Source: Bacteroidota bacterium
Lineage (GTDB): Bacteria; Bacteroidota; Ignavibacteria; Ignavibacteriales; Melioribacteraceae
Direction of reading: 5' to 3'
Length of the DNA: 58,708 nucleotides
NCBI GenBank assembly: GCA_018829205.1
Contig: JAHJUE010000026.1
Span: forward strand, 1 to 58,708
Shown here piece by piece: positions 1-58,708 of the stretch. The notes under the pieces were generated by a model that was given only the letters and a program-made list of their open reading frames with translations, ran no database searches and was not told where the DNA came from. Position 1 is the first letter of the stretch; every line of letters starts with the position of its first letter. The translations under genes and the position numbers were made by a program.

Positions 1-726
1 GGAAAATATTATAACAGTATCTTTACAGATTTCGTAGGCAGCAGCGGCGCGATAACAATAGAAGATTTAGCCAGCGGCGAAGACAGCAGATCCAGATTAG
101 AAAACGGTGAGTTAATATTAAGCAACAACTACTTCTGGGGAATAGGCGCTTCAAATACCTTATCAAGCCAAGATTTTGTATTAACATATTTATCAGCTAA
201 TAATAATTTAACCGTTGATCCTGAAATTATAAGTATTTCAAGAGAGGCAAACGCAGGTTTAGATCCTAGACCTCATACATCCAGCCCGGCTGCAACTGCT
301 GCTACGGTTGTAAATGACCCATTTTTTAATAACGTTTCATATTTAGGCGCGTTTAATCCAGCCGATGGTATTTGGACTGAAAACTGGACAGCTCTTTCAA
401 AATACGGTTTTACTCCTTCAACTACGGTTGATGTAAATGAAGACCAAATGGTTGGAGTTCCAAGTAATTACTCTCTTGATCAAAATTATCCTAATCCATT
501 CAACCCTGCAACAACAATTAGATTTGCAGTTCCTGAAGCTGCAAATGTAAAATTAAGAGTATTTAATATTCTTGGTCAGCAGGTTGCGGAATTAATAAAT
601 GGTTTTAGAAACGCGGGAACTTACAACATTAATTGGAACGCGGAAAATGTTTCAAGCGGCGTTTATATTTACAGACTTGAAGCAGGATCAAACGTAATTA
701 CCAAAAAAATGACATTATTAAAGTAA
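1..726 (+). CDS. C-terminal part of a T9SS-secreted protein (5' partial)
   Basis: The frame is open from the first base, so the start lies outside the window; about 241 residues are visible. The last ~80 residues form a type IX secretion type A sorting domain: NYPNPFNPATTIRFAVP, then FNILGQQVAEL, and a closing KKMTLLK. In this family the domain directs export across the outer membrane and surface attachment. The preceding part (DPRPHTSSPAA... then WTALSKYGF) resembles a segment often found just before such domains, but I cannot name a catalytic function. Unlike the two other sorting domains in this window, this one has no palindromic insert after the FAVP motif. A terminator-like hairpin follows the stop. 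Confidence 0.85.
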   Translation, partial: GKYYNSIFTDFVGSSGAITIEDLASGEDSRSRLENGELILSNNYFWGIGASNTLSSQDFVLTYLSANNNLTVDPEIISISREANAGLDPRPHTSSPAATAATVVNDPFFNNVSYLGAFNPADGIWTENWTALSKYGFTPSTTVDVNEDQMVGVPSNYSLDQNYPNPFNPATTIRFAVPEAANVKLRVFNILGQQVAELINGFRNAGTYNINWNAENVSSGVYIYRLEAGSNVITKKMTLLK

Positions 727-749
727 AAATTTCTCTCCTTCCAGATCCC

Positions 750-783
750 AAAGGGGGCGTCTCAACGGCGCCCTTTTTATTTT
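750..783 (+). terminator. Rho-independent terminator
   Basis: AAAGGG pairs with CCCTTT around a G+C-rich loop, followed by TTTTTATTTT. It lies 24 nt after the stop of the secreted-protein gene. Confidence 0.7.
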
Positions 784-886
784 AAATATGAAATTATATC
801 TGATTTAGTGAATAAATAAAAGATATTTTTGCAAAATGATTTCCTATTTATTATATTCCTCAATTCATAAACTAACTTTTTAATAT

Positions 887-1828
887 ATGAAACTATTAAA
901 GCCTAAAAAATTGACAAAAGGTGATTTAATCGGAGTTATTTCTCCGGCTTCATCGCCTGATGATCTTGAAAGAATTGAAAAAAGCGTAAAATATTTTGAA
1001 AGTCTTGGTTATAAAGTCGCAGTCGGAAAAAATGTTGGGAAATATAGAGGATATTTGGCCGGAACCGATGATGAAAGATTGAATGATTTACACGATATGT
1101 TTAAGAATAAGGATGTAAAAGCAATAATTAATTTGCGAGGCGGATACGGAAGCGGTAGAATTTTAGATAAAATTAATTATAATCTTATCAAGAAAAACCC
1201 GAAAATATTTGTCGGATATAGTGACATTACCGCTCTTCATGCCGCTATTTATAAGAAAACCGGTCTTGTTACTTTTGCCGGTCCAATGGCTGCAGTTGAT
1301 TTTTATGACATTCCCAGCAGTTTTACTGAAGAGAATTTCTGGAAATTACTTACAAATAATAAAAAAATTGGTAAAATTGAAAACCCTAACGGTGAAAGTT
1401 TTTACACCCTGAATAAAGGCAGAAGCGAAGGAAGAATATTTCCCGCTAATTTAACCGTTCTTGTCACATTACTGGGAACCGAATATTTTCCCGATATGAA
1501 GGATATTATTTGGGTATTTGAAGATATAGACGAACCTCCTTATAGAATTGACAGAATGTTTAATCAATTGAGACTAAATAAGGTGTTTAAGTTCTCAAAA
1601 GGAATTATTCTTGGCAGATTTGTTAATTGTTACGAATCGGACAAAACGAAAAAAACTCTAACCCTTAATGAAGTAATAACTGATTATTTCAGCGAATTAA
1701 AAATTCCGGTGCTTTATAATATTAAACACGGACATATTCCCGATAATATTACCTTTCCGGTTGGATTAAAAACAAAGATTAATGCTTCGCGCGGTTTTAT
1801 TGAAATTGCTGACAATGCGGTTTCATAA
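887..1828 (+). CDS. LD-carboxypeptidase, peptidase family S66 (muramoyltetrapeptide carboxypeptidase/MccF-like)
   Basis: 313 residues, the usual length for family S66. The nucleophile motif VGYSDITALH gives Ser112. WVFEDIDEPPYRIDRM gives the catalytic Glu212, and HGHIPDNITFPVG gives the His of the Ser-Glu-His triad (about His283). Family members cleave the L,D-peptide bond in recycled cell-wall tetrapeptides; MccF relatives hydrolyse aminoacyl-nucleotide antibiotics, and the sequence alone does not separate the two. There is no signal peptide, so it is probably cytoplasmic. It appears to be a single-gene unit. Confidence 0.88.
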   Translation: MKLLKPKKLTKGDLIGVISPASSPDDLERIEKSVKYFESLGYKVAVGKNVGKYRGYLAGTDDERLNDLHDMFKNKDVKAIINLRGGYGSGRILDKINYNLIKKNPKIFVGYSDITALHAAIYKKTGLVTFAGPMAAVDFYDIPSSFTEENFWKLLTNNKKIGKIENPNGESFYTLNKGRSEGRIFPANLTVLVTLLGTEYFPDMKDIIWVFEDIDEPPYRIDRMFNQLRLNKVFKFSKGIILGRFVNCYESDKTKKTLTLNEVITDYFSELKIPVLYNIKHGHIPDNITFPVGLKTKINASRGFIEIADNAVS

Positions 1829-1846
1829 CATGTTTTGTTAAATTTC

Positions 1847-1881
1847 TTCTTTATTTTGTAATTTATTTGCAAAATAAAGAA
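1847..1881. repeat. A+T-rich inverted repeat downstream of the LD-carboxypeptidase gene
   Basis: TTCTTTATTTTG (1847-1858) and CAAAATAAAGAA (1870-1881) are perfect 12-nt inverted copies around an 11-nt loop. It probably marks a transcript end, but there is no clean T-run after it. Confidence 0.45.
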
Positions 1882-2016
1882 TAATAATTAAAAGCATTTC
1901 TCTTTTTTAAGAAATAACCCGCCTATTAAGATGCTTTCTTTCCGAATTCTATAAATATCCCGTTGGTATGTTTATTGTTCATTAGAATAGTTAGTAATTC
2001 TATTCGGAGATGTTTC

Positions 2017-3408
2017 ATGGAATTTATAAACGAAAATTATATCAATTCTCTGCTTGAAAATAAATATAAATCGGATGCTGTTCTCCAAAAAGATGCAATT
2101 ATAAAATCAAAAGAATGTAAGGGCCTTAATTTAGAAGAATGCTCAGCCTTGCTTAATATTGAAGATGATGTGCTTCTAAATGAATTGTTCCATACGGCAA
2201 AAGAAATAAAGGAAAAAATTTACGGCAACAGACTTGTAATGTTTGCGCCTCTTTATGTTACTAATCTATGCGTTAACAACTGTTTATATTGCGCTTTTAG
2301 GCGCGATAATAAAGAACTGAAAAGAAAAACATTAACAATTGATGAAATTAGAGAGGAAGCAGAATATTTAGTTTCGCAAGGCCATAAACGAATATTACTT
2401 GTTGCCGGAGAACACCCAAAAAAATCAAGTATGCAGTTTATTGGAGAAGCCGTTGCCGAAATTTATAAGGTTAATCACAACGGTAATAATATTAGAAGAA
2501 TAAACGTTAATTCGGCTCCGCAATCAGTTGATAATTTTAAGATTCTAAAAAGTTTCGGTATTGGTACATATCAATGTTTTCAGGAAACTTATCATTTTAA
2601 TTCTTACCACAAAATGCATCCGGACGGACCCAAACATGATTACGCTTGGAGATTATTTGCAATGGACCGTGCATTGCAGGCAGGTATTGACGATGTTGGA
2701 ATCGGAGCATTATTTGGTATAACAGATTATAAATTTGAAACTCTTGCCTTACTTAGCCATGCTTTTAACCTTGATGAAAAATGGGGAATTGGTCCTCATA
2801 CAATTTCTGTCCCTAGACTGGAACCGGCTATGAATGCGCCCGCGGCTCAAAAACCTCCTTTTGCGGTTGATGACAAATCATTTAAAAAATTGGTAGCTGT
2901 AATAAGACTTGCTGTTCCTTACACCGGAATTATTCTTTCAACTAGAGAAAGAGCGGAATTAAGAAGAGATCTATTCCAAGTAGGTATTTCACAAATTAGC
3001 GCCGGAAGCAGAACATCTCCCGGAGCTTATAAAGAATCTGCCGATAGCCTGGAGGAATTTGAGATGCAGCAGTTTCAATTAGGTGATCACAGAACACTGG
3101 ATGAAGTTGTAAACGACTGCTGTAATCTTGGGTATCTTCCAAGTTTTTGTACTGCATGTTACCGTTCGCAGAGAACCGGCGACAGGTTTATGGAACTTGC
3201 CAAAACAGGTACAATCGGAAAAATTTGCGTGCCTAATGCTTTAGCTACTTTTAAAGAATATTCAATGGATTACGCAAGTGAAGAAACTAAAAAATCAGCT
3301 GATCTTATGATTCAAAATGAATTAAATAAACAAACTGAAGAATCCCGGAATAGAATTAATAAAATTGTTGACAGGGTAGCCAATGGAGAAAGAGATATTT
3401 TCTTTTAA
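2017..3408 (+). CDS. hydG: [FeFe]-hydrogenase H-cluster radical SAM maturase HydG
   Basis: HydG cleaves tyrosine to supply CO and cyanide on iron for the H-cluster. From this start the protein is 463 residues. The radical-SAM motif CVNNCLYC gives Cys85/89/92 (CX3CX2C). The C-terminal auxiliary-cluster motif is CTAC...C with exactly 22 residues between the second and third Cys (378, 381, 404). That CX2CX22C arrangement separates HydG from its relative ThiH. An in-frame ATG at 1963 would add 18 hydrophobic residues, but the ATG at 2017 has CGGAGA about 7 nt upstream and begins the conserved part. hydE follows after 4 nt. No HydF or hydrogenase subunit is in the window. Confidence 0.95.
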   Translation: MEFINENYINSLLENKYKSDAVLQKDAIIKSKECKGLNLEECSALLNIEDDVLLNELFHTAKEIKEKIYGNRLVMFAPLYVTNLCVNNCLYCAFRRDNKELKRKTLTIDEIREEAEYLVSQGHKRILLVAGEHPKKSSMQFIGEAVAEIYKVNHNGNNIRRINVNSAPQSVDNFKILKSFGIGTYQCFQETYHFNSYHKMHPDGPKHDYAWRLFAMDRALQAGIDDVGIGALFGITDYKFETLALLSHAFNLDEKWGIGPHTISVPRLEPAMNAPAAQKPPFAVDDKSFKKLVAVIRLAVPYTGIILSTRERAELRRDLFQVGISQISAGSRTSPGAYKESADSLEEFEMQQFQLGDHRTLDEVVNDCCNLGYLPSFCTACYRSQRTGDRFMELAKTGTIGKICVPNALATFKEYSMDYASEETKKSADLMIQNELNKQTEESRNRINKIVDRVANGERDIFF

Positions 3409-3412
3409 ATAA

Positions 3413-4459
3413 ATGAGCTTAAATTTAATTCAAATATTAAATCAGGAAAATTTCACGCGCGATGAAATTATATTTTTATTGAATCTTCAAAAAGAAGAAG
3501 AAATAAAACAATTGTTTGTCAAAGCCGATGAAATAAGAAAAATATACTGCGGCGATGAAGTCCATTTGCGCGGAGTAATTGAATTCTCAAATTACTGCGA
3601 TGAAAATTGTATGTACTGCGGTTTAAGGGATGATAATTTTTCAATTTCGCGTTATAGAATGTCGCCTGAAGAAATAATTGAAACCGCAAAATTGATTTCA
3701 AATGTTGGAATTAAAACTGTTGTTCTTCAATCAGGTGAAGACGGATATTTTGATACGGATATGATCGCTTATGTTATTTATACAATAAAACAGAATTCAG
3801 ATGTTGCAGTAACTTTAAGTCTGGGGGATAGAGGATTCGAAGAATACAGAAATTGGAAAATAGCCGGAGCGGATAGGTATTTATTAAAACATGAAACCGC
3901 GAATCCAAGGTTATATTCAATTTATCATAACGGTGAACATCTTGACGATAGAGTTGGACATTTAAGGTATTTAAAAAGTTTGGGGTATCAGATAGGATCC
4001 GGCAATTTAATTGGTTTGCCAAGTCAGACAATCCCGGATTTAGCCGATGATATTTTATTAATGCATGAACTTGGAGTTAATATGGCGGCTGTTGGTCCTT
4101 TTATTCCTTCACCTTTTACACCATATCAAAACAGGAAACACGGCAGCGTAGAATTAACTCTTAAAACAATGGCCGTAACCAGGATATTATTAAAAGATGT
4201 GCATATACCCGCGACTACCGCGCTCGATTCTTTGGATAATTTCGGAAGAGAAAAAGGATTAAATTGCGGCGCTAATGTTGTAATGCCTAACTTTACTCCG
4301 CACCCGTACAGAGAGAATTATACAATTTATTCGAATAAAAGAGGGATAAATGATGATCCCGAACTCGTTCATAAAAGTATTTTAAATAGAATTCAATCAA
4401 TTGGCAGAAAAATTTCCCACACCCGCGGCGACTCCCCAAAATTAAATATTAATATTTAG
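3413..4459 (+). CDS. hydE: [FeFe]-hydrogenase H-cluster radical SAM maturase HydE
   Basis: 348 residues. The radical-SAM triad is in YCDENCMYCGLRDDN (Cys62/66/69), and PFIPSPFTPY and the NVVMPNFTP segment are typical of HydE. HydE acts with HydG and HydF in assembling the diiron subcluster of [FeFe] hydrogenase. The gene starts 4 nt after the hydG stop, so the two are almost certainly cotranscribed. A purine-rich stretch (GGAGAAAGAG) in the end of hydG lies about 18 nt upstream, rather far for a ribosome site, so translational coupling is likely. Confidence 0.95.
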   Translation: MSLNLIQILNQENFTRDEIIFLLNLQKEEEIKQLFVKADEIRKIYCGDEVHLRGVIEFSNYCDENCMYCGLRDDNFSISRYRMSPEEIIETAKLISNVGIKTVVLQSGEDGYFDTDMIAYVIYTIKQNSDVAVTLSLGDRGFEEYRNWKIAGADRYLLKHETANPRLYSIYHNGEHLDDRVGHLRYLKSLGYQIGSGNLIGLPSQTIPDLADDILLMHELGVNMAAVGPFIPSPFTPYQNRKHGSVELTLKTMAVTRILLKDVHIPATTALDSLDNFGREKGLNCGANVVMPNFTPHPYRENYTIYSNKRGINDDPELVHKSILNRIQSIGRKISHTRGDSPKLNINI

Positions 4460-4585
4460 GCAAAATAAGCCCCTTTATCTTAATTTATAATATTCTTGCT
4501 ATTAGGATTTGTTCGAAATATTTTAGATGTTATATTTACGTCTCAAAATAAATAATAAGTTTTAGCAAATAATATTGGAGATTTT

Positions 4586-5101
4586 ATGAGAATTGCAGTA
4601 CGTTCTCTGGTTTTACTGACAGCTGTAATTTTAATTAATAATTGTACAGGTAAAAATGCTCAGGAATATTTCGATTCCGGATTGGCAAATATAAAAAACA
4701 GTAAATATGAAGAAGCGTTAAAGGATTTTGAATTTATTATAAACGAATATCCTGATAATGAACTAGCTTTAAATGCGTACTTTGAAATGGGTAAAATATT
4801 TCACGGAAAACTGATTAAATCTTATTCAAGCAACGAATCTTCCGAACAAGCCGTTGAATATTATAAAATAGTAGCTGAAAAATATTCATCATCGCCTTTG
4901 GCTCCTAACGCGCTTTTTATGGTCGGATTTATACAGGCAAACGAATTAAGCCAGCTGGGAAAAGCAAAAGAAACTTACAGCAAATTCCTTGAAAAATATC
5001 CTGACAGCGAATTAGCAAATTCTGCTCAAGCCGAACTTGATAATCTGGGCGTTCCCGCCGAAGAAATATTAATGAAAAAACTGCGAGAAGAACAAAATTG
5101 A
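4586..5101 (+). CDS. Lipoprotein with tetratricopeptide-like repeats (YbgF/BamD-like)
   Basis: 171 residues with a lipoprotein signal peptide: hydrophobic segment then LINNC, giving a lipid-modified Cys20. The rest is TPR-like: YFDSGLANIKNSKYEEALKD, YKIVAEKYSSSPLAPNALFM and YSKFLEKYPDSELANSAQAE, spaced about as in YbgF, BamD and the gliding-related TPR proteins. It is probably anchored in the envelope as a scaffold. The stop overlaps the TTG start of the next gene by 4 nt (TTGA), so the two are translationally coupled. The exact function is unknown. Confidence 0.75.
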   Translation: MRIAVRSLVLLTAVILINNCTGKNAQEYFDSGLANIKNSKYEEALKDFEFIINEYPDNELALNAYFEMGKIFHGKLIKSYSSNESSEQAVEYYKIVAEKYSSSPLAPNALFMVGFIQANELSQLGKAKETYSKFLEKYPDSELANSAQAELDNLGVPAEEILMKKLREEQN

Positions 5102-6006
5102 ACGGACACAATCAAGATTATAAAAAATTTCTTGAGCCATCGGTTGTTTCAAAATTAAATTCTATTGAGCTTAAAGCTAGAATGGTTGTTGAAGGTTTTA
5201 TGGTGGGACTTCATAAAAGTCCCTACCATGGCTTCAGTGTTGAATTCAGTCAGCACCGCTCCTATCAGCAGGGTGATCCGATTAAAGATATTGATTGGAA
5301 AGTGTACGCGCGCCGCGAACGTTTTTACATTAAACAATACGAAGAGGAAACTAACTTAATCTGTAATATTGTTGTCGATGTAAGCAAGTCTATGGATTAT
5401 AAACACGATGCTTCAATTACCAAACTTGAATACTCAAACATACTGGCCGCAAGCCTTATTTATTTAATGCTTCATCAGCAGGATTCGGTAGGCCTAACCT
5501 TATATTCCGATAAAATAGAAAGTTATATGAATCCGAAATCATCAAGGGTTTATTTGAATACACTATTAAAATCATTGGCGAATGTAAAACCTTCTAACCA
5601 GACTAGAACTTCGGAATGTTTAAAATCTGTTGTTGATAAAATAAAGAGGAAAGGACTTGTAATAATTATCTCCGATTTTTTCGACGATCCTGAATCGGTG
5701 CTTTCGGCATTAAAAAAATTTCATTATAAAAAAAATGAGGTAATTGTATTCCAAGTTCTGGACCCGGTCGAAAAAAGTTTTGCTTTCAGCAATGACGCGG
5801 TATTTGTGGACTCAGAAACAAAGGAAGAAATTACAAGCCAGCCTTATCAAATTCAAAAAGCATATCAGCAGTCAATGGAAGATTTTTTAAACAAAATCAA
5901 AAACGAATGCCTGCGTTTCGGTATCGAATATAATTTAATTGATACAAATACCCCTTTCGATAAAGCCCTTTTCAGTTATTTCAAAAAAAGAAGCAGGTTA
6001 AATTAG
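5098..6006 (+). CDS. DUF58 domain-containing protein
   Basis: 302 residues beginning with TTG, which overlaps the upstream stop as TTGA; GAGAAG lies about 7 nt before it. The family signature is clear: QGDPIKDIDWKVYARR, then a von Willebrand A-like fold starting IVVDVSKSMDY, with a MIDAS-like DxSxS. DUF58 proteins usually travel with MoxR-type AAA+ ATPases and Bat/vWA membrane proteins. Here the partner is the TPR lipoprotein, and no MoxR gene is adjacent. No membrane segment is seen, so it is likely cytoplasmic. Confidence 0.88.
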   Translation: MNGHNQDYKKFLEPSVVSKLNSIELKARMVVEGFMVGLHKSPYHGFSVEFSQHRSYQQGDPIKDIDWKVYARRERFYIKQYEEETNLICNIVVDVSKSMDYKHDASITKLEYSNILAASLIYLMLHQQDSVGLTLYSDKIESYMNPKSSRVYLNTLLKSLANVKPSNQTRTSECLKSVVDKIKRKGLVIIISDFFDDPESVLSALKKFHYKKNEVIVFQVLDPVEKSFAFSNDAVFVDSETKEEITSQPYQIQKAYQQSMEDFLNKIKNECLRFGIEYNLIDTNTPFDKALFSYFKKRSRLN

Positions 6007-6085
6007 AGTTTTACGATGACCTACTAGAATTATGGTACTCGAAGGTTACTATTAAATCTATTTAAAAAAATTAGGACTAATAGTT

Positions 6086-7393
6086 GTGAGAAAATATATA
6101 ATCGGTATATCTATTTTTATTCTACTAAAAAGTTTTACAATCGCACAGCAAACAGAATGGAAAATTTACAATACGATAAATTCGGATTTGCCGGACAATC
6201 AAATTCAGTCAATCTATATTGATCAAGATAATGTTAAATGGCTCGGAACCGCATCAGGTTTAGTCCGTTTTGACGGTGATAAATGGGATGTTTATGACAC
6301 GTCAAATACAACAATTCCGTCATCTTATATAACCGACGTTGAGACAGACGGCAAAGGCGGGATATGGATTGGAACGGGTGCCGGACTTGTTCACTACACA
6401 GAAGATGAATGGAATGTTTATAATACTGAAAACAGTGTCTTAAAATCCAATGGAATTATTAATATTTCTTTTAGTGAAACCGAAGGAAATTTTTTCTCAA
6501 CCGATTTAGGTTTTGTGAAATATAAAAACGGTGAATTTAATTTATACGACGGCAATACATCAGGTTTGGGAATTGATTTTATACAAACTGTTGCTGTTGA
6601 TTTGAACGGTGATTATTGGGTCGGTACATTTGACAATGATAATTTCAGAGGAATACTATGGAATTATGACGGAATCAATTGGACAAATACGAAACTTTCA
6701 GATCATGGATTATTCTCAAGTTTCCCAGAAGCGTTAAAAGTTGACTTAAATAATATCTTGTGGCTTGGTACAAAAGGTACAAACGGCGGAGCAGTTGTTA
6801 AAATTGAAAATGGTAAATGGAATGTTTATGATAAATTGAACAGCGGTTTCACTGGAGGCGGAGTTGGGGCAATTACAATAGAAGGGTCTAATAAATGGAT
6901 TGCTACCGGAGACGGATTAATTTTATTCGACGGAAATAATTGGACAGAATTTAAAACTAATAATTCAGAATTACCTGATGATTTTGTATCCGATGTTGCA
7001 ATAGATAAAAACGGCAATAAATGGATTACAACAATCTCCGGCGGGTTAGCTGTTTTCAACGAAGGCGGAATTACTTCTGTTGAAAAGGATAATCCCAATA
7101 TCTTGAATGAATTTGTTCTATATAACAATTACCCGAATCCGTTTAATCCAACTACAACAATTTCATTCACTGTGCCAAATGTAGTGGAGGCATTTAATGA
7201 GTCCACTACTAATGTTGTACTAAAAGTATATGATATTCTCGGAAATGAAATTGAAATATTAGTCAACGAACATAAACCGCCGGGAAATTATAAAATAAAT
7301 TTTGACGGAAGCAGTTTAAGCAGCGGAGTTTATTATTATCAATTTTTTTGCTGCTCAAAAATAATTACTAAGAAAATGGTTCTTTTGAAATAA
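6086..7393 (+). CDS. Secreted two-component-regulator-type propeller protein with T9SS sorting domain
   Basis: 435 residues starting with GTG (AGGAC 8-10 nt upstream) and a signal peptide (ISIFILLKSFTIAQQ). About seven propeller repeats of the form 'D.....W.GT..GL..F.G..W..Y' follow, for example DNVKWLGTASGLVRFDG and GGIWIGTGAGLVHY; these are the reg_prop repeats found in hybrid sensors and in secreted proteins. The C-terminus is a T9SS sorting domain (NNYPNPFNPTTTISFTVP ... KKMVLLK). It carries an extra segment of about 8 residues encoded by a palindrome at 7181-7209. It probably sits on the cell surface; its ligand is unknown. Confidence 0.85.
   Translation: MRKYIIGISIFILLKSFTIAQQTEWKIYNTINSDLPDNQIQSIYIDQDNVKWLGTASGLVRFDGDKWDVYDTSNTTIPSSYITDVETDGKGGIWIGTGAGLVHYTEDEWNVYNTENSVLKSNGIINISFSETEGNFFSTDLGFVKYKNGEFNLYDGNTSGLGIDFIQTVAVDLNGDYWVGTFDNDNFRGILWNYDGINWTNTKLSDHGLFSSFPEALKVDLNNILWLGTKGTNGGAVVKIENGKWNVYDKLNSGFTGGGVGAITIEGSNKWIATGDGLILFDGNNWTEFKTNNSELPDDFVSDVAIDKNGNKWITTISGGLAVFNEGGITSVEKDNPNILNEFVLYNNYPNPFNPTTTISFTVPNVVEAFNESTTNVVLKVYDILGNEIEILVNEHKPPGNYKINFDGSSLSSGVYYYQFFCCSKIITKKMVLLK
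7181..7209. repeat. 29-nt imperfect palindrome inside a T9SS sorting-domain coding region
   Basis: GTAGTGGA (7181-7188) pairs with TCCACTAC (7202-7209). Within the loop CATT (7191-7194) pairs with AATG (7196-7199), giving 12 of 14 possible pairs about a central base. It is in frame and begins at the GTA codon directly after the 'VPN' codons. A sister element of equal length starts at the same codon in the gene at 25997-27916. Confidence 0.75.
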
Positions 7394-7402
7394 TGAAATT
7401 TA

Positions 7403-8746
7403 TTAGTTCAAGATTTCTTTAAGATATTTTTCCGCTTTTTCTTCCGCATCTTTTTCACTTTCGGCTTCAACTATACATCTAATAATAGGTTCGGTATTTG
7501 ATTTGCGGAAATGCACCCAGTGATCTTCAAAATCAATTCGCAAACCGTCGTCTGTATTTATTTTTTCATTTGAGTATTTTGTTTTAAGAATTTCCAGAAT
7601 TTCATCCGCGTTATTTCCAATTTCTATTTTTTTCTTCGCGATAAAATATTGGGGGAGAGAATTCTTAAATTCACTTAAAGTCCCTCCGAATTCTAAAAGC
7701 TGCTGTAAGGTTAATACCGTTCCAACAAGAGCGTCTCTTCCGAAATGTAGAGCTGGATAAATAACCCCGCCGCTCCCTTCGCCGCCAATTATTGCGTTTA
7801 CTTCTTTCATTTTTAATACAACATTAGCTTCGCCGACAGGCGAGCGGAAAACTTTACAACCGTACCCTGCCGCAACATCTTCAACCGAGCGCGATGTTGA
7901 AAGGTTGACAACTACATTTCTTTTCACTTTTGAGAGCACAAAATTTACGGCGAGCGTAATTGTGTTTTCTTCACCAAACGGCTCGCCTTTATCTGTTATT
8001 AAAACCAGTCTGTCAACATCGGGATCGACTACAATTCCCAAATCACATTTGTTTTCTTTTACTGCTTTCATTGTTTCGTTTAAGTTTTCAGGTATGGGTT
8101 CGGGCAGACGGGGAAAAACCCCGGTTTTTTCACAATTAATTTTTACAACTTCACATCCTAATTTTTCCAAAAACTCGGGCATTACATAAGAGCCCGCTCC
8201 GTTAACACAATCAAGCAGAACTTTAAATTTTCTTTTCCGGATCGCTTCAACATTTATATGTTTTAAAGCAAGCACATCTTTTAAATGATTCTTCAATCCT
8301 TCATCATATTTTGTAAGTGTCCCTAATTTATTCCAAGGTTTATAATTTGTTTGAGCGTTTTCAAGATTTGCCAGCATTTGTTTGTTCTGTTCGGGAGTCA
8401 TAAACTCGCCTTCGGAATTCAGAAGTTTTAAAGCATTCCATTCATTCGGATTGTGGCTCGCGGAAATTTGAATTCCGCCGGCCGCTTTTAACTTTTTTAC
8501 ATTATAGAGCACAGTTGGAGTTGGACAAATGCCGATATCTATTACATCATTTCCTTTTGCAAGAAGCGTTCCGGTTAAAACATTTTTTACCATTTCGCCT
8601 GAAATACGGCCGTCGCTGCCAACCACAATTTTACCGCTTCCGCAAAAGTCGGCGTATGCGGACGCGTATTTTGTAATCCTGTGCGGATCAAGTCCGTCAC
8701 CAACTATTCCTCTTATTCCGGATACGCTTACCATTAATGTCGGCAT
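7403..8746 (-). CDS. glmM: Phosphoglucosamine mutase / phosphomannomutase family protein
   Basis: 447 residues of the alpha-D-phosphohexomutase family. MVSVSGIRGIVGDGL is the N-terminal signature, ISASHNPNEWNALK holds the phosphoserine, DPDVDRLVLI is the metal-binding loop, GEGSGGVIYP is the sugar-binding loop and RKSNTEPIIR is the phosphate-binding loop. The SGIRGIVG start and GEGSGG loop resemble the archaeal-type GlmM group more than E. coli GlmM. The likely role is glucosamine-6-P to glucosamine-1-P for UDP-GlcNAc, but phosphomannomutase or phosphoglucomutase activity cannot be excluded. GGAGAA lies 6 nt before the ATG. It is convergent with the upstream propeller gene. Confidence 0.85.
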   Translation of the reverse strand: MPTLMVSVSGIRGIVGDGLDPHRITKYASAYADFCGSGKIVVGSDGRISGEMVKNVLTGTLLAKGNDVIDIGICPTPTVLYNVKKLKAAGGIQISASHNPNEWNALKLLNSEGEFMTPEQNKQMLANLENAQTNYKPWNKLGTLTKYDEGLKNHLKDVLALKHINVEAIRKRKFKVLLDCVNGAGSYVMPEFLEKLGCEVVKINCEKTGVFPRLPEPIPENLNETMKAVKENKCDLGIVVDPDVDRLVLITDKGEPFGEENTITLAVNFVLSKVKRNVVVNLSTSRSVEDVAAGYGCKVFRSPVGEANVVLKMKEVNAIIGGEGSGGVIYPALHFGRDALVGTVLTLQQLLEFGGTLSEFKNSLPQYFIAKKKIEIGNNADEILEILKTKYSNEKINTDDGLRIDFEDHWVHFRKSNTEPIIRCIVEAESEKDAEEKAEKYLKEILN

Positions 8747-8957
8747 AATTTCTCCATAATTTGATTTTACTAATTATAAAATAACATAATTGATAAATAT
8801 TTGTTATACATTTCTAATCTTCTTTGTGGGTATTTCAATTTGTTATAAATCGGTGTGAAAAATGTATCAGTACTTCCGCCTTTTGTATAAGTCCATATAG
8901 ACATGTTTAAATATATTTGTACAGTAAGTTTTTATTGTAAAAAAAATAAAAGGATAA

Positions 8958-9941
<984 letters not shown>

Positions 9942-10068
9942 ATTTAAATAACATGAAAATAAGTAAGCTTATAAAAATTGTGCGTATACTCTTGAAGAAG
10001 TCGAACAAATAGGAATTGTAAATAGAACAAACAAATAAGTTAAATTAAGTAAATGAACGGAGTATGAA

Positions 10069-11274
<1,206 letters not shown>

Positions 11275-11300
11275 ATAAATAGAGTACACAATCTCACTAA

Positions 11301-12170
<870 letters not shown>

Positions 12171-12242
12171 CTACAATTTTGTTCAATTGAGTTGAGAAAA
12201 ATAAGAGTTAAAAATAGTTAATTATTTTAAGGCAATAAATTT

Positions 12243-13136
12243 ATGAAACATTTCAAAACAATAAGTGAATTACATGAAATACAGGGTTATCCTCAACCGG
12301 AGAATCCCTTACTCGGCCTAAAAAGACTTAAGAAAACTGCAAATCCTTTGAATGTTTCTGAAATATCATATGACTTTTATTTCATATGTCTTAAGAAATT
12401 AAAAAAGGGAAATATTTGGTACGGAAAAACCAAATACGATCCTGATCAAGGATTCATGTACTTTATGAAACCAAACCAAATAATTTCTCTTCACGATGTT
12501 ATATTGAAAGACAAAGGATTCTCGATTGAAATTCATGAAGATTTTTTGATGGGTCATCCTTTATTTACAGAAATCAAAAAATATGATTTTTTTGATTACG
12601 AAACACGAGAAGCTCTTCATCTTTCTCCAAGAGAAGAAAAAATAATGTGGTCGTTGTTCAATAAAATGGAAGCTGAGTACGGCAATAATCCGGACGAGTT
12701 CAGCAAATCAATTATTCTTTCTCATTTAGATTCTATTCTAAAGTATGCTCAACGTTTTTATAAAAGGCAGTTCATTGATAGGAAACCGTTATCAGGAATT
12801 ACTATTACAAAATTCAACGAAATATTTAATGAATATTTTGTTAAAGGAGACATGGCAGGAAAAGGTTTACCGACAGTGAATTACATAGCTTCACAGCTTA
12901 ATCTTTCACCCAAATATTTAAGTGACTTATTGAAGCAGGAAACGGGGAAAACCGCTTTAGAACTGATTCATCTTTATATAGTTTCCGAGGCAAAAAATAT
13001 GTTGGTAGAAGGCAAACAAAGTATTTCAGAAATTGCATATCAACTTGGATTTGAAAATCCGCCGTATTTTTCTCGAATGTTTAAAAAAGAAGTTGGAGTA
13101 AGTCCAAAGGAATTTAAAAACCATTTTCTGAATTAA
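12243..13136 (+). CDS. AraC-family transcriptional regulator
   Basis: 297 residues. The N-terminal ~180 residues are a cupin-like sensing region. The C-terminal ~100 residues are a double helix-turn-helix: VNYIASQLNLSPKYLSDLLK, then ISEIAYQLGFENPPYFSRMF followed by KKEVGVSPKEFK. This layout is common in Bacteroidota regulators placed beside aldo/keto reductases and dehydrogenases. Being directly downstream of three reductases on the same strand, it probably controls them; the ligand is unknown. Confidence 0.9.
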   Translation: MKHFKTISELHEIQGYPQPENPLLGLKRLKKTANPLNVSEISYDFYFICLKKLKKGNIWYGKTKYDPDQGFMYFMKPNQIISLHDVILKDKGFSIEIHEDFLMGHPLFTEIKKYDFFDYETREALHLSPREEKIMWSLFNKMEAEYGNNPDEFSKSIILSHLDSILKYAQRFYKRQFIDRKPLSGITITKFNEIFNEYFVKGDMAGKGLPTVNYIASQLNLSPKYLSDLLKQETGKTALELIHLYIVSEAKNMLVEGKQSISEIAYQLGFENPPYFSRMFKKEVGVSPKEFKNHFLN

Positions 13137-13234
13137 CTCTATTTCAAATCTTAACAAATCATAATCATCATAAAAATCAGCGTTCTATTTGTTTTCCTAT
13201 TCTGTATCTTAAAATTCAAAAAACTCAGAATAAA

Positions 13235-13957
13235 ATGATAAAAGAAAAACAAGATCTTATAATAAAAGTAAATGAGTTATTAATAAATCGTTTCGGCATC
13301 CCGCCTAGGAATAAAAAACTTCCCGACCCTGTTGAAATGCTGATTGCTACAATACTTTCACAGAACACAAATGACAGAAATTCATATCAGGCATATCAAA
13401 ATCTAAAAAAGAAATTTTCCGACTGGACGGAAATATTAAAAACCCCGGTAGGCGTTATTGAAAAAGAAATAAAAGTCGCCGGACTTGGAAAACAAAAGTC
13501 CAAAGCGATTAAAAATTTTGTAAAACAGCTTTATGAAAAAGAAGGGAAGTTATCCTTAAAATATTTAGATAATTTTTTAAGTGATGAAGCAATAAAAGAT
13601 TTAACTTCGTTTAAAGGTGTCGGTGTAAAAACCGCAAGCTGCGTTCTTCTTTTCGCAATGGATAGAAATATATGTCCCGTTGATACACATGTTCACCGCA
13701 CTGTTAACAGAATTGGTATTGTAAATGCCGGCGCACCCGATAAAACATTTTTTCTGCTCAACGAAAACTTTCCTGAAAAAAAGGCTCATTCATTTCATAC
13801 AAATCTTATACGGCTGGGCAGAGAAATATGCAAACCACAAAAACCTGTTTGCGCCGTTTGTCCGCTCGAAAAAATATGCGGTTTTGAAGATAAAAATTAT
13901 GATTCAAAATCATCTTCAAAAGAGATTTCATTTATGCTTTTGGATAATATTCAATAA
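13235..13957 (+). CDS. nth: Endonuclease III (DNA glycosylase/AP lyase)
   Basis: 240 residues. The helix-hairpin-helix FKGVGVKTASCV contains the catalytic Lys132, and CPVDTHVHRTVNRIG the catalytic Asp150. The [4Fe-4S] loop is CKPQKPVCAVCPLEKIC (C-X6-C-X2-C-X5-C, Cys199/206/209/215). It removes oxidised pyrimidines in base-excision repair. It is slightly longer than E. coli Nth (211 aa), with a short extra C-terminal tail. The stop is followed by the toxin-antitoxin promoter only 5 nt later. Confidence 0.93.
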   Translation: MIKEKQDLIIKVNELLINRFGIPPRNKKLPDPVEMLIATILSQNTNDRNSYQAYQNLKKKFSDWTEILKTPVGVIEKEIKVAGLGKQKSKAIKNFVKQLYEKEGKLSLKYLDNFLSDEAIKDLTSFKGVGVKTASCVLLFAMDRNICPVDTHVHRTVNRIGIVNAGAPDKTFFLLNENFPEKKAHSFHTNLIRLGREICKPQKPVCAVCPLEKICGFEDKNYDSKSSSKEISFMLLDNIQ

Positions 13958-13961
13958 GCCC

Positions 13962-13990
13962 TTGACAGTATATCACTATTGTGATATATT
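13962..13990 (+). promoter_or_regulatory. Sigma-70-type promoter with overlapping operator palindrome of the RHH/PIN module
   Basis: TTGACA (13962-13967), a 17-nt spacer, then TATATT (13985-13990). The spacer and -10 contain an inverted repeat TATATCAC (13969-13976)/GTGATATA (13981-13988) with a 4-nt loop. It would let the RHH antitoxin repress its own operon. Transcription would begin near 13997, so the GTG at 13981 cannot be the start codon. Confidence 0.75.
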
Positions 13991-14010
13991 CAAACAAAAA
14001 AAGAATAAAA

Positions 14011-14253
14011 ATGTTAAGAACAATAATAACGCTTTCACAAGATTTAAAAATGTGGCTGGACAGATACAGCAGGGAAAGAAAACAGTCTACCGCTGAAACA
14101 ATTCGTGAAGCATTAATAGAGTACAGAAAGAAAAAAAGCGAGGAGAAATCACTGGATGTTTTTCTTTCAACTTCAGGATTATGGAAAGAAAAAAAAATGA
14201 ATGGTACTGATTATTCCGAGAAAATCCGAAAGGATTGGGAAACAAGAAAATGA
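14011..14253 (+). CDS. Ribbon-helix-helix (CopG-type) antitoxin
   Basis: 80 residues. The N-terminal RTIITLSQDLKMWLDRYS followed by STAETIREALIEY is a ribbon-helix-helix DNA-binding domain. The C-terminal part (LWKEKKMNGTDYSEKIRKDW) would be the toxin-neutralising tail. It is placed at ATG 14011 because transcription from the promoter just upstream starts near 13997. It overlaps the PIN toxin gene by 4 nt (ATGA), the usual order for a VapBC-like pair. Confidence 0.85.
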   Translation: MLRTIITLSQDLKMWLDRYSRERKQSTAETIREALIEYRKKKSEEKSLDVFLSTSGLWKEKKMNGTDYSEKIRKDWETRK

Positions 14254-14624
14254 AAATAAAATATCTTGTTGATACCGTAATTATTATTGATCATCTCAAC
14301 GGGATTAAAAAAGCTACAGATTGGCTGTTAAAAAACGCAGATGGCAGTACGGTTATTTCTGTTATCACAAGAGCTGAAGTATTGTCGGGCGCAGAAGAAA
14401 ATGAGAAAAGCTCCATTTCCACCTTGCTTGATAAATTTGAGTGTCTCGCAATTACAAAAGAGATTAGCGATATCGCTGCTGAATTAAGCCAAAAAAAAGG
14501 ATGGAAATTGCCGGATGCATTTCAAGCAGCTTTGGCTAAAAAGAATAATTTATTATTGGTAACAAGAAATACAAAAGATTTTTCGCCTAAATTGGATTTT
14601 GTAAATATTCCTTACAAAATTTAA
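14250..14624 (+). CDS. PIN-domain ribonuclease toxin (VapC-like)
   Basis: 124 residues from the ATG overlapping the antitoxin stop. The PIN acidic residues are present: Asp8 (YLVDTVIIIDHL), Glu43 (ITRAEVLSG), Asp89 (LPDAFQAALA) and Asp110 (LVTRNTKDF). VapC toxins are Mg-dependent endoribonucleases, often of tRNA, inactivated by the antitoxin. An upstream in-frame ATG (14235) would add five residues; the 14250 start is preferred for its overlap with the antitoxin stop. Confidence 0.88.
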   Translation: MKIKYLVDTVIIIDHLNGIKKATDWLLKNADGSTVISVITRAEVLSGAEENEKSSISTLLDKFECLAITKEISDIAAELSQKKGWKLPDAFQAALAKKNNLLLVTRNTKDFSPKLDFVNIPYKI

Positions 14625-14802
14625 CTGATTATAAAATTCTATTTAACACGCTTCCGGATAATATATCCTAATATTTAAGCTAATTCATAAAACCCACTAT
14701 TTCGGGCATTATTATCGGTTTTTATATAATATTTCAAGTTTTTATTTCAAATATTAGTTCGTTATATTGTTACGCTAAATCATAAATAATGGGACAATTT
14801 TG

Positions 14803-16206
14803 ATGAGTGAAAAATTTGATATTGCTGTACTTGGGGGCGGACCCGGCGGATATGTAGCGGCAATTAGAGCGGCTCAGCTTGGTTTTAAAACAGTAGTTAT
14901 TGATAAAGATAATTTAGGCGGTATTTGCCTTAACTGGGGATGTATTCCGACAAAGTCTCTTCTTAAAAACGCTGAAGTTTATGAAATGATGAATAAACAT
15001 GCGGGCGATTTCGGTATTAAGGTAGAAGGATTAAGTTTCGATTTTTCGAAAATAATAAAAAGAAGCAGAAACGTCGCTACTAAAATGTCGCGCGGTGTTG
15101 ATTTCTTAATGAAAAAAAACAATATACAGGTGATAAAAGGTTTCGGAAAATTTAAATCTGGCAGTCAAATTGATGTTTTGGATTCTGACGGTACAATAAT
15201 TAATACTGTTGAAGCCGGTAAAATTATTATTGCTACGGGAGCCCGTCCTAAATTAATTGATTCAATTCCGGTTGATCATAAAAATATTATAACTTCCAAA
15301 GAGGCAATGAGCCTTGAAACTCTTCCTAAAGATTTAATCGTAATCGGCGCCGGAGCAATCGGGGTTGAGTTCGCCTATTTCTATTCCGCTCTCGGCACAA
15401 ATGTAACAATTATTGAAATGATGGATTCTCTTGTCCCTGTTGAAGATAAAGAATCATCAAAGGCTTTGGAAGCCGCGTTTAAGAAAAGGAAAATTGAAAT
15501 TTATACATCGGCAAAGGTTGAAAGCGCCGTTGTAAAAGGAAAGAACGTAATAGTTACTATTGAAAAAGACGGAGAGAAAAAAGAACTGAAAGCCGAAAAA
15601 GTCCTAAACGCTATTGGCGTAACGGGAAATGTTGAAGGAATTGGGCTTGAAGATATTGGCGTTGAAATATTTAAAAATCATATTAAAGTTGATAAAGAAA
15701 CATATAAAACAAATATTGATAATGTTTACGCTATAGGCGATGTAATTGGACCGCCGTGGCTTGCTCATGTTGCTTCGGCCGAAGGTATTACATGTGTTGA
15801 AAAAATAAAAGGAATGAATGTCCCTTCTGTTGATTACAACTCTATTCCCGGTTGTACTTATTGTCAGCCTCAAATTGCCAGTTTAGGATTAACAGAAGAA
15901 AAAGCCAAGGAAGCCGGATACGAATTAAAAATTGGCAAATTCCCTTTTTCTGCGAGCGGTAAGTCGGCGGCAATAGGGGAAAGAGAAGGTTTTGTCAAAT
16001 TAATTTTCGACGCTAAATACGGGGAGCTGCTAGGCGCGCATATTGTAGGTTCTGAAGCTACGGAATTACTTGCCGAACTTGGAATTGTAAAATCTTTAGA
16101 AGGTACGGGCGAATCCATTATTAAAACAATTCATGCGCATCCGACGCTTTCCGAAGCGGTAATGGAAGCGGCTGCAATTGCATATGGAGAATCAGTCAAT
16201 TTCTAG
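14803..16206 (+). CDS. lpdA: Dihydrolipoyl dehydrogenase (E3)
   Basis: 467 residues. The FAD-binding GGGPGGYVAAIRAAQ, the redox-active disulfide GGICLNWGCIPTKS (Cys42/Cys47), the NAD-binding VIGAGAIGVEFAYFY and the C-terminal HAHPTLSEAVMEAA with the catalytic His-Glu are all intact. It reoxidises the lipoyl arms of E2 with NAD. A TTG directly before the ATG is less likely as the start; GGGA lies 8 nt upstream of the ATG. First gene of an lpdA-lipB-E1-E2-lipA operon, with its end overlapping lipB by 23 nt. Confidence 0.95.
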   Translation: MSEKFDIAVLGGGPGGYVAAIRAAQLGFKTVVIDKDNLGGICLNWGCIPTKSLLKNAEVYEMMNKHAGDFGIKVEGLSFDFSKIIKRSRNVATKMSRGVDFLMKKNNIQVIKGFGKFKSGSQIDVLDSDGTIINTVEAGKIIIATGARPKLIDSIPVDHKNIITSKEAMSLETLPKDLIVIGAGAIGVEFAYFYSALGTNVTIIEMMDSLVPVEDKESSKALEAAFKKRKIEIYTSAKVESAVVKGKNVIVTIEKDGEKKELKAEKVLNAIGVTGNVEGIGLEDIGVEIFKNHIKVDKETYKTNIDNVYAIGDVIGPPWLAHVASAEGITCVEKIKGMNVPSVDYNSIPGCTYCQPQIASLGLTEEKAKEAGYELKIGKFPFSASGKSAAIGEREGFVKLIFDAKYGELLGAHIVGSEATELLAELGIVKSLEGTGESIIKTIHAHPTLSEAVMEAAAIAYGESVNF

Positions 16207-16885
16207 AATATTTGAATATTGCGATCTCGGTCAGATAAGTTATCAGAACGCTTGGGATTTACAGAAAAGTGTTTTTGAACGGCGGACTAAAAATGAGATT
16301 AATGATATTATTTTCTTATTGGAGCATCCGCATACTTATACTCTTGGTAAAACCGCGCATAAGGATAATCTGATTTATAATGAGTTTGAATTAAAAGAAA
16401 AAAAAATTACCGTATTCGAAATTGACCGTGGCGGAGATATTACATATCACGGACCGGGTCAAATAGTCGGCTACCCGATCATTGATCTGAAAAACTGGAA
16501 ACAGGATACTCATTTGTATTTAAGAAATTTGGAAGAAGTTATTATACGAACATGCGCAGAATACGGACTTAGAACCGGAAGAAAAGAAAAATATACAGGC
16601 GTTTGGCTGGACGAAAGAAAAATCTGCGCAATCGGAATAAAGGTAAGCAGGTGGATTACGATGCATGGATTCGCATTTAATGTAAATACGGATTTAACTT
16701 ATTTCGACGGAATCATTCCTTGCGGAATAAAAGAAAAAGAAGTAACATCGCTTAGTAAAGAATTAGGCGGAAAAATTGAAATTCGGGAAATAAAAGAAAA
16801 AATCATTAAACATTTTAAAGATATTTTTGGCTACGATGAATATAGTACCGTTGAGAAAGAACTATTTGAAAAATATGTTCTGTAA
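16184..16885 (+). CDS. lipB: Octanoyl-[acyl-carrier-protein]:protein N-octanoyltransferase LipB
   Basis: 233 residues from ATG 16184; a TTG two codons earlier is also possible. Signature RGGDITYHGPGQIVGYP, catalytic Lys153 (CAIGIKVSRW) and Cys180 (IIPCGI). It transfers octanoate from ACP to the lipoyl lysines, first step of lipoate synthesis. The start lies inside the end of lpdA. Placement between E3 and E1 ties its job to the complex encoded here, completed by lipA at the operon's end. Confidence 0.94.
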   Translation: MENQSISRIFEYCDLGQISYQNAWDLQKSVFERRTKNEINDIIFLLEHPHTYTLGKTAHKDNLIYNEFELKEKKITVFEIDRGGDITYHGPGQIVGYPIIDLKNWKQDTHLYLRNLEEVIIRTCAEYGLRTGRKEKYTGVWLDERKICAIGIKVSRWITMHGFAFNVNTDLTYFDGIIPCGIKEKEVTSLSKELGGKIEIREIKEKIIKHFKDIFGYDEYSTVEKELFEKYVL

Positions 16886-16909
16886 CTAAAAACAAAAGAA
16901 AGGTTTGAA

Positions 16910-19000
16910 ATGGCAAATAATAAAACTGAAGATGTAACCGCTGTTGATAAAGAAAACGGAAAAGCTCCTACAGGTAAAATTGATTCTTTCGGCGGACTTT
17001 CAAAAAAAGAATTAATGAACGCGCTTCGTTTAATGTTTACCGCGCGTCAGATAGATAATAAAGTTCACAATTTAATTAAACAAGGCAAAGCGTATTTTCT
17101 TATCCCGGGTATGGGGCACGAAGCCACACAAATCGCGTTCGGCTTGGCAATGAAACCAAAAGTTGACTGGGGTTATCCGTATTACAGAGACATGGGATAT
17201 CTTCACGCGCTGGGCGTTAAAATTGAAGATATTCTACTTCATTACCTTGCAAAAGAAAATGACCCTATGACAGGCGGAAGACAAATGCCTTGCCATTGGA
17301 CTTCAAAAGAACTTAATGTGCCTTGTCAATCCAGTCCCACAGGCACACAATTTTTACAAGCCGTCGGTACGGCGCTTGCCGCAAAAAAGAAAGGGGAAAA
17401 TGCGGTTGTTTATGTAAGCAGCGGCGAAGGCGCGACAAGCGAAGGCGAATTTGCAGAAGCAGTTAACTGGGCGGCAAGAGAAAAACTCCCTGTTGTTTTC
17501 GTAATTCAGAATAATAGATGGGCTATTTCTGTTCCGGTAGAAGGTCAAAACGCCGGTAAAAACGCTTCCGTTGCTGAATTGATGAAAGGTTATGAAAATT
17601 TACTAAGATTAAGCGTTGACGGAACCGATTTCCTTGAAATGCATGCCACGGCTCAAACCGCTTTTAAATATGCCCGTCAAGGAAAAGGACCGGTTCTTGT
17701 TGAAGCACATACTGTTCGTTTGTTTTCACATTCTTCATCCGATGATGAAAAAAAATACAGAAGCAAGGAAGATATTGAAGAATCTCAGAAAAAAGATCCG
17801 ATAAAATTGTTTGTGGAAAAATTAATTAATAAAGGTATTCTCACCGAATTGGCTTACGAGGAATTCAAAAAAGAAATTGTAAATCATATAAATGAAGCGG
17901 CGGACTGGGTATTAACTCAAGCTGACCCTAAACCTGAAACCGCGTTCCGATATGTTTTGGATGAAAGCGGGAAAAGAGAAAATCTACCTTACGGAAAAAT
18001 TAAAAATGAAGGCAAACCGATTGTAATGGTTGACGCAATCAATCATGCTTTGCGCGAAGAAATGGAACGAAACGATAAAATTTATGTTTTCGGTGAAGAC
18101 GTTGCAGACGGTAAAGGCGGGGTTTTTACCGCGACAAAAGGTTTATCAACTCTATACGGAAATGAAAGAGTATTTAACTCACCCCTTGCCGAAGCAAGCA
18201 TTGCAGGTGTTGCTATCGGTATGGCATTAACGGGATTAAAACCCTGTGTTGAAATTCAATTCGGCGATTATATCTGGCCCGCATTTATGCAGATTAGAGA
18301 TGAACTGGTAATGTACCGGTACCGCTCAAATAATTTGTTTGAAGCGCCGGTTGTTATAAGAACTGCCATCGGAGGTTATATTCACGGAGGATTATACCAC
18401 AGCCAGAATATTGAAGCGTTTTTTGCTCATATGCCGGGACTGTTAATTGCATATCCTTCAAACTCAGCCGACGCTAAAGGACTGCTGAAAACGGCGTTAA
18501 GATTAAACGATCCCGTTTTGTTCCTTGAACATAAAGGATTATACAGACAAAGTTACGCTACGTCGCCGGAACCGGACGCGGATTATTTAGTACCGTTCGG
18601 AAAGGCAAAAGTATTTAAAGAAGGAAAAGATTTAACCGTTGTTGCTTGGGGAGCGATGGTGCATGAAACTAATTTCGCCGCAAAAAAATTGGAGGACGAA
18701 GGTTATTCAATTGAAATTATTGATTTACGGACAATTGCTCCTTTGGATATGGATACGGTAAAAAATTCAATTAAAAAAACCGGCAAAGCAATTGTAATTC
18801 ATGAGGATACCTTAACAGGAGGCTTCGGCGCCGAGGTAAGCGCCAGAATTGCTGAAGAGTGTTTTGAAATGCTTGACGCTCCGATAAGAAGAATAGGCGC
18901 GGCAGATACTCCTATTCCTTATCATCCCGTGCTGGAAAAAGCAGTGCTTCCTTCGCGTGATAAATTATATAATTCCTTAAAAGATCTTTTAATGTATTAA
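16910..19000 (+). CDS. 2-oxoacid dehydrogenase E1, alpha-beta fusion
   Basis: 696 residues combining E1 alpha (about 30-350) and E1 beta (about 365-696). The thiamine diphosphate motif is SSGEGATSEG with NN at 201-202. FSHSSSDDEKKYR is the alpha active-site loop. The beta half begins IVMVDAINHALREEM and contains FGEDVADGKGGVF. It oxidatively decarboxylates a 2-oxoacid and passes the acyl group to E2. Overall it is closest to the branched-chain/pyruvate alpha2beta2 type rather than AceE; the exact substrate cannot be read. Fused forms are known from other bacteria. Confidence 0.9.
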   Translation: MANNKTEDVTAVDKENGKAPTGKIDSFGGLSKKELMNALRLMFTARQIDNKVHNLIKQGKAYFLIPGMGHEATQIAFGLAMKPKVDWGYPYYRDMGYLHALGVKIEDILLHYLAKENDPMTGGRQMPCHWTSKELNVPCQSSPTGTQFLQAVGTALAAKKKGENAVVYVSSGEGATSEGEFAEAVNWAAREKLPVVFVIQNNRWAISVPVEGQNAGKNASVAELMKGYENLLRLSVDGTDFLEMHATAQTAFKYARQGKGPVLVEAHTVRLFSHSSSDDEKKYRSKEDIEESQKKDPIKLFVEKLINKGILTELAYEEFKKEIVNHINEAADWVLTQADPKPETAFRYVLDESGKRENLPYGKIKNEGKPIVMVDAINHALREEMERNDKIYVFGEDVADGKGGVFTATKGLSTLYGNERVFNSPLAEASIAGVAIGMALTGLKPCVEIQFGDYIWPAFMQIRDELVMYRYRSNNLFEAPVVIRTAIGGYIHGGLYHSQNIEAFFAHMPGLLIAYPSNSADAKGLLKTALRLNDPVLFLEHKGLYRQSYATSPEPDADYLVPFGKAKVFKEGKDLTVVAWGAMVHETNFAAKKLEDEGYSIEIIDLRTIAPLDMDTVKNSIKKTGKAIVIHEDTLTGGFGAEVSARIAEECFEMLDAPIRRIGAADTPIPYHPVLEKAVLPSRDKLYNSLKDLLMY

Positions 19001-19049
19001 ACAATAAAACTGCCCAATGGCAGTATAGATAGCGGGAGAAAAATATAAA

Positions 19050-20690
19050 ATGAGAGTCAATGTTGTAATGCCCAAAATGGGTGAAAGTATAAATGAAGGT
19101 ACATTGATTAAATGGCACAAAAAGAAAGGTGATCTAGTTCAAAAAGATGAAATAATTTTTGAAATCAGCACCGATAAAGTTGATACTGAAATTCCTAGTC
19201 CCGAAGCAGGTAAACTTATTGAAATTAAAGTGTTTGAACAGGAAACCGTAGAAGTTGATACCGTTGTTGCAATTATTGACACAAACGGCGAAGCCGCTGT
19301 TGATGAAAAACAAAATGAAAAGAAAAATAATACCGAACGTGTAACTGAGGAATCTAACGAAAAAGCTTCCACTACTCAGATTGGCGGAGAGTTGATCGAT
19401 ATTCCAATGCCTAAAATGGGCGAGTCTGTAATGGAAGGCACAATTATTAAATGGCATAAAAAAGTCGGCGATAAAGTAGGCAGGGATGAAATTATTTTTG
19501 ATATAAGCACAGATAAAGTTGATACCGAAGTGCCTTCGCCGATTGAAGGAACATTGTCGGAAATTCTTTTTAAAGAAGGCGAAACAGTTGATGTCGGTAT
19601 TGTCGTGGCCAAAATTTCCACTAGCGGCGGAATTGTAAAACCAAAAGAAGAAATCAAAATAAAGAATGCAGAAGAAATTAAACAGGAAGCATTAAAGGAA
19701 GAACCTGTCGCACAGGTTGGACATAGTGAAAAAATTAACGCTTCTTCATCAAATAGATTTTATTCACCGCTTGTGATGAATATTGCAAGTAAGGAAAATG
19801 TTTCGGCAAATGAACTTGAAACGATAAACGGTACGGGTGTTAACGGGAGAGTAACGAAAAACGATATTCTAAAATATATTGAAGACAGAAAAAGCGGCAA
19901 GGCTCCTGCTGCCGCTCCTCAAAAAATGTCATCATACCGGATGCCGGAACCTAAAGAAGGTCAACCGGTTGTTAAAAAAGGCGAGGGAGTAGAAATTATC
20001 CCCATGGATAATATCCGTAAAAGAATTATGTATCATATGACCAACAGCCGTGATACTTCTGTTCATGTTACCGCAGTGCTGGAAGTTGATATGACAAGAA
20101 TTCATAATTTTATCAATTCAAAAAGAGATGAATATTTTGAAAAAAGCGGGGTAAAATTAACCTATATGCCGTTTATCTCTCATGCTGTTATTAAAGGATT
20201 AAAAGAATATCCTTTATTAAACTCTTCAATTGACGGTGATAACATAGTAGTTAAAAAATATATTAATATTGGGATTGCCGTAGCTGTAGAACCAAATGGT
20301 TTAATTGTCCCAAATATTAAAAACGCTGATGAAAAAAATATTTTGGGGCTTTCTAAAGCCATAACCGAAATTGGAAAAAAAGCCCGTGGAAAAGGACTGA
20401 TACCCGACGATATTATGGACGGCACCTTTACTATTACTAATTACGGTGTTTTCGGTTCTTTATTCGGAACTCCGATTATAAATCAGCCTGAAGTAGGAAT
20501 ATTGGGTGTTGGCGCCGTGGTTAAAAAGCCTGTTGTAATTACTGTCGACGAAATCGACACAATAGCGGTTAAGCCTATGATGTATTTATCGCTTAGCCAT
20601 GATCATAGATTAGTTGACGGAATGCTCGGCGGTAAATTCTTAAAATCAATTAAAGACAGTTTGGAAAATTTTGATACGAGTATAGTTTAA
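19050..20690 (+). CDS. Dihydrolipoamide acyltransferase (E2) with two lipoyl domains
   Basis: 546 residues: two lipoyl domains (STDKVDTEIPSP, Lys43; STDKVDTEVPSP, Lys156), a charged linker, an E3-binding domain (about 233-275, ETINGTGVNGRVTKNDILKY), a short Ala/Pro hinge, and a catalytic domain ending SHDHRLVDGMLGG (His519, Asp523). It moves the acyl group to CoA and forms the core of the complex. GGGAGA about 8 nt upstream is a strong ribosome site. The substrate (pyruvate or branched chain) follows that of the adjacent E1. Confidence 0.93.
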   Translation: MRVNVVMPKMGESINEGTLIKWHKKKGDLVQKDEIIFEISTDKVDTEIPSPEAGKLIEIKVFEQETVEVDTVVAIIDTNGEAAVDEKQNEKKNNTERVTEESNEKASTTQIGGELIDIPMPKMGESVMEGTIIKWHKKVGDKVGRDEIIFDISTDKVDTEVPSPIEGTLSEILFKEGETVDVGIVVAKISTSGGIVKPKEEIKIKNAEEIKQEALKEEPVAQVGHSEKINASSSNRFYSPLVMNIASKENVSANELETINGTGVNGRVTKNDILKYIEDRKSGKAPAAAPQKMSSYRMPEPKEGQPVVKKGEGVEIIPMDNIRKRIMYHMTNSRDTSVHVTAVLEVDMTRIHNFINSKRDEYFEKSGVKLTYMPFISHAVIKGLKEYPLLNSSIDGDNIVVKKYINIGIAVAVEPNGLIVPNIKNADEKNILGLSKAITEIGKKARGKGLIPDDIMDGTFTITNYGVFGSLFGTPIINQPEVGILGVGAVVKKPVVITVDEIDTIAVKPMMYLSLSHDHRLVDGMLGGKFLKSIKDSLENFDTSIV

Positions 20691-20696
20691 TCTCGA

Positions 20697-20755
20697 TCTT
20701 TGTCATAATCAAGATAAAGACCAAGATAAAGTTAATGATAGAGATAAAGAGGAAT
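20697..20755. repeat. Degenerate 'AGATAAAG' repeats between E2 and lipA
   Basis: The spacer contains AAGATAAAG (twice) and AGATAAAG in imperfect tandem, with GATCTTTGTC as a partly inverted copy. It ends in AGAGG, which serves as the lipA ribosome site. Confidence 0.4.
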
Positions 20756-20756
20756 A

Positions 20757-21668
20757 ATGAAAATCAATCAGCATCAAAAAGCATTTAAAGAGACTACGGA
20801 AAAAAGCAGGGAAGAATTAGGTAAAAGACCCGAATGGCTGAAAGTTAGACTGCCCAGCGGACCGAACTTTAAAGATGTTCATTCGTTAATGCGCAACTCA
20901 AAATTAAACACCGTTTGCGAAGAAGCGCGATGCCCTAATCTGGCCGAATGCTGGAACAGCAGAACAGCTACATTTATGATTTTGGGAGATACATGCACAC
21001 GCAGCTGCGGATTCTGCAATGTAAAATTAGGAATGCCCAATGAACTTGATTTGGACGAACCTAGAAGAGTCGCCGAATCGGTTGAGGAATTAAAACTCCG
21101 TCACGTTGTAATTACTTCCGTAAACAGGGATGAATTAAAAGACGGCGGTGCGTCAATTTTTTCGGAGACTAATAAATTAATTCGAGAAAAAATGCCGAGC
21201 TGTACAATTGAAATATTAATCCCAGACTTCAAAGGCGAAGAACAAGCTTTTAACATTATTATGCAGAATCCTCCTGATATTCTAAATCACAACATGGAAA
21301 CCGTTAAAAGAATTTATCACGCCGTACGTCCGCAGGCAAAATATGAGAGAAGTCTGGAGCTTATTAGCTGGTTTAAAGCAAAAGGTCTTAGAACCAAAAG
21401 CGGAATTATGGTAGGCATTGGTGAAAGGACTGAAGAAGTATTGGAACTTATGAGGGACTTAAAAGTACACGGCTGCGATATTATGACTATTGGACAGTAT
21501 CTTCAGCCTACTAAAAATCATCTCCCGGTTGACAGATGGGTTACGCTCGACGAATTCGCGATGTACAAAGAAGAAGGAAAGAAAATGGGTTTTAAAGCCG
21601 TTGAGTCGGCCCCGCTCGTACGAAGTTCTTATCATGCCGATAAACACGCAAGGGACATGTGGGAATAA
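20757..21668 (+). CDS. lipA: Lipoyl synthase
   Basis: 303 residues. The auxiliary cluster motif CEEARCPNLAEC gives Cys54/59/65 (CX4CX5C). The radical SAM motif CTRSCGFC gives Cys80/84/87 (CX3CX2C). The C-terminal RSSYHA supplies the Ser ligand to the auxiliary cluster. It inserts two sulfurs into octanoyl-lysine. As last gene of the operon it completes the lipoylation of the E2 encoded just upstream. Confidence 0.96.
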   Translation: MKINQHQKAFKETTEKSREELGKRPEWLKVRLPSGPNFKDVHSLMRNSKLNTVCEEARCPNLAECWNSRTATFMILGDTCTRSCGFCNVKLGMPNELDLDEPRRVAESVEELKLRHVVITSVNRDELKDGGASIFSETNKLIREKMPSCTIEILIPDFKGEEQAFNIIMQNPPDILNHNMETVKRIYHAVRPQAKYERSLELISWFKAKGLRTKSGIMVGIGERTEEVLELMRDLKVHGCDIMTIGQYLQPTKNHLPVDRWVTLDEFAMYKEEGKKMGFKAVESAPLVRSSYHADKHARDMWE

Positions 21669-21687
21669 TATTGATTGAATAATTTTT

Positions 21688-21717
21688 AAGAGCAGCTTTT
21701 GCTGCTCTTTTTGTTTT
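21688..21717 (+). terminator. Rho-independent terminator of the 2-oxoacid dehydrogenase operon
   Basis: AAGAGCAGC (21688-21696), loop TTTT, GCTGCTCTT (21701-21709), then TTTGTTTT. It starts 20 nt after the lipA stop. Confidence 0.9.
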
Positions 21718-21891
21718 AAATACAAATTCGCGGTTGAATATTGTATGTTTATTGATATGAACATATAAAAAAATCGCTTAATACCGGAAATAAATTCTTC
21801 TCCGTTAAAATTTTTCATTAATTATTGGAAACGAATTATTAAATTTCATTTTCAAAAATTAAAAAAGTAATTAAGAATAAAAGAGAATATA

Positions 21892-22602
21892 ATGGGCAGA
21901 ATATTTGAAAAAAGAAAACACACAATGTTCGCGCGTTTTGCGCGTATGTCTAAAGCATTTAACAGAATTAGAAAGGACATTGAAATTGCCGTAAAAGCGG
22001 GAGGGGTTGATCCCAAAGCAAATTCAAAATTAAGAATCGCTATTCAGAATGCTAAAAGCGTAAACATGCCTAAGGACAAGGTAGACGCGGCAATTAAAAG
22101 AGCATCCTCAAAAGATACAACAGGTTATCAGGAAATTATGTACGAAGGTTACGGTCCCCACGGTGTTGCTATGATTATTGAATGCGCTACAGATAATCCG
22201 ACACGAACTGTTGCTAACGTAAGGCACATTTTCAGAAAACACGAAGGCTCTTTAGGAAACAATGGTTCAATTGCTTTTATGTTTGAAAGAAAAGGTATTT
22301 TTAAAGTAGCAAGAACAGCGGAAATGGATCTTGAAAATCTTGAACTTGAATTAATTGATCACGGTCTTGATGAATTTTCTTATGACGACGAGTCATTATA
22401 TATATATGTTCCTTTTACGGAATACGGACCGATGCAGAAAGCATTGGAAGAAAAAGGCCTTGATATTACCGCTACAGAACTTCAATTTATTCCTGAAAAT
22501 TATAAAGAACTTACCAAAGAACAGCAGGCCGATATTAACGGCATTGTTGAAGCATTTGATGAAGATGATGACGTTCAGTCCGTTTATCACAATATGCAGT
22601 AA
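21892..22602 (+). CDS. YebC/PmpR (TACO1) family protein
   Basis: 236 residues, the usual family length. The N-terminus is MGRIFEKRKHTMFARFARMS, followed by VDPKANSKLRIAIQNAK and MYEGYGPHGVAMIIECATDN. The family has been described as DNA-binding regulators and, more recently, as translation factors acting on stalled ribosomes; the sequence does not decide between them. It is a single gene with its own terminator. Confidence 0.93.
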   Translation: MGRIFEKRKHTMFARFARMSKAFNRIRKDIEIAVKAGGVDPKANSKLRIAIQNAKSVNMPKDKVDAAIKRASSKDTTGYQEIMYEGYGPHGVAMIIECATDNPTRTVANVRHIFRKHEGSLGNNGSIAFMFERKGIFKVARTAEMDLENLELELIDHGLDEFSYDDESLYIYVPFTEYGPMQKALEEKGLDITATELQFIPENYKELTKEQQADINGIVEAFDEDDDVQSVYHNMQ

Positions 22603-22636
22603 ATTATTCTGTGAATCTTTTTGCGAATATTCTTAT

Positions 22637-22668
22637 CTAAAAGGGGAGCTTTAAGTTTCCCTTTTTTA
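22637..22668 (+). terminator. Terminator of the YebC-family gene
   Basis: AAAGGGGA (22640-22647) pairs with TTTCCCTTT (22656-22664) around a short loop, with the run of six T at 22662-22667. It lies about 38 nt after the stop. Confidence 0.7.
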
Positions 22669-22817
22669 TATGGGATAATTCGTCTTATAAAAAGATGATT
22701 TTGTATTATTTTTATGTTAAATTCTCAGTAAGAAAACAGTATTCTCAAAAATGGAAACCAGATTTGTATACATATTCTAAAAAAGTGAAATTTTAATCGA
22801 TTTCTATGTCTTTTGTA
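22669..22817. other. Non-coding stretch between the YebC terminator and the oxidoreductase promoter
   Basis: The gene-free interval 22603-22980 holds a terminator (22637-22668), this A+T-rich stretch in which I see nothing, a promoter (22818-22845), a short leader frame (22874-22927) and a hairpin (22929-22957). Confidence 0.5.
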
Positions 22818-22845
22818 TTGCAAAAAATGGCACGGTTCTTATAAG
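22818..22845 (+). promoter_or_regulatory. Candidate promoter of the ferredoxin oxidoreductase operon
   Basis: TTGCAA (22818-22823), 16-nt spacer, TATAAG (22840-22845). A sigma-54 -24 box TGGCACG (22828-22834) lies inside it, but the matching -12 position reads TTAT instead of TTGC, so sigma-70 is preferred. Transcription would begin near 22852. Confidence 0.5.
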
Positions 22846-22873
22846 TACTACAATGTTAGGAGTCATTAAAATA

Positions 22874-22927
22874 ATGAAAATTACAAACAACCTGAATATC
22901 GTCATTATTATCAAGGACCTTTTATAG
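22874..22927 (+). CDS. Putative 17-residue leader peptide rich in Ile/Leu/Val
   Basis: The frame encodes MKITNNLNIVIIIKDLL and stops with TAG at 22925-22927. AGGAG (22858-22862) lies 11 nt before the ATG. Nine of 17 residues are branched-chain, five in a row (IVIII). The stop directly precedes a terminator hairpin, and the operon behind it encodes a 2-oxoacid oxidoreductase of the VorB type. This resembles leader peptides of amino-acid attenuators. An alternative longer start at 22853 has no ribosome site. Confidence 0.4.
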   Translation: MKITNNLNIVIIIKDLL

Positions 22928-22928
22928 G

Positions 22929-22957
22929 AAAGGCTGCATAGTATGCAGCCTTTTTAA
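22929..22957 (+). terminator. Strong hairpin with T-run in the operon leader (candidate attenuator)
   Basis: AAAGGCTGCATA (22929-22940) and TATGCAGCCTTT (22942-22953) form a 12-bp perfect stem, followed by further T residues. Only about 24 nt separate it from the next start codon, too few for a promoter, so transcription must read through. CCTTT (22918-22922) can alternatively pair with AAAGG (22929-22933). Confidence 0.7.
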
Positions 22958-22980
22958 TTTTAAATACAAATGGAGTAACT

Positions 22981-23265
22981 ATGGCTAAAGTAAAAGGCGA
23001 CATTATAATTGATATCGAAAAATGCAAAGGATGTGAACTTTGTATTGAAGCCTGTCCGCAAGGCTCTTTGGAGACATCAAGAAAAGTAAATAACAAGGGA
23101 TACTTGTATATTGTGAAAGTTGAAGATACATGCACAGGCTGCACAAATTGCGCGTTGGTTTGCCCTGAAGGCGGAATTACTGTATATCGTAAAACCGAAA
23201 AGGGGAAAGAACAGATAGCAAAAATTTCTAACGTAACTAAAGACATGGAATTGAAGGTGAACTAA
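22981..23265 (+). CDS. 2-oxoacid:ferredoxin oxidoreductase, delta (2x[4Fe-4S]) subunit
   Basis: 94 residues with two ferredoxin motifs, CKGCELCIEACP and CTGCTNCALVCP. It carries electrons from the catalytic subunits to soluble ferredoxin. TGGAG lies about 6 nt before the ATG. Its stop overlaps the alpha-subunit start by one base (TAATG). The gene order delta-alpha-beta-gamma matches four-subunit Kor/Vor enzymes. Confidence 0.9.
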   Translation: MAKVKGDIIIDIEKCKGCELCIEACPQGSLETSRKVNNKGYLYIVKVEDTCTGCTNCALVCPEGGITVYRKTEKGKEQIAKISNVTKDMELKVN

Positions 23266-24335
23266 TGAAAGAACTTAAATTAATGAAAGGCAACGAAGCA
23301 TTGGCAGAGGCTGCAATTAGAGCAGGCTGCGATGCTTATTTTGGATATCCGATTACACCCCAGTCCGAAGTACTAGAGTATTTAAGCAGAGAAGCGCATG
23401 CAAGAACAGGTATGGTAGTGCTTCAGGCTGAAAGCGAAGTAGCGGCGATTAATATGGTTTACGGTGCCGCGGGAACCGGGAAAAAAATTATGACTTCTTC
23501 TTCTTCTCCGGGAATGAGTTTAATGCAGGAAGGCGTTTCATACATTGCTTGCGCCGAAGTTCCATGCCTGCTCGTTAATGTTAATAGAGGCGGTCCCGGA
23601 TTAGGCACTATTCAGCCTGGTCAAGGTGATTATTTCCAATCCGTGAAAGGAGGCGGTCACGGCGATTATAAACTAATTGTTCTGGCTCCCTCAACAGTGC
23701 AGGAAATGTCCGATTTCGTAAAACAAGGTTTTGATCTTGCCTTTAAATATAGAAATCCTGTTCTTATTTTAACCGACGGCGCGTTGGGTCAAATGATGGA
23801 AAAAGTGGAACTATTCCCTCAGCAGGAAAGAAAATTTGAACGTCTTGACTGGGCAACAGTTGGAAAACCTGCCGATAAAGAAAAAAATGTTATTACTTCT
23901 CTTAATTTAAAAGCTGAAGCAATGGAAGTTATTAATATTCATCTGCAGGAAAAATACAGAGAAATTGAAAAAAATGAGATTAGATATGAAGCAATTAATT
24001 GCGAGGACGCTGATTATATTATAACCGCATACGGATTGGTTGCCAGAATATGTACTAAAGCCGCGCAAATGGCTAGAGAAAAAGGAATTAAAGTCGGCGT
24101 AATTAGACCGATTTCATTATTCCCATTTCCTTATAAAGCAATAAATGATTACGCATCAAAAGTTCATGGCATATTGGATGTTGAAATGAATGCCGGACAA
24201 ATGGTCGAAGACGTAAGATTAGCCGTTAATGGAAAAGTTCCGGTAGAATTTTACGGAAGAATGGGGGGTGTTGTACCTGACCCTGATGAAATATTAAAAG
24301 CTTTGGAAGAAAAAATTGTAGGAGTTGCCGTATGA
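23265..24335 (+). CDS. 2-oxoacid:ferredoxin oxidoreductase alpha subunit (VorB/KorA-like)
   Basis: 356 residues. It begins LKLMKGNEALAEAAIRAGCD with YFGYPITPQSEVLEY, the pyrimidine-binding domain of the family, and closes with the GRMGGVVPDPDEIL loop. The short alpha chain without a gamma fusion, and its wording, match proteins annotated as 3-methyl-2-oxobutanoate (2-oxoisovalerate) oxidoreductase VorB; 2-oxoglutarate is the main alternative. It catalyses reversible CoA-dependent decarboxylation. It overlaps the beta gene by 4 nt. Confidence 0.9.
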   Translation: MKELKLMKGNEALAEAAIRAGCDAYFGYPITPQSEVLEYLSREAHARTGMVVLQAESEVAAINMVYGAAGTGKKIMTSSSSPGMSLMQEGVSYIACAEVPCLLVNVNRGGPGLGTIQPGQGDYFQSVKGGGHGDYKLIVLAPSTVQEMSDFVKQGFDLAFKYRNPVLILTDGALGQMMEKVELFPQQERKFERLDWATVGKPADKEKNVITSLNLKAEAMEVINIHLQEKYREIEKNEIRYEAINCEDADYIITAYGLVARICTKAAQMAREKGIKVGVIRPISLFPFPYKAINDYASKVHGILDVEMNAGQMVEDVRLAVNGKVPVEFYGRMGGVVPDPDEILKALEEKIVGVAV

Positions 24336-25150
24336 GTATGAATGAAAGAGATTTGCTTGAAGATAAACACTTTGAGCAGGTAATAAGCGATGAAAGTATT
24401 TGCACTAAAGAAAATATAGTATATGAAAAACCTGAAACCCTGCTTGATGTTTCTATGCATTATTGTCCGGGCTGCGGGCACGGTGTCGCTCATAGAATTT
24501 TAGCCGAAGTAATTGATGAACTTGGCATTCAGCAGGAAGTAATTGGCGTTGCCCCAGTTGGCTGTTCGGTGCTGGCTTACAACTATTTAAATATTGATAT
24601 GTCCGAAGCCGCGCACGGCAGAGCTTCGGCTGTGGCTACAGGCATAAAAAGAGTGCTTCCTGAAAAATATGTTTTCTCTTATCAAGGCGACGGCGATCTT
24701 GCTGCTATTGGTACCGGTGAAACTATTCATACCTGCAACCGCGGCGAAAATATATTAATTATTTTTATCAACAACGGAATTTACGGTATGACAGGCGGAC
24801 AAATGGCGCCTACAACTTTGCCTGGTATGAAATCCACAACTTCGCCTTTCGGAAGAGATGTCGCTACAATGGGAGCGCCTTTAAAAATTACAGAACTTTT
24901 AGCGCAGCTGCCCGGCACTTATTATGTAACGCGTCAGTCTGTTCATAAACCTTTGAATGTGCGTAAAGCCAAAAAAGCGATTCAAAAAGGATTTGAATAC
25001 CAGAAACTTAATAAAGGTACATGCTTTGTTGAAATTGTTTCAAACTGTCCTTCAAACTGGAAAATGACTCCGGTTGAATCTAATAAATGGCTTGACGAAA
25101 ATATGCTTCCGTTTTATCCGCTCGGCGATATCAAAGTACCAAAAGACTAA
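24332..25150 (+). CDS. 2-oxoacid:ferredoxin oxidoreductase beta (thiamine diphosphate) subunit
   Basis: 272 residues. The cluster-binding YCPGCGHGVAHR and the thiamine motif GDGDLAAIGTGE...INNGIYGMTGGQ are intact. Start by ATGA overlap with alpha. The subunit holds thiamine diphosphate and the proximal [4Fe-4S] cluster. Confidence 0.92.
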   Translation: MSMNERDLLEDKHFEQVISDESICTKENIVYEKPETLLDVSMHYCPGCGHGVAHRILAEVIDELGIQQEVIGVAPVGCSVLAYNYLNIDMSEAAHGRASAVATGIKRVLPEKYVFSYQGDGDLAAIGTGETIHTCNRGENILIIFINNGIYGMTGGQMAPTTLPGMKSTTSPFGRDVATMGAPLKITELLAQLPGTYYVTRQSVHKPLNVRKAKKAIQKGFEYQKLNKGTCFVEIVSNCPSNWKMTPVESNKWLDENMLPFYPLGDIKVPKD

Positions 25151-25155
25151 CCTTC

Positions 25156-25238
25156 GCCGGCAGATAAATGAAAATGAAAAATTACGGAACTTGATAAAAT
25201 AAAAGTTTGGAAAAAACATTGCCGGCTTCGGCAGGCAA
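25156..25238. repeat. GCCGGC-containing hairpin sequence between beta and gamma genes
   Basis: The 102-nt spacer breaks an otherwise overlapping operon. It holds TGCCG (25220-25224)/CGGCA (25229-25233) nested in TTGCC/GGCAA, and a partly inverted GCCGGCAG near 25156. It looks like an inserted repeat. Confidence 0.4.
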
Positions 25239-25252
25239 GGGAGAAAATAATT

Positions 25253-25807
25253 ATGAGTGAAGAAATAGTAATTGCAGGATTCGGAGGGCAGGGAGTTCTT
25301 TCTATGGGAATGATTCTTTGTTATTCCGGTATTGTTGAAAATAAAGAAGTCAGCTGGATGCCTTCCTACGGACCGGAAATGAGAGGCGGAACCGCAAATT
25401 GTGTTACGATTATTAGTGATGAAAAAATTAGCTCGCCTATCGTTTCAAAATTTGATACGGTTATTGCGCTTAACCAGCCTTCGGTTGATAAATTTGAAAG
25501 TGCCGTTAAACCCGGCGGCTTAATGCTTTACGATAGCACCAATATACTTCATGGACCTAAAAGAGAAGACATTGAAGTAATAGGAATTGAAGCCAGCAAC
25601 GAAGCGGCCAAAATGAATAATACCAAAATATTAAATATGATTATGCTGGGCGCATTCTTAAAGAAAAGACCTATAATTGAATTTGAAAATATTCTTGAAG
25701 GTTTGAAGAAAGTTTTGCCGGAACGTTATCACCATTTGCTTCCTCTTAATGAACAGGCTTTGAGAAAAGGAATGGAATTGGTTGAGGCGGTTTCAATAAA
25801 CGCTTAA
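25253..25807 (+). CDS. 2-oxoacid:ferredoxin oxidoreductase gamma subunit
   Basis: 184 residues. It begins IVIAGFGGQGVLSMGMIL, typical of the gamma domain, with MPSYGPEMRGGTANCVTI following. It completes the heterotetramer. GGGAGA lies about 8 nt upstream of the ATG. Confidence 0.92.
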   Translation: MSEEIVIAGFGGQGVLSMGMILCYSGIVENKEVSWMPSYGPEMRGGTANCVTIISDEKISSPIVSKFDTVIALNQPSVDKFESAVKPGGLMLYDSTNILHGPKREDIEVIGIEASNEAAKMNNTKILNMIMLGAFLKKRPIIEFENILEGLKKVLPERYHHLLPLNEQALRKGMELVEAVSINA

Positions 25808-25827
25808 TTTATTTCCATATTTTAAAT

Positions 25828-25948
25828 AAGAGGCTGACTCAAAAGTTTTTTGCGACCCTTTGGGGCTTAGTGACTTTGTTTGATGGTTATTTTTTCCGCC
25901 GCTAAGACACCAAGACACAAAGATAAATTACTTATGAATCAGCCTCTT
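25828..25948. repeat. Long-range inverted repeat enclosing a ~100-nt loop
   Basis: AAGAGGCTGA (25828-25837) and TCAGCCTCTT (25939-25948) are perfect inverted copies, followed by TTATTTT. The loop contains CGCTAAGACACCAAGACACAAAG, a type of sequence seen dispersed in many genomes. Plausibly an operon terminator whose loop was enlarged by a repeat insertion. Confidence 0.5.
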
Positions 25949-25996
25949 TTATTTTAAAGAGTTATATTTAGCTGAAAAGTTATTACGGATAACAAA

Positions 25997-27916
25997 ATGA
26001 AGTTTCTTTCTATTTTAATACTAGTATTTTTATCAGCCCAAGAATTTTTTCCCCAAGTAAATTTTACTTCCTCAAACCTGCCTATTGTTGTTATTAACAC
26101 CGAAGGAAAAACAATTCTTGATGAACCTAAAATAAACGCTTTTATGGGGATAATTTTTAACGGGGACGGAATTATAAATTATATAACCGATCCGTTTAAT
26201 AATTATGAAGGAAAAATTGGAATTGAAATAAGAGGAAGCTCATCACAGCTTTTTCCTAAAAAGCAATACGGTTTTGAAACTTGGGATGATGATGGCGAAG
26301 ATTTGGATGTATCTCTTCTCGGTTTCCCCGAAGAAAGTGATTGGATTCTATCTGCCCCTTACAGCGACAAAACATTATTAAGGAACGTTCTTACTTATAA
26401 AATTGCCAACGACTTGGGACGTTATGCGAGCAGGACAAAATTTTGTGAGCTTGTATTAAACGGCGAATACATGGGCGTTTATATCTTGATGGAAAAAATT
26501 AAACGGGACAAAAACCGTGTGAATATTAAAAAACTTGAGGCCGAAGATATCGCCGGCGATAAACTTACCGGGGGATATATTATAAAAATTGATAAACAGG
26601 AAGGTACCGTTACAGGCGGATGGAATTCACCTTCATGGAATTACAATAACGGTAATAGAAAAGTTTATTACCAATATGAATATCCTTCAGGCGACGATCT
26701 TACGACAGAACAAATTAATTATATTCAAAGTTTTATTCTGAATTTCGAAACCGTATTGTACGGCAGCGGCAGCGATAAACCTTTCGGCGGATATTATGAT
26801 ATTATCGATATAGATTCTTTTATCGATTTCTTTATTGTAAATGAAACTGCGAAAAATGTCGACGGTTACAGGCTAAGTACCTTTCTGTATAAAAACCGCG
26901 AAAGTGAGGGAGGGAAATTAAATCTAGGTCCGGTTTGGGATTTTAATCTTGCTTACGGAAACGCAAATTATGACGACGGCTGGAAAACCGAAGGATGGGA
27001 AGTTTTTTATGATAACAACAGCTATTGGAGAACTCCTTTCTGGGCAATGAAACTTATGGATAATTCAATATTTAAAAACAGATTCGCGAAAAGGTGGAAT
27101 GAACTTAGATCAACTGTATTAAGTAGTAATTATCTTAATACTTTTATTGATTCAACAACATCCGATTTTGAGCAAGCGCGAATTAGAAATTTTGAAAAGT
27201 GGAATGTTTTGGATTCCGCCGTCTGGCCAAACTATTTCGTAGGCGAGACTTACGAAGAAGAAATTGATTACTTAAAAGACTGGCTCATTAATAGATTAAA
27301 CTGGATCGACGAAAACGTATCTCAAATATATTCATCCGTTGAATGGAAAAATGAAGACGAGATTTATACGGAAAATAAATATTCATTTTCAGTAAATGAT
27401 TTTGTAAGCAATATAAATAATGTTGATTCGGTAACATTTTTTGTCAATACAAGTACGGCTCAAATTAAAACACAAAATGATTCTATTTATATTACTGCAA
27501 ATTCAGACTACGAAGTTTTGCTGAGAGGAATTGCTTGGCGCGATAATAAAAAAGTTGATTTTTCCCCTGCGTATTTAATAAAAAACGGAATTACTTCTGT
27601 TGAAGAAAAAACTAATACAATTAATTCAGAATATTCTCTTTCACAAAACTATCCAAATCCCTTTAATCCGACAACTACAATATCGTTTACAATTCCGAAT
27701 GTAGAGGATGCAAATTTTGCACCCTCTACGTTAAAGGTTTTTGATGTTCTCGGCAGGGAAGTAGCAACACTTGTAAACGAATATAAATCAGCGGGAACCT
27801 ATAAAGTGGAATTTGATGCTTCATCAGCCGGCGGCGGATTATCAAGCGGAATTTATTTCTATACAATTACATCGGGTAAATTTTTTGCTACTAAAAAAAT
27901 GTTATTAATAAAATAA
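25997..27916 (+). CDS. CotH kinase-family secreted protein with T9SS sorting domain
   Basis: 639 residues: signal peptide (ILILVFLSAQEFFPQ), a CotH domain (about 25-430: GIEIRGSSSQLFPKKQYGFE, SDWILSAPYSDKTLLRNVL, GEYMGVYILMEKIKRDKNRV, GPVWDFNLAYGN), a linker, and a T9SS sorting domain (NYPNPFNPTTTISFTIP ... KKMLLIK). CotH domains are atypical protein kinases known from spore coats and bacterial effectors. Here the product would be extracellular or surface-bound. A 29-nt palindrome (27701-27729) is embedded in the sorting domain. Confidence 0.88.
   Translation: MKFLSILILVFLSAQEFFPQVNFTSSNLPIVVINTEGKTILDEPKINAFMGIIFNGDGIINYITDPFNNYEGKIGIEIRGSSSQLFPKKQYGFETWDDDGEDLDVSLLGFPEESDWILSAPYSDKTLLRNVLTYKIANDLGRYASRTKFCELVLNGEYMGVYILMEKIKRDKNRVNIKKLEAEDIAGDKLTGGYIIKIDKQEGTVTGGWNSPSWNYNNGNRKVYYQYEYPSGDDLTTEQINYIQSFILNFETVLYGSGSDKPFGGYYDIIDIDSFIDFFIVNETAKNVDGYRLSTFLYKNRESEGGKLNLGPVWDFNLAYGNANYDDGWKTEGWEVFYDNNSYWRTPFWAMKLMDNSIFKNRFAKRWNELRSTVLSSNYLNTFIDSTTSDFEQARIRNFEKWNVLDSAVWPNYFVGETYEEEIDYLKDWLINRLNWIDENVSQIYSSVEWKNEDEIYTENKYSFSVNDFVSNINNVDSVTFFVNTSTAQIKTQNDSIYITANSDYEVLLRGIAWRDNKKVDFSPAYLIKNGITSVEEKTNTINSEYSLSQNYPNPFNPTTTISFTIPNVEDANFAPSTLKVFDVLGREVATLVNEYKSAGTYKVEFDASSAGGGLSSGIYFYTITSGKFFATKKMLLIK
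27701..27729. repeat. 29-nt imperfect palindrome inside a second T9SS sorting-domain coding region
   Basis: GTAGAGG (27701-27707) pairs with CCTCTAC (27723-27729), and inside it TGCAAA (27709-27714) pairs with TTTGCA (27716-27721): 13 of 14 pairs with one A/C mismatch. It has the same length, and starts after the same 'PN' codons, as the element at 7181-7209. Confidence 0.75.
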
Positions 27917-28063
27917 AATATAGTTTTATTATTTATTTGAGTCTTCAGTTTTTAATTTTGAATTACAAAATCCGGCTTTTAATAATAATTTATAGCCAAA
28001 ATTACTTAATAATTGTTTAGATCGTTATAAGTTTCGTTTGTTTATAAAATTCGGAATGTGTAA

Positions 28064-29509
<1,446 letters not shown>

Positions 29510-29512
29510 ATT

Positions 29513-29929
29513 ATGAAAGAAATAAATGTTGAAATAGTAACGCCTTCAAAATCAGCTTATTCGGGGAATGCTAAATCTGTAACTGTACCCGGAGCAGCAG
29601 GGAGTTTCCAAATATTATTCAACCATGCTCCGATAATAAGTTCGCTTGATATTGGGGTTATTAAAATTGAAGAATCCGACGGGAAATTATTAATCTTTGC
29701 TGTAAGCGGCGGTACGGTTGAAGTGCTTGATAATCACGTATTACTGCTGGTAGAAAGTATTGAAACCCCCGAAGAAATTGATATTAAAAGGGCGGAAGAA
29801 GCGAAAGCAAGAGCCAAGGAAAGATTGTCAATTAATTACAAAGAAAAAGTTGATGTGGCAAGGGCCGAAGCTTCATTAAACAGAGCAATTAATAGATTAA
29901 AGATTTCGCAGAAAGAGTTATCAAAATAA
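29513..29929 (+). CDS. atpC: F1F0 ATP synthase subunit epsilon
   Basis: 138 residues. The beta-sandwich begins VEIVTPSKSAYSGNAKSVTVPG and continues GSFQILFNHAPIISSL. The C-terminal helical hairpin (EEAKARAKERL...ARAEASLNRAINRLKI) is present. It starts 3 nt after the atpD stop and ends at a strong hairpin. Confidence 0.95.
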   Translation: MKEINVEIVTPSKSAYSGNAKSVTVPGAAGSFQILFNHAPIISSLDIGVIKIEESDGKLLIFAVSGGTVEVLDNHVLLLVESIETPEEIDIKRAEEAKARAKERLSINYKEKVDVARAEASLNRAINRLKISQKELSK

Positions 29930-29958
29930 ATTAATAGAATTTAGTAAATATTTATTAG

Positions 29959-29996
29959 AAAAGGATTTACGGTAATTACCTAAATCCTTTTTTAGT
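29959..29996. terminator. Bidirectional terminator between atpC and the Lon-domain gene
   Basis: AAAAGGATTTA (29959-29969) pairs with TAAATCCTTTT (29981-29991), extended by the inner palindrome GGTAATTACC (29971-29980) and followed by T. The right edge overlaps the stop of the convergent minus-strand gene. Confidence 0.9.
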
Positions 29997-30618
29997 TTAT
30001 ATAACCGTCACCTGCAATAATTTCTCTAATCGCTTTAGATTCTTCAAGATAGCTTTCAATCTTTTCAAAATGCTCCAGTAAAAACTTAATTCGTTTATTT
30101 TCTGATTGAAAAGCTAAAATATTCTGCTGCTGTTTAATATTTAAGCCCGATTTTTCAGCCAATTTAAAGGACTTAAAATTAGATTTTTCCAAATTTTTCC
30201 AAAAAGAATCTTCAAGTTCAATTGTTGTATTATTTATTATATCTTTAAATTTTACCATTGCCTGCTGAATTGAAAGCATATTTTTTTCTTCATCGGGAGC
30301 ATCATGGTAAGAAACAACTGCCGCTTCCATATATCCTTCTGAATTATAAGATTTTGTTATAATCTCAAACCGTTCAATCCCTTCAACAAATATATCCATG
30401 CTCCCATTTTCATATTGTTTAACAACTTTATCTACTAAAACATAACATCCTATATTTGAGATTTCCAGATCAATTTTTGAAACGATACCGAAACCTTGCC
30501 CGGAGAAAATAGAATTTCTGACCATTTTTTTATATCTCTCTTCAAATATATGAAGCGGATATTTTGCGCCCGGGTACATTACAATGTTTAACGGAAATAT
30601 TGGTATTATCTCATTCAT
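29992..30618 (-). CDS. Lon substrate-binding (LAN) domain protein
   Basis: 208 residues with only the N-terminal domain of Lon (IPIFPLNIVMYPGAKYPLHI, FEERYKKMVRN). No AAA+ or protease domain follows. Standalone LON-domain proteins are widespread in bacteria, but their function is not settled. Last gene on this strand, downstream of SOD and separated from it by a terminator. Confidence 0.88.
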   Translation of the reverse strand: MNEIIPIFPLNIVMYPGAKYPLHIFEERYKKMVRNSIFSGQGFGIVSKIDLEISNIGCYVLVDKVVKQYENGSMDIFVEGIERFEIITKSYNSEGYMEAAVVSYHDAPDEEKNMLSIQQAMVKFKDIINNTTIELEDSFWKNLEKSNFKSFKLAEKSGLNIKQQQNILAFQSENKRIKFLLEHFEKIESYLEESKAIREIIAGDGYIN

Positions 30619-30642
30619 AAAAAAAATCTATTTTTAATTATT

Positions 30643-30686
30643 AAAAAACAAAAAAAAACCTGAAAGTCAAAACAAACTTTCAGGTA
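30643..30686 (-). terminator. Terminator after superoxide dismutase
   Basis: ACCTGAAAG (30658-30666) and CTTTCAGGT (30677-30685) flank a 10-nt loop. Read on the minus strand the stem is followed by a long T-run (the plus-strand A-run ending at 30657). Confidence 0.9.
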
Positions 30687-30709
30687 AAATATAGGAATTA
30701 TTTTTTAAC

Positions 30710-31438
30710 TTATTTGGCTTCAGAATATCTTTTTGCTACTTCATCCCAATTAATAACATTCCAAAATGCGGAAATATAATCAGGTCTTCTGTTTTGATAA
30801 TTTAGATAATATGCGTGTTCCCAAACATCAATACCTAAAATCGGTGTTCCTTTTACTTCAGCTAAATCCATTAAGGGATTATCCTGATTAGGTGTTGAAG
30901 ATACTTTTAATCCATCCGAAGTTACGACAAGCCATGCCCAGCCTGAGCCGAATCTTGTAGCTGCGGCAGCCGAGAATTGTTCCTTAAACTTGTCAAATGA
31001 ACCGAATGTTGAATTAATAACGTCTCCTAATTCTCCAGCCGGTTGTCCGCCTTTGTTAGGTCCCATTACAGTCCAGAATAATGAATGGTTAAAATGTCCG
31101 CCGCCGTTATTTCTTACCGCGACCGGATATTTAGAAATGTCTTTTAATAATTCTTCTAAAGATTTTCCTTCTAAATCTGTTCCTTCAACTGCTTTATTAA
31201 GATTTGCTACGTAACCGGCATGATGTTTACCATGGTGAATTTCCATGGTTCTCGCGTCAATGTTTGGTTCTAATGCATCAAATCCGTAGGGAAGTGCTGG
31301 CAATTCAAATTTAGCCATGTTATTTCTCCTTTCGTTATTTGTTAATGAATTTAAACTATTAGTAATTCCGAGTACTTTTTCGCCCCCGGCAGCTAATGAA
31401 ATTAAGCCAAGCGAGGATAAAAATTTTCTTCTTTCCAT
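30710..31438 (-). CDS. Superoxide dismutase (Fe/Mn) with Tat-like N-terminal extension
   Basis: 242 residues. The SOD domain starts at Met41 ([15 protein letters not shown]) with metal ligands in [16 protein letters not shown], and [18 protein letters not shown]. The first 40 residues ([19 protein letters not shown]) look like a twin-arginine export signal. A second start at Met41 (31318) has an ideal ribosome site, so both an exported and a cytoplasmic form may be made. The first ATG also has a plausible site (GGGA). It follows the Fe-S carrier gene by 29 nt. It removes superoxide, fitting a redox-regulated operon. Confidence 0.93.
31326..31332 (-). promoter_or_regulatory. Internal ribosome-binding site in the SOD gene
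   Basis: Read on the minus strand, AAAGGAG ends 7 nt before the internal ATG (31318-31316) that begins [12 protein letters not shown], exactly the usual N-terminus of cytoplasmic SODs. Confidence 0.65.
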
Positions 31439-31467
31439 ATTAATCCCGATTTATTTCTATTTATATA

Positions 31468-31824
31468 TTAAACCCCGAATGATTCTCCGCATCCGCAGGA
31501 TTTAGTTGCGTTAGGATTATTAAAGACAAATCCTTTCCCGTTTAAGCCGTCGCTGAAATCAAGCGTTGTACCCATTAAATAAAAGAGACTTTTACCGTCA
31601 ACGTAAAGTTTAAGTCCGTCTTTTTCAATTATTGTATCGCCGTCTTTATTTTCAGAATCAAAACCTAGCTTATATGTCATTCCGGAACATCCGCCCCCTT
31701 GAACGCCGACTCTTAAGCCGTATTCGGCGGTTGAAAGATTATTTTCTTCCATAATTTTTAACGCTTGTTTAATAGCTTTATCCGTTAAAATTATTTCATT
31801 CTGAGTTTGAGTATCGCTGCTCAT
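31468..31824 (-). CDS. Iron-sulfur cluster assembly accessory protein (IscA/ErpA/SufA family)
   Basis: 118 residues. The A-type carrier signature is GLRVGVQGGGCSGMTYKLGF, with the C-terminal SCGCGESF; the three conserved Cys are present. It delivers Fe-S clusters to target proteins. The gene sits between the small unknown gene and SOD, downstream of an Rrf2 regulator with cluster-type Cys. Confidence 0.93.
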   Translation of the reverse strand: MSSDTQTQNEIILTDKAIKQALKIMEENNLSTAEYGLRVGVQGGGCSGMTYKLGFDSENKDGDTIIEKDGLKLYVDGKSLFYLMGTTLDFSDGLNGKGFVFNNPNATKSCGCGESFGV

Positions 31825-31845
31825 CCTTTATTCCTTTCAATAAAT

Positions 31846-32160
31846 TTAAACTTGATTAGTTTCAGGTACATCCTTTGATTCAATTTCAAGAACAGGTTCA
31901 TCAAAAGAAAAATTAACCTTCCATGTATTGTCGTTTAGTTTAATCAACTCGCCTGAGTTTTCCAAATTTGCTGTAAAATCTTTCATAAGAGTTTCCGCTT
32001 CGGCATAAGTAACCTTATAATCTTTCTTTTCCAAAAAACTTTTTATCGCATACTGGACATCTCTTAAAAAAATATTCGAGTTATAATAAACTTTATATTT
32101 CTCTTTCATATAATTGAGAAATATAGTTTTCTCGGCCATCAACTTTTTTAACTTGTTCAT
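31846..32160 (-). CDS. Small protein of unknown function in the Rrf2/Fe-S operon
   Basis: 104 residues that I do not recognise. Charged and probably soluble, with no signal peptide or Cys; predicted largely helical in the first 70 residues (KKLMAEKTIFLNYMKEKYK, VQYAIKSFLEKKDY) and then a beta-like segment (GELIKLNDNTWKVNFSF). AAGGAA about 8 nt before the ATG, and spacers of 11 and 21 nt to its neighbours, argue that it is a real operon member. Confidence 0.7.
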   Translation of the reverse strand: MNKLKKLMAEKTIFLNYMKEKYKVYYNSNIFLRDVQYAIKSFLEKKDYKVTYAEAETLMKDFTANLENSGELIKLNDNTWKVNFSFDEPVLEIESKDVPETNQV

Positions 32161-32171
32161 TTATCTATTCC

Positions 32172-32588
32172 TTAATTGTATTGAATTATTTCGCCAAGAG
32201 TTAATTCGTCGAATAATTTATTTATCTTAATCTGAATCTGATTTAACGGATTTCTCAAACAGCAGTCCTGGTATCTTTTACAATCGTTCAAGGTGGGTGT
32301 TTCAACCAGACAATCTGTTACCTGAACTTTCTGTTCAACCGCATTTATTATTCTTGTAATATTTATTTTATCCGGCGGAACTGCTAATTTATATCCGCCT
32401 TTTGTTCCCTGCTGGGAAATAATGATTTCATCTTTTACAAGTCTCTGCATTATTTTTGCCAATAATTCATATGGTATTACTACCGAATCTGAAATTACCT
32501 TTGTACTTACGCAATCCAAATCCTGCCGTTCATGTATATATTTTAATGCCAGCAGGGCATATTCAACCGATTTTGCAATTTTTAACAT
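32172..32588 (-). CDS. Rrf2-family transcriptional regulator (IscR-like)
   Basis: 138 residues. The winged helix includes KSVEYALLALKYIHE and GGYKLAVPPDKINITRII. The C-terminal cysteines (CLVETPTLNDCKRYQDCC) are in the place where IscR/NsrR relatives bind an Fe-S cluster. It probably senses Fe-S status or oxidative/nitrosative stress and controls the downstream Fe-S carrier and SOD genes. It is 87 nt downstream of nuoN, with its own upstream inverted repeat. Confidence 0.9.
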   Translation of the reverse strand: MLKIAKSVEYALLALKYIHERQDLDCVSTKVISDSVVIPYELLAKIMQRLVKDEIIISQQGTKGGYKLAVPPDKINITRIINAVEQKVQVTDCLVETPTLNDCKRYQDCCLRNPLNQIQIKINKLFDELTLGEIIQYN

Positions 32589-32611
32589 AAATTTGACCTA
32601 AGTTCATATAC

Positions 32612-32624
32612 GACTTAAAAAGTC
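32612..32624. promoter_or_regulatory. Possible Rrf2 operator
   Basis: GACTT (32612-32616) AAA AAGTC (32620-32624), about 25 nt upstream of the Rrf2 start. Short and A+T-rich, so tentative. Confidence 0.3.
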
Positions 32625-32675
32625 CGATATAAACTTAATGAAGTGTAAGATTAGAATCAAGTCTAAGAAAAAAAA

Positions 32676-34190
32676 TTATAAACCTAGAAAAGAGATTGAA
32701 TTTCTAGCCAATTCTACAATTGGTGTGAAATAGAGTCCGAATACTAGAACCGGTATAATTAAAGCCAGGATAACTGTTTTAGATAATAAAGAGGGGGTAA
32801 CAGTTTGCGGTTCCGAATCCGGTTTAACGAGATACATATTTTTAAAAACTCTAACATAATAATAAAGTGAGACTACGGTATTTAACAATGCAATAACCGC
32901 AACAACAATCATCTGCGCGTCAACAAGCGCAATAAATATGTAAAGTTTTCCAATAAATCCCGCAGTTGGGGGAAGTCCGGTAAGCGATACTAAAAATATT
33001 GTTAATGAGATACCTAAAAATGGCGAGGAATAACCTAAACCTTTATAATCATGAATATCTTCGGAGCCAATTTTATTAGCAATAAGCATTACGCAATAGA
33101 AAGCGCCCAGATTCATTAATAAATAAAATGCGAAATATATTAATATCGCCATTACACCCTGGTTTGAAAGCACAACCAAACCAAGCAGCAAATATCCGGC
33201 GTGCGCAATACTTGAGTATGCCAGCATTCTTTTTAAGTTATTCTGCCAAAGCGCGGAAAAATTGCCCAATGTCATTGTGGCGATTGATAAAACAATAAGA
33301 AGTGTTCTCCAATCAAAAATATTTACAAGCGCCCAATTTCCGTTAGCTTCAACATTTATAACAAATGTTGTATAAACAAATCTTATTAAAAGCGCAAAAC
33401 CTGCAGCTTTGCTCGCAACAGATAAATAAGCCGTAATTGAGATCGGAGCTCCTTCGTAAACATCGGGAGTCCAGAAATGAAAAGGCGCAGCTGATATTTT
33501 ATATCCTATTCCAGCTACAATTAATATCACCGCAAAAGAAAATACAAGCGGATTAATTGCCGATGTTTGAAGCGCAGAATTTATTTGATAAAGATTTGTA
33601 CTGCCGATTAAACCATAAATTATCGATATACCGAACAACATCAAACCGGAAGAGACAGCTCCGTAAATAAGATATTTTAATGAAGCCTCGCTGTTGCGCT
33701 CTCTTAATTTTACGAATCCGGCTAAAACATACGATGATAAGGAAAGAAGCTCGAGAGAAAGATATATTAAGATAAGATCTGAAGCGGAGATCATTACCAT
33801 CATACCTAAAATCATTCCGAATATTAAGGCATAATATTCACCGAGTCTGTCCTTGCTCTGTTCAATTTCTTCGGAAGAATAAGAGAAGAAAACTACAAGC
33901 AGGGAGGATACTAAAATAATAATCTTAAAAAACGCGCCGAAAGAATCTACGGCAACCATACCAACCGGACTTCCTAACACATTTTCGGTGTTGAATCCGA
34001 ATCCGCTTACGGAGAATTGACCGATAACGAATATTCCTGTTATAAAAATTCCCGCAATAGCTATATAGGGAATAAACTTTTTGTCCTTATCAAAAATAAG
34101 ATCAAAAGTAACAAGCAATATTAAAAAAATTGAAACCGATATTTCAGGTTTTATTAACGAAAGCGACTCGTATAAATTTCCCATTTCCAT
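32676..34190 (-). CDS. nuoN: NADH-quinone oxidoreductase subunit N
   Basis: 504 residues, about 14 transmembrane segments. Antiporter-like family motifs: LELLSLSSYVLAGF, KISAAPFHFWTPDVYEGAP and MLAYSSIAHAGYLLLGL, with Lys residues typical of the proton channel. Distal gene of the nuo operon, 7 nt after nuoM. Confidence 0.95.
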   Translation of the reverse strand: MEMGNLYESLSLIKPEISVSIFLILLVTFDLIFDKDKKFIPYIAIAGIFITGIFVIGQFSVSGFGFNTENVLGSPVGMVAVDSFGAFFKIIILVSSLLVVFFSYSSEEIEQSKDRLGEYYALIFGMILGMMVMISASDLILIYLSLELLSLSSYVLAGFVKLRERNSEASLKYLIYGAVSSGLMLFGISIIYGLIGSTNLYQINSALQTSAINPLVFSFAVILIVAGIGYKISAAPFHFWTPDVYEGAPISITAYLSVASKAAGFALLIRFVYTTFVINVEANGNWALVNIFDWRTLLIVLSIATMTLGNFSALWQNNLKRMLAYSSIAHAGYLLLGLVVLSNQGVMAILIYFAFYLLMNLGAFYCVMLIANKIGSEDIHDYKGLGYSSPFLGISLTIFLVSLTGLPPTAGFIGKLYIFIALVDAQMIVVAVIALLNTVVSLYYYVRVFKNMYLVKPDSEPQTVTPSLLSKTVILALIIPVLVFGLYFTPIVELARNSISFLGL

Positions 34191-34197
34191 TCTTATT

Positions 34198-35799
34198 CTA
34201 TAACCCGGTTAATTGAATATTTGAAAATCCGTTTGCCATAAATTCTACTAAAGTATTTACCGATGAGTTCATTATATCCAGCATGCCAGAAGGATAAATT
34301 CCCAAGAAAATTATAATAATTGTAAGAGGAATAAACATTATATATTCTCTTGTATCGAGATCAGCAAGCGAACTCCATTTCTCGTTAAGTTTTCCGAAGA
34401 AAATTCTTTGAAGTGTCCAGAGCATATAGCCTGCGCCTAAAAGAATACCTAATGTAGAAATCATAGTTAAAATACGAAGCGATGAAACTCCGAATGCACC
34501 TACAAATACCAAGGCTTCGGAAATAAATCCGCTCATGCTTGGTAATCCGATTGCGGCAAAAAACGCAACTGTAACAAATCCTGTATAAACCGGCATTTGA
34601 GTCGCAAGTCCGCCGAAATCGTTAATTCCTCTTGTATGCGCGCGGTCGTAAACAACACCCACAATTAAGAATAACATAGCGGTAATTGTACCGTGATTAA
34701 ACATTTGGAAAATGGCGCCGTTAATTCCGGTGGTGGATAATGAAGCCATTCCTAAAAGAACATAACCCATATGCGAAATTGAAGAATACGCTATTAGTTT
34801 TTTGAAATCTTTCTGCGCAAGAGCTACCAAAGCTCCGTATATAATATTAACCATGCCGAATAAAGCAATGTACCACATTAGATCTCGGGTAATATCAGGA
34901 AACATTGGATAGCTGATTCTTAGAATTCCATATGTACCTAATTTCAAAAGCACTCCGGCAAGAATAACGCTTATTGGCGTTGGCGCTTCAACGTGCGCAT
35001 CCGGAAGCCATGTGTGAAAAGGGAACATAGGAATTTTTATAGCGAATCCGACAAATAAAGCTATATAAGCGACCAAACGCCAATTATCTGGATTAAAAGG
35101 AGATAATATTCCGTGCGGACTGTAATTCGACGAATCCATTAATGCAAGCATATTAAATGTAAATACCTTTGTGCCGTCGGCTAATGTTTCAGTCGCGCTG
35201 AAATATAAACCGATCATTACAAGAAGAATAAACACGGAACCGAACAACGTATAAATAAAAAACTTGATAGCAGCGTATTCTTTTCTTGGTCCGCCCCAAA
35301 TTCCAATTAAGAAATACATAGGCAGCAGCATTAATTCCCAGAAAATATAGAATAAAAAGAAATCTAATGTTACAAACACGCCCATCATTCCGGTATCCAA
35401 TAATAGGAACAATGCAAAGTAGCCTTTAATAGATTTGTTAATATTCCATGAAGATATCGCGGCAATAAAAGAAACTAATGAAGTTAATATTACCATCGGC
35501 ATACTTAGTCCGTCGACACCCATAAAATAATCTATCTTTACGGTACCAAGAAATGAGACTCCGGGAATTTCAATCCATCTGAATTTATCGATAAACTGGA
35601 AAGAGCTTTGATCAAATACTCCGGCTGCAGTATAGTTAAAATTAGCAAGGAGTATTAAAGACAAAATTAATTGTACGCCCGTTGCGGCAAGCGTAACATA
35701 CTTAATTAAAGTTGCCTGTTCCTTTTTCAGGAAAAGTATAACCAACATTCCGATAACCGGAACGAAAGTAATTAGAGATAAGATTGGAAATCCATTCAT
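34198..35799 (-). CDS. nuoM: NADH-quinone oxidoreductase subunit M
   Basis: 533 residues, multi-spanning antiporter-like subunit. Key motifs: DFFLFYIFWELMLLPMYFLI, IPMFPFHTWLPDAHVEAPT and LIAYSSISHMGYVLLGM. It forms one proton channel of the membrane arm. Preceded by a 161-nt spacer containing a perfect 24-nt palindrome. Confidence 0.96.
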   Translation of the reverse strand: MNGFPILSLITFVPVIGMLVILFLKKEQATLIKYVTLAATGVQLILSLILLANFNYTAAGVFDQSSFQFIDKFRWIEIPGVSFLGTVKIDYFMGVDGLSMPMVILTSLVSFIAAISSWNINKSIKGYFALFLLLDTGMMGVFVTLDFFLFYIFWELMLLPMYFLIGIWGGPRKEYAAIKFFIYTLFGSVFILLVMIGLYFSATETLADGTKVFTFNMLALMDSSNYSPHGILSPFNPDNWRLVAYIALFVGFAIKIPMFPFHTWLPDAHVEAPTPISVILAGVLLKLGTYGILRISYPMFPDITRDLMWYIALFGMVNIIYGALVALAQKDFKKLIAYSSISHMGYVLLGMASLSTTGINGAIFQMFNHGTITAMLFLIVGVVYDRAHTRGINDFGGLATQMPVYTGFVTVAFFAAIGLPSMSGFISEALVFVGAFGVSSLRILTMISTLGILLGAGYMLWTLQRIFFGKLNEKWSSLADLDTREYIMFIPLTIIIIFLGIYPSGMLDIMNSSVNTLVEFMANGFSNIQLTGL

Positions 35800-35927
35800 A
35801 AGTTATAAACTCCGAATATTTTTATTGGCCGAAAGCAATTAGCTTTCAGTCTGCCCCGGCCGTTCAAATTAATGCCGGAAGCACTTTTTTTATTTCAATA
35901 AACTATCTATTAAACTATTACAAATAC

Positions 35928-35951
35928 TTGATTCGAATTAATTCGAATCAA
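35928..35951. repeat. Perfect 24-nt palindrome between nuoL and nuoM
   Basis: TTGATTCGAATT (35928-35939) is followed at once by its reverse complement (35940-35951). The same 161-nt spacer also holds GAAAGC/GCTTTC with flanking GGCC (about 35826-35862). Neither has a T-run on the operon strand. Confidence 0.7.
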
Positions 35952-35960
35952 ACCTACATA

Positions 35961-38051
35961 CTAAAAAGGTCTGAAAATTAAAAACAAACAAAGGATTGAA
36001 AACACAACAAAAACTAAATAGGTCTGGACTTTTCCTGTTTGTAATCTTCTGAATGTTAAACCTATAAATCCGCTTAAAAGGGCGGTAAAGTTTACTGATC
36101 CGTCAACAACATAGGTATCAAACCATCCGCTGATTCTTGAAATTCCTCTTGTAACCGTGGCCGTTCCGTTAACTATTCCGTCGACAATAGTTGCGTCGAA
36201 CCAGGATAAGAATCTTCCTAGCGCAAGTGTTCCATTAATAAATGTCATTTGATAAAATTCGTCAATGTACCATTTATTGTATGAAAATTTATATAACGGT
36301 TTCAATTTTTCTGCCAGCATATCCGGATCAATTTTTTTCCACTGATATAATACGAATGCGAATAAAATTCCTAGTCCGCCTAATCCAAGCGATAAAAACA
36401 TAGCCGGATAATGAGCGTGGTGCATTGCCTCAACATACATTTCACTATGAACAATTTCTCCGTGCGAAGCTGAAGTCGCTTCCGTTTCGCCGTGCATAAA
36501 ACTAAAACTGGCGTTTTCAGGAACTACCGTATGCGGAGTTTTAATCCATTCAGATAAGAACCATCCGTCGCTTGGAGCAAAAGGATTTGGAGTATACCAT
36601 ATAAAAATTGACAATGTCGCCAGTACAACCAGCGGCATTACCATAACAAAAGGGGACTCATGGGCGTGATCAAATTTATGCTGATCTTTCGGTTTGCCGT
36701 GAAAAGTTATTATTACAAGTCTAAACATATAGAAGGCGGTCATCATTGCTACTAAAAATCCGATTGTAGGTATAAGCCAGTGTCCGGTTAAACTTCCGAA
36801 CGCTATTGTTCCTGCTAATAATCCGTCCTTGCTTAAAAAGCCTGAGGTTAACGGTACGCCGGATATAGCTAATGTTGATATTAAAAATGTAAGATAGGTA
36901 AGCGGCATCTTTTTTCTTAATCCGCCCATTTTTTGAATATCCTGTTCATGATGCATTGAATGAATGACCGAACCGGATCCAAGAAACAAACATGCTTTAA
37001 AGAATGCGTGAGTTACTAAATGGAAAAACGCGAATGCGTAAGCTCCCGTGCCTATAGACATCACCATATAACCAAGCTGGCTTACGGTTGAATAAGCGAG
37101 TACTTTTTTAATATCGTTCTGTGTTAATGCTATAGTTGCGGCAACGAATGAGGTTGTCGCTCCCACTACCGCTATAGTCAGCATAGCGTCGGCGGTTAAC
37201 ATAACAAATATTTTTGTAAGAAGATAAACACCGGCGGCAACCATCGTAGCTGCATGAATCAAGGCGCTGACGGGAGTTGGACCTTCCATAGCATCAGGAA
37301 GCCAGACGTGAAGAGGGAATTGAGCCGATTTACCTACAGCGCCCATAAAAATTAAAATTCCAGCGGCTGTTAGCCATGCGGAACTGTCAAAAGGCAAATT
37401 GCCGGCTGCCATTTGAGCATATATTGTATCAAACGTAAATGTCTTGTAATGCGTAAATAATATTAAAATACCGATAAACATACCTATATCGCCGATACGG
37501 TTTACAAGAAACGCTTTCTTGCCCGCATTTGAGGCAGAATCTTTTTCATACCAGAACCCGATCAATAAATATGAGGATAAACCTACTAGTTCCCAGAATA
37601 TATACATCATTAAAAGATTATGGGTAATTACAATTCCCAGCATTGAAAATGTAAATATGCCTAGATATGCGAAATATCTTGTATACTTTTTATCGCCTTT
37701 CATATATTCAATTGAATAAACATGAACCAGCATGCTTATAAGGTTTACAACAAAAAGCATTATAACGGCAAGATTATCTAATTTAATTCCAAGATCAATA
37801 TGCATTTCACCAATTAAAGGAACATTGCCGAAATCAATCCATGTGAAATTAAATATTATATCCTGAGATGTGAAGTATGATAACTTTACAAATCCGACTA
37901 ATATAGAAAGCACCAATGTAAGCGTAACAATTCCGACTTCAAACAAATAGATTTTAGGAAACTTTTTGCCGAAATGGATTACAACCGCAAATCCTATTAA
38001 AGGGAGAAATAAAATTATTATAGATAAGTTTATGAGTGTTAATTCCGACAT
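35961..38051 (-). CDS. nuoL: NADH-quinone oxidoreductase subunit L
   Basis: 696 residues from the ATG at 38051, which has AAAGGA 7 nt upstream. An in-frame ATG 33 nt earlier lies inside a repeat palindrome and is disfavoured. Motifs: MYIFWELVGLSSYLLIGFWY, SAQFPLHVWLPDAMEGPTPV and VLAYSTVSQLGYMVMSIG. The long C-terminal lateral-helix region is present (KWYIDEFYQ...). Its C-terminal 100 residues are His-rich in the loop (HGETEATSASHGE). Confidence 0.96.
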   Translation of the reverse strand: MSELTLINLSIIILFLPLIGFAVVIHFGKKFPKIYLFEVGIVTLTLVLSILVGFVKLSYFTSQDIIFNFTWIDFGNVPLIGEMHIDLGIKLDNLAVIMLFVVNLISMLVHVYSIEYMKGDKKYTRYFAYLGIFTFSMLGIVITHNLLMMYIFWELVGLSSYLLIGFWYEKDSASNAGKKAFLVNRIGDIGMFIGILILFTHYKTFTFDTIYAQMAAGNLPFDSSAWLTAAGILIFMGAVGKSAQFPLHVWLPDAMEGPTPVSALIHAATMVAAGVYLLTKIFVMLTADAMLTIAVVGATTSFVAATIALTQNDIKKVLAYSTVSQLGYMVMSIGTGAYAFAFFHLVTHAFFKACLFLGSGSVIHSMHHEQDIQKMGGLRKKMPLTYLTFLISTLAISGVPLTSGFLSKDGLLAGTIAFGSLTGHWLIPTIGFLVAMMTAFYMFRLVIITFHGKPKDQHKFDHAHESPFVMVMPLVVLATLSIFIWYTPNPFAPSDGWFLSEWIKTPHTVVPENASFSFMHGETEATSASHGEIVHSEMYVEAMHHAHYPAMFLSLGLGGLGILFAFVLYQWKKIDPDMLAEKLKPLYKFSYNKWYIDEFYQMTFINGTLALGRFLSWFDATIVDGIVNGTATVTRGISRISGWFDTYVVDGSVNFTALLSGFIGLTFRRLQTGKVQTYLVFVVFSILCLFLIFRPF

Positions 38052-38063
38052 ATTTCGTCCTTT

Positions 38064-38135
38064 TGTCATTCCGGCATGATTCAAGCCGGAATCTTCTCCT
38101 TAAATTTGTAGATTCCCGCAATGTGCGGGAATGAT
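38064..38135. repeat. REP-like palindrome doublet upstream of nuoL
   Basis: ATTCCGGC (38068-38075)/GCCGGAAT (38085-38092), then about 20 nt, then ATTCCCGCA (38112-38120)/TGCGGGAAT (38124-38132). The same two-hairpin unit, with near-identical connecting bases, recurs at 39477-39556. Confidence 0.75.
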
Positions 38136-38146
38136 ATTCAAAATTA

Positions 38147-38455
38147 TTATTCTTTTAAGTTATCAATTTCGTCAATGTTTACATTAGCAAATGTCTTATA
38201 GATGTTTAATACAATAGCTAATGCAATTGCGGCTTCCGCTGCCGCGAGAATTATTACAAATAATGCGAATATTTGTCCGTCGAAACCGAAGTTCCCGAAT
38301 TTTGAAAACGCAACAAAATTTATATTTGCGGCGTTAAGGATTAATTCAATTCCCATAAGGACCATAACCGCGTTTTTACGGGTTACAATTCCGTAAAGAC
38401 CCAGCGCAAAAAGAGCACCGCTAATAAACAAATAATGATTTAAACCTATTTCCAT
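38147..38455 (-). CDS. nuoK: NADH-quinone oxidoreductase subunit K
   Basis: 102 residues, three transmembrane helices. GLYGIVTRKNAVMVLMGIEL and the buried Glu residues of NuoK (MGIEL, AAEAAIALA) are present. Located between nuoJ and nuoL as usual. Confidence 0.96.
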   Translation of the reverse strand: MEIGLNHYLFISGALFALGLYGIVTRKNAVMVLMGIELILNAANINFVAFSKFGNFGFDGQIFALFVIILAAAEAAIALAIVLNIYKTFANVNIDEIDNLKE

Positions 38456-38471
38456 TTCTTTTCCTTTGTGC

Positions 38472-38529
38472 CTTTGAGCCTTTACGGCAAATAATTATCT
38501 CTAATTCATTCAACCGCAAAGGCTTAAAG
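38472..38529. repeat. Imperfect inverted repeat between nuoJ and nuoK
   Basis: CTTTGAGCCTTTACGG (38472-38487) and CCGCAAAGGCTTAAAG (38514-38529) pair at 14 of 16 positions around a 26-nt loop. Confidence 0.6.
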
Positions 38530-38538
38530 ACTCTAAGT

Positions 38539-39036
38539 TTATTCTCTTCCTCTGCGTGCTATAGATGCCGCGCCGATTAAGGCAACAAGCAATAGAATGC
38601 CGAGTAATTCAAAAATCAAAACATATTTAGTAATTAATAAACTGCCTATATCATATGCCGTGGTAAAAGGAACTTCACTTGGGTAGCTTTTCCATTCCGT
38701 TCCCGTAAGCAAAGCAATTATCAAAGCTCCGAATATCGCCATAATAATTGATGCCGGTATCATTTTAACCGTGCCGGTTTTAATTTCAACATTAGTAATT
38801 TTGTTTGTCAACATAACGCCGAAGAGTAGAAGTATAAGAATACCTCCGACGTATACCATAACCTGCACGATTGCTAAAAAATCGGCACCGAGCAGAACAT
38901 ATAATCCGGATACTCCGAAAAATGTAAACATTAAACTAAATGCCGAATAAATCACATTCTTAGAAGTGACAACTACAACCGCAGAAAGCAACGTGACCGC
39001 GGCAAACAAATAAAATATAATATCGTATAAGTTCAT
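38539..39036 (-). CDS. nuoJ: NADH-quinone oxidoreductase subunit J
   Basis: 165 residues, five transmembrane segments; VYVGGILILLLFGVMLTNK is the family signature. It is separated from nuoI by a 572-nt interval holding repeats and a GIY-YIG gene. Confidence 0.94.
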   Translation of the reverse strand: MNLYDIIFYLFAAVTLLSAVVVVTSKNVIYSAFSLMFTFFGVSGLYVLLGADFLAIVQVMVYVGGILILLLFGVMLTNKITNVEIKTGTVKMIPASIIMAIFGALIIALLTGTEWKSYPSEVPFTTAYDIGSLLITKYVLIFELLGILLLVALIGAASIARRGRE

Positions 39037-39051
39037 GTTTTTTCTTTTGTA

Positions 39052-39113
39052 ATTCCCCCATGTTTTTGAGGGAATCTATTTAATTACTTGTCCCAATGAT
39101 TTTATTTTGGGAC
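39052..39113. repeat. Palindrome doublet downstream of the GIY-YIG gene
   Basis: ATTCCC (39052-39057)/GGGAAT (39070-39075) followed by GTCCCA (39090-39095)/TGGGAC (39108-39113). It is related in design to the doublets at 38064 and 39477. Confidence 0.6.
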
Positions 39114-39142
39114 CATATTTAAAAATATTATTTCAAAAATTA

Positions 39143-39442
39143 TTATTTATATAAAATTGAAAAATCATTATATAAATCTTTCCATTCAGGATTTATTTTA
39201 TTTATCACATTGTTCTTGAATTCTCTTTTCCACTTCTTCATTCTTTTCTCTTCGTAAATAGCAGCATTTATATTTGTAAACTCTTTAAACCACACAAGTT
39301 TTTTACAATTATATTTTTTCGTAAATCCTTCAATCAAACCGCTTTTATGTTCATAAACTCGTCGAAAAAGATTGTTTGTTACTCCAATGTAAAGAACGTT
39401 GTTATTCAAACTTGCCATCATATAAACATAGTAAGTTTTCAT
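39143..39442 (-). CDS. GIY-YIG nuclease family protein
   Basis: 99 residues, a stand-alone GIY-YIG domain: YYVYMMASLNNNVLYIGVTN with the Arg motif LFRRVYEHKSG, and a catalytic-type Glu in YEEKRMKKW. Small single-domain members of this type are common in Bacteroidota-like genomes, and their function is unsettled. Here it interrupts the nuo operon between nuoJ and nuoI, in the same orientation, with palindromic doublets on both sides. It may be the nuclease of a small mobile unit. Confidence 0.92.
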   Translation of the reverse strand: MKTYYVYMMASLNNNVLYIGVTNNLFRRVYEHKSGLIEGFTKKYNCKKLVWFKEFTNINAAIYEEKRMKKWKREFKNNVINKINPEWKDLYNDFSILYK

Positions 39443-39476
39443 TTTTTATAATGCCATTACGGCAAATATTTCTTTT

Positions 39477-39603
39477 TGTCATTCCGGCAATCTTTTATGC
39501 CGGAATCTTCAATACTTAAAATTTTTAGATTCCCGCAAACTACATGCGGGAATGACAAATCCACTCAAAATCTTTCAGATTCCCGCGAACTACAAACGGG
39601 AAT
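39477..39603. repeat. Cluster of three REP-like palindromes upstream of the GIY-YIG gene
   Basis: ATTCCGGC (39481-39488)/GCCGGAAT (39499-39506); ATTCCCGCA (39529-39537)/TGCGGGAAT (39545-39553); ATTCCCG (39579-39585)/CGGGAAT (39597-39603). The first two repeat the doublet at 38064-38135. Confidence 0.8.
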
Positions 39604-39608
39604 GCAAA

Positions 39609-40175
39609 TTACTCGCCTTTTTCTTTCTTTTCTGCCGCTTCTTTTGCTTTAGCTGCAGCCGCGGCTGCTTTTTCTGCTTCTTTTTGCGCCTGCATTTTTT
39701 CGAAGTTTGCTTTCTTTTCTTCTGCTTCGGAGTTTGTTAATGTTCCGAATTTGTATAATAAATTTTCACGCTCAAATTCCGAAAATTCATAAACATCTGT
39801 CATATAAATACATTCTGTCGGACAAGGATATACGCAAAGAGAACAATAGCAGCATTTCGCGATATCGATATTAAACTTTGTAACCCAAAGAGCTTTCTTT
39901 TTACCGTTAGAAGTTGTTCCCAAATCTTCCGTAGGAAGTGATTTTACGGTTTCAATTTCTATACAATTAACCGGACAAGCGCGCGCGCATTGGTCGCATC
40001 CGATACAGTCATCCATATTTACATACAGTCTGTTTCTTGCTCTTTCAGGGAGCGGCAATTTTACATCGGGATATTGAATGGTAACAGAGGGAACAAAAAG
40101 ATGTTTAAAAGTTATCTTCATTCCGACTACAACAGTCCAAAGCGCGTCCCATGTATTTCTTAAGTATGCTTTCAT
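39609..40175 (-). CDS. nuoI: NADH-quinone oxidoreductase subunit I
   Basis: 188 residues. Two [4Fe-4S] motifs CIGCDQCARACP and CCYCSLCVYPCP. It is extended beyond the usual end by an Ala/Lys/Glu-rich tail of about 35 residues (KEAEKAAAAAAKAKEAAEKK), probably a charged helix. It passes electrons toward NuoB. Confidence 0.95.
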   Translation of the reverse strand: MKAYLRNTWDALWTVVVGMKITFKHLFVPSVTIQYPDVKLPLPERARNRLYVNMDDCIGCDQCARACPVNCIEIETVKSLPTEDLGTTSNGKKKALWVTKFNIDIAKCCYCSLCVYPCPTECIYMTDVYEFSEFERENLLYKFGTLTNSEAEEKKANFEKMQAQKEAEKAAAAAAKAKEAAEKKEKGE

Positions 40176-40191
40176 ATAAATTTTTCGAATT

Positions 40192-41262
40192 CTATAATAA
40201 TGTGATAATACCGACTATAATTAAATTCAGTATTGCATAAGGAATTAAATATTTCCAGCAAACTGTCATAAGCTGATCTACTCTTAAACGCGGTAAAGTC
40301 CATCTTAACCACATTTGAACTAAAACAAAAAATACGCCTTTGGCCGTGAACCAGAAAAATTGCTCAAACGGTACAAGCCATGGTACGTCAATTACATTTC
40401 CAAAATAACCGAAAGGTGATTGATATCCTCCTAAAAATATTGCAACGGCAATTGCCGAGACTGCGAACATATTAGCGTATTCGGCAAGGAAAAACATGGC
40501 GAATTTCATTCCGGAATATTCAGTGTGAAATCCGGATACTAATTCCGATTCGGCTTCGGGAATATCAAACGGGGTTCTGTTAACTTCGGCTAATGAACTT
40601 ATATAAAAAATTATAAATGCTACGAACATAAAAGGAATCAATAATATATGCTGAAATCCTTCTCCTGCTCCTCCGAATAAATTCCAATTCCAGAAATAAG
40701 CAGTCTGCATTTCGCTCATTTTATGTAAGCTAAGTGTACCGGTCATCATAACAACAGTTAATATTACAATAGCAGTAGGTATTTCATAACTTACAATCTG
40801 CGCAACAGAACGCATAGCGCCAAGCAACGAGTATTTATTATTTGAAGCCCAGCCTGCCATTAAAATTGCGGCAACTACTAAACTTGAAATAGCTAGTATA
40901 TAAAATAAACCTAGATCAATATTTGAGCCTATAAACATTCCCGAAAAGGGGATTGCTGCAAATGCCGCGTAACTGCCGATAAAGATTAAATATGGGGCAA
41001 GATTGAACAATTTTTTATCAGCTGCGTCCGGTACAATATCTTCTTTTTGTATAAGCTTAAGAATGTCGGCAACAGTCTGCAATATACCATAATAACCTGT
41101 TCTCATTGGGCCAAGACGGTCTTGCATAAAAGCTGAAACCTTTCTTTCCAAATAAACAGCTATTAAAGCAAAGGGAAGTATAAATACAAATAACGGAATA
41201 GCCGCAAGCACAATCATTGCGACAATTTCATTCCCGAATAAATTTAATAATATTTCGTACAT
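40192..41262 (-). CDS. nuoH: NADH-quinone oxidoreductase subunit H
   Basis: 356 residues, about eight transmembrane helices. AVYLERKVSAFMQDRLGPMR and RTPFDIPEAESELVSGFHTE are the quinone-site signatures. Its start overlaps the nuoD stop by 1 nt. Confidence 0.97.
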   Translation of the reverse strand: MYEILLNLFGNEIVAMIVLAAIPLFVFILPFALIAVYLERKVSAFMQDRLGPMRTGYYGILQTVADILKLIQKEDIVPDAADKKLFNLAPYLIFIGSYAAFAAIPFSGMFIGSNIDLGLFYILAISSLVVAAILMAGWASNNKYSLLGAMRSVAQIVSYEIPTAIVILTVVMMTGTLSLHKMSEMQTAYFWNWNLFGGAGEGFQHILLIPFMFVAFIIFYISSLAEVNRTPFDIPEAESELVSGFHTEYSGMKFAMFFLAEYANMFAVSAIAVAIFLGGYQSPFGYFGNVIDVPWLVPFEQFFWFTAKGVFFVLVQMWLRWTLPRLRVDQLMTVCWKYLIPYAILNLIIVGIITLL

Positions 41263-42377
41263 TATCTGTCTATTTCTCCAAGTACAATGTCAAGGCTTCC
41301 TAAAATTGCTATAACGTCTGCAACCAAATGGCCTTTACACAATTCATTAAAAATTGTCATGTTTACAAATGAAGGAGCGCGGACTTTAACTCTAAACGGA
41401 TTTACCGAACCGTCGCTTATAATAAAGTATCCGAGTTCGCCTTTTGGATTTTCCACCCTTGTATAAATTGTTCCTTTAGGAGGTTTAATTCTTTTTGGAA
41501 TAGCGGATTGAACATCGCCTTCTGGAATATTATCAATTGCCTGTTCAATAATTCTAACGCTTTGTTCCATTTCCTGAACTCTTACATAATATCTGTCCCA
41601 GCAGTCGCCGACTGCGCCGTAAGTTCCTTTACCAACCGGAATTTCAAAATCAAATCTGTCGTATATCGAATAAGGATCTTCTTTTCTTACATCGAAAGCA
41701 ATTCCGCTTGCGCGCAGACTCGGGCCTGTAATACCGTAATTTATTGCCGTATCAAGGGGAAGTGTTCCGACATTAGCCGTTCTTTCAATAAAAATTTTGT
41801 TGTATGAAAGCAGGTTGTTTAACTCAACAATATTCGGTTTAAAACTTTCTAAAAACTCTTTTGTTAGCCTTACAAAATCGGGATGAATATCATGCGATAA
41901 ACCGCCGACCCACATATAATTATATAATAACCGTGCGCCGCATGTCATTTCAAACAGGCTTAATATTTTTTCTCTGTCTCTAAAACAATATAGGAAGGGA
42001 GTAAACGCGCCTATATCGACTCCGTATGTTCCAAGCGCGACAAGATGAGAAGCGATTCTTTGAAGTTCGCCCATTATAACTCTTATATAATCAACTCTTT
42101 CGGGGACTTCGATGCCTAGCAATTTTTCAACTGCAACAACGTATCCGAAATTGTTATACATCGACGCCAGATAATCCATTCTATCAGTGTAAGGAATAAC
42201 TTGAGGATATGTCATTGCTTCGCAATGTTTTTCAAAACATCTATGAAGATAACCCAGGTGAGGTCTAACGCTTATAATTAATTCACCGTCAAGTTCTAAT
42301 TCAAGTCGCAGCACACCGTGAGTAGAAGGGTGCTGTGGACCCATGTTTAATACCATTTCTTCAGTTTTCAGTGCCAT
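41262..42377 (-). CDS. nuoD: NADH-quinone oxidoreductase subunit D
   Basis: 371 residues, the 49-kDa type without a NuoC fusion. NMGPQHPSTHGVLRLELELD and the C-terminal DIVLGEIDR are intact. It contributes the quinone-binding site. Upstream of the ATG the minus strand has only a run of A residues and then repeat sequence, so no clear ribosome site is left. Confidence 0.96.
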   Translation of the reverse strand: MALKTEEMVLNMGPQHPSTHGVLRLELELDGELIISVRPHLGYLHRCFEKHCEAMTYPQVIPYTDRMDYLASMYNNFGYVVAVEKLLGIEVPERVDYIRVIMGELQRIASHLVALGTYGVDIGAFTPFLYCFRDREKILSLFEMTCGARLLYNYMWVGGLSHDIHPDFVRLTKEFLESFKPNIVELNNLLSYNKIFIERTANVGTLPLDTAINYGITGPSLRASGIAFDVRKEDPYSIYDRFDFEIPVGKGTYGAVGDCWDRYYVRVQEMEQSVRIIEQAIDNIPEGDVQSAIPKRIKPPKGTIYTRVENPKGELGYFIISDGSVNPFRVKVRAPSFVNMTIFNELCKGHLVADVIAILGSLDIVLGEIDR

Positions 42378-42385
42378 TTTTTTTT

Positions 42386-42417
42386 AGATTTGAGATATGA
42401 GATTTGAGACGCAAGAT
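42386..42417. repeat. Left inverted copy of the 14-nt repeat bounding the S23 gene
   Basis: Two units, GATTTGAGATATGA (42387-42400) and GATTTGAGACGCAA (42401-42414). The 32 nt 42386-42417 are complementary at 28 positions to 42790-42821 on the other side of the gene. Confidence 0.75.
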
Positions 42418-42418
42418 T

Positions 42419-42781
42419 TTAATTTGAAATTAATTTTGCCTTAAACCCATAAATCAATTTTTGTATTTCCGATAATTGTTTTAAAACTTTATTTAATTTT
42501 TCTTCTTCTATAAATTCTAAATCAAACGATAAATATAATTGTGTTTCTAATTCAAATGCCGATCCGTTTGCCATATCTAAAAATCTAATAAAATCTTTAT
42601 CGGAACCTCTTCCGGCACCTTCAGCAATATTAGAAGCAATCGAAACAGCAGCTCGTTTAATTTGCGAGCTTAAACCAAATTTTTCTTCATTAGGAAAAAT
42701 TTCAGTTAATAAATAAATATCTTTAACTAAAATTCTTGTTTTCTGCCAGACGATCAACTCTTTGAAATTATGCATATCCAA
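42419..42781 (-). CDS. Four-helix-bundle protein (23S rRNA intervening-sequence, S23 type)
   Basis: 120 residues. Typical start HNFKELIVWQKTRILVKDIY, then KFGLSSQIKRAAVSIASNIA and EGAGRGSDKDFIRFLDMANG. The family was first noted in intervening sequences of 23S rRNA and also occurs as free-standing genes; its biochemical role is unknown. It lies between nuoC and nuoD in operon orientation. Its stop and start codons lie within a few bases of inverted repeat blocks, so it looks like a discrete inserted unit. Met1 or Met3 may be the start. Confidence 0.93.
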   Translation of the reverse strand: MDMHNFKELIVWQKTRILVKDIYLLTEIFPNEEKFGLSSQIKRAAVSIASNIAEGAGRGSDKDFIRFLDMANGSAFELETQLYLSFDLEFIEEEKLNKVLKQLSEIQKLIYGFKAKLISN

Positions 42782-42782
42782 A

Positions 42783-42957
42783 GTCTCACATCTTGTGTCT
42801 CAAATCTTGTGTCTCAAATCTTGTGTCTCAAATCTTGTGTCTCAAATCTTGTGTCTCAAATCTCGTGTCTCAAATCTTGTGTCTCAAATCTTGTGTCTCA
42901 AATCTTGTGTCTCAAATCTCGTGTCTCAAATCTCGTGTCTCAAATCTCACGTCTAAT
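42783..42957. repeat. Tandem array of a 14-nt unit (TCTTGTGTCTCAAA)
   Basis: Eleven full units from 42791 to 42944 plus degenerate partial units at both ends. Variation is limited to TCTTGTG/TCTCGTG at one position. The last partial unit contains the nuoC stop codon (42953-42955). There are no unique spacers, so it is not a CRISPR array. Confidence 0.95.
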
Positions 42958-43486
42958 AAGGCACCTTCATCCCCTGGTAAAACTCCGGATTCTTATAATC
43001 TTTTCTTAAAGGATATCCTTGCCAATCGTAGGGCATTAAAATTCTAATTAAGTCAGGATGATTTAAAAATTTGAATCCGTACATATCATAAGCTTCGCGT
43101 TCGTGCCAGTCGGCGCATTTCCAAACAGATTCAACCGATTCAACTTCCGGGTTTTCTCTTGGCGCAGATACTTTAAGAGTAATTTTATGTTTAATGCTTG
43201 TAGAATGAAGATGATAATAAACCGATAATGTGCCGCCGGTTATAATTTCAGTGCCGTCTTCATCTTTAACTTTTTCGCCGTTAGCATCATCGACACCTGA
43301 TAAATTCATTAAGCTGTCAAATAATAATTGGTCATTAGTTCTCAAAAAACCGCAAATTTTATGAATTTTTAACGGATCAGTATTAATAATAACTTCAGTG
43401 GGCATATCGGTTATTAATTCAAACGCTGTTCCGGGGAATTCATTTTTTAGAATTTCAAAAATTTCTTCGGGAGTTTTCATCTGCAT
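42953..43486 (-). CDS. nuoC: NADH-quinone oxidoreductase subunit C
   Basis: 177 residues. The 30-kDa signature CADWHEREAYDMYGFKFLNH and RILMPYDWQGYPLRKDY are clear. Met3 (43480) is an equally possible start. The gene ends inside the 14-nt repeat array. Confidence 0.95.
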   Translation of the reverse strand: MQMKTPEEIFEILKNEFPGTAFELITDMPTEVIINTDPLKIHKICGFLRTNDQLLFDSLMNLSGVDDANGEKVKDEDGTEIITGGTLSVYYHLHSTSIKHKITLKVSAPRENPEVESVESVWKCADWHEREAYDMYGFKFLNHPDLIRILMPYDWQGYPLRKDYKNPEFYQGMKVPY

Positions 43487-43559
43487 ATTTCTCTTTTATT
43501 TAAGGCCGGACGGAACTCGCCATTTGGAATTATTTTTTTAATTGTAAATATAGCTCGTT

Positions 43560-44051
43560 TCATGCGGTCTTTTTTCTCATACTTTCGTTTCTGATTTTTT
43601 CCTGCAGTTTTAATAATCCTTCTAATAATGCCTCAGGTCTTGGGGGACAACCAGGCACATAAACATCAACAGGAATTACACGGTCGATGCCTTTTAATAC
43701 ATGATATCCGTGTTCCCAATAAGGACCGCCGCAATTGGCGCAGCTTCCCATCGAAATAATATATTTAGGATCAGCCATTTGTTCGTATAATCTTTTAATA
43801 CGAAGCGCCATTTTTAAGGTAACTGTTCCTGATATAATAATTATGTCGGCTTGACGAGGGGAGGGACGGGGAATTACACCGAATCTGTCAAAATCATAAT
43901 GTGAGGCAGATGTTGCCATCATTTCTATCGCGCAGCATGCGAGTCCGAATCCAAGCTGCCATAGAGAAGAAAGTCGCGCCCAATTCAAAAGGTCATCTGC
44001 TTTAGCAATAACAATATTGCTGTCGGAAAATTCTTTATCTAATAAACCCAT
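43560..44051 (-). CDS. nuoB: NADH-quinone oxidoreductase subunit B
   Basis: 163 residues. The N2-cluster cysteines are in [23 protein letters not shown] and [15 protein letters not shown]. It carries the terminal cluster that reduces quinone. Confidence 0.97.
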
Positions 44052-44052
44052 T

Positions 44053-44092
44053 ATTCTAAATGCTCAATTATAAATTCTAAATGCTCAATTAT
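44053..44092. repeat. Direct duplication between nuoA and nuoB
   Basis: ATTCTAAATGCTCAATTAT occurs at 44053-44071 and 44074-44092 (21-nt period). The second copy includes the nuoA stop codon. Confidence 0.8.
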
Positions 44093-44538
44093 TCAGTTAC
44101 AACTTCTTCTTTTATTTGATTTACCTGGGGTTTCTTTTTTAATAATTCATCAAGTACAGGAGGTTTAGGCTGAGGTCTTGCCCATTCCAAATCACCTTTA
44201 CGCCATTCGTATGCCATTCCCAATGTAAGAACAAGAAGGAAAATTATTCCAACGGCAAACCCGTAGAATCCGAAATCCTTATAAATTAATGCCCATGGGA
44301 AAAGCAGAACAACTTCAACGTCAAATATCAAAAAGATTAAAGCAACAACAAAGAAACGAATATTAAACTTAACCCAGGGTGTGCCTTCAGGGTTTTCTCC
44401 GCATTCATAAGTCATTTGTTTTTCTTTAGTTGGCCTGTCTGGTCTTATAAACATTGCCGCTGCTATGGCAATTAATACAAATCCTCCTGCCATAAGCATA
44501 AAGATGAAAATTTTACCGAATTCAGTTAGCATAAACAT
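44089..44538 (-). CDS. nuoA: NADH-quinone oxidoreductase subunit A
   Basis: 149 residues, three transmembrane helices. YECGENPEGTPWVKFNIRFF and FLIFDVEVVLLFPWA are the family signatures. The C-terminal tail beyond the last helix is extended (RPQPKPPVLDELLKKKPQ). First gene of nuoABCDHIJKLMN. Confidence 0.95.
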   Translation of the reverse strand: MFMLTEFGKIFIFMLMAGGFVLIAIAAAMFIRPDRPTKEKQMTYECGENPEGTPWVKFNIRFFVVALIFLIFDVEVVLLFPWALIYKDFGFYGFAVGIIFLLVLTLGMAYEWRKGDLEWARPQPKPPVLDELLKKKPQVNQIKEEVVTE

Positions 44539-44879
44539 TCATTAATTTTTATTGGAGCAAAATAATACAAGACTAAAATAAAGTCAAGGACAAATATATC
44601 TTAAATTCGGATTTACAAAAAAAGATTTAAAATTCTTATTATGAAACGGAAATCTTGCAACAATTTTTAAGGATGTTGTTAATATTACAAAATTTTACAT
44701 CTTGTATAAACCAAACCTTAATGATAGGGGAAAATCACAAGCGTAAATATAAAGTATCCCATGCGAGACTGAATCCAATTTTAATAACTCCGTTCACATA
44801 TTTAGCTGCTGAATTAAAATTCCCGGAAGAATCAATGTAATTTGAATATGCGTATTCTCTGTCGTTAGTCCAAAGTTAC
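44539..44879. other. Intergenic region upstream of nuoA
   Basis: A+T-rich; it must contain the nuo promoter on the minus strand. I see no convincing gene, repeat or clear box in it. Confidence 0.5.
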
Positions 44880-45172
44880 TTATTCACTTTTAATCTTTTT
44901 AATAAAACAAACTACTCTTTCAATTTCCTCAAAACCAAGGTGTTTATTAATTCCTATGCTTTTTTATTGGTGATTTCAGTATTACTGGCTAGTTCTGCAA
45001 ACCCTTTTTCAATCGCTCACATTTCAGCAGTTTTCATTAATAATTTTCCGCCCCCTTTGCCTTGATATTTTTCATCTATGTACCAAGCCTCTATAAATGG
45101 AATTCTCGGATGTCTGCTGCCTTCTGCAAATTCTCGAATATTAATTTCTATTGATAAGTGTACTAATAAATC
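44880..45172 (-). pseudogene. Remnant of a GNAT acetyltransferase (AAC(6')-like)
   Basis: Reading the minus strand gives VHLSIEINIREFAEGSRHPR, then FIEAWYIDEKYQGKGGGKLL, a stop codon after KTAEM, continued AIEKGFAELASNTEITNKK. A frameshift follows, and the new frame reads GINKHLGFEEIERVVCFIKK and ends at 44880-44882. The order matches the acetyl-CoA-binding and C-terminal parts of aminoglycoside 6'-N-acetyltransferase-type GNAT proteins. The N-terminal part is missing, ending at the neighbouring gene's stop. A single stop plus a single frameshift indicates fairly recent decay. Confidence 0.8.
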
Positions 45173-45886
45173 TTATTCTTTGTTATAGATAACTGGAGTT
45201 TTATACTTCCATTCTTGCCATAATTTGTCATTTGATATTAGTTCTACCATAAAATGACTGACGTTAATTCTACTTGTTTTGCCGGGATTAAAAATCGGGC
45301 TGCGTATTTTTTTATTATGTATTTCATAATTGGTAACGTTATCTTCGTCGAAAAGTGAATCCGGACGAACTGTAACCCATTCAACGCTGGTCTTTGAGCT
45401 TAATTCGTTAACAAGTTTATTTGCTGCAAGCATATTATCTTTATGAGGAGGCAATAAAACTTCCAACAAGGTAAAAACTAATTTTTCTCTGAAGTCGTTT
45501 ACTTCATTTATCTTTCCGTTTGTGTATGCGGTTGTACTCATTAAGATAAACTTTGAGTTAATATGTTGAGACTTCAACGCTTCAATTATTTTCGAAACAG
45601 TATTTGAAACTAATTTAAGAGGGGGACCATATATGCCTTTAAAACTTATATTATGGCCAAGGCAACAAATAACAGAATTACAATCTTTTACAAGTTCATT
45701 TATTTTTGCAACCTCAAAGTCATTAATATTTCCTTTTATTATTTCAATGCCCTTGTCATCTGAAATTTGACTTGGTAGAATAGCGGATTTTCTTACGACT
45801 ATTCGAACTTGAATGTTTCTTTTGATAAGCTCTTGTACAACCAATTTGCCTGTTGCTCCGCTTGCGCCCAAAACTAGAACTTTCAT
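45173..45886 (-). CDS. NAD(P)-binding atypical short-chain dehydrogenase (NmrA/SDR-like)
   Basis: 237 residues. The N-terminal dinucleotide fold is KVLVLGASGATGKLVVQEL, with ICCLGHNISFKGIYGPP and FILMSTTAYTN following, as in NAD(P)H-binding proteins of the SDR_a5/NmrA type. Substrate or regulatory role unknown. Flanked by a pseudogene and a repeat region, so part of the accessory zone. Confidence 0.85.
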   Translation of the reverse strand: MKVLVLGASGATGKLVVQELIKRNIQVRIVVRKSAILPSQISDDKGIEIIKGNINDFEVAKINELVKDCNSVICCLGHNISFKGIYGPPLKLVSNTVSKIIEALKSQHINSKFILMSTTAYTNGKINEVNDFREKLVFTLLEVLLPPHKDNMLAANKLVNELSSKTSVEWVTVRPDSLFDEDNVTNYEIHNKKIRSPIFNPGKTSRINVSHFMVELISNDKLWQEWKYKTPVIYNKE

Positions 45887-46283
45887 ATCTGTGTTGTCCT
45901 AAAATAGGTTGACATTTTTCGTTATTAAAAACTAAAAACTTAATGCACTAAAGACAATGTTTTTTTATTATAAAAATATATTAAGAACTGCAGTTTTACT
46001 TATCCGCCGCGGCGGATTCCTAACAAGCTAGCGGAACTTTAGGGCATGAGATAAACACCTAAAGTATATTCAAGTAATCTCAGTTTTATCTCATCTCCTA
46101 AACTTTACACATAAACTAATTTATAGAGCCACTTTCTTAAAACTAAAAAATTTACCTGCCGAAGCCACTCCTTTACAAAGTTTCGTAGTACGTACTCTCA
46201 TTCACTTCGTTTCGGAGAGCATGCTTTGGAGTAAGGGGGCGGCATTCAACCGTTTGAATATCACGGGCGGATTGACTTATTCA
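45887..46283. repeat. Gene-free region holding a diverged copy of the ~250-bp cassette repeat
   Basis: It contains the perfect palindrome ATCCGCCGCGGCGGAT (46002-46017) and GAGCCACTTTCTTAAAACTA with TTTACCTGCCGAAGCC (about 46126-46166). The last part resembles 46890-46938 and 47800-47846 in order and wording. A stretch with nested inverted repeats follows (46160-46245), ending GGGCGGATTGACTTATTCATT (to about 46285). Copy C of the repeat family. Confidence 0.6.
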
Positions 46284-46757
46284 TTAAGTTACAGCATTTA
46301 TTTCTTTAATATTATATTTAACAGCAATAGTTTTTATAAAAGATTTAATTTCTTTTATTTGTTGATAATTTAGTCTTGCTAAACTAACAATCTCTGTTGA
46401 ACCATCATTTTTAGTAAACTCAACACTTGCGTATTTTAGACAAATCGACTTAAGATTTTTCCATTCTATTTTAATTCCGCTTTCGAAAAACCTGTATTTA
46501 ACTAATAGTTCTTTTTCAGAAAGATAAAAAAATCTTTTACCAATTAAATCCTTGAATATTTTCCCAGAACCATCAAATATTTGGAAAAGGCCCACAATTG
46601 GTAGTAGTACTAAGTTCATAATTTCTATTGTTCTTATTTCGCCTTTATTTAAGTAAAAAATTAGATTCACGACAGAAAGTAAAATCATTAATAAACCGAG
46701 AACTAATTTCAATTTTGATTTCGACTGGTTGTTAAAATCTAAATAAAAGTTTTCCAT
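46284..46757 (-). CDS. Small membrane protein of unknown function
   Basis: 157 residues. Two hydrophobic helices near the N-terminus (LVLGLLMILLSVVNLIFYL and IEIMNLVLLPIVGLFQIF) precede a soluble C-terminal part (YLSEKELLVKYRFFESG, KIEWKNLKSICLKYASVEF). That part reads like a bacterial PH-type beta domain, but this is only a guess. It lies between copies A and C of the cassette repeat. Confidence 0.7.
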   Translation of the reverse strand: MENFYLDFNNQSKSKLKLVLGLLMILLSVVNLIFYLNKGEIRTIEIMNLVLLPIVGLFQIFDGSGKIFKDLIGKRFFYLSEKELLVKYRFFESGIKIEWKNLKSICLKYASVEFTKNDGSTEIVSLARLNYQQIKEIKSFIKTIAVKYNIKEINAVT

Positions 46758-46780
46758 TTGATCTCCAAATTTATTTACTC

Positions 46781-47001
46781 AACGGCGTTTACGATAAGAA
46801 TCGTTTCAGAAAAGGATGTCGCATAAAAAACAACTGCCGATTATTTAGTCCGTTGTGGCGTTACTAATTATTTATTTATAACTACATTTAAAAGCCGACT
46901 TTTATAAAACACAATACTTAAGAATTTACCCGCCGTAGCCTTTGGCGTAGGAGGGCTGCAACTACCCGGTTTGACGAAGCGGGCTGGTTGATTTGCTTGT
47001 C
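46781..47001. repeat. Cassette-type repeat, copy A
   Basis: It shares long stretches with copy B: ACTAATTATTTATTT, AAAACACAATACTTAAGAAT, TTTACCCGCC, TAGCCTTTGGCGTA, CTGCAACTACCCGG, TTGACGAA and TTGATTTGCTTGT. The 46758-47077 gene-free interval consists of this copy plus the antitoxin operator. Confidence 0.8.
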
Positions 47002-47012
47002 ATATGGTTTTT
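47002..47012. repeat. Left end of an 11-bp inverted pair flanking the Phd/RelE unit
   Basis: ATATGGTTTTT; its exact reverse complement AAAAACCATAT is at 47650-47660. It begins where the shared repeat ends (…TTTGCTTGTC). Confidence 0.7.
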
Positions 47013-47029
47013 AATATTATTATTGCATT

Positions 47030-47045
47030 TATCATAATTATGATA
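47030..47045. promoter_or_regulatory. Operator palindrome of the Phd/RelE module
   Basis: TATCATAATTATGATA is a perfect 16-nt palindrome 32 nt before the antitoxin ATG, in the expected position for Phd/YefM autoregulation. AAGGAG (47063-47068) is the ribosome site. Confidence 0.65.
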
Positions 47046-47077
47046 TAGTTTTGACACATATTAAGGAGATTTAATTA

Positions 47078-47350
47078 ATGCCAATTATAAAACCAATATC
47101 TGATCTACGAAATAAATCAAACGAGATTTCTAAATTAGCCCACAACGCAAACGAACCTATTTTTATAACAAAAAATGGTGAAGGCGATTTGGTTGTTATG
47201 TCTATGGCTCATTATTCAAAACTACAAGTAAAACTTGATTTACTGGGGAAATTATCTGTTTCACAAAATCAAAAAGCAGATGGCGATAAAGGTAGAACAT
47301 TAAAACAAGTTATGACAAATATTAGAGCTACAATTCATGCCAACAAATAA
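47078..47350 (+). CDS. Phd/YefM-family antitoxin
   Basis: 90 residues. IKPISDLRNKSNEISKLAHN and EPIFITKNGEGDLVVMSMAH are typical of the Phd/YefM DNA-binding fold; the C-terminal part would wrap the toxin. It overlaps the toxin gene by 14 nt. It lies opposite to the neighbouring genes and is flanked by copies A and B of the repeat. Confidence 0.9.
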   Translation: MPIIKPISDLRNKSNEISKLAHNANEPIFITKNGEGDLVVMSMAHYSKLQVKLDLLGKLSVSQNQKADGDKGRTLKQVMTNIRATIHANK

Positions 47351-47645
47351 ATTCCAAATTCGACTTCTTAAAATTGCTGAAGAAGATTTTACAGATATCG
47401 TTTCATTTATCGAAGATGAAAATCCTACTGCAGCTGAAACAATCGCAAACAAAATTGAAAAGAACTTAGAACTTCTTTCTCAAAACCCAAAACTTGGTAG
47501 AATCCCGAGAGACGAAGAAATAAAAAATCTTGGTTACAGATATATAATTGTTCAAAACTATATTATTTTTTACACAATAGAAGAAAGAACTATTTTCATT
47601 CACAGAATCTTACACGGGGCCAGAAACTACAAGTCCATTTTATAA
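47337..47645 (+). CDS. RelE/ParE-family toxin
   Basis: 102 residues. ADDFTDIV-type start (AEEDFTDIVSFIEDENPTAA), then LSQNPKLGRIPRDEEIKNLG, and the C-terminal YIIFYTIEERTIFIHRILHG with the conserved Arg/His pattern of the fold. Members either cleave mRNA at the ribosome or inhibit gyrase; the type cannot be decided here. Confidence 0.9.
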   Translation: MPTNKFQIRLLKIAEEDFTDIVSFIEDENPTAAETIANKIEKNLELLSQNPKLGRIPRDEEIKNLGYRYIIVQNYIIFYTIEERTIFIHRILHGARNYKSIL

Positions 47646-47649
47646 TTTC

Positions 47650-47660
47650 AAAAACCATAT
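47650..47660. repeat. Right end of the inverted pair flanking the Phd/RelE unit
   Basis: AAAAACCATAT, the exact reverse complement of 47002-47012, 5 nt after the toxin stop. Next to it is AAGGGCGTT, the start of copy B. Confidence 0.7.
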
Positions 47661-47907
47661 AAGGGCGTTGCAAATAACCCGACACCCAGAGCTACACAGC
47701 GGCTTTGTCACAACTGCCGAGTCCGCCGCGGCGGATTGTAGCCACGTTTAACTTTCGTTGAAAACGTGGCGGTACTAATTATTTATTTCATACTAATTTA
47801 AAAGCCAACTTCAATAAAACACAATACTTAAGAATTTACCCGCCTAGCCTTTGGCGTATGAGGCCTGCAACTACCCGGCTTGACGAATCGGGTGTGTTGA
47901 TTTGCTT
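47661..47907. repeat. Cassette-type repeat, copy B
   Basis: About 250 bp with imperfectly complementary ends (GTTGCAAATAACCCGA near 47668 and TCGGGTGTGTTGATTTGC near 47888). It contains TCCGCCGCGGCGGA (47722-47735) and a hairpin GCCACGTTT/AAACGTGGC (47751-47769). It shares most of its right half with copy A. Confidence 0.8.
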
Positions 47908-47920
47908 GTTATATTGCCAA
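47908..47920. repeat. End of a 13-bp inverted pair flanking the PQQ-like gene
   Basis: GTTATATTGCCAA; its exact reverse complement TTGGCAATATAAC is at 49212-49224. It abuts the shared sequence TTGATTTGCTT of copy B and lies 8 nt from the gene's stop. Confidence 0.75.
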
Positions 47921-47928
47921 GAATAATT

Positions 47929-49170
47929 TTATATATCTTTAATAACAACAATACCCCAAGCTCGAAAAGTTGGGAATATTATTTTCCTATTATTTGTAAT
48001 TGCAGGTGATGCACCTAAAAGTCTTTCATCTTTTATTTCTAACTGCCAATTAAAATCACCATCACTACTGTATGATTTTACATAATGTTTTTTAGGAAGT
48101 GTTGTTGGGAATCCACCACCAGTAACTCCAATAAATATATTATTATTAATATCACTTATTAAAGGACTAACTATAAAACTTCCTTCCAAATTTATTTGCC
48201 ATCTTAATTCTCCTTCATGGTTTAGAGAATATAATTTTTGGCCTCCAAAATATATATGACCATTATAATCAATTGTTGGTTCTATATTATCCATTAGAAA
48301 TTCATCATCAAAATCAAAGACCCAATTCACTCTACCGCTAGAATTTAATGACACAAGACTATTATCTCCTGGCGTTGAATAACCTAATAATATGTAAAGA
48401 TTACCTTGGTTATCAACTATTGGAGAAGATAATATTGCTGTACTCCCATAAACCCAATCAATAGTTCTAGTTTTTACATTTACAGCTAAAACAGATACAT
48501 TTGTACCTTGAACATAAAGGTAATTCCCATCTGGTGAAAACGTTGGGGCTCCGTTAGCATCAGTTAAGAATCTTTCATCATATAATTCCCAAAGTAAATT
48601 CCCATTTGGACTTACAACAAACAATTTGTTTGATAATCCTATAAAATACAGATTACCTTCTTTGTCGATGTTAATACCAATATTAAATGAGCCATCGTTA
48701 GTAAACTTCCATTCAGTTTTAGCATCATCACTTAAGGCAAAAAGCGATCCCCCATAACCATTTGAAATATAAATAATATTATCTTTCCCTATAATAGGAG
48801 TACAAGGTGAATTTGCATCAATTTCTGCTTCCCAAATGATATCACCTATTAAATTGAATTTGTGCAGTTTGAAATTTATATACTGATCTGATATATATAT
48901 ATTATTATCATTGTCTAATACTAAACTTCCTTCTATTCCATATAAAGGTATTTTGTAGTCTAAAGCACCTAAAGATGGCCCAGGATATTTACTTCTTCCG
49001 GTAGATTGAGGATCATGGTGATTCATTGGCCATGGAGTATCTGCTAATGATGGCCAATTAATATTAATTTGTGGTGATGTGATTTCTATGTCATCTGGTT
49101 CATTTGTATTACAAGAAATGATCATATGTAAAATAATTAGAGCAACTAATATTTTTTTTGTCGAATTCAT
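47929..49170 (-). CDS. Lipoprotein with PQQ-like beta-propeller repeats
   Basis: 413 residues with a lipoprotein signal (VALIILHMIISCNTNEPDD, Cys20). The body consists of propeller blades of the type 'G.I.W.....S..I..DNNIYI..' (e.g. DNDNNIYISDQYINFKLHKF, VDNQGNLYILLGYSTPGDNS). Related domains act as scaffolds or as quinoprotein folds; no quinone-binding residues can be assigned. It is flanked by a unique 13-bp inverted pair, so it behaves like a cassette gene. Confidence 0.82.
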   Translation of the reverse strand: MNSTKKILVALIILHMIISCNTNEPDDIEITSPQININWPSLADTPWPMNHHDPQSTGRSKYPGPSLGALDYKIPLYGIEGSLVLDNDNNIYISDQYINFKLHKFNLIGDIIWEAEIDANSPCTPIIGKDNIIYISNGYGGSLFALSDDAKTEWKFTNDGSFNIGINIDKEGNLYFIGLSNKLFVVSPNGNLLWELYDERFLTDANGAPTFSPDGNYLYVQGTNVSVLAVNVKTRTIDWVYGSTAILSSPIVDNQGNLYILLGYSTPGDNSLVSLNSSGRVNWVFDFDDEFLMDNIEPTIDYNGHIYFGGQKLYSLNHEGELRWQINLEGSFIVSPLISDINNNIFIGVTGGGFPTTLPKKHYVKSYSSDGDFNWQLEIKDERLLGASPAITNNRKIIFPTFRAWGIVVIKDI

Positions 49171-49211
49171 GCAATTCTATAATTATGAGAACACTTTATC
49201 ACGAATATATG

Positions 49212-49224
49212 TTGGCAATATAAC
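49212..49224. repeat. Other end of the inverted pair flanking the PQQ-like gene
   Basis: TTGGCAATATAAC, the exact reverse complement of 47908-47920, 42 nt upstream of the gene's start on the minus strand. Confidence 0.75.
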
Positions 49225-49268
49225 TATATATTATATTGATCTATTCTCCGGAAGACGGGAAGTCCGCA

Positions 49269-49284
49269 ATCCGCCGCGGCGGAT
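49269..49284. repeat. G+C-rich palindrome (third copy)
   Basis: ATCCGCCGCGGCGGAT, identical to 46002-46017; a 14-nt copy is at 47722-47735. All lie in gene-free parts of the accessory zone. Confidence 0.85.
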
Positions 49285-49317
49285 ATAACCGAGTATTTTA
49301 CAGAAGGGGAACAGTTT

Positions 49318-49743
49318 CTAATTTATCTTTTTGTAAAATCCCATATAACCGTCAATCATACCGTCCCACATTTCTAATGTGTCGTTTTTTATTTGCGCGT
49401 AATTAAATTCAGTATTAAAAATATAATCATAAGTAATCACTTCCGAATATGTTATTTTATCAAGGTTGTGCTGCGATTCATCAACCCTGTATTTTGCGAT
49501 TACTTTTAATGTATCGTTCCTAAATTTTCTGAATACACCTTGACTGTCAAAATTTATTTTTATAGTCGTTCCTTCTTCCGGCGTAATAACTCTCGGAAAA
49601 ATACCGCCAACAGTTCGAAACCAGGACCAGCTTCCTTGATATTTTGCGGTTAAACTTTCAGTTGGATTCTCTTCAGAACAATTAAACATAAATACAAAGA
49701 AAAAAATAAAGATAATATGTAAATAATTAGTTCTAATTTTCAT
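49318..49743 (-). CDS. Small lipoprotein of unknown function
   Basis: 141 residues. Hydrophobic signal then FVFMFNCSEENPTESL, giving a lipid-modified Cys. The body (KYQGSWSWFRTVGGIFPRVI, YRVDESQHNLDKITYSE) reads like a lipocalin-style beta protein of Bacteroidota, with a final NDTLEMWDGMIDGY. Function not recognised. Confidence 0.7.
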   Translation of the reverse strand: MKIRTNYLHIIFIFFFVFMFNCSEENPTESLTAKYQGSWSWFRTVGGIFPRVITPEEGTTIKINFDSQGVFRKFRNDTLKVIAKYRVDESQHNLDKITYSEVITYDYIFNTEFNYAQIKNDTLEMWDGMIDGYMGFYKKIN

Positions 49744-49846
49744 TTTAGATTATTTTCCAGGCAGTAGAAAAAAAATCTTCATTTGTAAAATAAGTTATAT
49801 TACGTCTTTCAACTGAATTTGTTATTGAATTCCTTTTAATCGTATG

Positions 49847-50887
49847 TTATAATTTTTTTTTACTTCTTAATAATTTTACAATACGATTATAAACTATCTC
49901 CGCTAAATTCCAGGTATATCCGTCAAAATTTGTTGTATTTACAAACTGAATGACAACTGCGTCAATGTCTTTGTAGTATTTGGCAATACTCTGATAACCC
50001 GGCACCAGACCTGTATGTTCGTACACATAAATGGAGGAATAAATTTCCTGTTCTCCTTTATCAAACAAAGAACCATCGTTTAAAGCGCGCAGAAATATTC
50101 CTACATCTTCTGCTGTCGCTATCATTGAGCCGTAATCAGCTGTCTTTATATCATCCTCAATGCCAACATAGTAACCGCTCATCAAACTGTCTATATTTAT
50201 TTCACTAAGCGAACCATAGGTTTTATTCAGCTTAAGCGGGGATAAAATTTCTTCCTTGATGTATTGAAATTCGCTGTAACCCAAAACCTTTTTAATAATT
50301 TCAGATATCAGTAAATAATTCGTGTTAGAATATTCATAGTCTTCACCCGGTTCAAAGTTGGCTGGTAAATCAAGTATTAATTCAAGCGCTTCATTACTGC
50401 TTTTGGGCGGGTTTATCCAAAAATTCGGAGTGTCAGTTAAATTGGGAATGCCGCTTCTGTGCTGCACCATCATTTCTAAAGTGATTTTTTCTGCATTTTC
50501 AATTCTTTCCGCAAGTTCCGGAAAGTAATCGGCGAGCTTTTTATTCAAAGACAATCGTTTGTCATTTGCCAATTTAGCAATGGCAACTGCATCATACAAC
50601 TTTCCAATGCTTGCAATCTTGAAAAAGGCTTGCGGGTAGGCTGGTATTTTATTTTTTCTGTCATGCCAACCGGCTGTATAAAATGCGGGCGGCTCTCCAG
50701 ATTGATCCACATAAACAATAATTCCATCAAATCCATGGCTTATTGCTTCGTTTACTTGCTCTTGAACCGTATCCGGCAGCGGTAATATCCATGCCCATAT
50801 CAGTATCCACGGTACAAAGAACAATGAGATTATGGTTGATATAAGCAATACTATTCTGACTATTCGTTTTGTTTGTTTGTTTGGCAT
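49847..50887 (-). CDS. Membrane-anchored serine hydrolase (beta-lactamase / class C PBP family)
   Basis: 346 residues. One N-terminal transmembrane segment (IVLLISTIISLFFVPWILIW), then the SxxK nucleophile motif KIASIGKLYD, the YxN motif in YEYSNTNYLLI, and HTG (YEHTGLVPGYQ). The family includes D-amino-acid peptidases, esterases and beta-lactamases; this member is probably a periplasmic hydrolase of unknown substrate. Confidence 0.9.
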   Translation of the reverse strand: MPNKQTKRIVRIVLLISTIISLFFVPWILIWAWILPLPDTVQEQVNEAISHGFDGIIVYVDQSGEPPAFYTAGWHDRKNKIPAYPQAFFKIASIGKLYDAVAIAKLANDKRLSLNKKLADYFPELAERIENAEKITLEMMVQHRSGIPNLTDTPNFWINPPKSSNEALELILDLPANFEPGEDYEYSNTNYLLISEIIKKVLGYSEFQYIKEEILSPLKLNKTYGSLSEINIDSLMSGYYVGIEDDIKTADYGSMIATAEDVGIFLRALNDGSLFDKGEQEIYSSIYVYEHTGLVPGYQSIAKYYKDIDAVVIQFVNTTNFDGYTWNLAEIVYNRIVKLLRSKKKL

Positions 50888-51554
50888 AATGTTATGTATT
50901 TTTTAAGAAGATGCACTTTTATAAAATTGCTCATAATATGATAAGCATATAACGATTTAATACACAAAATCGTTAATTAAAAAAAATTTCCCATACAGTA
51001 ATTCATTATCTACAAATAATCACTACCATTATAAATTCAACGTAACTAATTTTAGTTCGAAAATAGTTAAATCACATCCCATCAGCAACTAATTTAATTG
51101 CGGCTAATACGGATAAACAATCGCATTAAAATTTATCATAAATAAAATAAATATTTACCCGTCAATTTTGATAGTTCTTTTGAAACTGTTTACAAAAAAA
51201 TTGATAAATATTATTCAAGTATACAGCAAGGAATCAACAAGTAAGCTGCAAGTAATCAACAAGCAATATATAATGTAACTACGTAATAACTGCGGGATAG
51301 GTAGGTGATTTTTCCGGGAAAAGTACGGGATTTGTCCGGGTTAGTTGTAAACAGACAGAACAAATTTAGTAATGAACTACATGAGATACTATTGCGAAAC
51401 GATTTATTATTTTTTTATTAAATGGTAAAAGAAAAATAAAAATATAATAAGATTAAATTAAAAATCGGGTGTATTTAAAAATACATCTAATAAAATGAAT
51501 TTGATAATTATGTTGCCTGCGAATAAATAAGCGACAATTTCAACGGAGGCAATA
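50888..51554. other. 667-nt gene-free region
   Basis: A+T-rich. It contains an inverted repeat AACGATTT (50951-50958)/AAATCGTT (50967-50974) and a twice-occurring AATCAACAAG (near 51232 and 51254). A G-rich patch with GTACGGGATTTGTCCGGG lies near 51322. No gene is apparent. Confidence 0.5.
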
Positions 51555-52241
51555 TTGGCAAAAGTAAAAACAAATATACTGGGAAACTTAAGCGGACGTA
51601 TCGGCAACGTTTCGGCGCGTATTATAAACGGGATAACGCAGATAGCCGCGCGTCCGGCTTCATTTAAAATTAACCGTTCGGAAAAAGCGGCCGCCGCCCG
51701 TGCCGTATTCGCTGCGACAATATGTTTTACTAAAGCTATTCTTTCGAACCCGGATTTAAAAGAGGTTTGGCTTAAGGCGAAATTAAAAGGTAAATACCTG
51801 CGCAGCAGTATGTTCAAATACAATTGTTACTTTTTTGAAGACGCTAAACCTACAGTATTAAATGTTATTACTCCCGACGGATTTTCTCTTTCTGTACGGG
51901 ATGTTACATTTAATGAAAACAGTATTGATATAAATCTCGATGAATTTAGTTCATTAACATCATTTACAACCAATGAGGTAAATATATCATTTGTCTGTTT
52001 AAGAGCTTTTTATAATCCGTTTAATAAATATAAAGACCCGATAAAAATTATTGTTATGACAAAAGAAATACCGGGATTTAATTTTAAAATTCCGTTTATC
52101 ATATCATTCCCGGTTAATTTTTCTCAAAAAGATTTGTCGTCGTTGTACGCAAATAGTATAATTTATTTGACGGCAATTACTAAAAACGCGGCAGGGGAAA
52201 CAATTAAATGCTCTTCAACTTATGCTCGCAATATAGAATAA
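51555..52241 (+). CDS. Uncharacterised protein with SGRIGNV-type N-terminus
   Basis: 228 residues starting with TTG, with GGAGG 5 nt upstream. The opening ILGNLSGRIGNVSARIINGI and the later RPASFKINRSEKAAAARAVF resemble the N-terminus of a Bacteroidota family (DUF6266-like), but I am not certain. No signal peptide or membrane segment. The last 150 residues look beta-rich (VISFPVNFSQ-type segments) with no catalytic motif. Confidence 0.65.
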   Translation: MAKVKTNILGNLSGRIGNVSARIINGITQIAARPASFKINRSEKAAAARAVFAATICFTKAILSNPDLKEVWLKAKLKGKYLRSSMFKYNCYFFEDAKPTVLNVITPDGFSLSVRDVTFNENSIDINLDEFSSLTSFTTNEVNISFVCLRAFYNPFNKYKDPIKIIVMTKEIPGFNFKIPFIISFPVNFSQKDLSSLYANSIIYLTAITKNAAGETIKCSSTYARNIE

Positions 52242-52542
52242 AGGGAATTCAATTATAAATTACAAATTACAGATTGCAGATTGCAGATTGCAAATTAAAA
52301 ATTTACGTAAACTAATTTTTGTCTTGAGTATTTTTTGTCATGAATGTAAGTCTATAGAATGATAATTTATTTGTTATCTTATCAAAAAAGTTTTAATGAA
52401 AGAGTATTCATTTATTAACATGCTTGCTAAATACGGAATTAAAGTTTTGCGCAAACAATGATTATCTAACTTAATGCTTCTTTCTGTTCGGTTAAAATGA
52501 TATTTTTAAACACAATTATTTTGAAAATGAAGCGGGGAAAAA
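52242..52542. other. Gene-free region with a 7-nt tandem repeat
   Basis: Seven 7-nt units of the type TGCAGAT/TACAAAT run from 52254 to 52302. The rest is A+T-rich, must hold the promoter of the S9 peptidase gene, and shows nothing else. Confidence 0.7.
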
Positions 52543-55089
52543 ATGTTAAACAAATTATTGAATGCTTTCTTTGTAATTTTATTATTCTTTTCAATTAGTA
52601 TCCTAGCTGAGGGTAAAAAAGAAACATTAAATATTAATGATGTTTTAGTTTTAGGTCCAATCGAATCAAAAGTCCCGGCATTCGGTGATGAAGTAAAATT
52701 TTACTCCGAACTGGTAAAGTTCGAAAGTATTGATATCACAGACTTAATGCCTGCAGAAAACGATTTATTCCATTTAGAGAAGAACACAACTTTAAAGTGG
52801 ACCAAAAAAAATATTGAAGAACTTGAATTTTCGGGTAAAGGCAATACAATTTATCTAGCTGTGTATGTAAGCGCCGACAGATTTGTAAAAGCTAAATTGA
52901 ATATTAAATCAGCGAATCTTATTAATGTTTATTATGACGGTTTTTCAATTGAAACTAAGACCGAAGAAGGGAAAAAGGAACTTTCTAAAGAATTGTTAAT
53001 TGAAAACGGAAAACATATTATTTTGTTAAAAGTTATAAACGCTTCACAAGAAAACGGCGATTGGGAAACTGAAATGTCTTTAAGTATGTCGGAGCCTTTC
53101 ACAAAAGAGAATATAAAATTATCTGTTTCTCCCGAACGCGCCACGGCAATTAAGGAACTTCTTGATAATCCAAAACTAGGAAATGTTTCTATTTCAGCCG
53201 ACGGCATGACTGCCGCGGTGCAGATTTCCAAAAGAACAAAAGCAAAAGACAAAGATGAAAAATGGTTTGAATTATATAATGTAAAGGACGGGAAAATAAT
53301 TAAAACCTACCGCGGAGGTATGAGCGTTAATCAGATCAGCTGGTCGCCGGCCGAGAATAAATTCGCTTATACAACCGTTAGCGGCGATAAAACAACTATA
53401 TGGATTGTCGATCTAAATAATAATTCCAACATACCGCTTCTTACGGATATAAATAATTTTATAGGATTCCAATGGTCGCCTGATGGTTCTTTTTTAATTT
53501 ATACGGCTTCTGAAAAATCTAATAAAAGAGAAAACGATTTATTCAAATATGAAAAAGTACAGGATAGATGGCCTGAAGCTAATGATAAAAATTATTTATA
53601 TAAAGTAGATTTGCCTGAAGGAATTGTAACTAAACTTACCGGCGGCGATGTTTCTTCAGATTTGGTTGCGATTAGCCCCGACGGTAAAAAAATAATTTTT
53701 ACGCAAATTGAATTCGGCGTTAAGGAAAGACCGTATCAGAATATCAAAGATTATATTCTTGATCTCGAAACCATGAAGTATGAATTGATGCTAGAGGGAA
53801 ATTTTTTAGGCAATGTATATTTTTCTCCCGACGGCCAAAAGCTGCTTGTTGAGGGGGGAAGTTCTTTGTTTAACAACCTTGGCGTAAATGTAAATGATGG
53901 AGTTTTACCGAGTGATTTTGATACTCAAGCGTATATTTATGATCTGCGCACAAAAGAAGCTGAGCCTATTACTAAAAACTTTGACCCGGAAATTAATTCA
54001 TCATTTTGGGTAAATGACAGTACAATTTATTTTAAGACAACGGCTAAATCATTCTCACATTTATATAAATATGATATAACTAAAAAATCATTTTCATTAA
54101 TAAATCTGGAATCTGAAGTATTGCACCAGATTTCATTTTCCGATAACGGAGATAACGCTGTATTTACATCCTCAAGTTCAAATGTGCCTAAAAAAGCTTT
54201 CACAATTAATTTAAGCTCAGGCAGCTTAAAATTATTAAGCTTTCCCGAAGAAGTAGAATACAGCAAGATTAAATTAGGCGAAGTAAATGATTGGGATTTT
54301 ATTTCCGAAGCGGGAAGAACGGTTCAAGGCAGGGTTTATTATCCACCTTTCTTCGATTCTAATAAAACATATCCGGCAATTGTTTATTATTACGGCGGTA
54401 CAAGTCCGGTTGAAAGAAATTTTGAAGGAAGATATCCGTTTAATATTTATACCGCTAACGGATATGTTGTTTACGTACTGCAGCCTACAGGCGCAAACGG
54501 TTACGGACAGAATAATTCAGCCGTAAATGTAAATGATTGGGGAAAGGTAACCGCAGCCGAAGTAATTGAAGGCACTAAAAAATTTATTGAAGCTCATAAA
54601 TTCATCGATTCCCAAAAAGTAGGATGTATGGGCGCATCGTACGGCGGTTTCTTGACTCAAAATGTAATTACAAAAACGGATATATTCTCCGCTGCGATTT
54701 CTCACGCCGGAATCAGTATATTAACAAGTTATTGGGGAGAGGGTTATTGGGGAATGTGGTTTAACGCAGTAGCGGCCGCGAACAGTTTCCCGTGGAATAG
54801 AAAGGATATTTATGTTGATCACAGTCCGATTTATAATGCCGATAAAATCACAACGCCGTTATTATTGCTTCACGGAAACATTGACCCAAATGTTCCATTA
54901 GGCGAAAGCTGGACAATGTACACGGCTCTTAAAATTCTCGGCAAGGATGTGGAATTAATTGAGATCAATAAACAAGAACATTGGGTTATGGAATACAACA
55001 AAAGAACAAAATGGACTAAAACAATTCTGGCTTATTTTGATAAATATCTTAAAAATCAGCCTGAATGGTGGAATGAATTATATAAATAA
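52543..55089 (+). CDS. Prolyl-oligopeptidase family (S9) serine peptidase
   Basis: 848 residues: signal peptide (FFVILLFFSISILAEG), an N-terminal carbohydrate-type beta region, a TolB/WD-like propeller (SISADGMTAAVQISK, VAISPDGKKIIFTQ, VYFSPDGQKLLVEGG) and a C-terminal alpha/beta-hydrolase domain. Catalytic triad: Ser699 in GASYGGF, Asp781 in HGNIDPNVP, His813 in EHWVMEY. Probably a periplasmic or surface dipeptidyl- or acylaminoacyl-peptidase used for peptide scavenging. Confidence 0.93.
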   Translation: MLNKLLNAFFVILLFFSISILAEGKKETLNINDVLVLGPIESKVPAFGDEVKFYSELVKFESIDITDLMPAENDLFHLEKNTTLKWTKKNIEELEFSGKGNTIYLAVYVSADRFVKAKLNIKSANLINVYYDGFSIETKTEEGKKELSKELLIENGKHIILLKVINASQENGDWETEMSLSMSEPFTKENIKLSVSPERATAIKELLDNPKLGNVSISADGMTAAVQISKRTKAKDKDEKWFELYNVKDGKIIKTYRGGMSVNQISWSPAENKFAYTTVSGDKTTIWIVDLNNNSNIPLLTDINNFIGFQWSPDGSFLIYTASEKSNKRENDLFKYEKVQDRWPEANDKNYLYKVDLPEGIVTKLTGGDVSSDLVAISPDGKKIIFTQIEFGVKERPYQNIKDYILDLETMKYELMLEGNFLGNVYFSPDGQKLLVEGGSSLFNNLGVNVNDGVLPSDFDTQAYIYDLRTKEAEPITKNFDPEINSSFWVNDSTIYFKTTAKSFSHLYKYDITKKSFSLINLESEVLHQISFSDNGDNAVFTSSSSNVPKKAFTINLSSGSLKLLSFPEEVEYSKIKLGEVNDWDFISEAGRTVQGRVYYPPFFDSNKTYPAIVYYYGGTSPVERNFEGRYPFNIYTANGYVVYVLQPTGANGYGQNNSAVNVNDWGKVTAAEVIEGTKKFIEAHKFIDSQKVGCMGASYGGFLTQNVITKTDIFSAAISHAGISILTSYWGEGYWGMWFNAVAAANSFPWNRKDIYVDHSPIYNADKITTPLLLLHGNIDPNVPLGESWTMYTALKILGKDVELIEINKQEHWVMEYNKRTKWTKTILAYFDKYLKNQPEWWNELYK

Positions 55090-55110
55090 TCATTAAAATA
55101 AATTTCACTT

Positions 55111-55141
55111 AAAAAAAGCATGTTTTACATGCTTTTTTTTT
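55111..55141 (+). terminator. Terminator of the S9 peptidase gene
   Basis: AAAAAAAGCATG, loop TTTTA, CATGCTTTTTTTT; eight T follow the stem. Confidence 0.9.
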
Positions 55142-55314
55142 GCCTAATTATAAACTCATTAAAATTAATTCCGATAGTCTATATAAGTTTGCAGGTCTTA
55201 TTATCTTTTTAACTTAATTCATAAAATAAAAAGTAGTTAAAATTTATATGGAAAGTATAAAAAAGTAAAAACGAGAAAAATTTAGATATAGATAGATATA
55301 AATTAGAGGACAAT

Positions 55315-57390
55315 ATGAAACTAAAAAAATATAAAGATTGGGGAATCTTTTACAAAATACTTTCTGTAGCGGTTATACCTATTTTGCTTTTTTTAATATT
55401 ATTCCAATTTTTTCTTTTCCCGGAATTGGAAGACAAATTATTTGAAGATAGAAAAGTGGCGGTACATCAGCCAGTGGATATTGCTTATGATGTTATTGCC
55501 GGGTATTATCAAAAATATCTTGATAATAATTTGACGCAGGACGAGGCTAAAGAACAGGCGATTGAGGCGGTTAAAAACCTGCGTTATAATGATGTCGATT
55601 ATTTCTGGATAAATGACCTTTACCCAAGAATGGTAATGCATCCTATGAAACCCGAATTGGACGGAAAATCAATTAAGGATGATAAGGATCCGAACGGGAA
55701 ATATTTTTTCAGAGAAATGGTGGAAGTAGCGAAAAAAGACGGTGAGGGATATGTAAGTTATATGTGGCCCAAACCCGGTTTCGACAAGCCTGTGCCTAAA
55801 ATTTCAGCCGTAAAATTATTTAAAGAATGGGATTGGATTGTAGGAAGCGGTATTTATGTAGATGATGTAGAAGCCGAGATATCTTCCATGGTTTCAAAAC
55901 TTTCTGTTTTTGTGTTGGCAGTATTAATATTTACGGTAATTATAGGATACTTAATTGCCAAGTTTATAGCGAAATCATTAGTTGATATTGACAAAGCCGC
56001 GCGCGAAGTGGCCTTTGGAAATACGGAAATAGAAATCGGGATTAATTCAAATGATGAAATCGGCAGACTCGCTGATTCTTTCAGAAATTTAATTGAAAGA
56101 CAAAAAGAAAAAGTAAAAGCGGCCGAATTAATTGCCGCGGGTGAATTTAAAGAAGTTGAATTGGCCTCAAGTAATGATAAACTGGGCTTGGCCTTTAATA
56201 AAGAAGTGAATGCTCTTAAAAATCTAATTAATGAAATTAGCATTCTTATAAATTCCGCGCACGAAGGGAAATTATCAGCAAGAGGAAATGACGTAAATTT
56301 TTCTGGCAACTGGAAATCTTTAATTTCGGATATAAATTCGCTGTTGGATGTTGTGATATCCCCGATTAAAGAAGGCAGCGACGTTCTAAAAGTTATGGCC
56401 ACCGGGGATTTAACCGTTAGGGTAAAAGGTAATTATCAGGGTGATCACCAATTAATGAAAAATAATATTAACAATCTGGGCGAAGCTCTAACTGAATTGC
56501 TTAGAGAAGTTAACGAAGCCGCGGATTCAACCGCGAGCGCGAGCGCTGAAATTTCATCCAGCTCGGAAGAACTTGCTTCAGGAGCGCAGGAACAGACAGC
56601 TCAAACTGCGGAAGTTGCAAGCGCGGTTCAGCAAATGTCTTCTACAATTCTGCAGACTACTAAAAATGCCAGCGGCGCCGCCGATAACGCGAAAAGAGCC
56701 GGTGATATTGCCGTTGAAGGGGGCAAGGTTGTTAAAGAAACAGTTGACGGAATTGCACGGATTGCCGTTGTGGTTAAACGCGCGACCGAAACGGTTGAAC
56801 AATTGGGTAAAAGCAGCGATGAAATTGGGGAAATTATTCAGGTTATTGATGATATCGCCGATCAAACCAACCTGCTTGCATTAAACGCTGCAATTGAAGC
56901 GGCCAGAGCAGGGGAACAGGGAAGAGGTTTTGCCGTTGTTGCCGATGAGGTTAGAAAACTTGCAGAGAGAACAACCAAAGCGACTAAAGAAATTGCCGCT
57001 ATGATTAAACAAATTCAGAAAGATACCAGTGAAGCTGTTCAATCAATTAATACCGGAACAGAAGAAGTTGAAAAAGGGAAAGAACTTGCAAGCAAAGCAG
57101 GCGTAACTTTAAATCAGATTATTGAAGCCGCTGAAAGAGTAGTCGCAGAAGTTGAACAGGTTGCCGCGGCAAGCGAAGAACAGTCATCTGCCGCCGAACA
57201 AATCAGCGGAAGTATAGAAAGTATTAATAACGTTTCTCAGCAGTCGGCAATTGGTACTCAGCAAATAGCCAGGGCTACAGAAGACTTAAATTCATTAACT
57301 CTAGGTCTGCAGAATACTCTTGCAAAATTCAAAATTGCGGCTAACAAGAAATTAGAACACAAGGATTATTATAAAATCCAAAAGAACTAA
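55315..57390 (+). CDS. Methyl-accepting chemotaxis protein with single Cache sensor
   Basis: 691 residues. TM1 (about 14-34), a single-Cache (sCache_2) periplasmic sensor (about 40-190, with [20 protein letters not shown] and [15 protein letters not shown]), TM2 (about 196-216), HAMP, a second HAMP-like segment ([18 protein letters not shown]), and the signalling hairpin [19 protein letters not shown]. Single-Cache sensors of this type often bind small carboxylates or pyruvate-like ligands, but the ligand is not shown here. No other chemotaxis genes are adjacent. Confidence 0.95.
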
Positions 57391-57405
57391 AACACAATTC
57401 ATTTC

Positions 57406-57440
57406 AAAAAGAAGGGCATATTTATTATGCCCTTCTTTTT
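57406..57440. terminator. Bidirectional terminator between the chemotaxis receptor and PKD genes
   Basis: AAAAAGAAGGGCATA (57406-57420) and TATGCCCTTCTTTTT (57426-57440) form a 15-bp perfect stem with loop TTTAT. A-run and T-run arms serve both converging genes. Confidence 0.93.
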
Positions 57441-57457
57441 ATTATAAAACTTACCAG

Positions 57458-58708
57458 TTAACGCTTTTGTATATTTATTTTTATCCGTTCAGTTGTAATT
57501 CCGCAAGCGTTAATTCTGCCGTCGCTTATTTTTAGTGTAGCCGAATAAGCACCCGGATTTTTATAATAATGATATACTTTTGAGCCTGATCCTTTTTTAC
57601 CGTCGCCGAAATCCCAGCTGTATGTTAATGCGTCGCCGTCTTTATCAAATGATTCCGAAGCGTCAAATAAAACGGCGTCATAAGCTCCGCCTGTAAATCC
57701 CGAAATATTTTTTTGCGTTACCGCAATCGGCGAGGAATTGACAAATATTTTTATTTCCTCTTCGGTTATACCGCAATTAAATCCGGATCCGTCATCAGCA
57801 ATAAGTTTTACTGTGTAGTTGCCCGGCTTATTAAATTTATGCGATATAATTGAGCCGGATTTAACTTCACCGTCAATTTCCCATTTGAACTCTAATTTAT
57901 TCTTGTCAGGTTTATATGATTTTGAAGCATCAAGAATAATTTCCTCTTCCGTGCATGAATAAATTTGTTTATTTATTTCAATAACCGGCTTTGAAATTAT
58001 TATTATTTCTTTTGAATATATCTTCGTTTTTTCATTGTCAAATAATTCGCTTTCGGCAATTAATGAGATATTATAATTACCCGGATTTGAAAAAACATAG
58101 GATACATTTTTCCCGGTTAGGATAGTTCCGTCGCTGATTTCCCAACTGTAATTTACCAAGCTGTCCGCTAAAGCCGGTTCAATTATTGAATTAAATTGAA
58201 TCTCTTTTCCGGGACATTCAAATTCTACTGTTTGGAAACTGATTCTATAATCTTCATATACATCTATCGTAAAAGTATTATCATGCGTATTGTTCGGTAA
58301 ATTTGAATTATCGGTAACTTTCAAGGAGACGTTGTATTTCCCTGGTTTTGAATAAGTATGTTCCGCGTAAACTCCTTCGGCGGTTGAGCCGTCGCCGAAA
58401 TTCCATTTATAATTTATTATTGCTCCGTCTTTATCATTAGACTTCAGCGCGCTGAAAATTGCCGGTGAATTTAATTTAATTTTTGAATCCGATTCAATAA
58501 AGGCTTCCGGAGCTTCATTAATTAAAATTGAATTCATAAATGAAGAGGAGTTGCAGTTTGATTTGGAATCAGTTGTTACTTTCAAAGTGACAAAATATAA
58601 ACCAGATTTGCCGTAAGTATGATCGGCTGTTTTTCCTGTTCCGGTATTCCCGTCTCCGTAATCCCATTCGTATGAAACAATATTATCGGATTTGCCGTTG
58701 GAATTTGA
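57458..58708 (-). CDS. PKD-repeat protein (5' partial)
   Basis: 417 residues visible, open to the window edge, so the start lies beyond it. Five PKD-type repeats with the W.FGDG / H.Y...G.Y...L.V pattern: YEWDYGDGNTGTGK, YKWNFGDGSTAEG, YSWEISDGTILTG, FKWEIDGEVKSGS and YSWDFGDGKKGSG. Repeats 3 and 4 have lost the central FGDG. PKD domains are extracellular Ig-like modules for adhesion or for binding polysaccharide. The visible C-terminus (ERIKINIQKR) has no T9SS motif. Confidence 0.88.
   Translation of the reverse strand, partial: SNSNGKSDNIVSYEWDYGDGNTGTGKTADHTYGKSGLYFVTLKVTTDSKSNCNSSSFMNSILINEAPEAFIESDSKIKLNSPAIFSALKSNDKDGAIINYKWNFGDGSTAEGVYAEHTYSKPGKYNVSLKVTDNSNLPNNTHDNTFTIDVYEDYRISFQTVEFECPGKEIQFNSIIEPALADSLVNYSWEISDGTILTGKNVSYVFSNPGNYNISLIAESELFDNEKTKIYSKEIIIISKPVIEINKQIYSCTEEEIILDASKSYKPDKNKLEFKWEIDGEVKSGSIISHKFNKPGNYTVKLIADDGSGFNCGITEEEIKIFVNSSPIAVTQKNISGFTGGAYDAVLFDASESFDKDGDALTYSWDFGDGKKGSGSKVYHYYKNPGAYSATLKISDGRINACGITTERIKINIQKR

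Follow-up and report, generated by a model that had tools for sequence, protein, structure and literature searches.

An S23 gene enclosed by complementary heptad arrays between nuoC and nuoD, and intervening-sequence-like arrangements of S23 genes outside rRNA

Annotations of S23 proteins as rRNA intervening-sequence or four-helix-bundle proteins are found across a very large number of bacteria. The definition of an rRNA intervening sequence (IVS) includes excision by RNase III without religation. The IVS in the 23S rRNA of Coxiella burnetii is an S23-family gene in the loop of a 28-bp stem made by complementary ends, suspected to be mobile, and RNase III cutting is given as known for 23S rRNA intervening sequences (PMC4990558). 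The element described here, located between nuoC and nuoD in a window of 58,708 nt (the whole stretch of DNA that was analysed), resembles the Coxiella IVS in being an S23 gene inside a stem loop of complementary ends. It differs in that the S23 elements studied here lie in protein operons, have stop-anchored heptad arrays as their ends, and are only predicted to be cut by RNase III (PMC4990558).

Heptad repeats have also been described in other settings. Stem P6b of the cyanobacterial tRNA-Leu intron is built of complementary 7-nt repeats, the motif class of which can switch while pairing is kept (PMC4476775), the GGGAATC heptad repeats of Xanthomonas form 70 and 75 inverted pairs (PMC4692102), and the TAACTGA repeats of Beggiatoaceae lie upstream of start codons (PMC4679880). 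The arms of the S23 elements share with P6b the complementary 7-nt repeats, switchable with pairing kept, but P6b is part of a group I intron, comes without an S23 gene and has two motif classes, against the many units found here (PMC4476775). Like S23 arms, GGGAATC repeats are intergenic heptads, often in inverted pairs; unlike them, they consist of one unit genome-wide, and the text contains none of the terms 23S, intervening or four helix, hence no S23 link (PMC4692102). The TAACTGA repeats are likewise 7-nt intergenic direct repeats, but with one fixed unit, direct and not inverted, and with no S23 link in the portion available (PMC4679880). A single-unit heptad family of this kind (STRR type, GGGAATC, TAACTGA) was rejected as an explanation, since the S23 loci of the own genome differ in unit, though AGATTTG recurs at several places. 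We found no description of S23 genes linked with stop-anchored heptad arms in operons in the searchable part of open-access full texts; an earlier account elsewhere is possible.

Anatomy of the nuoC-nuoD element

The genes and arms of the locus all lie on the minus strand. nuoC (42953..43486, from the ORF list) ends in GMKVPY, the same C-terminus as in relatives with an empty junction, and its stop codon TAG (42953-42955) serves as the opening unit for a repeat array that forms the 5' arm in S23 sense (42783..42954; 7-bp units AG-N5, delimited by Tandem Repeats Finder and the sequence). The S23 gene follows at 42419..42775, then the 3' arm, complementary to the 5' array (42386..42419), which ends 8 nt before the ATG of the downstream neighbour nuoD (41262..42377, ORF list). 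A sequence-only reading of the window had paired 42386-42417 with 42790-42821 at 28 of 32 positions, a figure that we reproduced. The complementary arms are real, but 42790-42821 is just the inner end of a larger array on the nuoC side (42783-42947), which Tandem Repeats Finder resolves into 11.8 copies of a 14-bp (2 x 7) period with 97% matches, and in which AGATTTG alternates on the S23 strand with AGACACA, AGACACG or near variants. The 3' arm on the nuoD side, 34 nt long, can pair with this array in about ten registers; in the best of them it pairs at 91% over 34 nt, once with 42844-42877 and once with 42900-42933. The complementarity score of the element's own flanks is 53, as compared with 16-28 when matched to the 3' flanks of four orthologous insertions. 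RNA folding of the junction gives -126 kcal/mol as minimum energy; shuffled versions give -100.7 (sd 6), a z of -4.2.

The S23 gene that had been placed at 42419-42781 is present, though its start is probably ATG 42775 (118 aa) and not TTG 42781 (120 aa), because orthologues at the same site start with ATGCA. Its product matches PF05635 (E 3.3e-41, 140.2 bits, cut-off 33.8) and TIGR02436 (131.8, cut-off 24), and relatives with solved structures exist (2gsc, 2rld). Avd of diversity-generating retroelements is a remote homologue, with profile scores below the curated limits (bAvd PF22296, 30.7 of 40 bits; DivGenRetAVD, 36.3 of 80 bits), and identity with Avd was rejected on the score of 36.3 bits. 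S23 is under purifying selection: dN/dS is 0.06-0.29 in six of eight S23 pairs, with dS saturated in the other two, and two pairs include a broken copy. The own genome holds 11 PF05635 genes, and at least one was found in 36 of the 38 genomes searched (own included). Among the listed ORFs of at least 80 aa in the element, S23 is the sole family match and no transposase of its own was present; an 84-aa ORF opposite to the S23 strand is translated repeat.

As in an IVS, complementary ends close the insert as a stem; unlike an IVS, which by definition lies within an rRNA gene, the element lies between nuoC and nuoD. A 23S rRNA gene was not found in the own assembly (Rfam RF02541). The earlier remark that nuoD has no clear ribosome site agrees with what we see by eye, but carries little weight, as many empty nuoC-nuoD junctions, as short as TGATATG or TGATG, are likewise without a visible one (also by eye).

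Elsewhere in the same operon, a solo GIY-YIG gene (PF01541; 39143-39442, minus strand) forms a second insertion between nuoI and nuoJ. It has complementary flanks (score 40; flanking stretch 39475-39609), and a 50-nt direct repeat lies beside it at 39514-39609.

Flanks of S23 genes outside rRNA

The sequence-only reading had proposed an IVS-like layout, in which the flanks of the S23 gene pair as a stem and the gene occupies the loop, and a search for other S23 genes with flanking inverted repeats. In two sets of S23 genes, we scored local complementarity between the 220 nt upstream and the 220 nt downstream of the gene. The relatives' set (own and related genomes) was reduced from 113 S23 ORFs to 100, each with a profile score of 55 or more and with 220 nt of sequence on either side, after removal of 5 contained loci. 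The wide set was built from 80 named loci, the best 80 of 421, with 79 S23 genes kept and 4 dropped for short flanks, and covers Bacteroidota, Clostridia, Treponema, candidate phyla, Omnitrophota, Planctomycetes, Chloroflexi and others. Control genes exclude those near S23. Own flanks had a mean score of 32.46 against 18.41 after permutation in the relatives (n=100), and of 30.48 against 17.72 in the wide set (n=79, from the best 80 of 421 loci), with none of 10000 permutations as high in either case; flanks paired across loci had means of 18.3 and 17.6, respectively. In the relatives, 72 of the 100 genes exceeded the cross-locus 95th percentile and 47 the 99th, and for 40 the own partner flank was the best of all 100. 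The corresponding counts in the wide set were 49/79 and 27/79, whereas only 6 of 449 control genes from the same loci exceeded the 99th percentile. Scores not above the 95th percentile were seen for 28/100 genes in the relatives and 30/79 in the wide set. At most of the 11 S23 loci of the own genome, short-period arrays upstream mirror the downstream flank, with a unit that differs per locus. An Rfam scan of the 80 wide loci (best 80 of 421) returned no rRNA, just 5 tRNAs and 1 tmRNA. Among S23 genes outside rRNA, a large share show this layout, and the IVS-like architecture is supported and generalised beyond the nuo locus.

The pooled self-match of both flanks peaks at lags of 7, 14 and 21 (0.36, 0.34-0.35 and 0.33), with other lags at about 0.27-0.31. 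A strong 7-bp array was present in at least one 130-nt flank of 62/100 S23 genes in the relatives and 66/79 in the wide set, as compared with 65/505 control genes and 16/3060 random 130-nt windows of the own genome; the nonzero control counts mean that such heptad arrays also exist without S23. A stricter array scan of random DNA was set aside as too strict, with 4 of the 11 own S23 loci found.

The 5' arrays tend to start at the upstream stop codon and to be in register with it, the stop acting as first unit (T-AG-N5). For S23 genes with a co-directional upstream neighbour ending in TAG (n=58), the share with AG at a given distance from the stop is 53% at +8, 55% at +15, 48% at +22 and 40% at +29, against 12, 12, 16 and 14% for control TAG genes (n=88); one unit upstream of the stop (-6) it is 26% against 6%. 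The periodic AG registers are weaker where the upstream gene ends in TGA or TAA. In an independent count on 71 arrays passing periodicity and AG limits, the array phase fell exactly on the AG of the stop in 21 of 35 TAG cases, with 5 expected under even phases. TAG stops are also enriched before S23 (30/85 against 115/574 in controls; 24/63 against 69/334). A unit consensus obtained by rotation to AG was rejected as evidence, because rotation favours AG by construction, so that the AG claim rests solely on the stop-register test. The register could in part be a by-product, if the first in-frame stop comes from an array that carries a stop in every unit. The array should then be present one unit upstream of the stop (-6) about two thirds as often as at +8; as our estimate is about 0.4 after background and the nuoC C-terminus is kept, it explains a part at most. 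Beyond what the sequence-only reading contained, the arms are heptad arrays, with a unit differing per locus, anchored at the upstream stop codon.

Shared sites and arm turnover among relatives

Thirty nuoD loci were read, 29 of them with nuoC present. A full S23 element was found at the nuoC-nuoD junction in five genomes (G000, which is the own assembly, G007, G009, G010 and G036), a divergent S23 protein in G027 (profile E 3e-7) and clear S23 relics in G019 and G004. Empty sites, which the earlier reading had suggested looking for, are frequent: 21 of the 29 readable junctions are without the element, one of them (G016) with doubtful remains. The end residues of nuoC are the same in occupied and empty genomes, showing that the insertion left nuoC unaltered; its stop is TAG at six of eight occupied or relic sites, and TAA in 10, TGA in 7 and TAG in 4 of the rest. 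The five nuo S23 proteins group together (99/94) against those of a second site, and the fork of nuo S23 proteins (88/93) includes one fragment from G011, with unsettled bootstrap. Because G036 belongs to another family, the simplest reading is one old insertion with later losses, that is, a nuo S23 copy that predates the split of two families, with repeated loss or decay since.

Relatives carrying the S23 gene at this site without inverted repeats, which would have spoken against the proposed architecture, were not seen among the five full elements, all of which have complementary arms of their own, with scores of 53, 39, 28, 33 and 32, and the own arms are the best match in four of the five species. 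The elements of G007, G010 and G036 have a common unit and cross-match with scores up to 34, while in G000 and G009 both arms have changed. The two nuo arms have changed together between species. At a second common site, located after an isocitrate/isopropylmalate dehydrogenase-like gene (icd-like; named by eye), own arms are best in one of four species; the unit is common to two species there, and G023 scores only 20. At a third common site own arms are best in two of two.

One post-stop-codon intergenic site holds different inserts in two species, an S23 element in one (L160 9740-10300) and, in the other, a decayed GIY-YIG gene identified by eye, with its own mirrored flanks (L131 5938-6313).

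Candidate explanations for the arms

The reading that we favour, with moderate confidence and from sequence comparison, is that the nuo insert belongs to a widespread class of IVS-like inserted elements with an RNA hairpin. Such an element is an S23 gene in a hairpin loop, with 7-bp repeat arrays as arms, at the junction of two co-directional genes. The 5' array starts at the upstream stop codon, with the AG of the unit restoring the stop (T+AG, TG+AG or TA+AG), and the 3' array ends a little ahead of the next gene's start. Once transcribed with the operon, the arms would pair as a long stem, looping out the S23 message and bringing the host genes near each other, and this stem would probably be a target of double-strand ribonuclease, by analogy with rRNA intervening sequences. 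The arms are not conserved ends; they have their own unit at each locus, and both turn over together, for which slippage and copying between arms at the DNA level would be the simplest route. Our data show the anatomy, the orientation, the stop-codon register, the joint arm turnover at the nuo site, the age of the nuo copy and purifying selection on S23; hairpin function in RNA, ribonuclease cutting, the way in which arms stay alike and the origin of new copies are inferred.

Orientation and placement bear on this reading. Between co-directional neighbours, S23 is on the same strand in 139 of 145 cases and opposite in 6 (80:1 in the relatives, 59:5 in the wide set), with 2 further genes that have an S23 neighbour and 26 that have unlike-strand neighbours or a single matching neighbour (mixed-strand classes 4, 5, 7, 4). 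Random insertion into operons should give equal numbers in the two orientations, and control genes show 99:11 (relatives) and 29:12 (wide). Of the clear arms, 41/59 have their start between -10 and +15 nt from the upstream stop, and in 35/58 the distance from the arm's end to an in-frame ATG of the following gene is 0-30 nt (the first ATG after the arm was taken, which favours small values). The stem thus tends to fill all of the sequence between the stop codon and the next start. That the elements lie in sense orientation and flush with the gap speaks for a role in the transcript, or for being tolerated by it.

The same two features count against the best of the rivals, namely that the arms have no RNA role and are a DNA by-product, in which heptads grow by slippage and stay complementary through template switching between inverted copies, with S23 as a passenger or a DNA-acting protein; the strand bias could also be explained if S23 needs the operon promoter. 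Transcript-level selection on a stem predicts more G.U than A.C mismatches. Stem mismatches numbered 105 G.U to 114 A.C overall (p 0.59; 74:64 in the relatives, 31:50 in the wide set), with no excess of G.U, so that selection on an RNA stem is not detected. Since G.U and A.C are equal and the arms of the nuo copies in G007 and G010 still pair beside broken S23 frames, coupled turnover at the DNA level accounts for the sequences no less well than selection on RNA does. The by-product reading also gains from hairpins that lack the gene. The sequence-only reading had named repeats that flank unrelated genes without S23 as a refutation. The AGATTTG repeats are indeed not exclusive to S23: they also occur without it elsewhere in the own genome, and two of these occurrences are gene-less hairpins, one on contig 14 near 20155-20300 and one on contig 6 at 73485-73570 (loci L112 5152-5303 and L110 4486-4568), the one on contig 6 starting at the TAG stop of a coaD-like gene (named by eye). 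The sequence TGAGATTTGAGA is found at 15 places in the own genome, 2 of them in the nuo element and the rest at five further loci without a nearby PF05635 match, one of these loci being a lone match. The gene-less hairpins may be element remnants or independent arrays. On balance, we favour the RNA hairpin and regard the by-product reading as unlikely.

A transposon or MITE, with the arms as terminal inverted repeats used by a transposase in trans, is an improbable alternative. It would account for the dispersed copies (11 in the own genome) and for presence and absence at homologous sites. It would also fit locus L141 (G017 contig 40), where three S23 copies, 88-94% identical, lie within about 7.5 kb, in a region rich in short repeats, and copies 1 and 2 match over 550 nt, arm sequence included, the sole recent copying seen. 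Against it, the element has no other gene, and arms differ per locus, own flanks matching far better than those of other loci, with the recent L141 copies and their common arms as the exception. A clean target duplication was not seen at the one same-genus site compared: G026 has there about 230 nt of other sequence instead of the element, with the intergenic sequence too different for a duplication to be read, and in the reverse comparison the homologous site was not found. That S23 is instead a normal member of the operon, serving complex I, next to an unrelated minisatellite, would agree with purifying selection on S23 in general and its long retention at the nuo site, but is already disfavoured and very improbable, given the many nuo junctions without S23, the presence of the family at many unrelated junctions and a flank complementarity far beyond chance.

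Returning to the IVS-like element, we tentatively put forward a joint reading, possible but rather doubtful as a whole. S23 elements may be a mobile class with the stop codons of operon junctions as targets; they would use their own AG to restore the stop and, lacking fixed ends, make new arms at every site. The S23 protein may recognise the shape of a heptad hairpin (RNA or single-stranded DNA), not its sequence, and help copying; rRNA intervening sequences could then be the special case in rRNA, and several other solo families (GxxExxY, GIY-YIG) may occupy this niche by means of different repeats.

Should the pattern of stop-anchored heptad hairpins hold, most S23 proteins outside rRNA would be cargo carried by an element of this kind. 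This would join two old puzzles, the function of S23 and the commonness of heptads among bacterial repeats. It would predict co-transcription, cuts on both arms, recognition of shape and not sequence by S23, and coupled arm turnover across strains. For annotation, it would be a warning that small genes found between operon genes can be insertions with no functional tie to the operon.

Other solo genes were scored in the same way. GxxExxY genes (PF13366; L112 8317-8742, L108, L153 1468-1836, L262-L291) also have complementary flanks, with 12/29 above the cross-locus 95th percentile and 2/29 above the 99th (1 locus dropped), and their flanking repeats look different, being CACAGAG-like. For GIY-YIG genes, 6/24 exceeded the 95th percentile and 2/24 the 99th (13 dropped). 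GIY-YIG genes also occur as tandem arrays of five near-identical matches each, with steps of 450 bp in G034 (contig 1, 120132-122135) and 315 bp in G036 (contig 1, 2945594-2947066).
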